Shown here piece after piece: positions 1 through 64,000 of a stretch of 64,000 bases of DNA; within the stretch, counting starts at the first letter, position 1, and each line of letters begins with the position of its first letter. The notes beneath the pieces were generated by a model, which made no database searches, was not told where the DNA came from, and worked only from the letters and a program-made list of their open reading frames with translations. Origin of the DNA: an uncultured bacterium (GTDB lineage Bacteria; Bacteroidota; Bacteroidia; Chitinophagales; CAIODY01); the NCBI GenBank assembly GCA_903857255.1, contig CAIODY010000013.1, forward strand, positions 1 to 64,000, written 5' to 3'. A program made the position numbers and the translations under genes.

Positions 1-672
1 AAGATTAAGCAAATTGAAAAAAATATTCAGGCAAAATTTGAACGCATACAAATACCAGGCAGCGAAGAAATTTGCAAACAAAAAATGTTGCATTTAGTGC
101 ATCGTTTGCGTCAGGTTGAAATGGATAACACAGGCTTAACAGCCTTGTTGCCAGCCGTTTACGCCGAATTGAAAGATTTAACCAAAGAAGATATTATAGG
201 CAGATTTGCTTATTTAGAATTCAATCAATTGTTAGATTATTATCGTGGGGCAAGAGATTTGAACATCATCGAACGAGAAGAACGTGGCGCAAGAAGAGGT
301 GATGATAGTCGCCGTGGCGATAGAAGAGATAGAGACCGTGGTGATAGCCGAGGCGGTGATAGAAACGATAGATTTGAAAGCCGCGAAAGTGGCGATAACC
401 GCAGCTATGCAAGCGGCGAAAGATTATTTATTAATTTAGGCAAAGCCGATGGATTAGATAAAGGCACTTTGCTCGGTATGATTTGCGACCGCTCGAGAAT
501 TAAAAAACACAGCATTGGTAAGATTGATTTGAAAGGCGTTTATTCTTTCTTTGAAGTAGAACCAGGTGTTACACATGCCATCATGAATAATTTAAACGGC
601 TTTGATTTTAAAGGTAGAATTATCCGCATCGAAAATCAAAGCACCGAAAAAAAACCAAGAAGAGAAAGATAA
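1..672 (+). CDS. DEAD/DEAH-box RNA helicase, C-terminal part with DbpA-type RNA-binding domain (5' truncated by window)
   Basis: Frame is open from base 1 (KIKQIEKNIQAKFERIQIPGSEEICKQKML...), so the listed ATG at 85 is internal. C-terminal R/D/G-rich linker followed by a DbpA-like domain (LFINLGKADGLDKGTLLGMICDRSRIKKHSIGKIDLKGVYSFFEV). Confidence 0.85.
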   Translation, partial: KIKQIEKNIQAKFERIQIPGSEEICKQKMLHLVHRLRQVEMDNTGLTALLPAVYAELKDLTKEDIIGRFAYLEFNQLLDYYRGARDLNIIEREERGARRGDDSRRGDRRDRDRGDSRGGDRNDRFESRESGDNRSYASGERLFINLGKADGLDKGTLLGMICDRSRIKKHSIGKIDLKGVYSFFEVEPGVTHAIMNNLNGFDFKGRIIRIENQSTEKKPRRER

Positions 673-717
673 ATCATTCTCAAATTTTCACAATTATTTA
701 AACTAAATAACGCTGGT

Positions 718-754
718 TAAGATTAGTTAGAATGCTTAACTAATCTTACCTTTG
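718..754 (+). promoter_or_regulatory. Predicted typA promoter with overlapping palindrome
   Basis: TACCTTTG at 747-754 matches Bacteroidetes -7 TAnnTTTG. taagattagtta (718-729) / taactaatctta (737-748) is a perfect 12-bp inverted repeat running into it. Confidence 0.5.
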
Positions 755-796
755 CGGACTTTTTAAAATTCAAAAAAGTAATTTAACAATATAAAA

Positions 797-2608
797 ATGA
801 ACATCAGAAACATCGCCATCATCGCTCACGTTGACCATGGCAAAACAACTTTAGTAGATAAAATTTTACACCAAACCAACGTATTTCGCAGCAATCAAGA
901 TACGGGCGATTTGATTATGGATAGTAACGATTTGGAACGTGAAAGAGGTATCACTATCTTTTCAAAAAATGCATCAGTTATTTATAAAGATGTAAAAATC
1001 AACATTATTGATACACCAGGACATAGTGATTTTGGTGGTGAAGTAGAACGTGTATTAAAAATGGCTGATGGTGTGGTTTTGTTGGTAGATGCCTTTGAAG
1101 GTGCCATGCCACAAACTCGATTTGTGTTGCAAAAAGCATTGAACTTAGGATTGAAACCTATTGTGGTGATTAATAAAGTAGATAAAGAAAATTGCAGACC
1201 CGATGAAGTACACGAATCTGTTTTTGATTTGTTTTTTCAATTAGATGCCACTGAAGAACAATTAAATTTCCCAACCGTTTATGGTTCATCAAAACAAGGT
1301 TGGATGAGCTTGGATTGGAAAAAACCAACTACCGATATTACAGCTTTGTTAGACACGGTGATTGATTATGTGCCTGCGCCAGTAGTACCCGAAGGAAATT
1401 TGCAATTGCAAATCACTTCGTTGGATTATTCAACCTTTACAGGTCGAATTGCAGTAGGTAAATTAACTCGTGGTTCGATAAAAGAAGGTCAGCCGATTTC
1501 ATTGGTAAAAGGCGATGGAACAATTTTAAAACAACGTGTAAAAGAATTACACACCTTCGAAGCATTAGGTAAAAAGAAAGTTACTGAAGTGCAAGGCGGC
1601 GATATTTGTGCTGTGGTAGGTATTGAAAATTTCTCTATCGGCGATACGATTGCTGATTTTGAAAATCCGGAAGGAATGCCATTGACAAAAATTGATGAAC
1701 CAACCATGAATATGTTGTTCACCATTAACACTTCGCCTTTCTTTGGTAAAGAAGGTAAGTTTGTTACCAGCCGACATTTGAGAGATAGATTATTTAAAGA
1801 AATAGAAAAGAATTTGGCGTTGAAAGTGGAAGAAACTGACAGTCCTGATTCTTATTTGGTGTATGGTCGTGGTATTTTGCACTTAGGTATCTTGATAGAA
1901 ACCATGCGCCGCGAAGGTTATGAATTACAAGTAGGTCAACCACAAGTTTTGGTAAAACATATTGATGGTGTAAAATGCGAACCTTATGAAAATTTGGTGA
2001 TTGATGTGCCGCAAGAATTTGCAGGCAAAGCCATTGAATTAGTTACGATGCGTAAAGGTGAATTATTATCTATCGAAGCGAAAGGCGATATGCAACATTT
2101 AGAATTTAATATTCCATCTCGTGGTTTGATTGGATTGAGAAATAATATGCTCACTGCAACGGCTGGTGAAGCCATCATGGCGCATCGGTTCACTGAATTT
2201 GCACCATGGAAAGGAAACATTCCGGGCAGACAAATGGGGGTATTAATTGCAAAAGAAGCTGGTGAAACTACTGCTTATTCAATTGATAAATTGCAAGATA
2301 GAGGTTCTTTCTTCGTTGACCCAGGCGAATCAATTTATGAAGGTATGATTATTGGCGAACATATCCGCCCGATGGATTTAGTGATTAATCCAATCGTAGG
2401 AAAAAAATTAACCAACATGAGAGCAAGTGGTACGGATGGTACTACTAAAATAACGCCTAAACGCTTATTTAGCTTAGAGGAATGTATGGAATATGTAGAT
2501 ATTGATGAAGCGATTGAGGTAACCCCAAAATCGGTTCGGATGCGGAAGTTAGAATTGAATGAAGAAGATAGAAAGCGTAGTGCAAAAAAGTATGCTAACG
2601 CTGATTAG
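797..2608 (+). CDS. typA: Ribosome-associated translational GTPase TypA/BipA
   Basis: NIAIIAHVDHGKTTLVDKIL, RERGITIFSKN, DTPGHSDFGGEVERVL, NKVDKENCRPDEV; full-length 603 aa. Confidence 0.97.
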   Translation: MNIRNIAIIAHVDHGKTTLVDKILHQTNVFRSNQDTGDLIMDSNDLERERGITIFSKNASVIYKDVKINIIDTPGHSDFGGEVERVLKMADGVVLLVDAFEGAMPQTRFVLQKALNLGLKPIVVINKVDKENCRPDEVHESVFDLFFQLDATEEQLNFPTVYGSSKQGWMSLDWKKPTTDITALLDTVIDYVPAPVVPEGNLQLQITSLDYSTFTGRIAVGKLTRGSIKEGQPISLVKGDGTILKQRVKELHTFEALGKKKVTEVQGGDICAVVGIENFSIGDTIADFENPEGMPLTKIDEPTMNMLFTINTSPFFGKEGKFVTSRHLRDRLFKEIEKNLALKVEETDSPDSYLVYGRGILHLGILIETMRREGYELQVGQPQVLVKHIDGVKCEPYENLVIDVPQEFAGKAIELVTMRKGELLSIEAKGDMQHLEFNIPSRGLIGLRNNMLTATAGEAIMAHRFTEFAPWKGNIPGRQMGVLIAKEAGETTAYSIDKLQDRGSFFVDPGESIYEGMIIGEHIRPMDLVINPIVGKKLTNMRASGTDGTTKITPKRLFSLEECMEYVDIDEAIEVTPKSVRMRKLELNEEDRKRSAKKYANAD

Positions 2609-2633
2609 TTGAACAGAGGTTTTTAAAATGAAA

Positions 2634-2668
2634 TAAAAAAAGTGGTTGAAATTTCAACCGCTTTTTTT
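2634..2668. terminator. Bidirectional intrinsic terminator between convergent genes
   Basis: aaaaaaagtggttgaaatttcaaccgcttttttt: stem with A-tract and T-tract between typA (+) and the 2713-5385 gene (-). Confidence 0.85.
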
Positions 2669-2712
2669 ATGCTATAATAGCTTAGCTTTTGAACCTTAGT
2701 GGCAAATTGCAT

Positions 2713-5385
2713 TTATCTTACCAAAGTAATATTCCCTTTTATTATCGGATTGTTTTGCATGGGGCAATCTAATTGCACATAATAAACAAACACATCTAAA
2801 GGTTGCAGTTGATTATTAAACATGCCATCCCAACCTTCATTGATATTGGTGGTTTCAAATACTTTTTGCCCCCAACGATTATAGATGCGGAAATATTTTA
2901 TCGTAGCAAAATCAGTAGTTAATAATTTGAACACATCATTTTTTCCATCAGCATTAGGGCTAAAAGCGTTGGGGGCTATTATTGAACCACATAATGCACT
3001 CACAAATACGACCACTGTATCTGTAGCGGTGCAACCAAAGTTGTCATTGCCTGTAACCACATAAGTGGTAGTAGTAATAGGGCTGGCTACTGGATTATTA
3101 ATAACGATGTTGCTCAATGATGGATTACTTTGCCAAATATAATTGGCTGCGCCCGAAGCATGCAATTGTGCTGTGGTGTTTTGTGCAATCAAAGTATCAT
3201 TGCCTGCATTCACAACTACTTTTCGCAGATTGATTTTGAAATGTGTTGAATCAATACACTTTCCATTGGTTTCGATGATGGTATAAGTAGTATTGTTGGT
3301 TGGCGATAATAAAACAGGGTTGCAAATGCCACAATTGATAGTGGGCAGCCAAGTATATTGTGGTGCATTATTCAGCACAATATTTAAGGTTGCACCTGCA
3401 CAAATGGTGGTATCATTCAGCCTTGGGAAAGGAATTTTTCTATCTACTTTTATTTTCACTGAATCATGGCTTTGGCAGCCATTTGCGCCAACAGTTTTTA
3501 CATAAAACGTAGTATTTACACTATCCATAAACCCTACTTGTGAGCAATTATTACACACAATGCCTGCTAACAGATACCAACTGATAATGCCATTGCTATT
3601 GGCAAACAAACTAATCGTATTGCCATAACAAACCTCCGTATCGTTGGATACGGTTAGTGTGGGCAATGGTTTTATATTAATTATCACCGAATCGGTGATA
3701 GCACAACCTGTTATGCCTGCTGTGATATGATATACCTGATTAGAAACCACTTGTGCTAAGGGTTGCAAACAATTACCACAACTCAAGCCTGCGGTTGGAT
3801 TCCAACTGACTGATGCATTGCTATTTGCCGAAAGCCTAATCGTATCGGCTTGGCATACGCTGACTGGCGATACTACCGTTAAAGTAGGCAAGGGCTGAAC
3901 GCTAATGCGGATAGTATCGTGTGCCACACAACTATTTAAGGTGCTACTGATGTAATAATTAGTAGTAGTTGCGCCGCTAAAGTTGGTTTGTGTGCAACCA
4001 TTACAACTAAAGCCATTGGTAGCATTCCAAACCATTGTGCCTATGCTGTTAGCAACCAAATGCACTGTATTACCTGCACAAATAGCCGTATCGTGGTTAG
4101 TAGTGATGTTGGGGAAAAAAGTGTGTGCAGCATCGCAATAATACGATTGATTCACATTGCCAAAATTGGTGAGCAATTGCAAAGTATGTTGCCCCGATGA
4201 ATTATAAGTAATAGTTGGGTTTTGAGTAAATGATATAGGGGCGGTATAGCCCGAAACAGGTATATCAACTCTTACAATTGCACTATCTAAACCATCGAAA
4301 GCAAAAAAATGATACGCATTGTTCGCCCAAAATACATTGCTGGTTTGATTCCAAAACAAATCCCATCCTAACGAAGAAGCATTTAATGAAGTAGTAGTGA
4401 TGGTATTATTAATACTTCCACCTGCAAAATTCAGTTGCAGCACATCTCCCAATAAACCATTATGATTAGATTGATTATTGATAATGCCTATTAATTGATT
4501 ACAAGTTTTAAAAAGTTTTATGGCTCGAGGTCCGTTGACAATATTATTCGGATTGCCAATGGTGGTAACAATGGGTGAATTGTTTAATAAATTTGTTCCA
4601 AAGCTAAGTTTTACTAATGAAGTTGGGATAAGTGTATTGGAAACAAAAACCATGTACCAATTACCATTTTCATTTTCCATTGCAAAGTTGGTGTTCGGAT
4701 TTCCTGTTGAAGTTAGTGTTGTAAGGGTTGGCGTATTAATGATAGATGAACCAAAATCTAATCTTTGAATATTACCATTTCCTCTACAAACTAAAAACCC
4801 CACATAATTGCTACCATTTTTAAAGATATTTAATTGATGTGCCCAATTGCCTAAGGTTACAGCTAATGTACTCACAGTTGGTGTGGTATTAGTGATTGCT
4901 ATACCAAAATCAAGCCTTTCTAAAATACCAGCACCAGTGGTGCCACCATCGGCAATGCCATACCAATTACCGTTTTCTTTTATAAACTCAATATCTTCAT
5001 TATAGCTGCCTGGCAAAACATTAGTAATAATCGCTGAATTAATAGGTGTGGTATTCAAAGGATTAGTTCCTAAATCCCATCTTACTAAATTATTGGATTG
5101 ATATTGTGTAGAAAATAAATAGTAATTGCCTCCATCTTCTACTAACCTGCCGCCGAGCGGATAATTCATAGAATGATTAAAATTGCCTAAATTAACTGAA
5201 GTTATATTGCCATTAATATTCAATGAATCAAAGCTCCAGCAATAAGTTAAAGCATTTTTGCTGCTATCGTGTAGGGTGATGAGGGTATTATTACAAACCG
5301 AATCTTGAAAAGTAAAAAAAGCTTGCGCCCAGCCTTTGCCGCATATCATCATGCCGATAAATAATATAAGCGTAAAGCGTTTCAA
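2713..5385 (-). CDS. Secreted protein: N-terminal beta-propeller-like repeats, Cys-containing Ig-like repeats, gliding motility/T9SS C-terminal domain
   Basis: Signal peptide; repeated 'LDFG..I.NTP..TTL' units; C-terminus IIAPNAFSPNADGKNDVFKLL...FRIYNRWGQKVFETTNINEGWDGMFNNQLQPLDVFVYYVQL...KGNITLVR. Confidence 0.85.
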   Translation of the reverse strand: MKRFTLILFIGMMICGKGWAQAFFTFQDSVCNNTLITLHDSSKNALTYCWSFDSLNINGNITSVNLGNFNHSMNYPLGGRLVEDGGNYYLFSTQYQSNNLVRWDLGTNPLNTTPINSAIITNVLPGSYNEDIEFIKENGNWYGIADGGTTGAGILERLDFGIAITNTTPTVSTLAVTLGNWAHQLNIFKNGSNYVGFLVCRGNGNIQRLDFGSSIINTPTLTTLTSTGNPNTNFAMENENGNWYMVFVSNTLIPTSLVKLSFGTNLLNNSPIVTTIGNPNNIVNGPRAIKLFKTCNQLIGIINNQSNHNGLLGDVLQLNFAGGSINNTITTTSLNASSLGWDLFWNQTSNVFWANNAYHFFAFDGLDSAIVRVDIPVSGYTAPISFTQNPTITYNSSGQHTLQLLTNFGNVNQSYYCDAAHTFFPNITTNHDTAICAGNTVHLVANSIGTMVWNATNGFSCNGCTQTNFSGATTTNYYISSTLNSCVAHDTIRISVQPLPTLTVVSPVSVCQADTIRLSANSNASVSWNPTAGLSCGNCLQPLAQVVSNQVYHITAGITGCAITDSVIINIKPLPTLTVSNDTEVCYGNTISLFANSNGIISWYLLAGIVCNNCSQVGFMDSVNTTFYVKTVGANGCQSHDSVKIKVDRKIPFPRLNDTTICAGATLNIVLNNAPQYTWLPTINCGICNPVLLSPTNNTTYTIIETNGKCIDSTHFKINLRKVVVNAGNDTLIAQNTTAQLHASGAANYIWQSNPSLSNIVINNPVASPITTTTYVVTGNDNFGCTATDTVVVFVSALCGSIIAPNAFSPNADGKNDVFKLLTTDFATIKYFRIYNRWGQKVFETTNINEGWDGMFNNQLQPLDVFVYYVQLDCPMQNNPIIKGNITLVR

Positions 5386-5498
5386 TACTTATTATTTGGT
5401 GATACAAAACTATAAAAAAAATGGATAAAAGACAGATTGTTATCAATGCTTTGAATGGCAAAAAGCGGTTACCAAAATTTTTACCCCATTCTTTTATC

Positions 5499-6455
5499 TT
5501 ACAACACTACCAATGCCCAGCTTCCATCCAGCGTAGCCGATACATTATACACATTCAAATATTGCATCGTGTTTTCATCGCCCAAATCATTCAAGTTGCA
5601 AATAATGGTGTTGTGTGGTGCTACATGCACAAAACTTCCAGTAATTGCCCCATTATATGATGCTGCTAAATAAAATTTCAATTCATCATCGCCATTATTA
5701 CTCAATTTTAATTGCGAATTCACATCCAATTTGCGCTTAATGATATTATGAATAGCCAATGGTTTTAAATTGCTACCTGTAAAATGTGTTTGTACTGCAT
5801 TGCGAAGCGTAGCTTCATCAAAATATTTTGCGCCTTGTTGGGGGTTGGTGCTGAAATGCGTTAATAGGCTACCATAATCAGCCAACATCAGTGCACACAT
5901 ATTAGTAACGGCTGTTTTCATTGCCGCACTCATATTGGTGGTAGTAGTTTTTGAGATGCCTTTTGTACTAAAATTGGTAGTTAAAGTGTTATAATAAGTT
6001 TGAATTGTACCTTTTAAAGTAGTCAAAGCAGCATCAGAGCCTATGGCTGCTAATAAAGCACCCACAGCAGTCATTCGGGCTTGCTGACTGCCTTGTAAAA
6101 AAGGCGAATGCCCATTAGGGAATAAAGCTTTATAACGAGCTGTGCCTTTAGCATAATGTATTTGTGCATTAGCATCCCAAGCGTTTACATTAGTTGTCAT
6201 ATCAGCCAATGCCAAATTAAAAGCTTCTACATCACCCTGCTGCAATTGGTCTTGCCCTTTATTGGCATCATTAGCTGTTAATAATGCTTGATGCACCACA
6301 TTAAATGGCGTATAAAGCCCTAATATAAACGGATTACCTACGCTATCAGCAAATAAAGCATCATGATGAAAAGTGCTGATTTGAATAGCCTTGGGTGCGC
6401 TATTTTCTACTGCATTAAAAAAAATGTTTTCAAACAAACTCCATGGTTGGCTCAT
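5499..6455 (-). CDS. Hypothetical protein, no recognised family
   Basis: 318 aa ORF with ATG start, no obvious signal peptide; Ala/Thr/Asn-rich helical N-terminal part and a possible beta-sandwich tail. Confidence 0.7.
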   Translation of the reverse strand: MSQPWSLFENIFFNAVENSAPKAIQISTFHHDALFADSVGNPFILGLYTPFNVVHQALLTANDANKGQDQLQQGDVEAFNLALADMTTNVNAWDANAQIHYAKGTARYKALFPNGHSPFLQGSQQARMTAVGALLAAIGSDAALTTLKGTIQTYYNTLTTNFSTKGISKTTTTNMSAAMKTAVTNMCALMLADYGSLLTHFSTNPQQGAKYFDEATLRNAVQTHFTGSNLKPLAIHNIIKRKLDVNSQLKLSNNGDDELKFYLAASYNGAITGSFVHVAPHNTIICNLNDLGDENTMQYLNVYNVSATLDGSWALVVL

Positions 6456-6642
6456 AAAAAAAAGATTTAAAGATGAATAAAAATAATTAGTATAAAGGTA
6501 TCATGGCATTATCTCAACGCTATGTTATTACAAAAATAAAAAACAGTTTTTAAATTTCCAAAAAATATTTTTTAATTTATTTTTTACCCAAATTAGCCAT
6601 CCTGATTCAATGCCTTTAGTTTTAGAAATTCTAATTTTTATA

Positions 6643-6881
6643 AATGTTTACGGAAGCAATTTTTTTTAAGAATTACCTCCGTAATGTTTTACGGGTGTAG
6701 TTTTTTTTAAAAATTGCTTCCGTAATGTTTTACGGGTGTAGTTTTTTTTAAAAAGTCTGCCAATAATGTTTTACGGGAGCAATTTTTTTTAAAAAGTCTG
6801 CCAATAATGTTTTACGGGAGCAATTTTTTTTAAAAATTGCTTCCGTAATGTTTTACGAGAGTAGTTTTTTTAAAAAATTGG
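6643..6881. repeat. Array of ~6 tandem 41-bp repeats
   Basis: Units start with aatgtttt-acg at 6643 (40 bp), 6683, 6724, 6765, 6806 and 6847 (degenerate); period is exactly 41 bp from 6683 onward. Confidence 0.95.
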
Positions 6882-6945
6882 ATAAATGAAGAATAGATGG
6901 GCGGATTTTTTTGCAGATGAAAGAAAAGTAATCCTCAAAATTTAA

Positions 6946-7674
6946 TTATTTTTTTCCCATCGCAAAAATAGAAGAGCCGATAAATGATTTGGGCAATAAA
7001 TAATATTCAGCCACAAATAACCAAGCTAATAGTTTATGAACATGAATCATTTTGCCCTTAGGGGCTTTTACTTGTACATTTCTTTTGAGCGAAAGTTTGT
7101 TAAATAATAAAGCAGGAAAATAAAGCGAATGAAAAAAGTATTGGTTTTGAATTACTGTGATGCCAGCAGCAGTTAAAGTATCATGCAATGTTTTTAAATC
7201 GTAGCGGCGATAATGCCCAAAAAATTCATCGTAATTGCTCCAAATTTCTTGCCTTGCAGGCACAGTGATGATAATATTTTTTAGATTAGGATATTTATTT
7301 AAGATAGATTGAACAAACTCAATAGGTTGTTCAATATGTTCAATTACATCTAATAAAAGCAAAGTGGTGAAATGTTCACGAAAATAAATGGGCATATTTA
7401 AAGCATCTTGCCCAATGATGATTTGATGAGGGGCAATGCCTTCAACCGTTTGTACATTCGATAGCTCAACGCCCTTGCATTCCATTCCATGTTGGTTTAA
7501 ATATTTTACTACAATGCCCCTGCCGCAGCCAATTTCAAGAATGGCATCTGTAATGCCCAATTGCTTCAATTTTTTATACAGCAAAAAGTTTCGAGCCTTG
7601 GTCCAATAAAAATTTTCTAAACCAATTGGGTAATTGGCATCAAATTGTTCGGTAGTGTAGTTAGTAGTTACCAT
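6946..7674 (-). CDS. Class I SAM-dependent methyltransferase
   Basis: ILEIGCGRGIVVKYLNQHGMECKGVELS; LLLDVIEHIEQP. Confidence 0.9.
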   Translation of the reverse strand: MVTTNYTTEQFDANYPIGLENFYWTKARNFLLYKKLKQLGITDAILEIGCGRGIVVKYLNQHGMECKGVELSNVQTVEGIAPHQIIIGQDALNMPIYFREHFTTLLLLDVIEHIEQPIEFVQSILNKYPNLKNIIITVPARQEIWSNYDEFFGHYRRYDLKTLHDTLTAAGITVIQNQYFFHSLYFPALLFNKLSLKRNVQVKAPKGKMIHVHKLLAWLFVAEYYLLPKSFIGSSIFAMGKK

Positions 7675-7732
7675 TTTGTTTCAGACTTCAAAGTAAATGA
7701 AAAGTTATAATTCAGTGATGAAAAAAAACCAA

Positions 7733-9319
7733 CTATTTTAATTGCAAATGTATCAATTGGGTTTGCGATTGGTGGCATACTGATTGAATGAAAATAAAAC
7801 TGTATGCTGGTTTTTGCACGGAAGGCAAAATTTGAATAAAATTAGTAGCATCGTTTTCATACACATAGTTAGTCATGTAAAAATGAAATTTCATAGGCTC
7901 AATTTTATCCAAAGTATGTTTTAAATCAGTGGTCATTTTATCACGAGTGTTCATACAGCAATATACCTCTTTGCCAGTAATTTGTTTCATGAAATAATTG
8001 TATTCGTAGCTGGTAAAATAATTATTGCCAATCGGTTTAGTTTGGTCATCAAATACTAATGTTTTGTGCATGGTATTCAAAGGCAATTGTTTCAATGCGG
8101 TCATCAATTGCTTGCTTTTTTCAAACCGATAGTTCCAAATAAAATAATTGTAAGTAGAGCAAATACAAAACACCACCAATATTATTTTTAAAACCAAAAC
8201 AGGCTTTCCGAGCCTTAAAAATTTTGAAAGGCTTACTAATAATATAGCCACAGGCAAGCTGACTAAAATAGCATTTCGGGCATCATAATTTAAAGCACTG
8301 GCTGGTTTGTTCACCAAGCAATAGGGGAATAAGGCAGCCAATAATATTAACACTGCCACAATCACTTGCCCAATCACAACAGTAATTTTAAATGTAGCAG
8401 TCGGCGTAGTTAATTTATCATGGTCAATTTTAAATCGGCTCATCAACCCTATCATGCCTGCACCGATTATTATAATGGTCATCAATGCCCCTACCCTATC
8501 GCCCATCATAGCTTTTATAAACAATAAAGGCAAGCTGATAAATAATTTAAAAAATGAAAAGCCAAAATTATAAGCCAACATTTTGATGGTGGCAAAACCT
8601 TCAAATTTTATTTGATTGTATTGCTTAAAATAAGGGTCAATTGGAAAAAAACGATTCCACAACACATAAATAATTACGGGAAAAATAAAAAGAACAATAT
8701 TTTTTTTGATAAAAGATACAAGCTGTTCAAAAATAGAAATTTGATGGCTATAATTTTTCAAAAACAAAACACCTAAAAAAACATACACAAAAATGTAAAA
8801 CGATTGCAACTCAAATGAAATAGCAAACAACATCAAAGCTGCTATCAGCCACAAATCAATTACCCTTGTTTGCTTTATATAGTTAATGTAGCAAACACAA
8901 GCTAATAGAAATAATAAATAACTAAATGGGGCAGTAATGGCAATCATTTCAAACCAAATACCATAAAAAGGTGCTGCAATAGTTAAAGCAGCAATAAAAA
9001 AATTATCAGTTGAAGAAAAGAAATTGAAATAGTTTAAAAGTTTGTAAACAAGGCTTGCAATACCCCAAATGATAAAAACAGAAATAATTTTAAACGTAAT
9101 AATGTAGTTTGGCAGCGATGCTAAAAATTCAAGCACATAAATGGTTACTCTGCGCCCAGTAACATAGTAGCAATCTTTCATCATATCAAAACTACCTGTC
9201 TGCACAGCATTTACAACCAAATACGAATCCCACATCAGCATTTTTGAAAAAATCATCACGCCGTGCGCCAGCAAAGTGATAAGAAAAAGATGGAAGTAGA
9301 TTCTTTGGTGCTTAGGCAT
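7733..9319 (-). CDS. Polytopic membrane protein, GtrII/glucosyltransferase-like
   Basis: 528 aa with ~10 or more hydrophobic segments; general layout of GtrII-like/GT-C membrane proteins. Confidence 0.55.
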   Translation of the reverse strand: MPKHQRIYFHLFLITLLAHGVMIFSKMLMWDSYLVVNAVQTGSFDMMKDCYYVTGRRVTIYVLEFLASLPNYIITFKIISVFIIWGIASLVYKLLNYFNFFSSTDNFFIAALTIAAPFYGIWFEMIAITAPFSYLLFLLACVCYINYIKQTRVIDLWLIAALMLFAISFELQSFYIFVYVFLGVLFLKNYSHQISIFEQLVSFIKKNIVLFIFPVIIYVLWNRFFPIDPYFKQYNQIKFEGFATIKMLAYNFGFSFFKLFISLPLLFIKAMMGDRVGALMTIIIIGAGMIGLMSRFKIDHDKLTTPTATFKITVVIGQVIVAVLILLAALFPYCLVNKPASALNYDARNAILVSLPVAILLVSLSKFLRLGKPVLVLKIILVVFCICSTYNYFIWNYRFEKSKQLMTALKQLPLNTMHKTLVFDDQTKPIGNNYFTSYEYNYFMKQITGKEVYCCMNTRDKMTTDLKHTLDKIEPMKFHFYMTNYVYENDATNFIQILPSVQKPAYSFIFIQSVCHQSQTQLIHLQLK

Positions 9320-9334
9320 AAGGAAATCGTATAA

Positions 9335-10339
9335 CTAATTGTGCATCATCAACATTTGCTCTACCATATTTTTCGAGCCGCAATAAATAGGTGTCCGCTC
9401 ATGAAAACTGGTAGGGTCCATTTCTAAAATTCGTTGTTTGCCATTAGTTGAAGCGCCACCAGCTTGTTCGATGATGAATGAAATAGGATTGCATTCATAA
9501 AGCAATCGCAATTTACCTTTTGGCGAATCGGTGGTTGGCGGATATAAAAATATGCCCCCTTTTAATAAAGTACGATGAATATCAGCCACCATACTGCCTA
9601 CATAACGCAAGTTATAAGGGCGTTGGGAAGCTTTATCGTGTTCAAAGCTATAATCTACATAGCGTTGAATAAAATCAGGAAATTCAGATTTGTAACTTAA
9701 ATTACACGAAACAATTTTTCCATCAGCAGGCATTTGCATATTGGGGTGCGATAAACAAAACTCTCCAATCGCAGGGTCGAGCGTAAAGCCATTCACCCCA
9801 TCACCAGTGGTGTAAACAATCATCGTACTTGAACTATAAATCACATAACCAGCCGCAATTTGTTTAGTGCCGGGCTGCAAAAAATCTTCTTTCGTTACTA
9901 AGCAATCTTTTGAAATTCTTTTATAAATACTGAATATAGTTCCTACCGGAATATTTACATCAATGTTTGATGAACCATCTAATGGGTCGATGCACACTAA
10001 ATATTGTGCTCCTTCTTCATCAATCACCACCATATCATCTTGTTCTTCACTCACAATGCCACAGCATCTTCTTCCTCTTTTAAAAGCAGCAATAAAATGT
10101 TCGTTGGCAAATACATCCATGTGTTTCACATTTTCGCCTTGCACATTGGTTTCACCCGTTTCACCCATCATATCTTCAGCCAAGCCTGCCATAGTTAATT
10201 CACGATTCACAATTTTTGCTGCCAAACCCACACTACGCAACAAGCCTGAAAGATTACCAGTTGCTGCAGGATATTTTCGTTCTTGAATATTGATAAAACC
10301 ATTGAGTGTGGTAAGATTGGTATTGATAACTGTTGCCAT
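9335..10339 (-). CDS. fbp: Class 1 fructose-1,6-bisphosphatase
   Basis: IDPLDGSSNIDVNIPVGTIFSIYKR; KGGIFLYPPTTDSPKGKLRLLYECNPISFIIEQAGG. Confidence 0.97.
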   Translation of the reverse strand: MATVINTNLTTLNGFINIQERKYPAATGNLSGLLRSVGLAAKIVNRELTMAGLAEDMMGETGETNVQGENVKHMDVFANEHFIAAFKRGRRCCGIVSEEQDDMVVIDEEGAQYLVCIDPLDGSSNIDVNIPVGTIFSIYKRISKDCLVTKEDFLQPGTKQIAAGYVIYSSSTMIVYTTGDGVNGFTLDPAIGEFCLSHPNMQMPADGKIVSCNLSYKSEFPDFIQRYVDYSFEHDKASQRPYNLRYVGSMVADIHRTLLKGGIFLYPPTTDSPKGKLRLLYECNPISFIIEQAGGASTNGKQRILEMDPTSFHERTPIYCGSKNMVEQMLMMHN

Positions 10340-10410
10340 TGAATTTCTTGTAAATTAATTATTGCGTAAAAATAACTTCCCAATTCGGTTTATTCAACTA
10401 ATCTGAAAGT

Positions 10411-13400
10411 CTATTTCACTACCACAAATATTCCGTTCTGAATTTTAGTATCGGTTTTGATTTGATAAAAATAATCACCAGCAGCAAAGCCGTTGGTGTT
10501 CAATGTTCCAAATCCTTCAAATGAAAAGTGTTGTAATTTTTTTCCTGCTGAATTATAAATAGTGCAGTCAGCTTTTTCATTTGCGTTTTCATCTTTTAAA
10601 TAAATATTTCCACCACTCATCACCAGTGATGGATATAATTTTATAAATGAAGTGGAAGATGTTGTTAAATTACTTTCGCCAACAAATGAGCCGCTGCTAC
10701 GGCTTGTAACCACTATTTGCGCTGATTGATTGAGAGGAACTGTGTTTGCAAAACTCAAACTTCCATTTGTTGAAGCATTAGCAGTTGTGGCTGAATCAAT
10801 TGCATTGCTCCAGGTGTTGCCATCAGCATTCCAGTTGCGTTTGAACAAATTAAACTGATTAGGATGTGCTGCATCATTTGCATTTATTCCGCCCACTTTA
10901 TTCAAATCCATTCCATTCAAATTTGCAAATGAAGCGTTGCTGCCATAATTATCAATTATCCAATAACATTTGGAAGCATTGCTAGTATTGGGTTCTTGGT
11001 CAGGGTGTAAATTAATTCTGCTCACTACCACTTCGCCATTTGGATTTGGATTGGCGAAATTTAATGTGCAACCGGTGTTGCCAAACAAAATATTTCCCGC
11101 TGAATTTACACTCAATCGGCTACTGTTGCCGCCGCCCAAAGGTGCTGTAGAACTGATTCTCACTGCTGAATTAGAAGGCGAAGCATGATTGATTCCAACC
11201 TTATCTAAAATCAAACCATTCGGTTCGTTGAATTGATAATAAGCTATCAAGCCGTTGGTGCTGGCTGGTTTTGTTAAGTGCATTTGTTCACGTATTTCAT
11301 TTTGCGAAAGCGAACGATTATAAATACAAACTTCATCCATGATGCCACCAAAATTTCTGTTTGTTCCGTTGCTTCCATCTACACCCAACATGAATGCATC
11401 ATTCAAAGCATCAACAGGATGTGATGTGGTGTTAGTGGCTGCAATACCATTCAGATAAAGCGTTGCGGCTGTTGGTGTAATCACCAATGCAATATGATTC
11501 CATTGATTAGCAGTTAAATATAAGCCGCTGCTCCACCACCAATTATTGTTCTGCCAATGATAACGCAATTCTAAATCGTGCATCAATGTTAATCCATCTG
11601 CCGTATTATTTCCTCTCATAAAAACCAATCCTTCATAATCGTTTTGTGTAGCATTTGGTTTCACCCATGCTGTTAAGGTTAAAGTATTGGTAGAAAAATT
11701 AAATGGTTCAATAGCTGCGGAAGCATCATTACCATTAAGTTGTAGCGAATTTCCAGGAATAGTATCAGGCTGACAATTATCGCTGATGCTGATAAAGTTA
11801 TTGATAGTTTGTGCATTCGTTCCATTCACATCACTCACCGTTAAACTCACATTGTATTTGCCTGGATTGTGATAAACAACCTTTGGTGAACGCAAGGTTG
11901 ATGATGATGGCGTACCACCCGGAAAACTCCAATTCCAAGTTGGGTTTTGATTGCTTAATGATGAATGGTCAACAAAATAAAATGTATCACGAAGACATTC
12001 GGATATTTGTTTGTCAACAGAGATTTGAGCAACGGGCGCAAAGCCACTTTCGTACAAGTCGCAGCCATACACACTTCTGTTCGTGCCTTCATACACTTTT
12101 TGATTTTTGTAATTGATGATTAATTGCGTTGAAAAAGTTACGGCAGGCAAACTATCATTAAACAATTGCCAATCATTCATCGTATTATTACGATAATAAA
12201 CTGCTCTTCGTGTTCCTAAATAAACGCCGCCATTGCTACCTTTTTGATAAATAATATTGGTTGGATATTCACCATTCAAAGTTGGTGTGGTGTAGTTGGT
12301 CCAAGTGTTTCCACCATCGTTCGATTTGTAAATTTTATACCCATTTAAGTTCGGATAAGTTGAACTCATAATCGTTCGAGCAATCCAAACTTGGTTAGCA
12401 CTATCGCCCACAGCAATATCAAATGGCGCATAAAAAGTATTGTTGAGTAAAGTGTTTGATGGGGTAATGTTTACCCATGTAATGCCCGTATCTATTGATT
12501 TGTAGAGATGTTTGTTGCTCCACCAACTGGAGAAAGTGCAAGCATAAATTGTTTTTCTATCCGATGCAATTTCGATGGAAGCAACTGTTCCATCTGTGAA
12601 TTTATGCAATGCAGAAAAGTTGGCGCCACCATCAGTTGATTTCCAAATCATGCTATCATTTCCCATAAAAATTGTGTTGTAACAAGCTGGGTCATATTCC
12701 ATTTCAGCATCTTCGCCTACCACATACGATGAAGATGGCTGCATACCATTAGGTAGTTGAAAGTAGCTGATAGTGCGGTTTCCACTCAATTTAAATTTTC
12801 CGTAATCACAAAATATTTGTCGCTCATTACCATAATTTACATTGCCTAAAATATTATCGCCACCCATCGCACTCACCCAACCATTGTTATAAACATTGTT
12901 GTCTTTAATCAAAGTTCCGTTGTGATAAGCACCGCCGATGAAAACGTCAGAGCCGTTCCAGTAGCCCATTCCAAAGCCCCAAAAATCAGAGCCAGCAATG
13001 CCATACATGTGTCGTTGAATAGTATCGCCATAATCATTGGAATAAAAAACACCACCATCGCAAGCCAACCAAAAATCATTGCCATAAAAATTCATGTCAT
13101 GAATATCAGCATGCACATAATTTGCATTTTGCGATTCACTCCAATTAGATGGGCAAGTAAAAGTGTTGCCACCATCTTTGCTCACCCAATGATTCACTGC
13201 GCCACAATGCACTTCATTACTATCAATCGGCGAAACTGCTAAAGCCAAATCGTAATAATATTGTCCGCCATCATCGCTGCCATCTTTTGCCCAAGCACAA
13301 ATGTTGATGTTGGTTGAAGCGTTAGGAACGCCGCCAGGACTACCTCCGCAGCATTTGAAAGTCCATGATTCACCTGCATCATGACTTACATAAATGCCAT

Positions 13401-14487
13401 ACAAACCACTTCCGCCATTCGCAGAGCCAGTTGCATAAGCATACACGATATTAGGCGCAGCAGGTGTTACAGCAATTTCTGCTCGTTTGTTTTCATCACT
13501 TCCAGTTGGTAAAGGCCAGCCATTTGTTCTGATGGTAAATGTTCTTCCGCCATCTGTTGATTTGAAAAATTGAGTAACAGAGCCTGTTTGCAGCACTGCA
13601 TACCAAATTAAAGTATCATTGGTTTTCACTTCTAATTCTTGCCATGCGCCACTTTGAATTAAATTCCAATTTTGACCAGCATCATCAGTTCGCCACAAAC
13701 CATCATCACAAGCGGCTAACAACACCTGATTATTTTGCGGATTCATTTTTAAATCACGGGTATAATGTGCTGCATTCTGAAAAGCTGTGCTGCCAGTGGC
13801 ATTGAAGGTTAAACCACCATCAGGTGTTTTATAAATTTTTTGTCCATCACTAAAATAAACCACATTACTATTACTAAAATCAATTTCCAAAGCATACACT
13901 TCGGCAATCAAATCGTTGAGGTTGCAACCTGTCCAATGTGCGCCTTTATCAATGGTTTTCCAAAGCCCTGCATTGGCACTGCCAGCATACAAAATATTTG
14001 GATTGCTGATGGATTGCTCCACTGTGTAAACATGGGCTGCACCTGCTGCGTAGCTTGCACTGGCAGATTCTTTATCAAAATCAAATGGACCTAAGCATCG
14101 CCAATTTGATGTGGCTGATTTTTTTCTTTGTGCAGAATTATTTTGAGTTGTAGCATTTCTGTTTTTGATTTTTTGCAAATAGTCCTCTTGATTTTTTTTC
14201 ATTTCTTCTGTTATCGGCTCTCCGAAAACTGTTCCGTTGTAATCACGAGAAATGCGTTGTAAAAAATGTTTGTAGTATTGTGTGTAGCCTGTTTTTTTAA
14301 ACGGATGTGTTTTGTAATAAACATCGTGAGATGCAACTACATCGCCAATGTTAGGTTTGGGCGCATACATCATTTTCGCCCATTGCGGAATGGTAGAATC
14401 GTTTGCAAATTCCTTTAATCGCTGTGGTTGACCGAAAATGGTTGCTGAAAAAAAACACAACATCAACACCAAAATATATTGCTTCAT
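10411..14487 (-). CDS. T9SS-secreted BNR/sortilin-like propeller protein with PKD and LamG-like domains and a T9SS sorting tail
   Basis: Repeated 'GLWKTIDKGAHW', 'GLWRTDDAGQNW', 'IWKSTDGGANF', 'IYKSNDGGNTW'; PKD (WNWSFPGGTPSSSTLRSPKVVYHNPGKYNVSLTVSD); LamG-like segment; C-term NSAGKKLQHFSFEG...GDYFYQIKTDTKIQNGIFVVVK. Confidence 0.88.
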   Translation of the reverse strand: MKQYILVLMLCFFSATIFGQPQRLKEFANDSTIPQWAKMMYAPKPNIGDVVASHDVYYKTHPFKKTGYTQYYKHFLQRISRDYNGTVFGEPITEEMKKNQEDYLQKIKNRNATTQNNSAQRKKSATSNWRCLGPFDFDKESASASYAAGAAHVYTVEQSISNPNILYAGSANAGLWKTIDKGAHWTGCNLNDLIAEVYALEIDFSNSNVVYFSDGQKIYKTPDGGLTFNATGSTAFQNAAHYTRDLKMNPQNNQVLLAACDDGLWRTDDAGQNWNLIQSGAWQELEVKTNDTLIWYAVLQTGSVTQFFKSTDGGRTFTIRTNGWPLPTGSDENKRAEIAVTPAAPNIVYAYATGSANGGSGLYGIYVSHDAGESWTFKCCGGSPGGVPNASTNINICAWAKDGSDDGGQYYYDLALAVSPIDSNEVHCGAVNHWVSKDGGNTFTCPSNWSESQNANYVHADIHDMNFYGNDFWLACDGGVFYSNDYGDTIQRHMYGIAGSDFWGFGMGYWNGSDVFIGGAYHNGTLIKDNNVYNNGWVSAMGGDNILGNVNYGNERQIFCDYGKFKLSGNRTISYFQLPNGMQPSSSYVVGEDAEMEYDPACYNTIFMGNDSMIWKSTDGGANFSALHKFTDGTVASIEIASDRKTIYACTFSSWWSNKHLYKSIDTGITWVNITPSNTLLNNTFYAPFDIAVGDSANQVWIARTIMSSTYPNLNGYKIYKSNDGGNTWTNYTTPTLNGEYPTNIIYQKGSNGGVYLGTRRAVYYRNNTMNDWQLFNDSLPAVTFSTQLIINYKNQKVYEGTNRSVYGCDLYESGFAPVAQISVDKQISECLRDTFYFVDHSSLSNQNPTWNWSFPGGTPSSSTLRSPKVVYHNPGKYNVSLTVSDVNGTNAQTINNFISISDNCQPDTIPGNSLQLNGNDASAAIEPFNFSTNTLTLTAWVKPNATQNDYEGLVFMRGNNTADGLTLMHDLELRYHWQNNNWWWSSGLYLTANQWNHIALVITPTAATLYLNGIAATNTTSHPVDALNDAFMLGVDGSNGTNRNFGGIMDEVCIYNRSLSQNEIREQMHLTKPASTNGLIAYYQFNEPNGLILDKVGINHASPSNSAVRISSTAPLGGGNSSRLSVNSAGNILFGNTGCTLNFANPNPNGEVVVSRINLHPDQEPNTSNASKCYWIIDNYGSNASFANLNGMDLNKVGGINANDAAHPNQFNLFKRNWNADGNTWSNAIDSATTANASTNGSLSFANTVPLNQSAQIVVTSRSSGSFVGESNLTTSSTSFIKLYPSLVMSGGNIYLKDENANEKADCTIYNSAGKKLQHFSFEGFGTLNTNGFAAGDYFYQIKTDTKIQNGIFVVVK

Positions 14488-14663
14488 ACTTTTTATTTTT
14501 CTTCAAATATAATTAGAATGGCTTTGCAATTATTCACGATTATATTTGCAACAATGGCTGCAACAATTCTTTCAATATAACGATTGGCTTGAAAAAACTA
14601 ATTCACACGATTCATCGCTACTTAAATAATAAACTCTAATAAACAATAAACGCTGATAAAATT

Positions 14664-16206
14664 ATGTCTCAGTTGGTCTTAAATTTTATTTCCAAAAAAA
14701 ATATTTTAGTGCTGATTGTAACAGCCATCATTTGCATTTTATTAGCACCAATTCTTGTTTCAAATTTGTACTCCGATGATTTGATGAATTATCAATTACT
14801 AAAATCAATTCCTGATTTTAATTTTGAAAAAATGTTGCAATGTTCATCAGACCAAATAGCTGTAACGCTTCAGGGTGGCAGATATTCGCCCATTGCATTT
14901 TATCTTTTGAATTTTATGTTTTGGCTACCCAATAGCATTGCACAATATAAAGCGTTGATTTATTGCAGTAATTTATTTGCACTTTTTTCCTTTATTTTTT
15001 TTCTAAAAAAATCAGGCATGAATCACTTAGCTGGCTTTGCAATTTTGTTTTATGCTTTGTTGATTCAATTTCAAATAGCCTATCACGACCCGTTCACATC
15101 GCTGCATGCAATGTATCCGTTGGCAATGGCACTCACATTTTTTGCCATCGGGTTGTTTTTAGATTTCATAAAACAAGGTTCCATCATCAAGTTACTCATT
15201 TCTTTTGTACTCACTTGTACCACTCTATTAATCACCGAAATTGGGGTGGTTACCTTTTTGATAATTTATTGTTTGGCAATTTTCAATTTCAAAAAAATAA
15301 AACCGAAAAGTTGGATAGTGATTCCGTATTTAATCATGCCGATAATTTATTTTGGATGGTTAAAAACAGTTCGTGATAATCTCAACGGAATGTATCCTGG
15401 CGTTCAATCAAGTTTTGATTTTAACGGCATGCTCAATGTGCTGCAATGCCAATTGTTTGGCATGCTTCCGATGACCAACTTCTATCACGTGAGAGCAATT
15501 ATTTATGCAGTTCAGTCAAGTTTTTGTTGCGATAAGTGTGCTGTTATTGGTCGGCTTACTTTTCTTATTTCAACGATATGCGAAACATCAAAAAATTGTT
15601 TTCCAAAAATTTAATTTCAATATCGGAATGATTGGATTTTTATTGATGCTGATTCCGCCAATGATTTTAATGTTTTCGGCAAAATATCAAAATGAATTAG
15701 AATTGGGCAGAGCTTATTTGCCTATCTATTTTCAAGATTTTGGTTTTGCAATTTTGTTAGCAATTTTATTTGAAAGAATTATCCAACTTTCTTTTCTTAA
15801 AAATATTTTTTTCCGAAACACAATTTTTGTGATTTTGAGCTTAATAATTGTAAGTTCATTTTTACTGAATTATCATAGTGTGAAAGAAAAAAATCGTGCT
15901 TTAAGTATTCCTGCTAATAATTTTTATTTAGCATTGAGAAATGGATTATTAAACCCTGCACAATCAGGCGCAATAATGATTTTGGGAAAAGATTTTTTCT
16001 ATCAACAACCAGAAAAATACAAGCAAATATTTCACAACCTATCCGCTAAAGATTTTGATGTGGTTGAAAAAGAAGAATTCAATTTATCAAATGCCAACAC
16101 TCAAAAAATTGTTTACAAAGTAGATTACGATTTTGGGAACAATAAATCACAACTTTTTGAATGGAATAATGAATCGAAAGAATTTAAAAAAATGGTTGAG
16201 AAATAA
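14664..16206 (+). pseudogene. Polytopic membrane protein split by a frameshift (ORFs 14664-15614 and 15505-16206)
   Basis: First ORF is membrane-like until ~15500, then becomes Cys-rich and atypical. The overlapping second ORF continues the hydrophobic pattern with no start or RBS of its own. Confidence 0.6.
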
Positions 16207-16261
16207 GCAACTGCGATAACTCTCTTTTCACTTTAAAAACTTGATGAACTTTACAAGCTGA

Positions 16262-17488
16262 CTAATCCTCCAAATGCAATTTCCACAATTTCGGGGCTAA
16301 TTTTATCGTACTCAAACACACACCAATATTGATAGTTGCACCTGCAATTACCGAAGGTACTAAACCCAGCAAACGAGCAGCCATGCCTGATTCGAAGCTG
16401 CCGATTTCATTACTGCTGCCAATGAAAATAAAATTAATTGCCATCACTCTGCCCCTCATTTCATTGGGCGCATAAATCTGATAAATCACACTTCTCACAA
16501 TCACACTCACATTATCAAATGCGCCGCTCAACAATAAAAATGCAAGGCTCAAGTAAAAAATTTTCGACAGCGCAAAGCCAATCATACAAACACCAAACAG
16601 CAACACATTTATCACAAACCATTTGCCAGCATGGCGTTTGATAGGATGATAAGCCACCCACAAACTGCATAAAACAGCACCTAAAGATGGCGCAGCTCTC
16701 ATCAAACCAATTTCAATTTTGCCTACATGCAATGTTTCATAAGCAAACACAGGAATCAGCGCAACTGCGCCACCAAACAGCACTGCTAGCATATCCATTG
16801 ACATTGCCGACAACATAATTTGATGATTGAAAACAAAATGAATTCCTTCTTTCAATCGTTGCAAAGTAGTTTCCATAGGCTTCTTCACTTCGATATGTTT
16901 GTAGCGAACGCTGATAAAAAAGATGAAACCAATGATGACTAATGCTACTACAATGAGCATCGAAATTTTTTCGCCAATGATGCCATACAACAATCCGCCC
17001 AACGCCGGACCGCCTACTGTAGCTGAATTCCACACGATACTTCCCCAAGTTGCTGATTGACCGTACATTTCTTTTGGAACAATTTGCGCCATCATCGCAC
17101 TTTGCGCTGGTGCAAAAAATCCACGAGCAATGCCAGTTAAAAAGATAACACCATAAAAATATTTTACCAGCAAATCGGGTGATGAAAGCGGATTCCAAAT
17201 TAATGCAGCAAATAAAATGGCACAGAATAAATAACCACCAACCGAGGCTAAAATTATTTTTTTTCGATTGTATAAATCAGCCACATTACCCGAAAACAAT
17301 GCAACAATCATAAATGGAATTGCTTCTGCTAAACCTGTAAAACCTAATGCCAATGGGCTTTTGGTAATTTCGTAAACAAAAATACTGATGATGACACTTT
17401 GCATTTGCAATCCTAAAATGAACAAAAATCTGCCCAATTGATAATTGCGATAATCTCTGATTTTTAAAATGTTGAAAGCTGTTGGCAA
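16262..17488 (-). CDS. MFS transporter
   Basis: 12-TM pattern; GNVADLYNRKKIILAS, GIARGFFAPAQSAMMAQIVPKEMYGQSATWGS, NEMRGRVMAINFIFIGSSNEIGSFESG. Confidence 0.9.
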   Translation of the reverse strand: MPTAFNILKIRDYRNYQLGRFLFILGLQMQSVIISIFVYEITKSPLALGFTGLAEAIPFMIVALFSGNVADLYNRKKIILASVGGYLFCAILFAALIWNPLSSPDLLVKYFYGVIFLTGIARGFFAPAQSAMMAQIVPKEMYGQSATWGSIVWNSATVGGPALGGLLYGIIGEKISMLIVVALVIIGFIFFISVRYKHIEVKKPMETTLQRLKEGIHFVFNHQIMLSAMSMDMLAVLFGGAVALIPVFAYETLHVGKIEIGLMRAAPSLGAVLCSLWVAYHPIKRHAGKWFVINVLLFGVCMIGFALSKIFYLSLAFLLLSGAFDNVSVIVRSVIYQIYAPNEMRGRVMAINFIFIGSSNEIGSFESGMAARLLGLVPSVIAGATINIGVCLSTIKLAPKLWKLHLED

Positions 17489-17544
17489 GTAGATTTAATT
17501 TAAAAATGGAAAAATATTTTTCACTTCTTTGCTTCGTGATAATG

Positions 17545-17587
17545 GTTCGACAAGCTCACCATGACGGTCATAGTGAGCTTGTCGAAC
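17545..17587. repeat. REP-like near-perfect 43-bp palindrome
   Basis: gttcgacaagctcac-c-atgac-g-gtcat-a-gtgagcttgtcgaac: 15-bp perfect arms plus 5-bp inner arms. Confidence 0.85.
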
Positions 17588-17728
17588 TATAATTTACTTT
17601 TCAAAGAAATTCTAATTGCATTGAAACGAAAAATATTGACCTGATATTTTTTGCACAATGAATTTTTAACAACACTATCCTAAATAAAAAGTTTGATTTA
17701 CTATTTTTGAACTCTTTAAAAACCAGCA

Positions 17729-18955
17729 ATGCCAAGAGTTTTACGTATCATTAATCGATTGAATTTAGGTGGACCAACTTACAATGCCGCTTATCTCACT
17801 AAATATTTAGCACCCGAATTTGAAACGCTTTTAATTGCTGGCAACAAGGATGAAACCGAAGCCAGTAGCGAATTTATTGTGGATAGTTTAGGTTTGAAAG
17901 CTCAATATGTAAATGCTATGTATCGCAGTTTGAATCCGTTGAAAGACAGAAAAGCATTTGCCGAAATCAAACAAATCATTCGTGAATTTAAACCCGATAT
18001 TGTGCATACGCATGCTGCAAAGGCAGGCGCACTGGGGCGTTTGGCAGCAGCGCAATGTAAAGTGCCAGTGATTGTGCATACTTTTCATGGGCATGTTTTC
18101 CATTCGTATTTCAATTCGATGGTGAACAATGTGTTCATTAATATCGAAAGATATTTGGCGAAAAAATCAACAGCCATCATTGCTATCAGCGATTTACAAA
18201 AAAAAGAATTGACAAAAGATTTTAGAATTTGTGCGCCAGAAAAAGTTACTGTAGTTCCACTCGGATTTGATTTACATCGTTTTCAAAATAATCAAGCAGA
18301 ACAGCGAAAACAATTTCGTGAGTTTTATGGATTAGATGAAAACACAGTGGCAGTGGGCATTATCGGGCGACTGGTGCCAATCAAAAATCACGACATGTTT
18401 TTGCAAATGGTAAAAAACGTAAAAGATTCAGTTACACAAAACGTGAAATTTTTCATCATTGGTGATGGCGAAGACAGAATTAGAATCGAACAAAAATGTG
18501 TTGAATTGAACATCAAATTTTCATCGCATCATTGGATTGAAAATGATTTGGAACGAAATAAAATTTCAACAAAACCAAATTCTGAAAGCGAAATCATTTT
18601 TTGCAGTTGGATGCAAAATATCCCAACGGCCTTGGCTGGCTTGGATTTGGTAACGATGACCTCTTTCAATGAAGGCACACCTGTAAGTTTGATTGAATCA
18701 TTAGCAGCCAACAAACCAGTGGTTTCAACCAAAGTTGGTGGCGTTGCAAATGTAGTGCAGGACAATGTTACAGGCTTTTTAACTAAAACTTCTGAACTCG
18801 AAATTTTCTCACAACACGTGAAAAATTTGGTAAGCAATCGTGGGCTTCGTGAGCAAATGGGGCGCAAAGGTTTTGACAGTGTGAACCAAAAATTTGGTTA
18901 CGAAAGATTGGTGGAAGATGTGCGAAAGTTGTATTGGGAACTGCTCCAAAAATAA
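17729..18955 (+). CDS. Family 4-type glycosyltransferase
   Basis: RLNLGGPTYNAAYLTKYL; DIVHTHAAKAGALGRLAA; GRLVPIKNHDMFL; TSFNEGTPVSLIESLAANKPVVSTKVGG. Confidence 0.92.
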   Translation: MPRVLRIINRLNLGGPTYNAAYLTKYLAPEFETLLIAGNKDETEASSEFIVDSLGLKAQYVNAMYRSLNPLKDRKAFAEIKQIIREFKPDIVHTHAAKAGALGRLAAAQCKVPVIVHTFHGHVFHSYFNSMVNNVFINIERYLAKKSTAIIAISDLQKKELTKDFRICAPEKVTVVPLGFDLHRFQNNQAEQRKQFREFYGLDENTVAVGIIGRLVPIKNHDMFLQMVKNVKDSVTQNVKFFIIGDGEDRIRIEQKCVELNIKFSSHHWIENDLERNKISTKPNSESEIIFCSWMQNIPTALAGLDLVTMTSFNEGTPVSLIESLAANKPVVSTKVGGVANVVQDNVTGFLTKTSELEIFSQHVKNLVSNRGLREQMGRKGFDSVNQKFGYERLVEDVRKLYWELLQK

Positions 18956-19157
18956 AGTTTCTATTCTACGATTTTTTACTTAGCAACACTTCATTTTTCC
19001 CTTATTTACTAAGCATTTCAGCAAATCGATTTTGCGTAAATACGCAGCAATTATAAGTGTTGATATGGACAAATTTTTGCTAAAAATGACTACATTTTTG
19101 TAGCGTTCTTTTTGAGCCCCAATCTTAAAAAGAGCAACACACAAACACTACACCCAG

Positions 19158-21317
19158 ATGAAAACACGTTCAAACAAAGTACTTAATAGTACTATTAAAA
19201 TCGTTGCGATTCTGCTGCTACAATTAGTAGTGGTAGTTTATGCAACCAAAGCAGCTACTCAAGCTGCAGGCTATAGTCATGCTTTAATTTTGAATAATGG
19301 CAATGTTTACGCATGGGGAAACAATGACCATGGGCAATTAGGCAATGGCACAAAAACAAATAGCACTTCACCCATTCAAATAAAAAACTTGACGAACGTA
19401 ATTTCGGTTGCGGCTGGTTATTATTTTTCAGTAGCATTAACAGTTGAAGGGAAAGTTTATACTTGGGGAGCCAATACCACAGGGCAATTGGGCACCGATA
19501 TTATGTTTGAATCTTTATCACCCGTTGAAGTAGAAGGTTTGAGAAATATTAAATCAATTGCTGCTAATGGTGACCATGTTTTAGCATTGAGCACCAAAGG
19601 CGAAGTATTTGCTTGGGGCGGAAATGATGATGGCGAAGTTGGTATCAACAGTTTAGATAATCAATACAAACCAGTAGAATTGCAAGGCTTAGAAAAAATA
19701 AACAATGTTTTTTGTGGCGTTGGTAATTCATTTGCCATTGATGCCAAAGGAAATGTATTTGCTTGGGGCAATAATGAACAAAGTCAGTTAGGCATTGGAA
19801 ACTCCATCAATCAATTGAAACCCACAATGGTAGCTGCTTTGAAAAATATCACTCAAATTGCTGCTGGAAAATTTCACACTTTGGCATTGGATAGCCGAGG
19901 AAATATTTTTGCATTTGGCAGAAATGATAAAGGTCAGTTAGGCTTAGAAGATTTGATGAATCGAACAACACCAACTTTAGTAAATTCATTATCGCTCATT
20001 AAAAATATTGCTAGCGGCGATGACCATTGTGTTGCTATTTCAAGCGAAGGACAATTATTTGTTTGGGGCGATAACGAACAATTTCAATGCGGTTTTATTG
20101 GTGCAACATTTCCTAAACCGACCTTAATAAATGAATCAACCAATTTCTTAAACATCGCTTGCGGTGCTAACTTCAGCTTAGTTTCAAAATCAAACGGTAA
20201 TGTGTTTGTTTGGGGAAGCAACAGTGATGGACAATTAGCCACCACTTATGCCAACGTAAAAAACAGCATTGTTACTGTTCGTAATTTAAAACTGAATAGC
20301 CCCGTTGTTATCTCTTCAAAATTATTACATAGCATAGTGGTAACTGCTGATGGAAAAATCACTACAAGCGGTAATAATGAATATGGTCAATTAGGCGAAG
20401 GCGATATGAGCAACATAAATTTAAGCGAATTAAAAAACGTGATTTATGCTGCCAGCGGCTCGTATCATTCAGTTGCATTAACAGCTGAAGGAAAAATTTA
20501 TTGCTGGGGTGTGAATGGCTATGGTCAAGTTGGCGATACAGATGCGTTGCAAGTGAATCATCCTTTTTTGATAAATGAATTAACCAACATCAAACAAGTG
20601 GCTGCTGGCGCACATCACACTTTAGCCTTGTGTGCTGATGGAACAGTGTGGTCATGGGGTTCAAATAAATATGGTCAGTTGGGGATTGCAGGCATAACAA
20701 TAAGCCGCAAACCCATTCAAATCAAAGGATTGAAAGATGTTGTGAAAATTGTAGCTGGCGAAAAACATAGTTTGGCAATCACCTCCAATGGTAGTGTGTA
20801 TGCTTGGGGTGCGAATGATGTAGCACAATTAGGTGTTGGCAGAATTGCAAATTCGAGCAAGCCAGTAAAAGTTGAAATGCCTGCTGTGGTTGATATTGCC
20901 TGCGAATTCAATCACACCATTGCTATTTCAGCCGATGGAAATGTATATGCTTGGGGTTATAACGACCAAGGTCAAATTGGTGATGGCACCATCACTAATA
21001 AATTTTATCCAACCATTGTAAACGGCATCAGCAATGTGAAGAAAGCCGCTGTGGGAGCTAATCATAGCATTGCATTGTTGGGTGATGGCACCATTGAAAC
21101 ATGGGGAAATAATTCAAAAGGACAGTTTGGAAATAGCGAAATCAGAATTTCTAAAACACCAATTTTACAAAGTGATGTAAAAGATGTTTCTGCTTTATCA
21201 TGTGGTTATAACAAAACTATTTTAACCAATGGTCAAGGAAATACTAACAACTTCGGGCAAGTTGATGTGAAAGATATTAGCAACACTGCAAGTGCTTCAC
21301 CTGCTGGTATTCAATAA
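19158..21317 (+). CDS. RCC1-repeat (regulator of chromosome condensation-like) beta-propeller protein, exported
   Basis: N-terminal hydrophobic segment, then about 13 repeats such as VYAWGNNDHGQLGNGTKTNSTSPIQI, VYTWGANTTGQLGTD, VFAWGNNEQSQLGIGNS. Confidence 0.93.
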   Translation: MKTRSNKVLNSTIKIVAILLLQLVVVVYATKAATQAAGYSHALILNNGNVYAWGNNDHGQLGNGTKTNSTSPIQIKNLTNVISVAAGYYFSVALTVEGKVYTWGANTTGQLGTDIMFESLSPVEVEGLRNIKSIAANGDHVLALSTKGEVFAWGGNDDGEVGINSLDNQYKPVELQGLEKINNVFCGVGNSFAIDAKGNVFAWGNNEQSQLGIGNSINQLKPTMVAALKNITQIAAGKFHTLALDSRGNIFAFGRNDKGQLGLEDLMNRTTPTLVNSLSLIKNIASGDDHCVAISSEGQLFVWGDNEQFQCGFIGATFPKPTLINESTNFLNIACGANFSLVSKSNGNVFVWGSNSDGQLATTYANVKNSIVTVRNLKLNSPVVISSKLLHSIVVTADGKITTSGNNEYGQLGEGDMSNINLSELKNVIYAASGSYHSVALTAEGKIYCWGVNGYGQVGDTDALQVNHPFLINELTNIKQVAAGAHHTLALCADGTVWSWGSNKYGQLGIAGITISRKPIQIKGLKDVVKIVAGEKHSLAITSNGSVYAWGANDVAQLGVGRIANSSKPVKVEMPAVVDIACEFNHTIAISADGNVYAWGYNDQGQIGDGTITNKFYPTIVNGISNVKKAAVGANHSIALLGDGTIETWGNNSKGQFGNSEIRISKTPILQSDVKDVSALSCGYNKTILTNGQGNTNNFGQVDVKDISNTASASPAGIQ

Positions 21318-21321
21318 ATTT

Positions 21322-22158
21322 TTAAACAAAAATTTCATCTGCCATCATAATCGCTTCGGCTAATTTTTCACCGTTCAATTTTAAATTTTCTTGTCCGAAA
21401 AATTGAATCATATTTTCAGTAGGCATGTTTCCTGTTAATTTATCTGTTGCCATTGGGCAGCCACCAAAACCTTTGAGTGCACCGTCAAACCGCTTGCAGC
21501 CTGCGTTGTAAGCCGCATCAATTTTTTCTTTCCAAGTATCTGGCGTAGTGTGTAAGTGTGCGCCAATTTCCATTTGCGGATAAAGCGGTATTAAATGCTT
21601 AAATAAATAAGAAATATTTTCAGGATTGCTTACACCTATTGTATCGCTCAATGCAACAATTTTGACGCCAAGCGAATTCATTTTTGCTACCCAATTCGCA
21701 GCAATTTCAGGCGAATATTCATCGCCATACGGATTGCCAAAACCCATGGAAATATAAATAACGAGTTGCTTATTTTTTTGCAAGCAGATTTTTTGAATGG
21801 CTTCAACGCTGCTTAAACTCTGCTCAATCGAGCTGTTGGTGTTTCGTTGTTGGAAGGTTTCGGAAATTGAAAATGGGAAACCAACAAAACTAATTTCATC
21901 ATATTGCGCTGCTTCTTCAGCCCCACGAACATTAGCAACAATGGCTAATAATTTAGTGTTGGTTAATTTCAATTTTGGTAACACATCTTTCGTATCAGCC
22001 AATTGCGGAATTGCTTTTGCCGAAACAAAACTTCCAAAATCTAACGTGTCAAAACCCACTTGCAATAAGGTGTTGAGGTAATTTATTTTTTTTTCGGTAG
22101 GAATAAAATGTTCCCAACCTTGCATGGCATCACGTGGGCATTCAATTATTTTTATCAT
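21322..22158 (-). CDS. Hydroxymethylglutaryl-CoA lyase
   Basis: IECPRDAMQGWEHFIPTEKKINYLNTLLQVGFDTLDFGSFVS; GNPYGDEYSPE; ALSDTIGVSNPENI; RFDGALKGFGGCPMATDKLTGNMPTE. Confidence 0.92.
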   Translation of the reverse strand: MIKIIECPRDAMQGWEHFIPTEKKINYLNTLLQVGFDTLDFGSFVSAKAIPQLADTKDVLPKLKLTNTKLLAIVANVRGAEEAAQYDEISFVGFPFSISETFQQRNTNSSIEQSLSSVEAIQKICLQKNKQLVIYISMGFGNPYGDEYSPEIAANWVAKMNSLGVKIVALSDTIGVSNPENISYLFKHLIPLYPQMEIGAHLHTTPDTWKEKIDAAYNAGCKRFDGALKGFGGCPMATDKLTGNMPTENMIQFFGQENLKLNGEKLAEAIMMADEIFV

Positions 22159-22187
22159 GTTGTAAAATTAAACAACCAAAATTATTT

Positions 22188-22237
22188 TTTGTTTTTTTGT
22201 AAATGTAAAGTATGTTTGACGTAAGATATACTTTACA
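22188..22237 (+). promoter_or_regulatory. Promoter with overlapping palindromic operator half-sites upstream of the XRE/membrane protein pair
   Basis: TTTG (22188-22191), 19 nt, TATGTTTG (22211-22218); tgtaaagtat (22204-22213) and atactttaca (22228-22237) are perfect inverted repeats, the second abutting ATG at 22238. Confidence 0.65.
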
Positions 22238-22645
22238 ATGAATCGAAAACCATTTTTATTACCCAATTATTTTAAGTGGATTGGTCCTGCAATATTAGTA
22301 TTGACAGTGGCTACAATCATTATTGCGAATGTTGCTTTTGATTTTAATTTCGTTAAAATTATTTGGCTAAAATTGATTGTAAAAATATTGATTGCTTTAT
22401 CATTCATGCTATTCATTTTAGCAAAAGAAAAAGTAGAAGATGAATTTATTATGCAATGCAGATTACGAGCCATGGCAGGAATTTTTATTCTAAATTTTTT
22501 CTGCTCCATTTTTAGCGAACTTACCAAAACTTATTGCCCAACATTTTTCACACCCATTTTTGGTTCACTTTTCGGTGTAGGTGTTTTTCAAGCCATGATG
22601 TATATCACTACTTTTTATTCTTTGAAAAAAGGCTACGCTCAATAA
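22238..22645 (+). CDS. Small membrane protein (4 TM) paired with an XRE regulator
   Basis: 135 aa, mostly hydrophobic segments; stop codon directly followed by the ATG of the XRE gene. Confidence 0.8.
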   Translation: MNRKPFLLPNYFKWIGPAILVLTVATIIIANVAFDFNFVKIIWLKLIVKILIALSFMLFILAKEKVEDEFIMQCRLRAMAGIFILNFFCSIFSELTKTYCPTFFTPIFGSLFGVGVFQAMMYITTFYSLKKGYAQ

Positions 22646-22846
22646 ATGCAAAACAACTTAAAAGAATATCGTGATGCTGCTGAATTGACTCAAGAACAAT
22701 TAGCTGATAAAGTGGGCGTAAGCCGCCAAAGTATTATCTCTATTGAGAAAGGGCAATATATTCCGACCACAGTTTTAGCATTGAAATTGGCTAAGGCTTT
22801 AAAATTAAAAGTGGAAGATTTATTCGTGTTGGAAAAAGGCGATTGA
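22646..22846 (+). CDS. Small XRE-family HTH transcriptional regulator
   Basis: NNLKEYRDAAELTQEQLADKVGVSRQSIISIEKGQYIPTTVLALKLAKALKLKVEDLFVLE. Confidence 0.95.
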   Translation: MQNNLKEYRDAAELTQEQLADKVGVSRQSIISIEKGQYIPTTVLALKLAKALKLKVEDLFVLEKGD

Positions 22847-22889
22847 TTTTCATTTGAAAATCTTTCAATTTTTACTCTTCATAAAAATT

Positions 22890-22897
22890 TATCTTTG
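22890..22897 (+). promoter_or_regulatory. Predicted -7 element (TATCTTTG) of the OmpA-family gene
   Basis: Matches TAnnTTTG, 19 nt upstream of ATG 22917. Confidence 0.5.
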
Positions 22898-22916
22898 CTT
22901 CCATCGTTAATTCATT

Positions 22917-24941
22917 ATGCAAAGAATTTTCATTTTCATTTTATTGATTTCATCCAGTTTATGCTTGATTAAATGTTCGGGCGAAAAAGATGTAGAACTA
23001 ACTGGCGATAGGGCTTTTGAGCAAAAACAATTTTTGGTATCGGCAAAATTATTGCAAGATGAAATGCAAACCGATGATGTAAAAACTGCTCACGAAAAAA
23101 CTTTGAAAGTGGCGCAATGTTACGATTATGCCAACAAAACCAAAGAGGCAGCCGATTGGTACGAAAAATATTATACCATCACCAAAGAACCAGCCTATTT
23201 TTATAAGCACATCGAAAAGTTGAAAGCCACTAACAATTATGAAAAGTGTGAGGAGGAATTAAAAGATTTTATCAAAATAAATCCAGCAGAAAAAATAAAA
23301 GCCGCTTATGAAATTCAACAATGCCAAAACGCTGATGAATGGCTCACTTTGCCTTCGATGTATTTGATAAAAAAAATTGACAGCGTAAATACTTTCAGAA
23401 ATGAATATGCGCCAGTTGCTTTTGAAAAAAATAAATTAGTTTTTACTTCGGATAGAAGTGCAGCGACAGGCGATGAAAAATATGGTTGGACGGGCGAAAA
23501 ATTTAGCGACTTATTTATTGCAGAAATGAAAGATGGGAAATTTCAACGCCCACGAAAATTCAGTCAAATCCTTAATACGCCTGCACACGAAGGCACATGC
23601 ACGTTTACAAGAAATTTTAACGGAATAATTTTCACAAGATGTGGAAGTGCCAACAGCACCGACGATTTTTGCCAACTCTTCATCAGCGAACGCCAACCCG
23701 ATGGCGAATGGAGTGAAGGCACAAAATTATTATTGTTTGGCAATGAGGATACTTTGCAAAATGTTGGTCAGCCTTTTTTAACTGAAGATGGCAAAAGCCT
23801 TTATTTCAGTAGTGATGCGGCTGGTGGATTTGGCGGAAAAGATTTGTATGTGTGCAGCAAAACTGCGAATGGCTGGAGCAAGCCACGAAATTTAGGCGGC
23901 ACTGTAAATAGCAGTGGTGATGATGTTTTTCCGTATGTACGCAAAGATGGTACTTTGTTTTTTTCATCCAATGGGCACGGTGGAATGGGCGGCTTGGATA
24001 TTTTTATGTGCATGAAAAATGGCAGCAAATTCAGTCAGCCATTTAATTTGAAATCACCGCTAAATAGTGGTGCTGATGATTTCGGATTCACATTTGTGCA
24101 ATACAACGAAAAAGGAATCAACGATACTTTGATGGGCTGGGGCTATATTTCATCGCCCAGAACTGGCGGCAAAGGCGGCGATGATATTTATAAATTTGAA
24201 TTGAAAAAAGAAAAAGTTTATACTTTTTGGTTGAGCGGAAATATTTCATCTAATAAATATGAAGACCCGAAAGACCCAAAAAGCAAGGTGATTGATACGT
24301 TGCCAATTCAACATGCGTTTGTACAATTATTTGAAGTAAATAAAACAACTGGCATGCAACACTTGGTGGATGCGGATTCTACGGATAAAGATGGTGCTTA
24401 TACTTTTCAAATTGAAAAAGGAAAGGATTATAAATTAGCAGTAGCGAAGAAAAATTATTTCAATAAATCCGATGTGGTTTCTTCTAAAAATTTAGAAGCC
24501 AAAGGTGAAGACTCACGAATTTTTGTTTACAAAGATTTGCGATTAGAGCACATCATCAAAAACAAAATGATTGAGATTCCGAACATTTTTTATGATTTGG
24601 ATAAATGGAATATTCGTCCAGATGCCGCAGCAGTATTGGATTCGCTGGTTGTGCCATTAATGGAAGAAAATCCAACTTTAAAATTTGAGTTAGGCTCACA
24701 TACCGATTCACGAGGCAATGATGAATACAATATGACTTTGAGTCAAAAACGTGCTGATGCCGTTGTGGAATATTTAATTCAAAAAGGAATCAACGCCGAA
24801 CGCTTGATAGCAAAGGGTTATGGCGAAACCCAAATTATTAATCGCTGTACAAATGGTGTTGATTGTAGTGAAGAAGAACATCAACAAAACCGCCGAACAA
24901 CATTTAAGGTGTTGGATGAAAAAGTGGAAGAGCAAAAATAA
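22917..24941 (+). CDS. OmpA-family outer membrane protein with PD40/WD40-like propeller
   Basis: Lipoprotein-like N-terminus; LYFSSDAAGGFGGKDLYV, LFFSSNGHGGMGGLDIFM; OmpA C-term NIFYDLDKWNIRPDAAAVLDSLV...LGSHTDSRGNDEYNMTLSQKRADAVVEYLIQKGI. Confidence 0.93.
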   Translation: MQRIFIFILLISSSLCLIKCSGEKDVELTGDRAFEQKQFLVSAKLLQDEMQTDDVKTAHEKTLKVAQCYDYANKTKEAADWYEKYYTITKEPAYFYKHIEKLKATNNYEKCEEELKDFIKINPAEKIKAAYEIQQCQNADEWLTLPSMYLIKKIDSVNTFRNEYAPVAFEKNKLVFTSDRSAATGDEKYGWTGEKFSDLFIAEMKDGKFQRPRKFSQILNTPAHEGTCTFTRNFNGIIFTRCGSANSTDDFCQLFISERQPDGEWSEGTKLLLFGNEDTLQNVGQPFLTEDGKSLYFSSDAAGGFGGKDLYVCSKTANGWSKPRNLGGTVNSSGDDVFPYVRKDGTLFFSSNGHGGMGGLDIFMCMKNGSKFSQPFNLKSPLNSGADDFGFTFVQYNEKGINDTLMGWGYISSPRTGGKGGDDIYKFELKKEKVYTFWLSGNISSNKYEDPKDPKSKVIDTLPIQHAFVQLFEVNKTTGMQHLVDADSTDKDGAYTFQIEKGKDYKLAVAKKNYFNKSDVVSSKNLEAKGEDSRIFVYKDLRLEHIIKNKMIEIPNIFYDLDKWNIRPDAAAVLDSLVVPLMEENPTLKFELGSHTDSRGNDEYNMTLSQKRADAVVEYLIQKGINAERLIAKGYGETQIINRCTNGVDCSEEEHQQNRRTTFKVLDEKVEEQK

Positions 24942-24957
24942 TTCTTGCTATTTTTTT

Positions 24958-27900
24958 TTATCTAATCAAAGTAACATTACCTGCAATAGGGAATAAAGTG
25001 CCGTCAACACATTCTACTTGTAATTGGTACATGTAAACACCACTCATCATTGGTTTCCCGTTAAAAGTACCATCCCATCCAGCTTCAGGCTTTCCTATTT
25101 GCACATGCTCGGCTTTGAAAATTTCATTTCCCCATCTATCGTAGATTCTTAAAAATTGCAATTCCTTTATACCACTTCCTAATACGTAGAAAAATCTGTT
25201 TTCAAATTTAGCAGTTGGTTTTGGTTCAAAAGCATTTGGAATATAGAGCGATTTATTTTTATCGCACAAAACAATGAATGTAATTTGTGAGGTGTCCAAG
25301 CAACCATATTCATCCGTAAATTTCACTTGGTAAGTGGTATTGACATCTGGGAAAACTGTTGGGGAATAACAATTCAAACAACTGATATTATAGTCGGGCA
25401 GCCACTGCAAAGTACCGTTGTTAGTGGTATCTGGCTTAATGTTATATTGCTGACCAGCATAAATATTTACTGATGAAGGTGAGATAGAAATTTTTGGTGG
25501 CGGAAAAACATGTACATGAATATCAACGCTATCTTGATTACAATTGCCTGTGATAACCACCCTATAGGTTTCATTGCCAGTAACTCTAACTTTAATTTTG
25601 GGTAGCGTTGAAATAATTTGGTGGGTACTCATTTGAATCCATTGATAACTCAAGCCACCATTAGCAAACAAATGAATACTATCACCCACACACACCAGTG
25701 TATCATGCCCTGCATCAGGAACAATAAAATTGCGGACAGTTAAAACTATTTTGTTGGTGTCTTTGCAGCCCCATTGATTTACAACAGCCAGAGAAAAACT
25801 ATCTTTCTGGAAAATGGTAATTGTAGGTTGAGCAATAAAATTATTGGGATGAAAAATGTTGGTACCTGTAGGTAAAAACCAGTTGTAATTCGACCCAACT
25901 TGCGGCGGGCAGCCTAATTTGAAAGGTATTCCGGGGCAAATAGAATCGTTAGCACCAGCGCATGCCAATGGAATTGGATTGACAGTAAAAGTATCTTGCA
26001 ACGAAGATGAACAATTGTATTTGTTGGTGATGGTATAAGTTGCAGTATAATCTGCTGGCGTTGTTCGGCTGGTGTTGTAATATGTTTTCAAGAAATGATT
26101 AGGTGCAATATTCGATTGATAATTTGCCGAACCATCACCAAAATTAATTTGATAATTCACGATGCCGATGTTAGCGTTATTATCAGTAAAAAAAGTTTGC
26201 AACGGATTGCAACTTTGTGTAGAACCTTTAGAAATGGCTACTGGCGGCAGTTTAGAGATACACACTTGTTTTGTTAAACTATCAAAACATCCCGAAATAT
26301 TTTTTGCATAAAACTTAGTTGTGAAACAAGTATCGCTTACACCATTTGGTAAATTATAGTTGTGTGAAACAATTGTGTTGGTGGTAGAAAAATTAGTTGT
26401 ATTGCCATCGCCAAAATCCCATTTACAAATTAATCCAGTAGATGGTAATGAAGTGCTTTGAAAATAAGTTGTACCACTATTTCCGCAAATAGTATCATGA
26501 ATAATATTGAACGACATAATAAAATTGCTTAGCACCACTACCACTTTTATCTGGCTAGTATCAATGCAATTGTAAATGGAACTATCTACCAAAACAATTT
26601 GATAAGTGCCAATTGAAGTATAGCAATATTGAGGGTTTCGGGCTGTATCAACAGGGGTTAAACTATTCCAATTAAAATACCAGTGGTAGTTTTTTACAGG
26701 GTCAGGATTGATAGATAAGTTGGTGAAATGCACACAACCATTGGTACAAATTGTATCAGGAATTGAACTGAATTGTGCGATTGGATAAGCATGAACTCTT
26801 ACAAATGGTTTCAAAATTGTATCAAAACAACCATGCAATGATTCGATAATCAATTTCATCGAATAAGAGCCTGGTGTGGTGATAATCACATGCGGAATGT
26901 GATGAAAATAAGAAGCGAATAAATTGTTGTTGGCATCATAAATATACCATTGATAATGCGCCGTATCAATAGGATACAAGCTGGCTATGGATGAATCAAT
27001 CATGGTTACATCAGCTTTGCCACAAAAATCTTTGAGGTAAGGTGTCCAACTAAAATTGGCAATTGGTCCATCAATATGCACTGTATCAGCTACTGGATAA
27101 CTACATCCGATGCCATCATCAATAAATGCTTGCACCAATTGATGACCAATAACAAAATAACGATGACAAAAATTATAAACTCCAGAACCATTGTGTGGCA
27201 ATACATCAAACGAACCATCAGGATATTTGATGATTGGATTTTGAGTTGAGTTGGTTACTAATGTGCAGCAAATTGAATCGCCTACACAACCATATACATT
27301 GCTGCATTGCAAATGTCCGATTGGTCCTGATACATGCAATGGTTTACAAATTGAATCGCTGCAACCAAACAAACTTGTCACTTTCCAGCAAATCGTATAA
27401 TCGCCTGGATAACCAACAGGAATGCCCACTTTGTGAGGAATGCCAATGGGCGAATTTCTACTGTAATTAAATGTTGCGTAAAAATTTAGCGGTGCTGATG
27501 ACATCGAAACGGTGAGTTGGTCGTAAGCACCAGTTGTGATATTAAGCAACGAATCAAAAGAACCCGGACATGAAATGGTATCTGCGCCTGAAAAATTTGC
27601 AATAGGATTTGACACATGAATTTTTACACAAGTATCTGCCGAACAACCATAAATATTGGTCAAATGCAAATTGATATAATGATAACCTGCTGTGTTGAAG
27701 GTTTGCGAAAAAGTTGAAGTGCTTGAAACACAAGTGCCAACAGTGGTACAAGCTGTGTTGCTCATAGTCCAACATCGTGTTGAAATTATGCCTGTTGAGC
27801 AATCAGATAAATTTATTGTAGCACCAATGCACACGGCTGTATCGGTGTAACCGCTGATGCATGGCGTGATTCCGTTGATTGAATTAATAGTAATAGTGCC

Positions 27901-30891
27901 AGTTTTTGTGCAACCAAAATTATCTTTCACTACAAAATTGCAAGAAGAAGTAATGGGCGAATTATAACAAAAAGTATCTTTCAGCCAATTGCCATAAAGT
28001 GTATCGGAAATACCATTTCCAAAATTGATGATGGTGTAATTCGCAGCACTCATGCAATAGTTGGTTGCATTGTTGAACACCACACAATTTCCGCAATTAG
28101 CATTTAATGGCGTTGCTGTAATTTTCGGAAAAATATCATGAATGATGATGGTTGTAGATGCAGTATCGGCACATGTTGCACCACTTACAATCAATTTTAC
28201 ATGATGAATGCCGCAATGCGAAAAAGTATGACATGGGCGAATTAAAGTTGAATCAACATTTGCATTTCCGCTTAATGTTGTTGAATCGCCAAACAACCAT
28301 TTTACATTGTAATTATAAGGTCTGCCAGGTGTTGAATTTTCAGCAGTAAAACACCAATTGTATTTTGAACACTGCTCTGAATCAGTATTTGAAGGGTATA
28401 AATTTATTTTGCCTAAATAATTTGTTACATAAATTGATTTAGTAACCGTATCTGCTGGGCAACCCAATGAATCATTTTTAAAAATCATCATCACTTGATA
28501 ATTGCCAGCACTACAAAAGCAATGTGTGAAACTTGGTGCTTTGTTTCCGTTGATAGATTTTAAATGATAAACAGTTGGCGCACCGCAAGCCGCAGCAGTG
28601 ATGATAACTGTGATGGATGTAGAATCCAACGTATCAGTAATAGTTGGATAGATGATGTATTTCGGATTAAACTTTACACAAAAACTATTTGCGGCACCTG
28701 ATTTATTGCACAACACCGTATCATTGAATGAACCCAAAATTCCTTTCACAGTTACAGCATTTAAAAATGTAGTTGTATCAGGGCAACCATGATTCGTGAT
28801 TGAAAAATTAGCATTGAATATTCCTAAATCGCTGATGCAAACCATTGCTGTATCACAACTAAATAAATCGCCATCGGGTTTGTTGGAATGAGGCGCAGTA
28901 AAAAACCAATGACATCCTTCACCACATTTAGTGTTATTATTTGTTGAAGGAAGATGCGGAGTGGTGGGTGTAAATTGAAAACAAGCTGTACCATTTATCA
29001 AACATTGTTCGGGTGGTGAAACCGTGAACTGTGCATGCAGCTTATGTCCTACGGGTACAGCTTTAGTTAGCGTCATCGTATCTTCACATACAACACCAGC
29101 AATGGCATGTGTAATGTGAACCACTTTTACTGTAAAACAAGTATCTAACAAACTGGTGTAGCAATGCGACATGTAACTACTGCTTGACGAAACATTCGGT
29201 GTGCCGTCACCAAAAATATAAACATACGCTGAATCAGTGCGATGATAAAAAACATCAACAGCCAATGAATCAACATGAATGGTTACGCAATTTGTATCGC
29301 AAGTTTTTGCGCCCGGGAAAATTATAAAACTTCCGCTTTGATGAATTTGTGAAACCCAAAATGAATCAACAGCGCAACAACCGCCATTGGTAACTGTTTG
29401 ACAAACTTTTAAATACACTTTAAATCTGCCATAGCCTGCAAATGTTGCACAAAATGAAGTACCAGTTGCAGCAGCATTGCCACTCATGTTGCCACTCCAC
29501 CATTGAAAAATTGCATTGGTGTTAGAAGCATTTTGTTGCGCTTTAAAACAAAATGGATGATTAGTTGAACACCGCACTGTATCAGGATTTTGCTGATAAA
29601 TATGGGCTAATGGCGAAGCATAAATTGTTATAGGAACACAACCCGAAAAAGTACCGACACAACTGTTGCAAGTGTTCGTTACTTGATTATTCAGCAAGCA
29701 AATATTGTAGGTAGTTGCGGTTGAAATATTGCATGGCAAACTATAAAATGAATTTGTCGAATTAGTCACATTGCCCAATGTTATTGATGTTCCACCGCCT
29801 TGAGGTGTAGCAATTAATGTCGCATTATTGTAACAATTTTGTCCTGCGATGACAGGATTCATGTGAGAAGAAAGATTGACTTGAAAAGGCAATCCGCAAC
29901 ACAAAGCATGCGTTGAAAGGTGTAAACTATCTACCACAATATTTTGAATACAAATAGCTTGATTGACTGAATCCATTGATTTGCAGCCCGTCAGCGAATC
30001 TTGAATAGCAACAATTATTTTTTTGCAACCAGGTGTAGTGAATGTAAACGAAGTATTCGAATTTCTTGTTGGTCCTGCTGATGGCGTATTTGGTGGCGAT
30101 GAGGTAGGCGGAAACCAAAAACTATAAATCCCCGAACCAATTAACAAATTGCCTGTGGCTTGCACTGAAACGGTGGAAGGCACTGTGCAAGTACTACCAC
30201 CATTCACAGATAGTGAAACTGTTGGCAAACAAGGAACTGTTATGTAGCAAGGCTTTGTAACAACTTTTGAACAACCATGTGCATCAGTAACCGATAAACT
30301 AACTGTATAGCAAGGCGGATTTGTTGATTTGCAATTATAAGTGTGTGACACAGTATTTGCATTTGCCGTAGGCGTTGTTGTATTATCGCCCCAATACCAT
30401 GTCAAAGGTCCGTACGGCGGTGAGCCTTGTGAAATATTTGGTGTAAATGTGGTGGTTAAATTTCCACAACTAAAAGTATCTGTGGCTGAAAAATCAGGTG
30501 CAGGAAATGGATACACAATTGCCACACATTGACAAAAGGAATCCACTTGATGGGTTGTACGATTGAATACATACAAACACACTTTGTATGAACCATCAAC
30601 AGTGAGCGAATAACTATTGTTGTTGGTTGCCAAGCCACCCGTTTTTGATGCAATAAATGTTAATCCCCACGGACCAGTGCAATTGTGATTGGAACTAATT
30701 TGCTCTTTCCAAACTGCTGAATCGTAAGTACCTGTTGAGCAATTGACCAATGGCAAAAAAAATGGACCACATTGCGAAATCGGAAAACTACCGCCACCAA
30801 CCGCACTAAAACAAGCATGTAATGTTTGTGCTTGAATTTCGTTGCATGTAATGGAAAACAGCAGTAAAAAAATTAAGGTTTTTTTCATCAC
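24958..30891 (-). CDS. Giant Cys-rich PKD-domain surface protein with gliding motility/T9SS C-terminal domain (1977 aa)
   Basis: Signal peptide; many PKD-like units (CKWDFGDGNTTNFSTTNTIVSHNY); C-term LYIPNAFEPKPTAKFENRFFYV...LRIYDRWGNEIFKAEHVQIGKPEAGWDGTFNGKPMMSGVYMYQLQVECVDGTLFPIAGNVTLIR. Confidence 0.88.
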   Translation of the reverse strand: MMKKTLIFLLLFSITCNEIQAQTLHACFSAVGGGSFPISQCGPFFLPLVNCSTGTYDSAVWKEQISSNHNCTGPWGLTFIASKTGGLATNNNSYSLTVDGSYKVCLYVFNRTTHQVDSFCQCVAIVYPFPAPDFSATDTFSCGNLTTTFTPNISQGSPPYGPLTWYWGDNTTTPTANANTVSHTYNCKSTNPPCYTVSLSVTDAHGCSKVVTKPCYITVPCLPTVSLSVNGGSTCTVPSTVSVQATGNLLIGSGIYSFWFPPTSSPPNTPSAGPTRNSNTSFTFTTPGCKKIIVAIQDSLTGCKSMDSVNQAICIQNIVVDSLHLSTHALCCGLPFQVNLSSHMNPVIAGQNCYNNATLIATPQGGGTSITLGNVTNSTNSFYSLPCNISTATTYNICLLNNQVTNTCNSCVGTFSGCVPITIYASPLAHIYQQNPDTVRCSTNHPFCFKAQQNASNTNAIFQWWSGNMSGNAAATGTSFCATFAGYGRFKVYLKVCQTVTNGGCCAVDSFWVSQIHQSGSFIIFPGAKTCDTNCVTIHVDSLAVDVFYHRTDSAYVYIFGDGTPNVSSSSSYMSHCYTSLLDTCFTVKVVHITHAIAGVVCEDTMTLTKAVPVGHKLHAQFTVSPPEQCLINGTACFQFTPTTPHLPSTNNNTKCGEGCHWFFTAPHSNKPDGDLFSCDTAMVCISDLGIFNANFSITNHGCPDTTTFLNAVTVKGILGSFNDTVLCNKSGAANSFCVKFNPKYIIYPTITDTLDSTSITVIITAAACGAPTVYHLKSINGNKAPSFTHCFCSAGNYQVMMIFKNDSLGCPADTVTKSIYVTNYLGKINLYPSNTDSEQCSKYNWCFTAENSTPGRPYNYNVKWLFGDSTTLSGNANVDSTLIRPCHTFSHCGIHHVKLIVSGATCADTASTTIIIHDIFPKITATPLNANCGNCVVFNNATNYCMSAANYTIINFGNGISDTLYGNWLKDTFCYNSPITSSCNFVVKDNFGCTKTGTITINSINGITPCISGYTDTAVCIGATINLSDCSTGIISTRCWTMSNTACTTVGTCVSSTSTFSQTFNTAGYHYINLHLTNIYGCSADTCVKIHVSNPIANFSGADTISCPGSFDSLLNITTGAYDQLTVSMSSAPLNFYATFNYSRNSPIGIPHKVGIPVGYPGDYTICWKVTSLFGCSDSICKPLHVSGPIGHLQCSNVYGCVGDSICCTLVTNSTQNPIIKYPDGSFDVLPHNGSGVYNFCHRYFVIGHQLVQAFIDDGIGCSYPVADTVHIDGPIANFSWTPYLKDFCGKADVTMIDSSIASLYPIDTAHYQWYIYDANNNLFASYFHHIPHVIITTPGSYSMKLIIESLHGCFDTILKPFVRVHAYPIAQFSSIPDTICTNGCVHFTNLSINPDPVKNYHWYFNWNSLTPVDTARNPQYCYTSIGTYQIVLVDSSIYNCIDTSQIKVVVVLSNFIMSFNIIHDTICGNSGTTYFQSTSLPSTGLICKWDFGDGNTTNFSTTNTIVSHNYNLPNGVSDTCFTTKFYAKNISGCFDSLTKQVCISKLPPVAISKGSTQSCNPLQTFFTDNNANIGIVNYQINFGDGSANYQSNIAPNHFLKTYYNTSRTTPADYTATYTITNKYNCSSSLQDTFTVNPIPLACAGANDSICPGIPFKLGCPPQVGSNYNWFLPTGTNIFHPNNFIAQPTITIFQKDSFSLAVVNQWGCKDTNKIVLTVRNFIVPDAGHDTLVCVGDSIHLFANGGLSYQWIQMSTHQIISTLPKIKVRVTGNETYRVVITGNCNQDSVDIHVHVFPPPKISISPSSVNIYAGQQYNIKPDTTNNGTLQWLPDYNISCLNCYSPTVFPDVNTTYQVKFTDEYGCLDTSQITFIVLCDKNKSLYIPNAFEPKPTAKFENRFFYVLGSGIKELQFLRIYDRWGNEIFKAEHVQIGKPEAGWDGTFNGKPMMSGVYMYQLQVECVDGTLFPIAGNVTLIR

Positions 30892-31019
30892 AATTTGGAG
30901 TAAATGTAGGGATTACATTTTATTCCCTTTATAAAGACCATTTGCATTTATAAAATGTTGCTTAGCAATAAATTTAATTTTATGAAGTGCGATGGAAATT
31001 GTTTTCTCGACACAGAAAA

Positions 31020-31703
31020 TTATTTCTTGATTTCCAAATCATAATTCAATTTCAACACTAATGAAAGTCCTGAAATTTTAAAAGCGCCAATGCTTTCAAA
31101 TGGTTGATAATTAGGCATTGTGGCAGCAATTGTTCCTCGGCTTAAATAAGCTTTATAGTTGTAATCATTTTGCAAAACAGAAGCAATGATGTTATAGCCA
31201 ATACCAAATTGCACACTCATTTTGTTGCTGACTTTTGTTTCTAAGCAAGTGTTCCATTCAATGGTTTGATAAGTGTTTGAGAACTTTAAAGTAGTTTGAT
31301 AATTGCCATAATAATTTGGGATAATCACATCATCCTTCCTATTCATTTTTGCAAAGCCTAACAACAAATAATTTTTCCAGAACCAATATTTTTTGATTCT
31401 ACTTTTCGTTACCAAACCTGCATAAAACCTAAATCCTTCGATAGATGGATTGCTTACATTGTTAGGGCGATTGATTAGATTAGAAAGCGAATTGAAATCG
31501 TATTCAGCTTTTATCAGCATCCCGATATTGCGATGAGGATAATATGCAAAACCCAGATTGGGCGCAAGATTTACTAATTGAAAAGCATTCATTTCTATTG
31601 TTGCGGCTTGCTTACAATCGCAATCGGTTGAATCAATTTTTGTGGAAGCGAAAGTGGAATTGAACAGGAATAGAAATAAAAAAAGGAAGTAATAATGTTT
31701 CAT
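31020..31703 (-). CDS. Hypothetical exported protein, outer-membrane beta-barrel-like
   Basis: Signal peptide; alternating aromatic/polar strands in the 227 aa ORF. Confidence 0.55.
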   Translation of the reverse strand: MKHYYFLFLFLFLFNSTFASTKIDSTDCDCKQAATIEMNAFQLVNLAPNLGFAYYPHRNIGMLIKAEYDFNSLSNLINRPNNVSNPSIEGFRFYAGLVTKSRIKKYWFWKNYLLLGFAKMNRKDDVIIPNYYGNYQTTLKFSNTYQTIEWNTCLETKVSNKMSVQFGIGYNIIASVLQNDYNYKAYLSRGTIAATMPNYQPFESIGAFKISGLSLVLKLNYDLEIKK

Positions 31704-31891
31704 TGTTAAGGTAAGATAAAAACAAAATGCGGCTCAAAAAATTCTTCAAACATTTTTGTTCTGTCAGAAGAAAAGAAATAAATGATTTACGAAACATTCT
31801 TTGGAATATAGGGTGGTTGTGGCTTTTAACTTTTCCAATGAAATATTCAGAAGCTATAAAAATATTAAAGAGTAGTTGATAACTATACCGA

Positions 31892-33313
31892 TTATCTAAA
31901 ATTTACATTAGTTAAATCCATCTTTTTCTTTCTTGGTAAACCATCCATTACTTCCTTTTTTGAAATTGTTAGCTCTCCATGTTCTCCTTTTGGATACCCC
32001 CAAGGTTGAGGTTTTGTTTCCAAGTCATAATTCCAATTTGCGTATAAAGTATCAAACATCAAGTTCTTATATTCACAAAACATTTCGGTTTTTAAATCAT
32101 AGGTAAGACGACTATCATCTAAAGTCATAATTTTACCATCAAATTTTTTTGAAAAAATAATATCGTTTCCATGTTTCACAATTTTTACAGTATCTACTTT
32201 TTTAAAACTGAAATCCAGAATACTAATATTGCTATCAGTAAATTCTACAATCATTTTTCTTTTTATGTCCTCTTTAGAAGTAGGGGCTGGTTCCGTGAGT
32301 CTCATGAGACTATAGTTTAATGAGATTTTGCTAATAGATTTATTAGTGTATTCTATTTCTAATTTAGCGGAATCACCAAATTTCTTCTCATAATCAAGTT
32401 CAGGATAATCTGCAAAAGTCATTCCTGGCAAACTATCATATGAAAAACAAGTGAAAAAAATTGTTTTATTCTCATCAACTTTTGTTGAATAAAATTTTTG
32501 ATTACCAATAAAAAAAATACTTTTAGAGGTAGTATTTATACGATTGGCTAAATTAAACTTAATATTTTTGATATAAGAAAGGCAATGAGCATATTTGTAA
32601 TCCATTGATGTTTTACGACCCAAATCAAAAGCTATATAACTTTGTAATAAAAAAACAAAATCACTTAATGGCAAATCTTCACCATTTGTATATATTATTT
32701 TAAGATTGGGCATTTTTATTACTTTTTTAGCGTCAAACAAATAAAATCGGGTGCTATGAAATTCGTACAGTTGATGGAGCTTATAAAAAGATTCGGGAAT
32801 TGCTAAACAAATTGGTAAAGGATAAGAAGATAATTCATTAGTTGTTATTGTATAAATTTTTTGAACTGAAGTAAAATTTCCAATATTGTTAGGCAAGCCC
32901 AACTCTGAGTAAACATATATATGCTTTACACTTTCCAGGTTTTTAGCACTTAAAGGAACATTATTCTTGCTGTCAAACGACTTTTCAAATAAAACCAATT
33001 TTGAAATTTTTTCTTTGCCGATATACTCATACTCACCTTTTTTATTTTTTCTAAAATTTTTATAATACTGTGGGTTTGTTCTCGGAGAGAAAGAATAAAA
33101 AGTTGAATCATATCCAGAATACAGGCACTTCGGATTCTGATAATCAGCGTTTTCACAATTGATAATGAAATTATAAACTGTTGAATCAGGCATGAATAAC
33201 ATTTCTTTTCCTTCATCTATGGTGCTTCCTTGGTCTGCATTTTTTAATGCAGTAGTATCTCCAGTTTTGAAAAAAAGAGAAAGCAATAACGATATTTTGA
33301 TAAGCAGAGTCAT
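31892..33313 (-). CDS. Hypothetical protein with degenerate leucine-rich-repeat-like segment
   Basis: N-terminal hydrophobic segment; LGLPNNIGNFTSVQKIYTITTNELSSYPLPICLAIPESFYKLHQLYEFHSTRFYLF...MPNLKIIYTNGEDLPLS. Confidence 0.5.
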   Translation of the reverse strand: MTLLIKISLLLSLFFKTGDTTALKNADQGSTIDEGKEMLFMPDSTVYNFIINCENADYQNPKCLYSGYDSTFYSFSPRTNPQYYKNFRKNKKGEYEYIGKEKISKLVLFEKSFDSKNNVPLSAKNLESVKHIYVYSELGLPNNIGNFTSVQKIYTITTNELSSYPLPICLAIPESFYKLHQLYEFHSTRFYLFDAKKVIKMPNLKIIYTNGEDLPLSDFVFLLQSYIAFDLGRKTSMDYKYAHCLSYIKNIKFNLANRINTTSKSIFFIGNQKFYSTKVDENKTIFFTCFSYDSLPGMTFADYPELDYEKKFGDSAKLEIEYTNKSISKISLNYSLMRLTEPAPTSKEDIKRKMIVEFTDSNISILDFSFKKVDTVKIVKHGNDIIFSKKFDGKIMTLDDSRLTYDLKTEMFCEYKNLMFDTLYANWNYDLETKPQPWGYPKGEHGELTISKKEVMDGLPRKKKMDLTNVNFR

Positions 33314-33380
33314 TGGAAAGAAACAATTTAGAATCGAATTATACGAAGGTAACTGATTTTAGTTTTAGCATTTCCCCAAA

Positions 33381-33420
33381 AACAAAAAGCGGCTCAGAAA
33401 ATTCTGAACCGCCTTTTGTA
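33381..33420 (-). terminator. Intrinsic terminator downstream of dnaK
   Basis: On the minus strand: aaaaggcggttcagaattttctgagccgctttttgttttt. Confidence 0.8.
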
Positions 33421-33527
33421 CCTAAAAAACACTCTATAAACCTCTCTTTAGTTATTGGTTATTGAGTTACTAAGTTATTAGTAAGAAAAATGTATTTACT
33501 AATAACCAATAACAAGTAACTAATAAC

Positions 33528-35444
33528 TTACTTTTTTTCGTCTTTCACTTCTTCAAAAGCTACATCTTCTACATTGTCGCTTTTGTTTTCAGCCGATGGA
33601 TTGCCTTCAGCATTTGGTTGTGCACCAGCAGCTTGTTGTTCGTTCATCGCTTTGTATAATTCTTCTGAAGCAGCCATCCAAGCATCATTCAAAGTTTTCA
33701 AATTAGTTTCGATAGCAGCGATGTCTTGTGCTGTGTGTGCTATTTTTAATTCAGCTAAAGCTGCTTCAATAGCCGCTTTTTTATCAGCACTTAATTTTTC
33801 GCCGTATTCTTTCAACTGTTTTTCAGTTTGGAAAATATTGCTATCTGCTTCGTTTAATTTTTCAACTCTTTCTTTTTCTTTTTTATCTGATTCTTCGTTG
33901 GCTTTAGCTTCAGCTTTCATTTTTTCAACTTCTTCTTTGCTCAAACCTGTTGAAGATTCAATGCGGATTGATTGAGATTTGTTAGTGCCTTTATCCAAAG
34001 CGCTGATGCTCATGATACCATTTGCATCAATATCAAAACTCACTTCAATTTGTGGCAAACCACGTGGAGCAGGTGGAATTCCATCTAAATGGAAACGACC
34101 TAATGTTCTGTTATCCTTTGCCATGGCTCGTTCGCCTTGTAACACATGAATTTCAACACTTGGTTGTCCATCGCTGGCAGTTGAAAAAGTTTGCGATTTT
34201 TTTGTAGGAATAGTAGTGTTCGATTCAATTAATCGAGTCATTACACCGCCCATTGTTTCGATGCCCACTGATAAAGGTGTAACATCCAACAACAATACAT
34301 CTTTCACTTCGCCAGTTAAAACACCACCTTGAATAGCAGCACCAATCGCAACCACTTCATCAGGATTAACACCTTTTGATGGTTTTTTTCCGAAGAATTT
34401 TTCAACCATTTCTACCACTTTTGGGATACGAGTTGAACCACCTACTAATAATATTTCGTCAATTTGTGAAGTGCTGTAACCTGCATCAGCAATAGCTTTT
34501 TTGCAAGGTTCCATCATTCTTGAAAATAAATCATCGCACAATTGTTCAAATTTTGCACGAGTTAATTTTTTAACCAAATGCTTAGGCACACCATCAACAG
34601 CAGTGATATAAGGCAAGTTGATTTCAGTTTCGTTAGAAGATGATAATTCAACTTTAGCTTTTTCAGCAGCTTCTTTCAAGCGTTGTAAAGCCATTGGGTC
34701 TTTTCTCAAATCCATTCTTTCTTCAGCTTGAAATTCATCAGCTAACCAAGTGATAATTTTTTGGTCGAAGTCATCACCACCTAAGTGTGTATCACCATTT
34801 GTTGATTTTACTTCGAATACGCCATCACCCAAATCCAATACTGAAATATCGAAAGTGCCACCACCTAAGTCGAACACAGCCACTTTCATGTCTTTATGTG
34901 CTTTATCCAAGCCATAAGCCAAAGCCGCAGCAGTAGGTTCGTTGATGATACGCATTACTTTCAAACCAGCAATTTCGCCAGCTTCTTTAGTAGCCTGACG
35001 TTGACTATCATTAAAGTAAGCAGGTACTGTGATTACAGCTTCTGTTACTGTAGTTCCTAAATAATCTTCAGCAGTTTTTTTCATTTTTTGCAAAACGATA
35101 GCTGAAATTTCTTGCGGTGAATATTTTCTGTCGCCAATTTCGATTCTGCAAGAATCGCCATCACCAGCCACCACTTTGTATGGCATTTTAGCAGCTTCAC
35201 CTTTTGATTCGCTGAAACGTGCACCCATAAAACGTTTTACTGATGCTACAGTGTTTGTTGGATTGGTAATAGCCTGACGTTTTGCAGGGTCACCCACTTT
35301 ACGTTCGCCATTAGCCAAGAAACCAATGATAGAAGGTGTTGTTCTTCTGCCTTCGTCATTAGCAATTACAACAGGCTCGTTGCCTTCCATTACGGATACG
35401 CAGCTGTTGGTTGTTCCTAAATCGATTCCGATAATTTTTCCCAT
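33528..35444 (-). CDS. dnaK: Molecular chaperone DnaK (Hsp70)
   Basis: [63 protein letters not shown]-term [14 protein letters not shown]. Confidence 0.99.
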
Positions 35445-35649
35445 GATAATTTGTGTTTTAATTTTTTTTGAAAATGTTTTTCAGTGTGATGGGCTATAGT
35501 CAAGCATAGTGCCATTGCTGAATTTGGTCTTTTTTTGAAAATAATAATTCATTTTGGCAGAGAAACGGAAGAACGAACTGACAAAGGCGCAAAATTGCTG
35601 ACAATATTTTGGCACAATTACTGCCTACTTACAATCGCAAATCTTTATT

Positions 35650-35657
35650 TAGCTTTG
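35650..35657 (+). promoter_or_regulatory. Predicted -7 element (TAGCTTTG) of the thioredoxin-like gene
   Basis: TAnnTTTG match 37 nt upstream of ATG 35695. Confidence 0.5.
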
Positions 35658-35694
35658 CATCGTAAATTCAAAATCAAAAAACAATTTTAAATTA

Positions 35695-36234
35695 ATGAAA
35701 AAGATTTTCTTTTTAGCTGCAATAGTTGTGGCTGCTGCATCGGTAGTGAGCATTGCTGCTTTCAACAAAACAAAAGTAATGATGTATGCTTCGCCTGTGA
35801 ATGGTGAAAAAGCGCCCAATTTAATTTATAAAAATCCTGAAGATAAAGTGATGGCTTTAAGTGAATTGAAAGGTAAAATGGTGTTGATTGATTTTTGGGC
35901 AAGCTGGTGTGGCCCATGCCGAATGACAAATCCGTATATCGTTCAGATTTATAATAAATATCATGATAAAAAATTCAAAAACGGAAAAGGCTTTGAAGTG
36001 TTCAGCGTTTCATTAGACCAAGATAAAGGGAAGTGGATGGCAGCAATTAAAAATGATGGATTGGTTTGGCCTTATCATGTGAGCGACTTAGGCGGCTGGA
36101 ATAGTGCAGCAGCAAGAGCTTACGGCGTTAATTCTATTCCGCATGGTTTTTTAATAAATGGAGATGGTGTAATTATTGGCGCCAATGTTCATCCTGATGA
36201 AATTGTGAAATTACTGGATGAGAATTTGAAATAA
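35695..36234 (+). CDS. TlpA/thioredoxin-like exported protein
   Basis: N-terminal signal; GKMVLIDFWASWCGPCRMTNPYIVQIY (WCGPC). Confidence 0.93.
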   Translation: MKKIFFLAAIVVAAASVVSIAAFNKTKVMMYASPVNGEKAPNLIYKNPEDKVMALSELKGKMVLIDFWASWCGPCRMTNPYIVQIYNKYHDKKFKNGKGFEVFSVSLDQDKGKWMAAIKNDGLVWPYHVSDLGGWNSAAARAYGVNSIPHGFLINGDGVIIGANVHPDEIVKLLDENLK

Positions 36235-36260
36235 ATTCTGTCAAATTGTCGAAAATATTG

Positions 36261-36289
36261 CAATGGCAAGCCGTTTGAGCTTGCCATTG
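36261..36289 (+). terminator. Hairpin/terminator after the thioredoxin-like gene
   Basis: caatggcaagc-cgtttga-gcttgccattg, 11-bp perfect stem, weak T-tract. Confidence 0.6.
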
Positions 36290-36304
36290 TTGTTTATAAA
36301 ATAT

Positions 36305-36312
36305 TACATTTG
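36305..36312 (+). promoter_or_regulatory. Predicted -7 element (TACATTTG) of grpE
   Basis: TAnnTTTG match 21 nt upstream of ATG 36334. Confidence 0.5.
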
Positions 36313-36333
36313 CACCCCGAAAAAAATTGAATA

Positions 36334-36876
36334 ATGGAAGAGAATAAAAATGTTGACCAAATGGAGAATACTGCATCCGCGGTTGAAACGAGCGTAGAAG
36401 AACAGGCAATTCCTGAGCAAACGAAATCAGAGTTGGAAAAAGCACAGGAAGAATTATCTGCCGAAAAGGACAGATATATCCGCCTTTTTGCCGAATTTGA
36501 TAATTTCAAAAAACGCACTTCAAAAGAGCGTTTGGAATTGATTCAAACGGCTGGAAAAGAAGTGGTGGTAAGCATGTTGCCTGTGTTAGATGATTTTGAA
36601 AGAGCATTGAAACAAATGGAAACAGCACAAGATTTGGCTGCCGTGAAAGAAGGTGTGCAAATGATTCACAACAAATTCAAAGCAACTTTAGAGCAAAAAG
36701 GATTGAAAGAAATGCAAGCTATTCAGCAGGAATTTAATGCTGATGTGCACGAAGCGATTACAGAAATTCCTGCACCCACAGCCGATTTGAAAGGCAAAGT
36801 AATTGACCAAGTGGAGAAAGGTTATTATCTGTTTGATAAAATAATTCGCTTCGCAAAGGTGGTTGTTGGAAAGTGA
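36334..36876 (+). CDS. grpE: Nucleotide exchange factor GrpE
   Basis: DRYIRLFAEFDNFKKRTSKERLELIQTAGKEVVVSMLPVLDDFERAL; GYYLFDKIIRFAKVVVGK. Confidence 0.97.
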   Translation: MEENKNVDQMENTASAVETSVEEQAIPEQTKSELEKAQEELSAEKDRYIRLFAEFDNFKKRTSKERLELIQTAGKEVVVSMLPVLDDFERALKQMETAQDLAAVKEGVQMIHNKFKATLEQKGLKEMQAIQQEFNADVHEAITEIPAPTADLKGKVIDQVEKGYYLFDKIIRFAKVVVGK

Positions 36877-36878
36877 TA

Positions 36879-36960
36879 GAACACGGATAACACTGATTGG
36901 TAATGATTTTCACGGATTAAATCTTTCCAATCATAAAAAATCATTTCAAATCCGTGTGCT
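36879..36960. repeat. Imperfect inverted repeat/MITE-like element between grpE and dnaJ
   Basis: acacggat (36881-36888)/atccgtgt (36950-36957), with internal gattgg/ccaatc and aatgatttt/aaaatcatt pairs. Confidence 0.6.
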
Positions 36961-36975
36961 ATAAAAAAAATAAAA

Positions 36976-38148
36976 ATGGCAAAAAGAGATTACTACGAAA
37001 TTTTAGGTGTAACAAAATCATCCACAGCTGATGAGATAAAAAAGGCGTATCGCAAAGTGGCGATGCAGTTTCATCCTGACAGAAATCCAGGCGATAAAGC
37101 AGCGGAAGATAAATTTAAAGAAGCAGCCGAAGCTTATGAAGTGTTGAGTGATGAAACTAAAAAACGTCAGTATGACCAATTTGGTCATGCAGGTGCAAAT
37201 GGTGGATACGGCGGTGGTGGCGGTTATCAAAGCCACGATATGAATATGGATGACATCTTCCGAAATTTCGGTGATGTGTTTGGCGATGAAAGTCCGTTTG
37301 GAAGTTTTTTTGGCGGCGGCGGAAGAAGCCGTGGTGGCAGCTCTCGAGGCAGAGGCGTTCGTGGCAGCAATTTAAGAGTGAAAGTAAAACTCACTTTGCA
37401 AGAAGTGGCAGAAGGCGTTCAGAAAAAAATAAAAGTTAAAAAGTTTGTGCCATGCAACACTTGTAGTGGCAGCGGCGCAAAAGATAAATCATCATTCAGT
37501 AATTGCTCAACCTGCGGCGGACGTGGCGTTGTAACCCGTGTGATGAACACCATGTTGGGGCAAATGCAAACGCAAACCACTTGCCCAACTTGTCATGGTG
37601 AAGGCACAACGATTGCTCATAAATGTGGCAGTTGTCATGGCGAAGGCAGAGTGAGTGGCGAAGAAACGATTACAATTGATATTCCAAAAGGCGCAACTGA
37701 TGGCATTCAGTTAAGTATGAATGGCAAAGGCAATGCTGGCGAACGTGGCGGTGCTGCTGGTGATTTGGTGATTAATGTGGAAGAAGAAGCGCATGAATTT
37801 TTACAACGTGAAGGCTTGAATGTGATTTATGAATTGCATTTGAATTTTGTGGATGCTTGCTTGGGAACTAGCGTTGAAGTACCAACAATTTCAGGTAAAG
37901 CTAAAATTAATATTGCCGAAGGAACACAATCAGGAAAAGTTTTCAGATTGAAAGGCAAAGGCATTCCAAGTTTGCAATCCTACGAACATGGCGACCAATT
38001 GATTCATGTCAACGTATGGACACCAAAAGCCTTATCAGCAGAGGAAAAGAAGATTTTAGAAAAATTAAAAACTTCTCCTAATTTCAAACCACAACCTGGC
38101 AAAGAAGAAAAAGGTTTCTTCAACAAAGTGAGGGATATGTTTAATTAA
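36976..38148 (+). CDS. dnaJ: Molecular chaperone DnaJ
   Basis: [57 protein letters not shown]; four CxxCxGxG zinc motifs. Confidence 0.98.
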
Positions 38149-38170
38149 GAAGCATGATTAAAATTAAAAA

Positions 38171-38800
38171 ATGCTAAAAAATATTTTTATGAAAAAGTGG
38201 GTGTTGGTTTTATTATCAGCACTCATTTTTTTTATTGCGTTGTTTGTCTTTCGTAATTCTATTTTACGAGGCATGGGCAATTTTTTAATCAAAGAAGATG
38301 CTGTTGAAAAATGCGATGCTATTGTTGTATTGAGTGGAAATGCTTTGGACAGAGCCACCGAAGCGGCTTTGTTGTATAAACAAGGAATTGCCAAACAAAT
38401 TATTTGCACAGGCAATAATCAAAGTGGTGATTTTGAAGTGTTGCATTTAAAAGAAAAAGAATCGGATGTTTCTAAATTTAGAATGATAGAAATGGGCGTT
38501 CCTGATTCAGCAATTATTGTCATTCATGAAGGAACAAGCACTTTGGAAGAAGGCGAAGCAATGCTGAAATTTTGCCAAACTCATCAATTAAAATCATGCA
38601 TGATTTTGAGCAGCAAATTTCATACAAGGCGCATCAACTATGTGTCTGACAAGAAGTTCAAAAACTCAGCAGTGAAAATTTTAGTACATGGCGCACCACC
38701 TTCAAAATACAAAATTGAAACTTGGTGGAAGGGCGAAGAAGGTTTGTTATTCGTTTACGATGAATACATCAAACTGATTTATTACCACTTGAAATATTAA
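38171..38800 (+). CDS. DUF218/YdcF-family membrane protein (start possibly at 38189)
   Basis: N-terminal TM; CDAIVVLSGNALDRATEAALLYKQGIAKQIICTG; STLEEGEAMLKFC. Confidence 0.82.
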   Translation: MLKNIFMKKWVLVLLSALIFFIALFVFRNSILRGMGNFLIKEDAVEKCDAIVVLSGNALDRATEAALLYKQGIAKQIICTGNNQSGDFEVLHLKEKESDVSKFRMIEMGVPDSAIIVIHEGTSTLEEGEAMLKFCQTHQLKSCMILSSKFHTRRINYVSDKKFKNSAVKILVHGAPPSKYKIETWWKGEEGLLFVYDEYIKLIYYHLKY

Positions 38801-38825
38801 TTCACAAGGTGTGTGAATTAATATT
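38793..38825. terminator. Palindrome between convergent genes, overlapping the stop codon of 38171-38800
   Basis: aatattaattcaca-aggtg-tgtgaattaatatt, 14-bp perfect arms. Confidence 0.6.
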
Positions 38826-38831
38826 TCTTCC

Positions 38832-40028
38832 TCAAAATTTTTGAGCAATGAATGGATAACGTTCTTCGTACAATACTTTTACTTTTTCTAAAATCGTGTT
38901 GCGTAAGCCATCCACATTTCTTTTTTCTAAAGCGCTTACAAAAACACATTGCCCGTGAAGCCTTGTCAGCCAAGCATTTTCAAGCTCATTTATAATTTCT
39001 TTGCGAACAGCAACAGGTGTTAATTCATCGAAATGATTTTTTTCGTACAAATCAATTTTGTTGAAAATTACTAAAGTTGGTTTGTCTGCTACTTTTAATT
39101 CTAACAAAGTTTCATTCACAGTTTTCATTTGGTCTTCAAATTGCGGATGCGAAATATCAACCACATGAATTAAAATATCGCTTTCTCTCACCTCATCCAA
39201 AGTTGATTTAAAACTTTCGACCAAAGTGTGTGGGAGCTTGCGAATAAAGCCCACGGTATCGCTCAACAAAAATGGAATTCTGTCAATCACCACTTTACGA
39301 ACAGTTGTATCCAATGTTGCGAACAATTTATTTTCGGCAAATACTTCGCTTTTGCTCAACAAATTCATGGTGGTGCTTTTGCCAACATTAGTGTAACCGA
39401 CCAATGCTACACGAATCACTTCGCCACGGCTTTTGCGTTGGGTGATAAATTGTTTATCAATTTGCGTTAAATCGTGTTTGAGTTTTGAAATATTTTCTTT
39501 CACCAATCGGCGGTCGGTTTCAATTTCTTTTTCGCCTGGCCCTCTCATGCCGATGCCACCTTTTTGTCGCTCTAAGTGGCTCCACAAGCCTTTTAGCCGA
39601 GGTAAGAGATATTGCAACTGCGCCAATTCTACTTGCGTCTTTGCATGAGCAGTTCGGGCTCGTGATGCAAAAATATCCAAGATTAATCCTGTTCTATCCA
39701 ACACTTTGCATTTTACAACGGCTTCAATATTTGTTTGCTGACGACCGCTTAATTCATCATCAAAAATCACCAAACTCACATCATTTTGCTCAATGTAATT
39801 TCTGATTTCTTCCAATTTTCCACTGCCGATAAAGGTGTTGGAATCTAACTTTTGCATACGTTGTGTAAATCGTTTCAATGCCACAGCACCAGCTGTTTCA
39901 GCCAAAAAAGTAAGTTCGTCTAAATATTCTTTTACTTGTTCTTCTTTTTGATTTTGTTGTATAACGGCTACCAGCACTGCTTTTTCGATGCCTAAGTTTT
40001 TTTGAAAAGTATCTAAGTGATTAATCAT
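38832..40028 (-). CDS. hflX: GTPase HflX
   Basis: GSGKLEEIRNYIEQNDVSLVIFDDELSGRQQTNIE; GPGEKEIETDRR; VALVGYTNVGKSTTMNLLSKSEVFAENKLFATLDTTVRK. Confidence 0.97.
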   Translation of the reverse strand: MINHLDTFQKNLGIEKAVLVAVIQQNQKEEQVKEYLDELTFLAETAGAVALKRFTQRMQKLDSNTFIGSGKLEEIRNYIEQNDVSLVIFDDELSGRQQTNIEAVVKCKVLDRTGLILDIFASRARTAHAKTQVELAQLQYLLPRLKGLWSHLERQKGGIGMRGPGEKEIETDRRLVKENISKLKHDLTQIDKQFITQRKSRGEVIRVALVGYTNVGKSTTMNLLSKSEVFAENKLFATLDTTVRKVVIDRIPFLLSDTVGFIRKLPHTLVESFKSTLDEVRESDILIHVVDISHPQFEDQMKTVNETLLELKVADKPTLVIFNKIDLYEKNHFDELTPVAVRKEIINELENAWLTRLHGQCVFVSALEKRNVDGLRNTILEKVKVLYEERYPFIAQKF

Positions 40029-40213
40029 TGTTGCAAAAATAGTCGGAAAAGAACAAGAATTTGAAAATTTGAAGATGAGAAAATTTGAGAATTAAAATAC
40101 AAAATACTCAACCACATAGGTTCATAGAAATCATAGAATACAAGATTAAAATTCAAAGCGAACATAGATTTCGCAAGCGAAAAAATAGAAAAATGAAAAA
40201 GTAGACTGTTGCT

Positions 40214-40286
40214 GCGGCAGGGATTGCAGCGAAAATCCTTTTGTGAGGAACGAGCAAAAGATTGTAGCGAAAAGCCCGAAGCCGCC
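40214..40286 (+). ncRNA. Candidate structured RNA (possibly flavo-1-like intergenic motif)
   Basis: gcggcagggattgcagcgaaaatccttttgtgaggaacgagcaaaagattgtagcgaaaagcccgaagccgc: outer gcggc/gccgc, ggatt/aatcc and cttttg/caaaag pairings, two attg[ct]agcgaaaa modules. GC-rich island in AT-rich intergenic DNA. Confidence 0.45.
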
Positions 40287-40385
40287 CAAAAATATTTTTG
40301 TTTTCGGAATAAAAAATTCGACACTTTTTTTTGTGTTGTTCAGAAACAAAGTTTTTTCAAAAAATATTTCGACTTAATTTTAGGT

Positions 40386-41087
40386 ATGAAAAAAAATATG
40401 CTGTTCATGATTTTAATGGTTTTCATTTTTGCTGCTTGCAAAAAGAAAACTGCAACAGTGGATATGAAAACTGATTATTTCCCTTTGAAAGTGGGCTCGT
40501 GGATTATTTATGATGTAGATTCAACTTACTACGATGATTTTTTATTGACGCATCACATGCATCATTTTCAGTTGAAAGAATTGATTGCAGAAGCATTCAC
40601 CGATTTGCAAGGCAACGCTGCTTATCGCATTGAGCGATACGAACGCGATAGCACTTCGCAAACTTTCCAAATCAAAAATGTTTGTTCAGAAAATGTTGTG
40701 AATAATCAAGCGCAACGAGTAGAAAATAATTTGCGATTTGTGAAAATGATTTTTCCACCACAAACTACAATTTCATGGAAAGGCAATGTTTACATTCAGT
40801 CCGATTTGACCAGCATCTACACCAAATTTTTAGGCGATTGGGATTATCAATATTCTTTTGTTGATGCACCAAATTCCTTTGGTGGCAATAGTTTCAGTGC
40901 AACTGCAACTGTGGTCGCTGATGATGAATTAGTGCCAGGCTTACAGCAAACTACATTTGTTGAAACTTATGCCAGAAATGTCGGGCTGGTTTATTACCAT
41001 CACAAATTTGTTGAGAAACAACCATCAGATACCACTTGGGTTTCGGGGTTTGATGTAACTGCAACTGTTAATTCTTTTGGCAATTAA
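40386..41087 (+). CDS. Lipoprotein, hypothetical
   Basis: ATG at 40386 gives a lipoprotein signal MKKNMLFMILMVFIFAACKKK. The track's 40209 start extends through the candidate RNA and is unlikely. Confidence 0.8.
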   Translation: MKKNMLFMILMVFIFAACKKKTATVDMKTDYFPLKVGSWIIYDVDSTYYDDFLLTHHMHHFQLKELIAEAFTDLQGNAAYRIERYERDSTSQTFQIKNVCSENVVNNQAQRVENNLRFVKMIFPPQTTISWKGNVYIQSDLTSIYTKFLGDWDYQYSFVDAPNSFGGNSFSATATVVADDELVPGLQQTTFVETYARNVGLVYYHHKFVEKQPSDTTWVSGFDVTATVNSFGN

Positions 41088-41677
41088 ATTCCATTTTTTA
41101 AAAAGTTTGATTCAAAAATTTTGATGGCGATGGCAATTAGAATTACGCCGAAGAATTTTTTCAAAACTAAAATTCCAGCTTTGCCCAATTTTCGTTCAAT
41201 CCAATCAACTGATTTCAAAACAATAAACATGACTATCAAATTAATAAGGATAGCAATGATGATATTGTAAATGTTGTAGACTGCTTTTAGCGAAAGAATT
41301 GTGGTTAATGTACCCGAACCAGCTAACACAGGAAATGCAAGCGGAACAAGGCTTCCTGCGCTACCCACGTCTTTTTCGGATTTGAAAAAATTTCTTCCTG
41401 AAATTAATTCTAAGCCTAAAATAAAAACTACAAACGAACCTGCTAAAGCAAACGAACGCAAATCAATGCCAATAATATTGAGCAATTGTTCGCCAATGAA
41501 TAAAAATATAATCATCAAAGTGCCAGCGAAAACCGTTGTCCCCATTGGGTTAAACTCGGGATGTTGTTTTTTGATATTGATAACGATGGGTACTGAACCA
41601 ACCACATCAATAATGGCAAACAAAGTGAAAGTGATGGTGAGAATGTCGTTGATTTTTATTCCGCTAAGTGGTGGCAT
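41084..41677 (-). CDS. MarC-family integral membrane protein
   Basis: LTITFTLFAIIDVVGSVPIVINIKKQHPEFN; PLAFPVLAGSGTLTTILSLK. Confidence 0.92.
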   Translation of the reverse strand: MPPLSGIKINDILTITFTLFAIIDVVGSVPIVINIKKQHPEFNPMGTTVFAGTLMIIFLFIGEQLLNIIGIDLRSFALAGSFVVFILGLELISGRNFFKSEKDVGSAGSLVPLAFPVLAGSGTLTTILSLKAVYNIYNIIIAILINLIVMFIVLKSVDWIERKLGKAGILVLKKFFGVILIAIAIKIFESNFLKNGI

Positions 41678-41719
41678 AAAAATAAATTGTTGGTTTTGAG
41701 TAACTGGTTATTTGTAAAA

Positions 41720-42439
41720 TCACACTAACAAACTTACCGCAAATCCGATTATCAAACACAAAATTTTGTACCATTTAATTTGATGTTTGTTGTTGGTAGT
41801 TTCAAAAATAATCGTGGTACTAATATGCAACAATGTGCCGCAAATTAAACCGATAACGATGCCAAAAATGTTTTGCGAAAATAAATTTGACTGCTGATAA
41901 CTCACAAACAAGATGATTGAAATAGGTGTAATCATGGCGAAAAAGAATATCCATAGAAACCGCTGTGTGGCTGTTTTTACGCTGTGCGATACTAAACAGG
42001 CTAACGCAAAACATTCAGGAATTTTATGCAAAATCAAACCAACCAACAAGCCCGAAAAAATCTTTTTTGTTGCGTATGATTCAACCAATGGAGCTGCTTC
42101 AAAAAAAGCATGAATACCCAAACCAAGAATAATGTAAACCAATTTATGCAAAGGCAAATGCTCATGAATATGGGTATGCCCATGTTCAACACCTTGTGAA
42201 AATTGTTGGATAATATGTTGCAGAAAAAAACCTGCTAAAACCCACACTAAAATATTTTCGCCATAATGAATTACAGCATGAGGAATAATGTGTCGCAGTA
42301 AAACTGAAAATAAATAAGCGCCTGTTGCAATCAACAAATAATTAATCAAGTTTTGTTTTTCGTGTGGGATAACAAAACTCAACAAGCCGCCAACAAAGCC
42401 AGCTGTGAAGATTAATGATATGATAATCAGCCAACTCAA
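41720..42439 (-). CDS. ZIP-family metal transporter
   Basis: VEHGHTHIHEHLPLHKLVYIILGLGIHAFFEAAPL; LLVGLILHKIPECFALA. Confidence 0.88.
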   Translation of the reverse strand: MSWLIIISLIFTAGFVGGLLSFVIPHEKQNLINYLLIATGAYLFSVLLRHIIPHAVIHYGENILVWVLAGFFLQHIIQQFSQGVEHGHTHIHEHLPLHKLVYIILGLGIHAFFEAAPLVESYATKKIFSGLLVGLILHKIPECFALACLVSHSVKTATQRFLWIFFFAMITPISIILFVSYQQSNLFSQNIFGIVIGLICGTLLHISTTIIFETTNNKHQIKWYKILCLIIGFAVSLLV

Positions 42440-43017
42440 CTGTTTTTTATGTTTTGATTTTCGGGCATTAATTTTTCATACACCCAATACATAATCACAC
42501 TGCAAAATGCACCTGTAATAAATCCACCTAAAACATCGAACGGATAATGAACACCCACATAAATTTGTGAGTAGCCAACTAATATTGGAACCAACAAAAA
42601 GAGATAACTTTTTCTACCAATTACAGCTAAAAAAATCATTGCCAAAAACAAACACACACTTATGTTGTTTGCTGCATGACTGCTTGTAAAGCTGTATCCA
42701 TGGCTGCCTCCAACCAAATCATTGATTTTGCATTGCCAGCTTCCATCAACGCATGGACGTAAGCGATGAAAATAGGGTTTGAAAAAATGACTGCTAATTA
42801 AATCGCTAAAACCCATGGTTGCGCCTGTGAAAAGTACCAACCAAAATCCTTTCAAGCGATATTTTATTATCAGTAATAATGCAAGTGAAATATAGAAAAT
42901 TTGCAAATGAAATGGCTCACGAATAAATTTGAAAACTTCATTCAATGCTGGTACATTCCATTTTTGGTTGATGTACTCAAATACTTTGTAGTCAATATGT
43001 TTAAGCGTTTCTAACAA
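42436..43017 (-). CDS. PAP2-family phosphatase
   Basis: FKPYFHRLRPC, YSFTSSHAANNISVCLFLA, YVGVHYPFDVLGGFITGA; overlaps the ZIP gene by 4 nt. Confidence 0.93.
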   Translation of the reverse strand: MLETLKHIDYKVFEYINQKWNVPALNEVFKFIREPFHLQIFYISLALLLIIKYRLKGFWLVLFTGATMGFSDLISSHFFKPYFHRLRPCVDGSWQCKINDLVGGSHGYSFTSSHAANNISVCLFLAMIFLAVIGRKSYLFLLVPILVGYSQIYVGVHYPFDVLGGFITGAFCSVIMYWVYEKLMPENQNIKNS

Positions 43018-43019
43018 TT

Positions 43020-43751
43020 TTATTTTTTAATGGCATGGATAATTAATCGGTCTGAATTTTGTTCATCAAAGTTATGCAAAGCATAATCGCCAAAAATATT
43101 TTTGATGGAAAGATTTTGTTGCCTTAATAATTTTTCAAAATCATTTAGTGTAAAGGCTTTAACTTTTTCTCGAGCTGTCATTTTCAATTCATTATCCTCA
43201 AACACTTTTGTTGATTTGCAAATAAATCCATTTTCTACAAAACGATGAATTTCAAACACACAATTTTCTTTTTCGATTTTTTCATGCGCCACTAAATTTT
43301 TCATCACTTTTTTTGCGTTCATAAAATCAATCACCAAATTTCCGTTGAGCTTCAAAGCCGCTTGCATGGCTGCAAACTGATGTACATCATCAATTGGTTT
43401 TCGAAAATATCCCATGCTAGTAAAAAAGCTGCAAACCACATTAAAATAATTTACACGAAATATTTTTCGCATATCGTGTTCATAAAAATGCAAATTATCG
43501 CATTCCATTTTTTTTGCTTCGGCAATACTATTAGCGGCTAAATCAATGCCGCAAACATCAAAACCTTTGCTGGCTAAGTATTTTGAATGCCTGCCTTTTC
43601 CGCAAGCCATATCTAATACTTTTTCGCCTTGATTGGTTTTTAAATAATCAAATAAATTATCAATGAAATTTTTTGCTTCCTCATCATTCCTATTGTTGTA
43701 CAACAAGTGATAATAATGACTATCAAACCACACCTCAAACCAATTATCCAT
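43020..43751 (-). CDS. Class I SAM-dependent methyltransferase
   Basis: GEKVLDMACGKGRHSKYLASKGFDVCGIDLAANSIAEAK. Confidence 0.92.
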   Translation of the reverse strand: MDNWFEVWFDSHYYHLLYNNRNDEEAKNFIDNLFDYLKTNQGEKVLDMACGKGRHSKYLASKGFDVCGIDLAANSIAEAKKMECDNLHFYEHDMRKIFRVNYFNVVCSFFTSMGYFRKPIDDVHQFAAMQAALKLNGNLVIDFMNAKKVMKNLVAHEKIEKENCVFEIHRFVENGFICKSTKVFEDNELKMTAREKVKAFTLNDFEKLLRQQNLSIKNIFGDYALHNFDEQNSDRLIIHAIKK

Positions 43752-43841
43752 TTTAGAATTTTATTTTTTTTTAGCGTTGCAAATCTACCAAAATATGAAT
43801 TGACAAATTGCAAACTGCTGAAGCTATTTCAAACTTACGTG

Positions 43842-43849
43842 TATATTTG
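43842..43849 (+). promoter_or_regulatory. Predicted -7 element (TATATTTG)
   Basis: TAnnTTTG match upstream of ATG 43886. Confidence 0.5.
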
Positions 43850-43885
43850 AACGCAAAATATATTTAAACTTTTTAAAAATACCCC

Positions 43886-44401
43886 ATGCGTAAAAGTGTT
43901 ATCCTCTTCATTTTTTTTAGCCTCGTTTTTGCAACAATAACAATTGCACAAACCACACAAAAAACAGAATCAAAAATCTACAATTCTGCGGCTGATGCCA
44001 AGGCTGATATAAAAGCAGCTGTTGAAAAAGCAAAGAAAGAAGGCAAGCATGTGTTGCTGCAAATTGGCGGCAACTGGTGCATCTGGTGTATGCGTTTTAA
44101 TGAAAAAGCCACTACTAATGATACTTTAAAATCGGAATTAGAAAAAGATTTTGTGGTGTATCATTTGAATTATAGCAAAGAAAATAAAAATGAAGAAGTG
44201 CTTGCTCAACTTGGTTTTCCGCAACGATTTGGATTTCCAGTGTTTGTAATTTTAGATGCTAATGGAAACAGAATTCACACTCAAAACAGTGAGTATCTGG
44301 AAGAAGGAAAAGGATACAGCACTACCAAAGTTCTTAACTTTTTTAAGCAGTGGTCACCTGCTGCATTAGATGCAAAAACTTACCATGAAACAAAAAAGTA
44401 A
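43886..44401 (+). CDS. Exported thioredoxin-fold protein (DUF255/thioredoxin_7-like)
   Basis: Signal peptide; KAKKEGKHVLLQIGGNWCIWCMRFNEKATTNDTLKSELEKDFV. Confidence 0.88.
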   Translation: MRKSVILFIFFSLVFATITIAQTTQKTESKIYNSAADAKADIKAAVEKAKKEGKHVLLQIGGNWCIWCMRFNEKATTNDTLKSELEKDFVVYHLNYSKENKNEEVLAQLGFPQRFGFPVFVILDANGNRIHTQNSEYLEEGKGYSTTKVLNFFKQWSPAALDAKTYHETKK

Positions 44402-44671
44402 ATGCGTATTCAATGCGTATGATTGCTTTTCACCCCTTCTACTAAATGGCGTTATTAGAGCATAAAAAAAAGTACTTCGGCTGCCAATATTCCACACCTC
44501 AATTTTATTTTTCGAGAGTATAAACTAAACTGTGTAAATGAAATTTAGAGTCGGCATCTGTTTGTAATAAAGCATACAAACAAGGAAAGTGACTAATTGT
44601 TTCAAAACGATAAAACCCTATTATCTTGCATTGGCGAAATACAGTTACTTGCTGTATTGCTAAATACCCTT

Positions 44672-45367
44672 ATGAACAATTTATCTGCTAATCATTCCAT
44701 TCATTTGGTTACCAATTTTCAAAACCTTATTTCAACGCCTTTTCAAGCTGATAGAAATGCCATTTGTTGGCAACGTGAATTAAAAGGTGATTTTAGTGAG
44801 TTAGTAAAAAAGATTACTCCAACCGAAAACATTACTGTAATTAATGAAGAGGAACTTTTAACACTTCAGCTAAATGAACAAGGGCAATTGGCTCGTAACA
44901 TTATTTTAAATGATTTAAAACTGTTGAAAGCGCATGGCGCATCACCTATTCTTAATCTCATTAAATGTTATGAAAGCGATAATACTTATTCCTTTTTCCC
45001 AACCGATGTTTATTCATTTCATGTAGATAGTTCACCTATTGCAACCGATACTTTTTTATGTACGTATTATGGTTCGCCAAGTGAGCTATTACCCAATGCA
45101 CAAGCCTTACAAAAAGTGCTTGTACCAGAAATACGTGATGAACTAAAAAAACAATATCGTGGCGCAGATGCAGAATTTGAATCGTATTTAAGCGAACATT
45201 TTTTTGATTTGCACTATCAGGGTAAACCTGATGCAAGCCCTATTAGCTTGGGTTTGGGAAACTTATGGCGATTGGCAGTTGATTACCCAAAAAGTAAAGT
45301 GCTGCCTTGTATTCATCGTGCACCAAAAGAAAGAAATGGTCAACATCGGTTGTTGTTAATCTGCTAA
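44672..45367 (+). CDS. DUF1826-like protein (track start at TTG 44597; ATG 44672 more likely)
   Basis: YSFHVDSSPIATDTFLCTYYGSPSELLPNAQAL and PCIHRAPKERNGQHRLLLIC resemble the conserved DUF1826 layout; TTATCTTG promoter-like element upstream of ATG 44672. Confidence 0.55.
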   Translation: MNNLSANHSIHLVTNFQNLISTPFQADRNAICWQRELKGDFSELVKKITPTENITVINEEELLTLQLNEQGQLARNIILNDLKLLKAHGASPILNLIKCYESDNTYSFFPTDVYSFHVDSSPIATDTFLCTYYGSPSELLPNAQALQKVLVPEIRDELKKQYRGADAEFESYLSEHFFDLHYQGKPDASPISLGLGNLWRLAVDYPKSKVLPCIHRAPKERNGQHRLLLIC

Positions 45368-45480
45368 ATACAAAGGAGTTAAGCAAGTACAATTTTTAAA
45401 AACTTACTACAGTATTTTTTTGTACGATATTTGGAAAGCATTGCTTTAATTATTCACGTTCACTAACAAACAATTGCACC

Positions 45481-45662
45481 ATGTGGTCAGTATATGCTTT
45501 ATTATCAGCCTTGTTTGCTGCACTCACCGCCATATTAGCAAAAGTAGGCATTAAAAGGATTATATACTAATTTAGCTACTGCTATCAAAAGAAGTATTAA
45601 TCCTGAAAACCCCTATTGGTGCAGCCTTGATAATTGCTGACACAGTTACTTTAATTTTATAA
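45481..45662 (+). pseudogene. Decayed EamA-like transporter remnant
   Basis: MWSVYALLSALFAALTAILAKVGIKR (frame 1), TNLATAIKRSIN (frame 2, from 45566), LKTPIGAALIIADTVTLIL* (frame 3, 45603-45662): N- and C-terminal family signatures with the centre missing. Confidence 0.7.
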
Positions 45663-45738
45663 CAGCCGATAAGAAAGGGTTAATGCCTTTTTATCAACGC
45701 TTCTATTTCTTTTTCATGCATTTGATACCCAAAAAATT

Positions 45739-46797
45739 TCACCTCAAATTATGCGCTATCCAATTATCTAAAGCAGCAAATAATTTTTTGTTGCCATTTT
45801 GTTGATAGCTGTTTAGATTGCTTTCAAACTTAGTTAAATCGAATAAAAACGCTTTAATACTATCAGCAGTAAATTGATTGAAATGCCGACCGAAACCATA
45901 TTTCTGAACATAAGCTGCATTCACAAATTGTTCAAATTGATTGGCAATAGGCACACTGCAAATTGGTTTGTGCAGATAAACTGCTTCGCTGATAAAGGAA
46001 TAGCCACCATTGCAAATCACAGCTTTTGCATCAGCTAATAATTTCACAAATTCGCTTTCACTAAATTTCTTCAATTGAACATTAGCATGAGTTTCTGCTT
46101 TATTAAAACCAAACACCAAAAATTGTTCGCTTTTTACTTTTTGCAATTGCGTTATCAAATCATTTTGTGAAGTAGAAGTTTGATAAACTAAAACATGATT
46201 CCCTTTTGACGTTTTTGATTTCAGAATTTCACCTCTGATAATTGGTGGAACAAAGCTGGTATTATTTTTCATAATTGGTGCCTCAAAAAAACTGCTGATA
46301 AAATAATGCGATGCACCTGCAACCTTAGCTTTGGTAATACTTTTGGCAAGATTGAAATTATTTTTTTCAGTAGCTGGAATATCAATTTCCAATTTGCAAC
46401 GATTCAGCATTTGAATATTATCAATGCTAATGAGTGGAATTTTTTGTGTCTTCGCAAAAAAATGAGTGAAAGATTCAAAATCGCTAATCACCAAATCGGG
46501 TGAAAAATTTTGCAATAAATTTTTGTACTGATTAAAATTAATCTGCAATTTTTTTGGTGCATCTTTTAATGTCTTGAAAAATGTTTTTACCATCGAAACT
46601 TTAGCATTTTTATAAGCCAAATGATAGCCTTCAATTTCGTGTACACAATCAGGAAAATGATTTTGCAAAAAAGAAAAAGCTCTGCCACTGGTTACAATTT
46701 GTACATCGTGTTTTTGATTCATCAGATGTTCAATCACCACCTTGCTTCGTGTTGCATGCCCCATGCCTTCGCTGGGAACACCATACAATATTTTCAT
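45739..46797 (-). CDS. MurG-like/UDP-glycosyltransferase family protein
   Basis: KILYGVPSEGMGHATRSKVVIEHLMNQKHDVQIVTSGRA; LLADAKAVICNGGYSFISEAVYLHKPICSVPIANQFEQFVNA. Confidence 0.88.
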   Translation of the reverse strand: MKILYGVPSEGMGHATRSKVVIEHLMNQKHDVQIVTSGRAFSFLQNHFPDCVHEIEGYHLAYKNAKVSMVKTFFKTLKDAPKKLQINFNQYKNLLQNFSPDLVISDFESFTHFFAKTQKIPLISIDNIQMLNRCKLEIDIPATEKNNFNLAKSITKAKVAGASHYFISSFFEAPIMKNNTSFVPPIIRGEILKSKTSKGNHVLVYQTSTSQNDLITQLQKVKSEQFLVFGFNKAETHANVQLKKFSESEFVKLLADAKAVICNGGYSFISEAVYLHKPICSVPIANQFEQFVNAAYVQKYGFGRHFNQFTADSIKAFLFDLTKFESNLNSYQQNGNKKLFAALDNWIAHNLR

Positions 46798-46896
46798 CAG
46801 TAAAAAATTTGTTTAAAAATAAAAAGGAAATTCTATTGCCAATTCATGATTATTAAACAATAGTTTTAATTTTGTTTTCTTACCTAATATTTTTTA

Positions 46897-47397
46897 ATGA
46901 ACGCAATCAATTTCAAAACCTGCAATAATGACGATTTGCCAATTATTCAACAATTGGCTGAAAAAATTTGGCGCAGCCATTATACTTCGATTATCACCGC
47001 CGAGCAAATTGATTACATGTTGGGTAAAATGTATAGCATCAAAAGTTTGCAACAGCAAATGAAGGAAGATGGATGCCATTTTATTTTAGAACTTGTAAAT
47101 AAAAAACCTGTTGGTTTTATTTCTATTAGCGAAAAAAACAAAGACCATTTTTTCATTCATAAATTATATGTAGATACTTCACAACATCGCAGTGGCTTAG
47201 GAAAAGCTTTACTGAATGAGGCTTTGAGCAGATGCAGAAATTGGAAAACAATTCGATTAACAGTGAACCGTCAAAATTTTAAAGCCATCAATTTTTATTT
47301 TAAAAATGGTTTTACGATTGAAGAAGTAGCTAATTTTGAAATTGGAAATGGTTTTGTGATGAATGATTTTGTGATGGTGAAAGTGATAGGTAAATGA
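46897..47397 (+). CDS. GNAT-family N-acetyltransferase
   Basis: FFIHKLYVDTSQHRSGLGKALLNEALSRCRNWKTIRLTVNRQNFKAINFYFKNGFTI. Confidence 0.93.
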   Translation: MNAINFKTCNNDDLPIIQQLAEKIWRSHYTSIITAEQIDYMLGKMYSIKSLQQQMKEDGCHFILELVNKKPVGFISISEKNKDHFFIHKLYVDTSQHRSGLGKALLNEALSRCRNWKTIRLTVNRQNFKAINFYFKNGFTIEEVANFEIGNGFVMNDFVMVKVIGK

Positions 47398-47622
47398 TAA
47401 ACTTTTCAAGTTTTAAAAACCGGGAAAGTTTTGCTGCTTCTTCACTTAAAAAATATTTCCACCACAATTTTTAATTGTCAGTAAACCTTTTTCAAAAAAT
47501 CTCGTCTATGTAAATGGGTTTCTTCTCATTTTAAAACAATAAAAAAGTTTGGAGTTTAATTCTATTCTGTTTAGTTTTAAACTCTTTTCTTTTTTTGACG
47601 AAAGCTAAAATCTAAAACAACC

Positions 47623-50600
47623 TTGAAATTCGGCTTTGTAAAATATTGGCTGTTGTTGCTTATTTTGTTCGCAACAAACATTGGCTCCTATGCTTCGCAC
47701 ATTGTAGGTGGCGAATTAACTTATGCTTATCTTGGGAATAACCAATATAAATTTACACTTCACCTTTATCGCGATTGTACTTCAAGCACACAGTTTCAAA
47801 CTACTTCAACTATTTATTTTTATAAGACAACCGGCTATACTGATGCAAATTTGGGAACTGCGGCTTCACCATCATCAGTTACACTAAACAATATTTCAGG
47901 AGGAACAAATGGAACAACTATTGCGCCTTATTATTATAGCCCTTGTTTAACTTATCCATCTGGGCTTTGTGTTTCAGAAGCTATTTTCACAGGCACTGCA
48001 ACACTTCCTCCAATTGCAGGCGGTTATACAATTATTTACCAAAATTGTTGCAGAAATGCCGGCATCACCAACTTTACAGTTAACTCTGGAGGAGGCGGTG
48101 GTGGCGGCACTGGGTCAACTTACAAATGTATTTTACCTGGCATTGGCAACTCGGCAGATAGTAGCCCAGTTTTTACACAATTACCCCCAACAGCTATTTG
48201 TCAAAACCAGCCATTTGCTTTTCCATGTGGTGCAGTGGACGGTGATGGGGATTCTTTATCTTATTCGCTTTATACACCTTTTGATGGTAGTCAAACAACA
48301 CCATCAGGATACACTACATTAAGTTGGGTATCGCCTTATTCATTAACTAATTTTATTGGTGGCACACCTGCCCTTTCCGTTGACCCAAAGACAGGTGTAC
48401 TCACTTGCTACCCATCTACTGCTGGCAGATTTGTAGTGGGCATTAGAGTGGATGAATATCGCAATGGTGTTTATATTGGCTCTGTTTATCGCGATTTTCA
48501 ATTTAATGTAACGGCATGCTCTGCAAATGTTATTGCTCAAGTTCCAAACTCAACAATAACAACGCCTACTGGTACTTATGATACTGTTGTGTTATCTTGC
48601 AAATACACAACACCAACTGTAAAATTTACAAATAATAGTACGCCCCAAAATACGCTTTCTACATACTATTGGAATTTTGGTGACCCTACTACGAATGCTG
48701 ATACCAGCAATATTGCATCACCAACTTATACCTATTCGGATACTGGTTCATACCGAGCTTTTTTAGTAATGAACCCAGGACAGTTGGGCACTTGCACCGA
48801 TACAATTTGGTTTAATGTAAGAGTTTATTACGATAATAAAAAAGGGTTCAGAGTTGCAACTGCTGGAACTTTATACACTTGCCAACTGATTCAATTTACT
48901 GATACAACAAGGGGTGGTCCTAACCCAATGAGTTATTATTGGACATTTGGTGATGGTGATACATCTCATCATCAGAACCCAGGCCATGTGTATATCAATA
49001 GCGGAGGTTATACGGTTACAGAAATTGTGCAAAATGCTGGCGGATGCAAAGACACAACAAAAAAATCGTTGACTATTATTTCAAAATACCCAACAGCAGC
49101 TATTTTGAATCCTTTGATTGATTGCTCAAGTGATACCATCAACTTTTTAACGCCAACCGTTTCAGCAAATTATTTGTGGAATTTTGGAGACCCAAGTACA
49201 AATGCGGATACAAGTTTATTGGCTAACCCAACTTACGTTTATCCTGCTGATTCAGGTATGTACACTGTTTCGTTAATTATTAACAAAGGCTACCCGAAAA
49301 CCTGTATGGATACTGCTTATGCAACACTCAAAGTTTATCCACCATTCAAAGCAAAATTTGTTTATTCGCCTTCGATGATTTGTATAAATATGCCTTTTCA
49401 ATTTACTGATTCGACTAAAGGAATTGTTATGCCTAATAGTTGGAATTGGACATTTGGTGATGGTGATACCTCACATCATCAGAATCCAACCCACACCTAC
49501 ACTTCACCTGGAACGTACACAGTGAAATTAATTTCACAAAACGCAAAAGGTTGCACTGATTCAATGAGTATTACTAAAACCATTTATCCGGTAGCGATAG
49601 CAAATATCATTGCACCATCATTAAATTGCCATACTAACACAGTTCAATTCCAAACAACTGGTATTGCACAAACTTACTTTTGGAATTTTGGGGTAAAAAA
49701 TATTTCAACCGATACCAGTTATCATATCAACCCAATTTATGCATATACTGATACAGGCACTTATTTCGATACACTCATCTTAAACCCAGGCGCAACAGGC
49801 ACTTGCACTGATACAGCCACAGCAACAATAAAAGTTTATTCGCCTTTTACCATTGGCTACACTTATACGCCGCCCTACATTTGCCGAAAGAATTTAGTTC
49901 ATTTTTTAGATACTACAATTTCAATTGCAAAGCCATTAACTTGGTGGTGGAATTTGGATGATAATAATACAATTTCAACGGTTCAAAACCCTTTCCACAC
50001 CTATAATGATTCAGGTCGTTATCACATTAAATTAGTGGTGCAAAATCGTGTAGGTTGTGAAGATAGTGTTACCAAATTGATTGGTGTATTTGCGCCGCCA
50101 ACAGCTCGAATCAGCGTTGCGCCGCTTACATGCAGTGGTCTAACGGTTAATTTTCAATCGCTCACTTATAGTGGTGGCTATTTTTGGAAATTTAATGATG
50201 CAGGCAAATCGCCCAATGATACCAGTTGGCAATTTGCACCCAACTATACTTTTTCTGATACAGGTACATTCACCACCATGTTTGTTGTAAACCCTGGCGC
50301 ACAAGATTCATGCAGCGATACAGCTTATGCAACAGTAAGAGTGTACGGACCATTTGTGCCAAAGTTTGGTTATTTCCATGCCTATAATTGCCCTAATCAC
50401 AATGTGCAATTTACTGATTCATCAACGGGAAAAGAATTTCCAAATCAATGGAGTTGGAATTTTGGCGATACTACTTTTTCAGCATCACAAAATCCAATTC
50501 ATGTTTATAAACATGCTGGTACTTATCAGGTGAAATTAATTATTCAAAACCCCAAAGGATGCATGGATAGTATTGTTCACACAATTGTGATAGATACGCA

Positions 50601-52290
50601 AACGCATAGCAATATCATTGTCCCCAATTTAAGTTGTGATAGTGTTATACATTTTCAAACCACAGCACATGCCACTTATTGGTGGAATTTTGGCGAAACT
50701 GCATCCACAAAAAACACAGATACTATTCAAAAACCAACTCACATTTATAAATCAGCAGGCACTTATACTGCTACTTTAATTGTGTATCCAAACACAGGCT
50801 GCGCCGATACTTCACACAAAACCATACAAGTTGAATTTGGTATAAAAGCCAATTTTATTCCTATCAACGTTTGTGTGTATGATTCGGCTGAATTCTTCAA
50901 CACTGCTAATGGTGGACCTTCGGCTTTGGTGCCAACACTTTGGTATTTCGGCGATGCAGATTCCATTTACAGTTCAAGCAATATTGTGAAACACAAATAC
51001 GCAGTTGCCAACACTTATCAAGTTACGCAAATTACTACTAATACTTTTGGTTGCAAGGATACTTTGAAACAGAATATAACTATTTATCCAATTCCGATTA
51101 TCAACGCTGGAAGAGACACTTCCATTTGCGATTTAGATACCATCTCTTTGCAAGCCTTTGGTGGTGCTAATTACGTGTGGACACCCAATTATGCGATGGA
51201 CGATTCTACTTTGCAATTCCCAACTGTAACGCCTGATGTTACCACAAAATATTTTGTAGAAGTTACTACTACCGAAGGTTGCAGCGCAATGGATAGCGTA
51301 ATCATTACCAATGTAAATCCAAAAAGCGATGGCATTATCAAAGACACAACCATGTGTTATGGCGATACGATTCAATTGAAAGCACCGATTGCTGCTGGCA
51401 ATTTATATGTTTGGTCGCCAAGCCTAACATTGAGCAATGATACAGCTTCCAAGCCATTAGCATTTCCGTTGCAAAAAACAATTTATCAAGTTTATATCCG
51501 CAATGGCAATTGTATTCGCTACGATACTGCTATTGTAAAAGTGAAAATTTTAGCAACGCCAAATGCTGGCAACGATGTAACAATTTGCAACAATCTTTCC
51601 ACCACTTTGCATGCTACACATGGCACAACTTATAGTTGGTCGCCGACTACAAACATGCTTTACAGCAATACGCCCGACCCAGTTGTAGATCCAAAAGTTA
51701 CCACCACTTATTATGTTACTGTAGTTGATACAACAGTTTGTTTGAAGCCTGAAACCGACAGTCTTACTGTGTTTGTTGACCATTTTAAAAATGGCGAAGT
51801 GCAAAATGATACCAACATTGTTAAAAATATTCCTTCCACTTTATATGCTTATGGCGGCAATCAATACTTGTGGAAACCTTCAACAGGCTTAGATGACAGC
51901 ACTTCGGCAACACCAACTTGCACTCTGCAAAACGACCAAGTGTACATCATCAAAATATCCGATGGTAATGGCTGTTTCAATTATGATACTTTGAAAGTGT
52001 TTGTATTCCCCAACCCAATTGCATTGATGCCGAATGCGTTTTCGCCTAATGGTGATGGCTTAGATGATGTGATAATGCCTGTGTATGCTGGCATCCGAAT
52101 ACTTAATCATTTCAATATTTATAATCGTTGGGGGCAATGTGTTTTCTCTACTACCGAAATGAATCAAGGCTGGGATGGCACTTTTCATGGTGTTCAACAA
52201 CCTATGGATACTTATGTTTACCTTTTGGATGGTGTTGATGTGGAAGGCAATGGATTCAATTACAAAGGTGATATCACTTTGATTCGATAA
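47623..52290 (+). CDS. Large PKD-repeat surface protein with gliding motility/T9SS C-terminal domain (TTG start)
   Basis: SHIVGGELTYAYLGNNQYKFTLHLYRDC N-terminal domain; many PKD units; C-term MPNAFSPNGDGLDDVIMPVYAGIRILNHFNIYNRWGQCVFSTTEMNQGWDGTFHGVQQPMDTYVYLLDGVDVEGNGFNYKGDITLIR. Confidence 0.9.
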   Translation: MKFGFVKYWLLLLILFATNIGSYASHIVGGELTYAYLGNNQYKFTLHLYRDCTSSTQFQTTSTIYFYKTTGYTDANLGTAASPSSVTLNNISGGTNGTTIAPYYYSPCLTYPSGLCVSEAIFTGTATLPPIAGGYTIIYQNCCRNAGITNFTVNSGGGGGGGTGSTYKCILPGIGNSADSSPVFTQLPPTAICQNQPFAFPCGAVDGDGDSLSYSLYTPFDGSQTTPSGYTTLSWVSPYSLTNFIGGTPALSVDPKTGVLTCYPSTAGRFVVGIRVDEYRNGVYIGSVYRDFQFNVTACSANVIAQVPNSTITTPTGTYDTVVLSCKYTTPTVKFTNNSTPQNTLSTYYWNFGDPTTNADTSNIASPTYTYSDTGSYRAFLVMNPGQLGTCTDTIWFNVRVYYDNKKGFRVATAGTLYTCQLIQFTDTTRGGPNPMSYYWTFGDGDTSHHQNPGHVYINSGGYTVTEIVQNAGGCKDTTKKSLTIISKYPTAAILNPLIDCSSDTINFLTPTVSANYLWNFGDPSTNADTSLLANPTYVYPADSGMYTVSLIINKGYPKTCMDTAYATLKVYPPFKAKFVYSPSMICINMPFQFTDSTKGIVMPNSWNWTFGDGDTSHHQNPTHTYTSPGTYTVKLISQNAKGCTDSMSITKTIYPVAIANIIAPSLNCHTNTVQFQTTGIAQTYFWNFGVKNISTDTSYHINPIYAYTDTGTYFDTLILNPGATGTCTDTATATIKVYSPFTIGYTYTPPYICRKNLVHFLDTTISIAKPLTWWWNLDDNNTISTVQNPFHTYNDSGRYHIKLVVQNRVGCEDSVTKLIGVFAPPTARISVAPLTCSGLTVNFQSLTYSGGYFWKFNDAGKSPNDTSWQFAPNYTFSDTGTFTTMFVVNPGAQDSCSDTAYATVRVYGPFVPKFGYFHAYNCPNHNVQFTDSSTGKEFPNQWSWNFGDTTFSASQNPIHVYKHAGTYQVKLIIQNPKGCMDSIVHTIVIDTQTHSNIIVPNLSCDSVIHFQTTAHATYWWNFGETASTKNTDTIQKPTHIYKSAGTYTATLIVYPNTGCADTSHKTIQVEFGIKANFIPINVCVYDSAEFFNTANGGPSALVPTLWYFGDADSIYSSSNIVKHKYAVANTYQVTQITTNTFGCKDTLKQNITIYPIPIINAGRDTSICDLDTISLQAFGGANYVWTPNYAMDDSTLQFPTVTPDVTTKYFVEVTTTEGCSAMDSVIITNVNPKSDGIIKDTTMCYGDTIQLKAPIAAGNLYVWSPSLTLSNDTASKPLAFPLQKTIYQVYIRNGNCIRYDTAIVKVKILATPNAGNDVTICNNLSTTLHATHGTTYSWSPTTNMLYSNTPDPVVDPKVTTTYYVTVVDTTVCLKPETDSLTVFVDHFKNGEVQNDTNIVKNIPSTLYAYGGNQYLWKPSTGLDDSTSATPTCTLQNDQVYIIKISDGNGCFNYDTLKVFVFPNPIALMPNAFSPNGDGLDDVIMPVYAGIRILNHFNIYNRWGQCVFSTTEMNQGWDGTFHGVQQPMDTYVYLLDGVDVEGNGFNYKGDITLIR

Positions 52291-52442
52291 TCTTATCACT
52301 GGCTATCAATTCCAATAATTTGTACTTGCATTATCTTGAAAAGTGATTCAACTTTGTAACAAGAAATAGTTGTGTTATAAAATGAATAGACGCTATTGAA
52401 GCATTAATTTTGCGTTCCCTTTTTTCAAAATAAATAATCATA

Positions 52443-52596
52443 AACACATAGGTACATAGATTTTTTTTTGACAGTTGTTGATGTAACAAACTATGTTGAA
52501 AATTTATTTTCCTAAGTAAGCCTTGTTGTTTAATGAGATTGGTTTAGTAGAGCAATAGTCAATGCTACGCATTGAATTCTATTGTGCCTATGTGTT
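52443..52596. repeat. MITE-like intergenic element with imperfect terminal inverted repeats
   Basis: aacacataggtacatag (52443-52459) versus ctattgtgcctatgtgtt (52579-52596, reverse complement aacacataggcacaatag); internal tcaatgc-tac-gcattga hairpin. Confidence 0.55.
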
Positions 52597-52655
52597 AAAA
52601 AAATGGGGAAAACAGAACAATCATTCGAAAAACAAATCGAGTTAATTCATCAAAA

Positions 52656-53933
52656 ATGAACATTCTAATTTTAGGTTCGGGCGGAAGAGAACATGCATTT
52701 GCATGGAAAATTGCACAAAGCAAATGGTGTGATAAATTATTTGTTGCACCCGGAAATGCTGGCACAGCAAGTGTTGCAACTAATGTGAATATGCAAGTGA
52801 GTGATTTTGCAGCCATTGAAAAATTTTGTTTAGAAAATAAAATTGAAATGGTTTTGCCAGCTGGTGAAGAATCTTTGGTAAAAGGTATTTACGATTATTT
52901 TTTGAACAATAAATTGCTGAAACATATTCCAGTCATCGGTCCATCGATGAATGGTGCACAAATGGAAGGCAGCAAAGCATTTGCAAAAGCATTTATGTTG
53001 CGACACAATATTCCAACTGCGGCTTACAAAGAAATTACGCAGCAAAATTTTGAAGAAGGGAAAAAATATTTGCTCAATTCGCCATTGCCCATTGTTCTAA
53101 AAGCTGATGGATTAGCTGCTGGCAAAGGTGTATTGATTTGTACATCACACGAAGAAGCGATGGATGAATTATCGCAAATGATTCAATCAGCCAAGTTTGG
53201 TGATGCTTCATCGAAAGTGGTGATTGAACAGTTTTTAAAAGGAATTGAATTGAGTGTGTTTGTATTGACTGATGGAAAAAATTATTTGCTGTTGCCTAAT
53301 GCTAAAGATTACAAACGCATTGGCGAAGGTGATACAGGCTTGAATACAGGCGGCATGGGCGCAATTTCACCAGTGCCATTTGCAACTAAAGAATTGATGC
53401 AAAAAGTGGAAGAAAAAATTATTCGCCCAACCATTGAGGGTTTGCAAAAAGATAAAATTGTTTACAAAGGATTTATTTATTTCGGATTGATAAATGTGGC
53501 TGGCGAGCCTTTTGTAATTGAATACAATTGCCGAATGGGCGACCCAGAAACCGAAGCTGTATTGCCCCGAATTGAAAATGATTTAATTGGTTTGTTTAAA
53601 GCAGTAGCTGATGAAAAATTAGCCGAGCAAACTTTGCACGAATCGCCAAAAGTTGCATGTACAGTGGTGTTAGCAAGTGGTGGGTATCCGAACGAATTTG
53701 AAAAAGGTTTTGAAATAGAAATTGCTGAACTGAAAACAGATACAATTGTTTTTCATGCAGGCACAAAATTTAATGAACAAAATAAAATGGTTACCGCAGG
53801 TGGCAGAGTAATGATGGTAACCGCATTGGATGATAATTTGAAGCGTGCCTTAAATAAAGCAATGGCAGCAGTTTCGGGCATTGCATTTCAAAAAAAATAT
53901 TACCGAAAAGATATTGGATTAGATGTTTGTTGA
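52656..53933 (+). CDS. purD: Phosphoribosylamine--glycine ligase
   Basis: MNILILGSGGREHAFAWKIAQS; PLPIVLKADGLAAGKGVLIC; NTGGMGAISPVP; EYNCRMGDPETEAVLPRI. Confidence 0.98.
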   Translation: MNILILGSGGREHAFAWKIAQSKWCDKLFVAPGNAGTASVATNVNMQVSDFAAIEKFCLENKIEMVLPAGEESLVKGIYDYFLNNKLLKHIPVIGPSMNGAQMEGSKAFAKAFMLRHNIPTAAYKEITQQNFEEGKKYLLNSPLPIVLKADGLAAGKGVLICTSHEEAMDELSQMIQSAKFGDASSKVVIEQFLKGIELSVFVLTDGKNYLLLPNAKDYKRIGEGDTGLNTGGMGAISPVPFATKELMQKVEEKIIRPTIEGLQKDKIVYKGFIYFGLINVAGEPFVIEYNCRMGDPETEAVLPRIENDLIGLFKAVADEKLAEQTLHESPKVACTVVLASGGYPNEFEKGFEIEIAELKTDTIVFHAGTKFNEQNKMVTAGGRVMMVTALDDNLKRALNKAMAAVSGIAFQKKYYRKDIGLDVC

Positions 53934-53949
53934 TGAGCAACAAATAGAC

Positions 53950-53957
53950 TAATTTTG
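53950..53957 (+). promoter_or_regulatory. Predicted -7 element (TAATTTTG)
   Basis: TAnnTTTG match upstream of the giant PKD gene. Confidence 0.4.
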
Positions 53958-54057
53958 TACTAAATAAAAAAATATTAACCCCAAAAGCAACATTTTTCGT
54001 TTATTTATTATCTTGTAATAGTAGATAACCTTGAATAACAACTTTATTAAACTAATC

Positions 54058-57000
54058 ATGAAAAAAAATTTCTTTCTTTTTTTTCTTCTCTTTTTAAATC
54101 TTAGTCTTTTAATCACTCATTCGTTAAAAGCGCAAGCACCTGTTGCCAACTTTAGTTGTACGGCATCTTTCGCATTGCCGAAGGATAGTTGCTATCCGAT
54201 GCAGCTAACATTTAACAACACCACAACTGGTGTTTACGATTCAGCCAATTGGTATTTGGATGTGAGCAGCACAGGCTGTAACGGACCATGGACAGGCTAT
54301 TTGCATCAAACTAAATCAGGCGTAAATTCACACCAAGATTATACAGCTTTGCTGGTTACACCCAATTTTTACCGCTTGTGTTTAAGAGTTGCGAATAGTG
54401 CTACTGGGCAGGTAAACACTTATTGCCAGTGTATTGGGCGAATTTTCCCGACAGTACAACCTGGGTTTGTAGTAGGGACACCTATTGGCTGCGGACAGGT
54501 AACTACAAACATTTATGCCACTAATCCTGGAACTGTACCACCTTATACTTTTATTTGGTATTTAGGTGCATGCGGTAGCACAATAACAACAACATGCAAT
54601 GGCATTCCGAGTGCAACATCTGGTAATGTTTCTGCATCGTGCCCATGCCTTAATACTACCAAACCATGCTATGGTATTTTTTGTTTGATAACAGATGCCA
54701 ATGGCTGCCAGGCAGTTGCCTCTGATTCATGTGCTGTAAAAGCATATTGTAACCCTACTGCTTCTATTTCAGTAGCCGCTAGTGCAAGCACTTGTGTAAC
54801 AGGACAACCAGTAACCATGACCGCTTCGCCAACAGGCATGACAAAATATAGTTGGTGGGTTCCTGCTGCTTCAGGAGCACCTACAAACGGACCATTACGA
54901 ACAAATACCTTGACAACAAGTTTTCCCAGTTTTGGATGTTATGATGTTAAACTCTTAGTGTATGATTCATTAACCCCATCCATTGGTTGTGTTGATTCAG
55001 CCATACTACCTAATGCAGTTTGTTTACAAGGTATTCAAACCACTTCGCCAGTTCCAAGTTTTTCAGTATCGCCTAATTTAGTATGTTGTGGTTCACCATT
55101 TCAAGTATCGTTTACTGCACAAACCAACCCAACCAGCAGTTGCTGCATTCAAGCCAGTTTTAGTGCTGTACCAGTTGCTGGTTCGCCAGCTTGTGCTACA
55201 ACGGTGAATTTAGGTACAGTTCAATCGTGTAATGGATTACCAGGCACACAGTTTTTTTCAATTCCATGTCGTTGCAGCAGTGCAGTAACTTATAAAATTG
55301 TGATGGACCCAGTAATTACAAATATGTGTAGCAACTGTACAGCAACAGTAAGTTCAAACCCAATTAATGTTGTTGTAAACCCAGCACCAGTTGCAAGCAT
55401 ATCATTGATGAATGGCTATGTTTCCAGCTATTGTGCACCCTGCCATAAATTTGGTTTTCAAGCTGGTACTAATGTTTCAAATTTACCTGGATATACTTGG
55501 GAATGGCATAACAACTCAACTTGTTCGCCACCCAATGCTTCAACAACTTCAACAGATACAGTAACCTTTTGCGGAAATGGCACTGTGGCATCACCTTCGC
55601 AACAACATTTTGTATGTTTGAAAATTTGCCAAAGTGTTGCTAATGGCGGCTGCTGCTCTTATGCTAATGATACTGTAACTTTAACCAAACCTTATGGCGA
55701 TTTTACTTACAATGCTCCATTGGGTTGCGGAATAGTTTGCGATTCATTTAAAGCAACTGTTAAAACTGATAGTTTATATAAATGGATAGTGTGGGATGCT
55801 AACGGCGTAACCGCAACTATTCAGACTGGCGTAAATGCTTACAAATTTGCACATTGCTTTACAGGCTTTCCTAATAAGGATACCTGCTACAATGTGATGT
55901 TGGTACATACCACATATTCCAATGGTGGCGTGGCTTGTTTCGATACCATCTTGAAAAAGAAAATTATCCGCGTTGGGCATCATGTAACAGCAGCAGCGAC
56001 TTTATCAAAAACACAGCTTTGTTTGAAACATGCCACAGTGTACACTTATCCAACTGCTTGTTTGAAATTTATTCCCGACAATCAAAGCATGCAAATTATT
56101 CCAAGCCCAACTGTGCAATTAAGCCAGTGTTCTAATATTTCGTGCAATTATTATTTTACCAAGCAGGTGGGTAATACGCAACAAATAGTTGCGCAATCCT
56201 ACAATTGTGATACGCCTACTGTTTGCTTTACTCAAACAGGTAATTATACAGCTCATTTCATAGTAACTGATAATGCTTGTACCGATACACTTACTTTGCC
56301 TACACAAGTTTGTGTAAGTGGTATAATTGCCGATATTGTTGATTCAGTACATTGTGCCAATCAGGGTAATTATACACCAATAGTTACTTACAAACCATCA
56401 TTGAAATTTTATGCTTGCAATGGCTTGCCTAATTTGGATTCTTTTAAAGTACACATTTGGAATAAAAGCACTAATACAAATATCTTAGACACCACTATTG
56501 ATACAATGGGTAAGCTTCCGCCCCGAATCAATTATACCTATTCAAGTGGTGGTACATATTTAGTTTGTATGTCAGTATATGATAAGTTCCATGCCATTTG
56601 CGATACAGATACTATTTGTAAAAACGTATTGGTATTTCCATTTACCGCTGTTATTAATTTAGTGAATAGTCAGCCTACTATTGCATGTCGTGATTTTAAT
56701 AGCAATCGTTGGGTATTTACTGCCAACCAATCATCGCCTGCCAATCCACCCATTTCGAAATGGGTTTGGGGCGACGGCACACCCAATACTCTAAATACCG
56801 ACCCAGCAACACACACATTTGATACTTGTGGTATTTTTCAAGTCAAGCTTACCATTTCAAGTGCGTCAGGTGCTTGCCAAGATTCGGCACACTTCACAGT
56901 GCAAGTGCATGATATACAAGATTCGAGTGGGAAACACAATAATTTATTCAGTATAAAACCTTTAAGCGGTAGCTGTAATCGTTGTTTAACATTTAAGAAC

Positions 57001-60000
57001 AAAGCTGTTTATTGCCATACAGCACTCGATTCGGTAGTCATTGATTTTGGTGATGGCTCTCCAAAAGCAGTAATACATGGTTCGTGGGATTCAACTGTGC
57101 ATTGCTATACAAAAACCACCAATATTTATCCAACAGTTACTTACCACGATATTTATGGCTGCGTTGTTTCAAAAACAGTAGCAGCACCACAAATGACGGG
57201 CATTACAGCCAATTTTACTGGCTTGCCCGATACTGTATTGTGTGTAGGTACGTGTGTAACTTTAACTGATGCATCAGCAGGGTATGTATATTATTATAAA
57301 TGGAGTTTGAGTAGTGCTGGTTGTGCTACTCATCCATATGTTGATAGTAGCAATGTTAGTACATTCCCCCCACCTGCTCAATCGTATTGCTATACTTTTA
57401 GTCAGCCTGGTGTTTATTATTTAGATTTTAACCCAAGCAATTTTTATACCGACCCAACCACTGGTCATCATTGTCAATCGGATACTTGTGTAAGAATTGA
57501 TGTTAAAAATACGGTTGCTGATTTTTATATTGCTGATACATTTCCATGCCCAGGCAATGTTGTTAATGTTCCCAATTTAACTACTGGTGCTTATGACCAT
57601 TTGGTAGTAACGTTAACCTTACCTAATAGTTCTGTCGTAACTTATACCTATGATAAATATGTTCCACCAAGTTTACCGCCTTATGTTTCAATCCCATTGG
57701 GTTATCCAGGTAATTATAGTTTGAGTTTTTACGCAAGCAGTACATTAGGATGTAATTCTACTAAATCTAAAACATTTGTAGTGCAAGGTCCGTTAGGTGC
57801 ATTTCATGCTTTATCTCGGCATATATGTTTGGGTGGTACAATAAATTTTGTAGATACTACCAATTCATCAAATGGCGTATTGGTAGATTGGGATGGTGAT
57901 GGCACTGACCAATATCCTTATGATTCAACACATGTTTATAATTTTTCGCACCAGTTTATGTCGTGTGGGAAAAAACAAGTTTTGGCATATATTTCTGATG
58001 GTAATTGTATTTATCCAATTTCAGATACCGTGAATGTTGATTGCCCAAAAGCGCAATTTGCAAAGGCTTTATCAACTACTGATTTTTGCGGTTCGGCATC
58101 AGTGCAATTGAATGATTTATCATTAAGCTCATCGCCACACGTTTATGGAACAACAATTACATCGCATTTGTGGCAATTGATAGATACCAATAATTTAGTA
58201 GTGCAAACTTCTGTTGCAGTGAATCCTGTGTTTAATATTCATCAAGATGGTTCGTATGCAGTGAAACTGACTATTCAAACTAACTGGGGATGCATTGATA
58301 GTACCATTCAGCGCAGCATCATTCATATTTACAAATACGCAACGCCACAATTTACTATTTCGCCTGATACTATTTGTATCAACGGTTGTATCAATTTTGC
58401 CAACACTTCTATCAATCCAGATACAGGTGCATTGCATAGCCGATGGTATTTTAATTGGTCAACAAATACATTAACAAGCAACTTAAATACACCGCAACAA
58501 TGTTATACAACTGCTGGTACTTTTAATGTTGTATTGATTGATACCACCATGCATGGTTGTGTGGATACCAGTGCTGCAAAAACGGTGTTGGTATTGCCTT
58601 CTATTACACCCAACTTCAGCATTAGCGATACCATGCTGTGCGGCTCAAACAAAAAAGTTGTTGCATTTACAAATACATCAATTCCGTTGGCAGGATTAAA
58701 TTATTGTTGGAATTTCGGTGATTCATTGCAAGGCGTTTGTCAATCAACTGCTGTGAATCCATCACACACTTTCCAATTACCAACAGGCGTTGCCAGCGCA
58801 TGTTATACAATTAAATTGATTGTAAAAAATAGTGTTGGTTGTGAAGATAGTATTTCAAAAAGAATTTGCTTGTACAGCAATCCGATAGCAAAATTAATTC
58901 CTGACCATAGCGAAGCTTGTCATCCATTAAAAGTTGAGGTAAACGATTCTTCATCAAGTTTAAACCCTATAACCGCATACGATTTGCATTGGGGTGATGG
59001 TTCGGATACGACCATATTCCCAAGCGGAATAACACATGCTTATGCAGATACTGGTACTTACTTTATTCATTATAAAATTACGACACAACAAGGCTGTAGC
59101 GATTCGGTTACAATTGCTGTTATTGACCATGCTTATCCAATTCCATGTGCTGGTAAAGATGATACAATCTGTGCACAACAACAATTGACATTAGGTTGTC
59201 CCTCATTACCAATGAGTGGATACAATTATAGCTGGAGTACCTTGACAAATGTAGGAACACCATTTAGTTTTATAGCGCATCCTGTCATTACTGCATTCAA
59301 TAATGAAAGTTATATTTTAACAATGGTAAGTACAGGTTATGCTTGCCCAGCTTGGGATACAATGAATGTTACCGTTATTCCATTAGTAGTTCCAAGCACC
59401 AGCAATGATGCCGCAGTTTGTTTAGGCTATTGTGCTACACTTTCAGCATCGGGTGGTTTAACCTATTCATGGACTGATTCTTCCAATCATGTGATTTCAA
59501 CTGATTCTGTAATCACTGTTTGTCCATCATCACCAACTAAATACAATGTAACAATTTGCGGAAAATGCGATTGCCAAACTTTATCCATCAATGTTGATGT
59601 GTTTACACCACCAGCAATTATTTTAGAGCATAGCATTAGTGGCGACAATATCATTGCTGGGCATGATATTACCATTCCGCCTGTCATCAGCCCTGGTACT
59701 GGTTCGGTAGTTTGGAGACCAAATTATAATTTCAACAATAATGATACGACTAACGCAAGCCCAACAGTTCATCCTGATGTAACTACCACTTATCATGTGT
59801 ATGTGACGGATGGTCATGGTTGTGTTGATTCATCGGATGTAACTATTCATGTGTTGTGTAATTCATCAAATGCTATTTATGTTCCAAATGCGTTTACACC
59901 AGAAACTCCTGGCGCACAAGGCGGACACAATGATAGATTTTATGTACAAGGAAAAGGTGTAAAAGAGATTAACTACTTTAGAATTTACGACCGTTGGGGT

Positions 60001-60174
60001 GGAATAGTTTATAGTGCCGAACATATTCAAATCAATGACCCATCGGTTGGTTGGGACGGTACTTCAACCAATGGAAAACCTTTGAGCAGCGATGTGTTTA
60101 TGTATCAAATGCAAGTGCAGTGCTCCGAAGGAACGGTGTTTCCATTAACTGGCACATTCACTTTGATAAGATAA
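54058..60174 (+). CDS. Giant Cys-rich PKD-domain surface protein with gliding motility/T9SS C-terminal domain (~2038 aa)
   Basis: ATG 54058 gives a classical signal peptide (MKKNFFLFFLLFLNLSLLITHSLKAQA); track start is a TTG at 54031. C-term IYVPNAFTPETPGAQGGHNDRFYV...FRIYDRWGGIVYSAEHIQINDPSVGWDGTSTNGKPLSSDVFMYQMQVQCSEGTVFPLTGTFTLIR. Confidence 0.88.
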   Translation: MKKNFFLFFLLFLNLSLLITHSLKAQAPVANFSCTASFALPKDSCYPMQLTFNNTTTGVYDSANWYLDVSSTGCNGPWTGYLHQTKSGVNSHQDYTALLVTPNFYRLCLRVANSATGQVNTYCQCIGRIFPTVQPGFVVGTPIGCGQVTTNIYATNPGTVPPYTFIWYLGACGSTITTTCNGIPSATSGNVSASCPCLNTTKPCYGIFCLITDANGCQAVASDSCAVKAYCNPTASISVAASASTCVTGQPVTMTASPTGMTKYSWWVPAASGAPTNGPLRTNTLTTSFPSFGCYDVKLLVYDSLTPSIGCVDSAILPNAVCLQGIQTTSPVPSFSVSPNLVCCGSPFQVSFTAQTNPTSSCCIQASFSAVPVAGSPACATTVNLGTVQSCNGLPGTQFFSIPCRCSSAVTYKIVMDPVITNMCSNCTATVSSNPINVVVNPAPVASISLMNGYVSSYCAPCHKFGFQAGTNVSNLPGYTWEWHNNSTCSPPNASTTSTDTVTFCGNGTVASPSQQHFVCLKICQSVANGGCCSYANDTVTLTKPYGDFTYNAPLGCGIVCDSFKATVKTDSLYKWIVWDANGVTATIQTGVNAYKFAHCFTGFPNKDTCYNVMLVHTTYSNGGVACFDTILKKKIIRVGHHVTAAATLSKTQLCLKHATVYTYPTACLKFIPDNQSMQIIPSPTVQLSQCSNISCNYYFTKQVGNTQQIVAQSYNCDTPTVCFTQTGNYTAHFIVTDNACTDTLTLPTQVCVSGIIADIVDSVHCANQGNYTPIVTYKPSLKFYACNGLPNLDSFKVHIWNKSTNTNILDTTIDTMGKLPPRINYTYSSGGTYLVCMSVYDKFHAICDTDTICKNVLVFPFTAVINLVNSQPTIACRDFNSNRWVFTANQSSPANPPISKWVWGDGTPNTLNTDPATHTFDTCGIFQVKLTISSASGACQDSAHFTVQVHDIQDSSGKHNNLFSIKPLSGSCNRCLTFKNKAVYCHTALDSVVIDFGDGSPKAVIHGSWDSTVHCYTKTTNIYPTVTYHDIYGCVVSKTVAAPQMTGITANFTGLPDTVLCVGTCVTLTDASAGYVYYYKWSLSSAGCATHPYVDSSNVSTFPPPAQSYCYTFSQPGVYYLDFNPSNFYTDPTTGHHCQSDTCVRIDVKNTVADFYIADTFPCPGNVVNVPNLTTGAYDHLVVTLTLPNSSVVTYTYDKYVPPSLPPYVSIPLGYPGNYSLSFYASSTLGCNSTKSKTFVVQGPLGAFHALSRHICLGGTINFVDTTNSSNGVLVDWDGDGTDQYPYDSTHVYNFSHQFMSCGKKQVLAYISDGNCIYPISDTVNVDCPKAQFAKALSTTDFCGSASVQLNDLSLSSSPHVYGTTITSHLWQLIDTNNLVVQTSVAVNPVFNIHQDGSYAVKLTIQTNWGCIDSTIQRSIIHIYKYATPQFTISPDTICINGCINFANTSINPDTGALHSRWYFNWSTNTLTSNLNTPQQCYTTAGTFNVVLIDTTMHGCVDTSAAKTVLVLPSITPNFSISDTMLCGSNKKVVAFTNTSIPLAGLNYCWNFGDSLQGVCQSTAVNPSHTFQLPTGVASACYTIKLIVKNSVGCEDSISKRICLYSNPIAKLIPDHSEACHPLKVEVNDSSSSLNPITAYDLHWGDGSDTTIFPSGITHAYADTGTYFIHYKITTQQGCSDSVTIAVIDHAYPIPCAGKDDTICAQQQLTLGCPSLPMSGYNYSWSTLTNVGTPFSFIAHPVITAFNNESYILTMVSTGYACPAWDTMNVTVIPLVVPSTSNDAAVCLGYCATLSASGGLTYSWTDSSNHVISTDSVITVCPSSPTKYNVTICGKCDCQTLSINVDVFTPPAIILEHSISGDNIIAGHDITIPPVISPGTGSVVWRPNYNFNNNDTTNASPTVHPDVTTTYHVYVTDGHGCVDSSDVTIHVLCNSSNAIYVPNAFTPETPGAQGGHNDRFYVQGKGVKEINYFRIYDRWGGIVYSAEHIQINDPSVGWDGTSTNGKPLSSDVFMYQMQVQCSEGTVFPLTGTFTLIR

Positions 60175-60194
60175 ACTGAGTAGATTAAACTTTT

Positions 60195-60249
60195 AAAAAA
60201 GCGGCAGCGGAAATCAACTAATCATTGACCAACCCTCTGCCGCTTTTTT
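60195..60249. terminator. Bidirectional terminator, one arm inside the nusB 3' coding end
   Basis: aaaaaagcggcag (60195-60207) / ctgccgctttttt (60237-60249), 13-bp perfect arms, 29-nt loop containing the nusB stop codon. Confidence 0.65.
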
Positions 60250-61165
60250 GTATTTTTCCATCGCGTTGCAATTCATTTTTGATTTTGTCAACCATACCAT
60301 TTACGAAATCTTTGCTTTTTGGTGTGCTGTATAATTTCGAAATATCGATGTATTCATTGATGGAAACTTTCACAGGAATATTTTCAAAATAAAGAATTTC
60401 GCTCAAAGCCAATTTAATCAAAATCAAGTCTATGGCTGCTAAGCGGTCGGCATCCCAGTTTTTTAATTTTGGTTTAATCAATTCCATCAATTCATTTTCG
60501 CAATCAAAAGTTTTTTCCAATAATTGAAAACTAAATTTCACGGCATCATCTTCTTTATCATCCAAACCAATTTCACCTGTCTTCAAAGCTGTATCCACTT
60601 GCTTGTGCACAAACGTGTGCTCATCTGCCCAAATAGGATATAAATCTTCCATCCATGAATCAAAAGTTTCGCTTTGGTAAATCATTTCGCCATATAAAAA
60701 TTGAAAAATCTTCGACAAACTTTTATCATCAGCAGAATTTTCAGCAACAAATTTTTTGTACTCTTCTGATTTTTTTAATTCTAAATAAAATTTACGAACT
60801 AAATCTTCATCTGTTTTTAAATGCGGTTTTTGCTTTTCAACAAAACCTCTGTAATACTCATCATTAGTGAGTTTTTGAATCAAAGCATTTTTATAAATTA
60901 AGGTGCTTACATTTTTTTCATCAGCAGTTGACAAATGTTTTTCTGATTGCACTTGCAAATCGTCAATGCTAAATTCAGCTACTCGAATCAAAAAGTAAAT
61001 GTTGAACAAAAAAAGTTTGTCGGTTTCGCCAATGCTTTGTTGTAGCGATTTTCGCAACGACAAAAAATCACGAGATGGATTTTGTTGATGCGCATACAAC
61101 GCTTGCATCACTTTGATTCTAAGATTTCTACGACTGTGCATTTTGGCTAAAAATTTGGAGTGCAA
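60218..61165 (-). CDS. nusB: Transcription antitermination factor NusB
   Basis: RRNLRIKVMQALYAHQQ N-terminus; WDADRLAAIDLILIKLALSEILYFENIPVKVSINEYIDISKLYSTPKSKDFVNGMVDKI. Confidence 0.95.
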   Translation of the reverse strand: MHSKFLAKMHSRRNLRIKVMQALYAHQQNPSRDFLSLRKSLQQSIGETDKLFLFNIYFLIRVAEFSIDDLQVQSEKHLSTADEKNVSTLIYKNALIQKLTNDEYYRGFVEKQKPHLKTDEDLVRKFYLELKKSEEYKKFVAENSADDKSLSKIFQFLYGEMIYQSETFDSWMEDLYPIWADEHTFVHKQVDTALKTGEIGLDDKEDDAVKFSFQLLEKTFDCENELMELIKPKLKNWDADRLAAIDLILIKLALSEILYFENIPVKVSINEYIDISKLYSTPKSKDFVNGMVDKIKNELQRDGKIQKSGRGLVND

Positions 61166-61237
61166 AGGTGCAATTTTTATCTGTGAATTTTAGCATCGGT
61201 TACTTAAAAGTTGCAACCTTTCACAGGCTTCATGCCT

Positions 61238-61245
61238 TATATTTG
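61238..61245 (+). promoter_or_regulatory. Predicted -7 element (TATATTTG)
   Basis: TAnnTTTG match 27 nt upstream of ATG 61273. Confidence 0.5.
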
Positions 61246-61272
61246 CTCACTAATTTTTGAAAAAACACGAGT

Positions 61273-62664
61273 ATGAATTTTACGCTAAAAAATAAAGTGC
61301 GAATTGTAACAGCCGCTTCATTGTTTGATGGGCATGATGCTGCCATAAATATTATGCGCCGAATTATGCAAGCCAAAGGTGCTGAAGTAATTCATTTGGG
61401 ACATAATAGAAGTGCCGCTGATATTGTGGATTGCGCCATACAAGAGGATGCACAGGGCATTGCGATTACTTCGTATCAAGGTGGACATGTTGAATTTTTC
61501 AAGTACATTTTTGATTTGTTGAAAGAAAAAAATTGCAGCCACATCAAAATATTTGGTGGCGGCGGCGGAACAATTTTACCAACCGAAATTGAAGAACTGC
61601 ATCAATACGGCATTTGCAGAATTTATTCGCCTGATGATGGGCGAAAAATGGGCTTGGAAGGCATGATTGAAGATGTGGTGAAGCAATGCGATTTTTCAAC
61701 AATTGACAATTTGCAATTAGCAAATATCAATGAAACGTTGCAAAAAAAAGATGAAAAAACGATTGCTCAATTAATTACTGCTGCTGAAAATGGTAAATCA
61801 ATAAATCTTCAAATCAACAAATCAACAATTCCTGTTCTCGGCATCACAGGCACTGGCGGTGCAGGAAAATCAAGCGTTACAGACGAAATTGTGAGGAGAT
61901 TTTTAAATCGTTTTTCAGATAAAACCATAGCTGTTATTTCTGTTGACCCATCGAAAAAGAAAACCGGTGGTGCATTGTTGGGTGATAGAATCAGAATGAA
62001 TTCGATTCACAATCCACGAGCATATATGCGTTCGTTAGCTACTCGTGATAGCGAAGTGGCTTTAAGTGCTCATGTGCAGGAAGCGATTGATGTTTGCAAA
62101 GCTGCCGCATTTGATTTCGTAATTTTAGAAAGTGCTGGCGTTGGGCAAAGCGATGCTTCGATTTTAGAATATGTAAATGTGAGCTTGTATGTAATGACGC
62201 CTGAATACGGCGCTGCATCACAATTAGAGAAAATCAACATGCTAGATTATGCCGATGTAATTGCTATCAATAAATTTGATAAAGCTGGTGCATTAGATTC
62301 ATTGCACGATGTAAAAAAACAATACAAACGCAACCATAATTTATTCACCGCTAAAGATGAAGACTTGCCAATTGTGGGCACCATTGCTTCTCAGTTTAAT
62401 GACACTGGCGTAAACCAATTGTTTGAATTATTGGTGGATGCGGTTGAGAAAAAATGCAGTGTTGATTGGGGACGAACTGATACTCATCACGAAAAAAACA
62501 CCGCAACAAAATCACAAATTATTCCACCAGCAAGAGTTCGTTATTTGGCTGAAATAGCTGAAACTATTGAACGCTACGATGATTGGGCGAAAGAACAAAC
62601 CGACATTGCTACGAAAATGTATCAATTGAATGGTGCAATTAACATCATGAACTCTAAACATTAA
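61273..62664 (+). CDS. IcmF-like B12-binding domain + MeaB-type G-domain protein lacking the mutase domain
   Basis: [99 protein letters not shown]; stops after [43 protein letters not shown]. Confidence 0.88.
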
Positions 62665-62669
62665 TTCAA

Positions 62670-63794
62670 ATGGAAAATCAAATCAAAAACTTGCACATTG
62701 AAAATTTTAAATCCATTAAGAATATGGATTTGGAATGCAGTAGAATTAATATTTTTATTGGTGAGCCCAATGTTGGGAAGAGCAATATTTTAGAGGCTAT
62801 GGCTTTGCTTTCGCCACTTTATTCCAACCAAAATCAAATAACGAACGAAAAATTCTTGAGTGAATTTATTAGGTATGAATCAATAAGAAATATTTTCTAC
62901 GACATGGATGTTCAACAAAAAATTGTTGTAGAAACTGATAAGTCATTTGCCTTAGTAAGATACCAAACCAATAATATTAATTCAGCAGAATTTTTTGTTG
63001 GTTTCCAAAACTGGGTAAAAGAATTATTCAATGAATCCTTATCGGAAAACCTTCAAAATGTGCAACATCGATTTGAAGATTTGCAACGTGAAAATTTTAG
63101 TTTATTGCTTGATAGTAAAAACGTTTCGCCATTTGAACAGCTTTATTTTTCTACATCTACTGACGGAAAACTTCATCAACACAATCTTTCATTGAATTCA
63201 AACAACCCAATTAAAAAATATCATTTTGTAAAAAACATTTCAACCCAAAATCAATTTCCACTATTTCTAACTCCGAATGGAGATAATCTTTATAGAATTG
63301 TTAGGTATAATGAATCAGTACAAGAATTTGCGATTGACTTTTTTGAAAGACAAAAACTTGATTTTTTATTCAATGATGAGAAACTAAGTTTTGAACCATC
63401 AAAAGTTTTAAAAAGAATTAAGACAGTTCTGCCATATACATTAATGGCGGATACTTTTCAAAGAATGCTTTTTTATATGGCTGCAATAAAATCCAATAAA
63501 AATTCTGTTTTAATTTTTGAAGAACCAGAAGTGCATTCGTTTCCTGAATATGTTTCTATGCTTTCAAAGGAAATTTCAAAAGATTTATCCAATCAATATT
63601 TTATTGCAACACATAGCCCATTCTTGTTAAATGGAATTTTGGAAAATGCTTCAATGGATGATGTAAATGTCTTTGTATGCTATTATGAAAACTATGAAAC
63701 AAAACAACGTTTACTTTCAAAGGAACAACTTTCAGAATTACTAAATTATGGGGTAAATATTTTCACAAACATCAATTCTTATTTGAATGATTAG
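62670..63794 (+). CDS. AAA-family ATPase (OLD/ABC-type, AAA_15/AAA_21-like)
   Basis: IKNLHIENFKSIKNMDLECSRINIFIGEPNVGKSNILEAMALLSPL (Walker A); SVLIFEEPEVHSFPEYVSML (Walker B); QYFIATHSPFLLNGIL (switch His). Confidence 0.9.
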   Translation: MENQIKNLHIENFKSIKNMDLECSRINIFIGEPNVGKSNILEAMALLSPLYSNQNQITNEKFLSEFIRYESIRNIFYDMDVQQKIVVETDKSFALVRYQTNNINSAEFFVGFQNWVKELFNESLSENLQNVQHRFEDLQRENFSLLLDSKNVSPFEQLYFSTSTDGKLHQHNLSLNSNNPIKKYHFVKNISTQNQFPLFLTPNGDNLYRIVRYNESVQEFAIDFFERQKLDFLFNDEKLSFEPSKVLKRIKTVLPYTLMADTFQRMLFYMAAIKSNKNSVLIFEEPEVHSFPEYVSMLSKEISKDLSNQYFIATHSPFLLNGILENASMDDVNVFVCYYENYETKQRLLSKEQLSELLNYGVNIFTNINSYLND

Positions 63795-64000
63795 TCTGCT
63801 TAACATTCTACCTGAATGTGAGGCAGATACTCGGGTAGTAAATATAATAATGGAAATTAAACAAAGCGTTCGACATCGTGGAGGAATTAATGAAGTCGTA
63901 GAACCTTTGAAAAATCAAAAATCATTTTTGTTCAATGATTCTGCTTTGGCAATTGTGGATGAAGATAAACTTCCAAACAACAAGCGTAAATCAAATTATC
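63787..64000 (+). CDS. Toprim-like protein N-terminus, partner of the AAA ATPase (3' truncated by window)
   Basis: MISLLNILPECEADTRVVNIIMEIKQSVRHRGGINEVVEPLKNQKSFLFNDSALAIVDEDKLPNNKRKSNY...: 8-nt overlap with the ATPase; ECEAD followed by AIVDEDK resembles the Toprim E and DxD motifs. Confidence 0.55.
   Translation, partial: MISLLNILPECEADTRVVNIIMEIKQSVRHRGGINEVVEPLKNQKSFLFNDSALAIVDEDKLPNNKRKSNY

Follow-up and report, generated by a model that had tools for sequence, protein, structure and literature searches.

Searches for defense genes usually concentrate on islands, prophages, and plasmids. In PARIS, a phage anti-restriction protein is the trigger and the effector cuts host tRNA. Of the systems closest to the locus described here, PARIS also occurs as separate genes (PMC10568477), and it is described as working as a toxin held by its ATPase (PMC12409363, PMC11455837); the archaeal OLD ATPase Cran1 is reported to have a role in cell-cycle progression (PMC12796447). 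In the C. metallidurans IcmF enzyme, a linker following the G domain joins it to the rest of the protein (PMC10481361).

The locus lies at the end of the window, the whole stretch of 64,000 nucleotides analyzed, which covers the opening 64 kb of a 97,657-bp contig from a 2.97-Mb draft genome of 134 contigs (G000). It is composed of an ATPase gene and a small partner gene, and the pair interrupts a core enzyme gene, that of IcmF, exactly at the linker that connects the GTPase domain to the mutase domain (Table 1). The interrupted IcmF gene with its exchangeable cargo is the surprising part, and it lies outside the span first reported.

Table 1. Features of the interrupted IcmF locus (window positions unless marked as contig positions)
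Feature	Position	Strand	Basis
IcmF N-terminal half, B12-binding and MeaB-type G domain, 463 aa	61273..62664	+	NF045497, Pfam
Left flank, probable recombination tract; N half switches from own-genus to f9 split-IcmF likeness	62534..62664	+	Identity comparison
RecF/OLD/AbiLi-type ABC ATPase, 374 aa	62670..63794	+	Pfam, PADLOC, structure model
Walker A GEPNVGKS, residues 31-38	62760..62783	+	Sequence; G36, K37, S38, N39 invariant in 45 relatives
Walker B VLIFEEPE, residues 280-287	63507..63530	+	E284, E285, E287 invariant in 45 relatives
His switch H315	63612..63614	+	Invariant in 45 relatives
DUF4276-like/Toprim-motif partner, putative metal-dependent nuclease	63787..64000 in window	+	Invariant E, DxD; hhalign DUF4276
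Partner ECEAD motif, E10 and D14; E10 candidate catalytic Glu	63814..63828	+	70 relatives
Partner DxD, DED (D58, D60)	63958..63966	+	Both Asp invariant in 70 relatives
IcmF C half, 642-aa mutase, downstream of partner	contig 64342-66270		NF045497 over rest of model

The ATPase and its partner

The ATPase belongs to the OLD/RecF-type ABC ATPase superfamily; it has an ABC head fold, and the Walker A motif, Walker B motif, and His switch that the earlier note had read in it, with a catalytic Glu in Walker B, are borne out by their invariance among 45 relatives. It matches Pfam AAA_15 (3e-15) and AAA_21 (1.4e-9), both above cut-off, and its top PADLOC match is AbiLi (1.3e-19, full length), with further matches to PDC-M38A, ATPase-Toprim, AriAB, HEC-01A, and GajA. 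The Foldseek PDB neighbors of its structure model (pLDDT 90.7) include the Retron Eco8 OLD protein, Rad50, PtuA, and GajA, with E values of about 1e-11.

The 8-nt overlap reported earlier between the ATPase and partner reading frames holds, and extension of the contig past position 64000 shows that the partner ends at contig position 64335, beyond the window, and is complete at 182 aa; it is thus short by nature, and not merely at the window edge. Its residues E10, D58, and D60 occupy columns that are invariant across 70 aligned partners, and within the ECxxD motif this invariant Glu is accompanied by a Cys and a first Asp that each reach at least 90% conservation. This motif is present in 66/71 partners, and the canonical Toprim EGxxD in 5/71. 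The window partner matches no Pfam, NCBIfam, or PADLOC family, and neither it nor its 70 relatives match AriB or DUF4435. Single-sequence matches of the partners to Pfam DUF4276 are below cut-off; a profile of the 70 partners, however, aligns end to end (163 columns) with locally collected DUF4276 proteins with an hhalign probability of 92.9 (E 3.7e-7), compared to 0.1 to 0.3 for the shuffled control. DUF4276 aligns with OLD-Toprim (hhalign probability 80.5), and one ORF in genome G006 is matched by both DUF4276 and OLD-like_TOPRIM; directly compared with OLD-Toprim, the partner profile gives a nonsignificant probability of 1.4.

The partner of a close relative (L093) weakly matches HEC-01B (0.005) and DUF4276 (0.037), and its model (pLDDT 96) has the order strand-Glu-helix followed later by strand-DxD, with the Glu after strand 7-11, the DxD at the end of strand 52-58, and only one bridge residue at the place expected for the second Toprim strand. 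Foldseek searches with the confident partner model yielded nothing in PDB or BFVD at E <= 0.001, although the ATPase, as a control, did find matches; a Toprim fold is not confirmed. The Toprim-like partner of the earlier note is borne out in its invariant Glu/DxD triad, with the Toprim fold putative. We regard it as a DUF4276-like, Toprim-motif protein (Glu after strand 1, DxD after a later strand), whose apparent link to Toprim runs through DUF4276.

The partner alignment is too diverse for scanning the genome collection and the ATPase alignment was used instead, giving 365 ATPase relatives in a profile search of GTDB genomes; the best 80 of these loci were kept for pair analysis. In at least 71 of the 80, a partner of 150-190 aa with the pattern E-[C/G]-x-x-[D/E] ... 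DxD lies directly downstream. The two are separate ORFs in the window and at the homologous loci, coupled by ATGA or 8-nt overlaps, and they are a constant two-gene family, not chance ORFs. This widespread family of an ATPase with an ECxxD partner appears to be uncharacterized. In G006 (L043:1296-2968), another AAA ATPase, which also has a partner (162 aa), lies shortly upstream of the homologous pair.

An IcmF gene interrupted at its linker

The gene preceding the ATPase matches NF045497 (fused isobutyryl-CoA mutase IcmF) over profile positions 1-466 (1.1e-199), as well as Pfam B12-binding (1.4e-15) and MeaB (2.3e-40), and ends at a stop codon of its own, 5 nt ahead of the first codon of the ATPase. 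Together with the half downstream of the partner it covers NF045497, and the B12, G, and mutase domains are all present over two ORFs. IcmF runs as one unbroken frame across the linker in G001 and G002, which are of the same genus, and in G003, which is of the same family, and 45/61 relatives score above the fused-IcmF cut-off of this profile. No other IcmF copy is present in G000; a second fused IcmF covering for the split one was considered and rejected, as only mutase-like paralogs were found. With spacings of 5, -8, and 6 nt from N half through ATPase and partner to C half, the four genes probably form a single translational run, and the cassette is probably expressed with IcmF.

An assembly chimera within a metagenome bin would be a trivial explanation, and the 134-contig state of the draft invites it. 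We consider it extremely improbable, however, as both IcmF halves lie on one 97-kb contig and match the same genus (85-94% nucleotide identity to G001 and G002), the junctions have clean stop and start codons, and a like arrangement is found in G495, G527, G032, G505, and G480. An artefactual split of IcmF was likewise rejected, given the several genomes sharing the arrangement and the clean junctions.

Two further genes near the locus were noted. A 234-aa ORF without a Pfam or NCBIfam match follows the IcmF C half (L003:6283-6987; contig 66282-66986), and window positions 54031-60174 encode a 2047-aa PKD-like secreted protein with a C-terminal domain that looks, by eye, to be of the gliding-motility/T9SS type.

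Recurrent cargo at the IcmF linker

A second family (f9) was sampled with 30 genomes, and its split IcmF genes differ in what they carry. G495 has the same ATPase and partner module at the linker; G527 has HEC-02A and HEC-02B (PADLOC 3e-85 and 3e-24); G032 has YhcG/DUF1016 (PADLOC PDC-S02); and G505 has YhcG/PDC-S02 together with a 104-aa ATPase remnant that has a broken Walker A and is 51% identical to the G495 ATPase (PDC-S02 scores 1e-136 and 1e-134 in G032 and G505). The cargo in G480 is a 599-aa SWIM-domain protein, IcmF of G526 is split with no cargo at the linker, and the remaining members have IcmF fused or its halves at separate loci. An IcmF mutase tree requires no fewer than 5-6 changes to account for the split state, and it places G495 as sister to the fused G509, and G032 and G000 within fused clades.

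At the level of the phylum most IcmF genes are fused, and split forms are found in three distant families (f43, f45, and f48). The f45 inserts (L197-L199, L205, L208, L211; named by eye) are either a heavy-metal protein or a conserved lipoprotein that looks like DUF4397, the latter alone or together with a CopA-like ATPase, and the f45 genome G199 has a split IcmF with nothing between the halves. Because f45 carries lipoprotein and CopA cargo, we rejected a defense-only use of the site: the IcmF linker is a recurrent landing site that is permissive for whole genes generally, and it is in the window's order, judging from few genomes, that defense candidates dominate. In a genome of another family (L036:4620-6989, G017), the reading frame continues at the linker from the IcmF G domain into a DUF559 nuclease domain, with masked repeats beyond it, and PPQPP-type repeat expansions are present at the same linker in G510 and G486. 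In family f4 (L066, L067, L063; G041, G053), IcmF is broken elsewhere, at profile position ~408, and its halves lie kilobases from each other or on separate contigs.

A clue as to how the cassette reached IcmF comes from its left flank. Across aa 1-420, the N half of G000 plainly resembles its own genus (aa 376-420, own 0.93-0.97 versus 0.47-0.63), and at aa 406-450 its best match is G495 (0.93/0.77, versus 0.83/0.67 to its own family). Nucleotide identity at the N-half tail likewise passes from an own-genus to an f9 pattern, at the point where the amino acids do, and own-genus identity of the C half returns after ~180 nt. Among 36 lineages, the cassettes of G000 and G495 group as sisters, with support of 95/67 that is not full, and because they are only 40% identical, their shared ancestry is either old or the donor is unsampled. 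FastTree separated the two cassettes and a better model joined them, and we therefore do not claim that they were inserted independently. Target-site duplications and terminal inverted repeats were also considered, and the 8-nt direct and 6-nt inverted matches at the insert were taken as chance.

The simplest reading that these identity comparisons suggest, from a short tract, is that recombination in the conserved IcmF flanks exchanged the original linker for one carrying the cassette. With the insertion at the linker, IcmF is made as two proteins, which presumably assemble; homologous recombination in IcmF appears to be the way in which cassettes spread, together with the linker sequence that flanks them. 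We only tentatively extend this to a dedicated exchange site, in which the conserved halves act as recombination arms and defense cassettes are swapped between families while the enzyme works as two proteins. It is possible, although we doubt it, that the cassette arrived by ordinary random insertion into the linker and that the f9-like flank is a convergent change in the freed protein ends. The flank is short (~45 aa), a similar tail is present in all split forms and could be selected, and unrelated lineages hold other cargo types at the linker; nonetheless, this reading fits poorly with a switch of both nucleotide and amino acid likeness to f9 at one place and with the sister relationship of the G000 and G495 cassettes.

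Function of the pair and comparison with known systems

Pair-carrying hosts are mostly Bacteroidota, and also include Chlorobi, methanogenic and methane-oxidizing archaea, Thermococci, and others; none of the viral contigs searched, and almost no plasmids, carried the pair. Its distribution is patchy, being present in 10/396 genomes of the phylum and in 2/61 relatives, and not in the sister species. In Spirosomaceae-type genomes it has a fixed, vertically conserved synteny beside an epimerase gene: at 12 loci (L111, L113, L114, L118, L121, L126, L134, L137, L144, L145, L148, L158) it overlaps the NAD-epimerase gene by 20-26 nt, most of them with a metG-like gene adjacent on the opposite strand. 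At L108 (~4,900-7,800) the pair lies between murD- and ftsW-like genes (by eye) in a cell-wall/division cluster, with gaps of 16 and 8 nt, and in a Thermochlorobacteriaceae genome (L127 and L085) it overlaps the apparent start of mnmE (tRNA modification; by eye).

We favor, with moderate confidence, the reading that the pair is a two-gene ATP-gated nuclease cassette lodged in the IcmF linker, most likely for phage defense. The OLD/RecF-type ATPase probably dimerizes and would sense or bind an infection signal or nucleic acid, and the partner Glu and DxD would hold metal ions for cleavage. This reading draws on the constant pairing, the invariant motifs, and the likeness of the ATPase to defense ATPases by both profile and fold, and on the presence of other defense candidates (HEC-02, YhcG/PDC-S02) at the same linker. 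Another supporting point is the likeness of the partner to DUF4276, which in turn aligns with OLD-Toprim. The reading is weakened by the fixed Spirosomaceae synteny and the murD/ftsW and mnmE settings, which are unlike those of a fast-turnover defense gene. Also counting against it are the empty Foldseek result and nonsignificant direct OLD-Toprim comparison for the partner, the scarcity of the pair on viral contigs and plasmids, and the f45 cargo, which is not of defense type. The earlier note's expectation of a defense-island or variable context is accordingly upheld for the variable, defense-type cargo at the IcmF linker, but not for the fixed synteny and housekeeping neighbors elsewhere.

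Those same settings, namely the vertical synteny with an overlapping epimerase gene at the 12 Spirosomaceae-type loci and the murD-module-ftsW and module-mnmE arrangements, would suit a housekeeping ATPase-nuclease for DNA or RNA maintenance whose operon position is ordinary gene order, as would its carriage by many archaea and bacteria but not by viral contigs, and the reported cell-cycle role of Cran1. We think such a role unlikely, as the distribution is so patchy even among close relatives, the IcmF site is common to PADLOC-listed defense candidates, and one copy (G505) is decaying. It is similarly improbable that the pair is a selfish, toxin-antitoxin-like element, with a toxic nuclease restrained by the ATPase and shielded from deletion inside a needed enzyme gene. 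The tight coupling of the two reading frames, the ATPase-held toxin described for PARIS, and the difficulty of clean loss from inside IcmF are consistent with this, but cassettes do get lost, as illustrated by the split, cargo-free IcmF of G526 and the dead remnant in G505.

The location has broader consequences. Several unrelated candidate defense systems reside inside one core enzyme gene, where island-based searches would miss them, and our literature search for gene-within-gene defense insertion, or for descriptions of HEC or PDC, found nothing relevant. The IcmF site offers natural comparisons among fused genes, split genes without cargo, split genes with cargo, and a split gene whose cargo is decaying, making it testable whether the enzyme functions with its chaperone domain as a separate protein, and whether defense cassettes travel via conserved gene flanks without a mobile element.

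Among candidate systems in PADLOC, HEC-01 is similar in having two genes, an AAA_15/21-type ATPase and a small partner, and the ATPase matches HEC-01A (8.4e-16); it differs in that the partner is far under a confident family score, with ECxxD rather than EGxxD in 66/71. AbiL provides the best PADLOC match of the ATPase, AbiLi, but no AbiLii model matches the partner. With PARIS and OLD the pair shares an ABC ATPase and a putative Toprim-type effector, and AriA, GajA, and the Retron Eco8 OLD protein are among the sequence or fold neighbors of the ATPase; the ATPase matches are partial, however, and the protein is compact at 374 aa. The partner is not detectably AriB/DUF4435, and unlike the OLD nucleases (classes 1-3), ATPase and partner are on separate chains and not fused, with no Toprim domain recognizable by sequence in the partner. 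The split OLD/PARIS-like pair of the earlier note therefore survives as an OLD/RecF-type ATPase and a Toprim-motif partner encoded by two genes, and the sequence comparisons do not support PARIS or OLD membership, the apparent relative of the partner being DUF4276. As for the host enzyme, the break in G000 is at the same linker as that described for C. metallidurans IcmF (PMC10481361), but in G000 the enzyme is made as two polypeptides whose genes are separated by a foreign insert of two genes.
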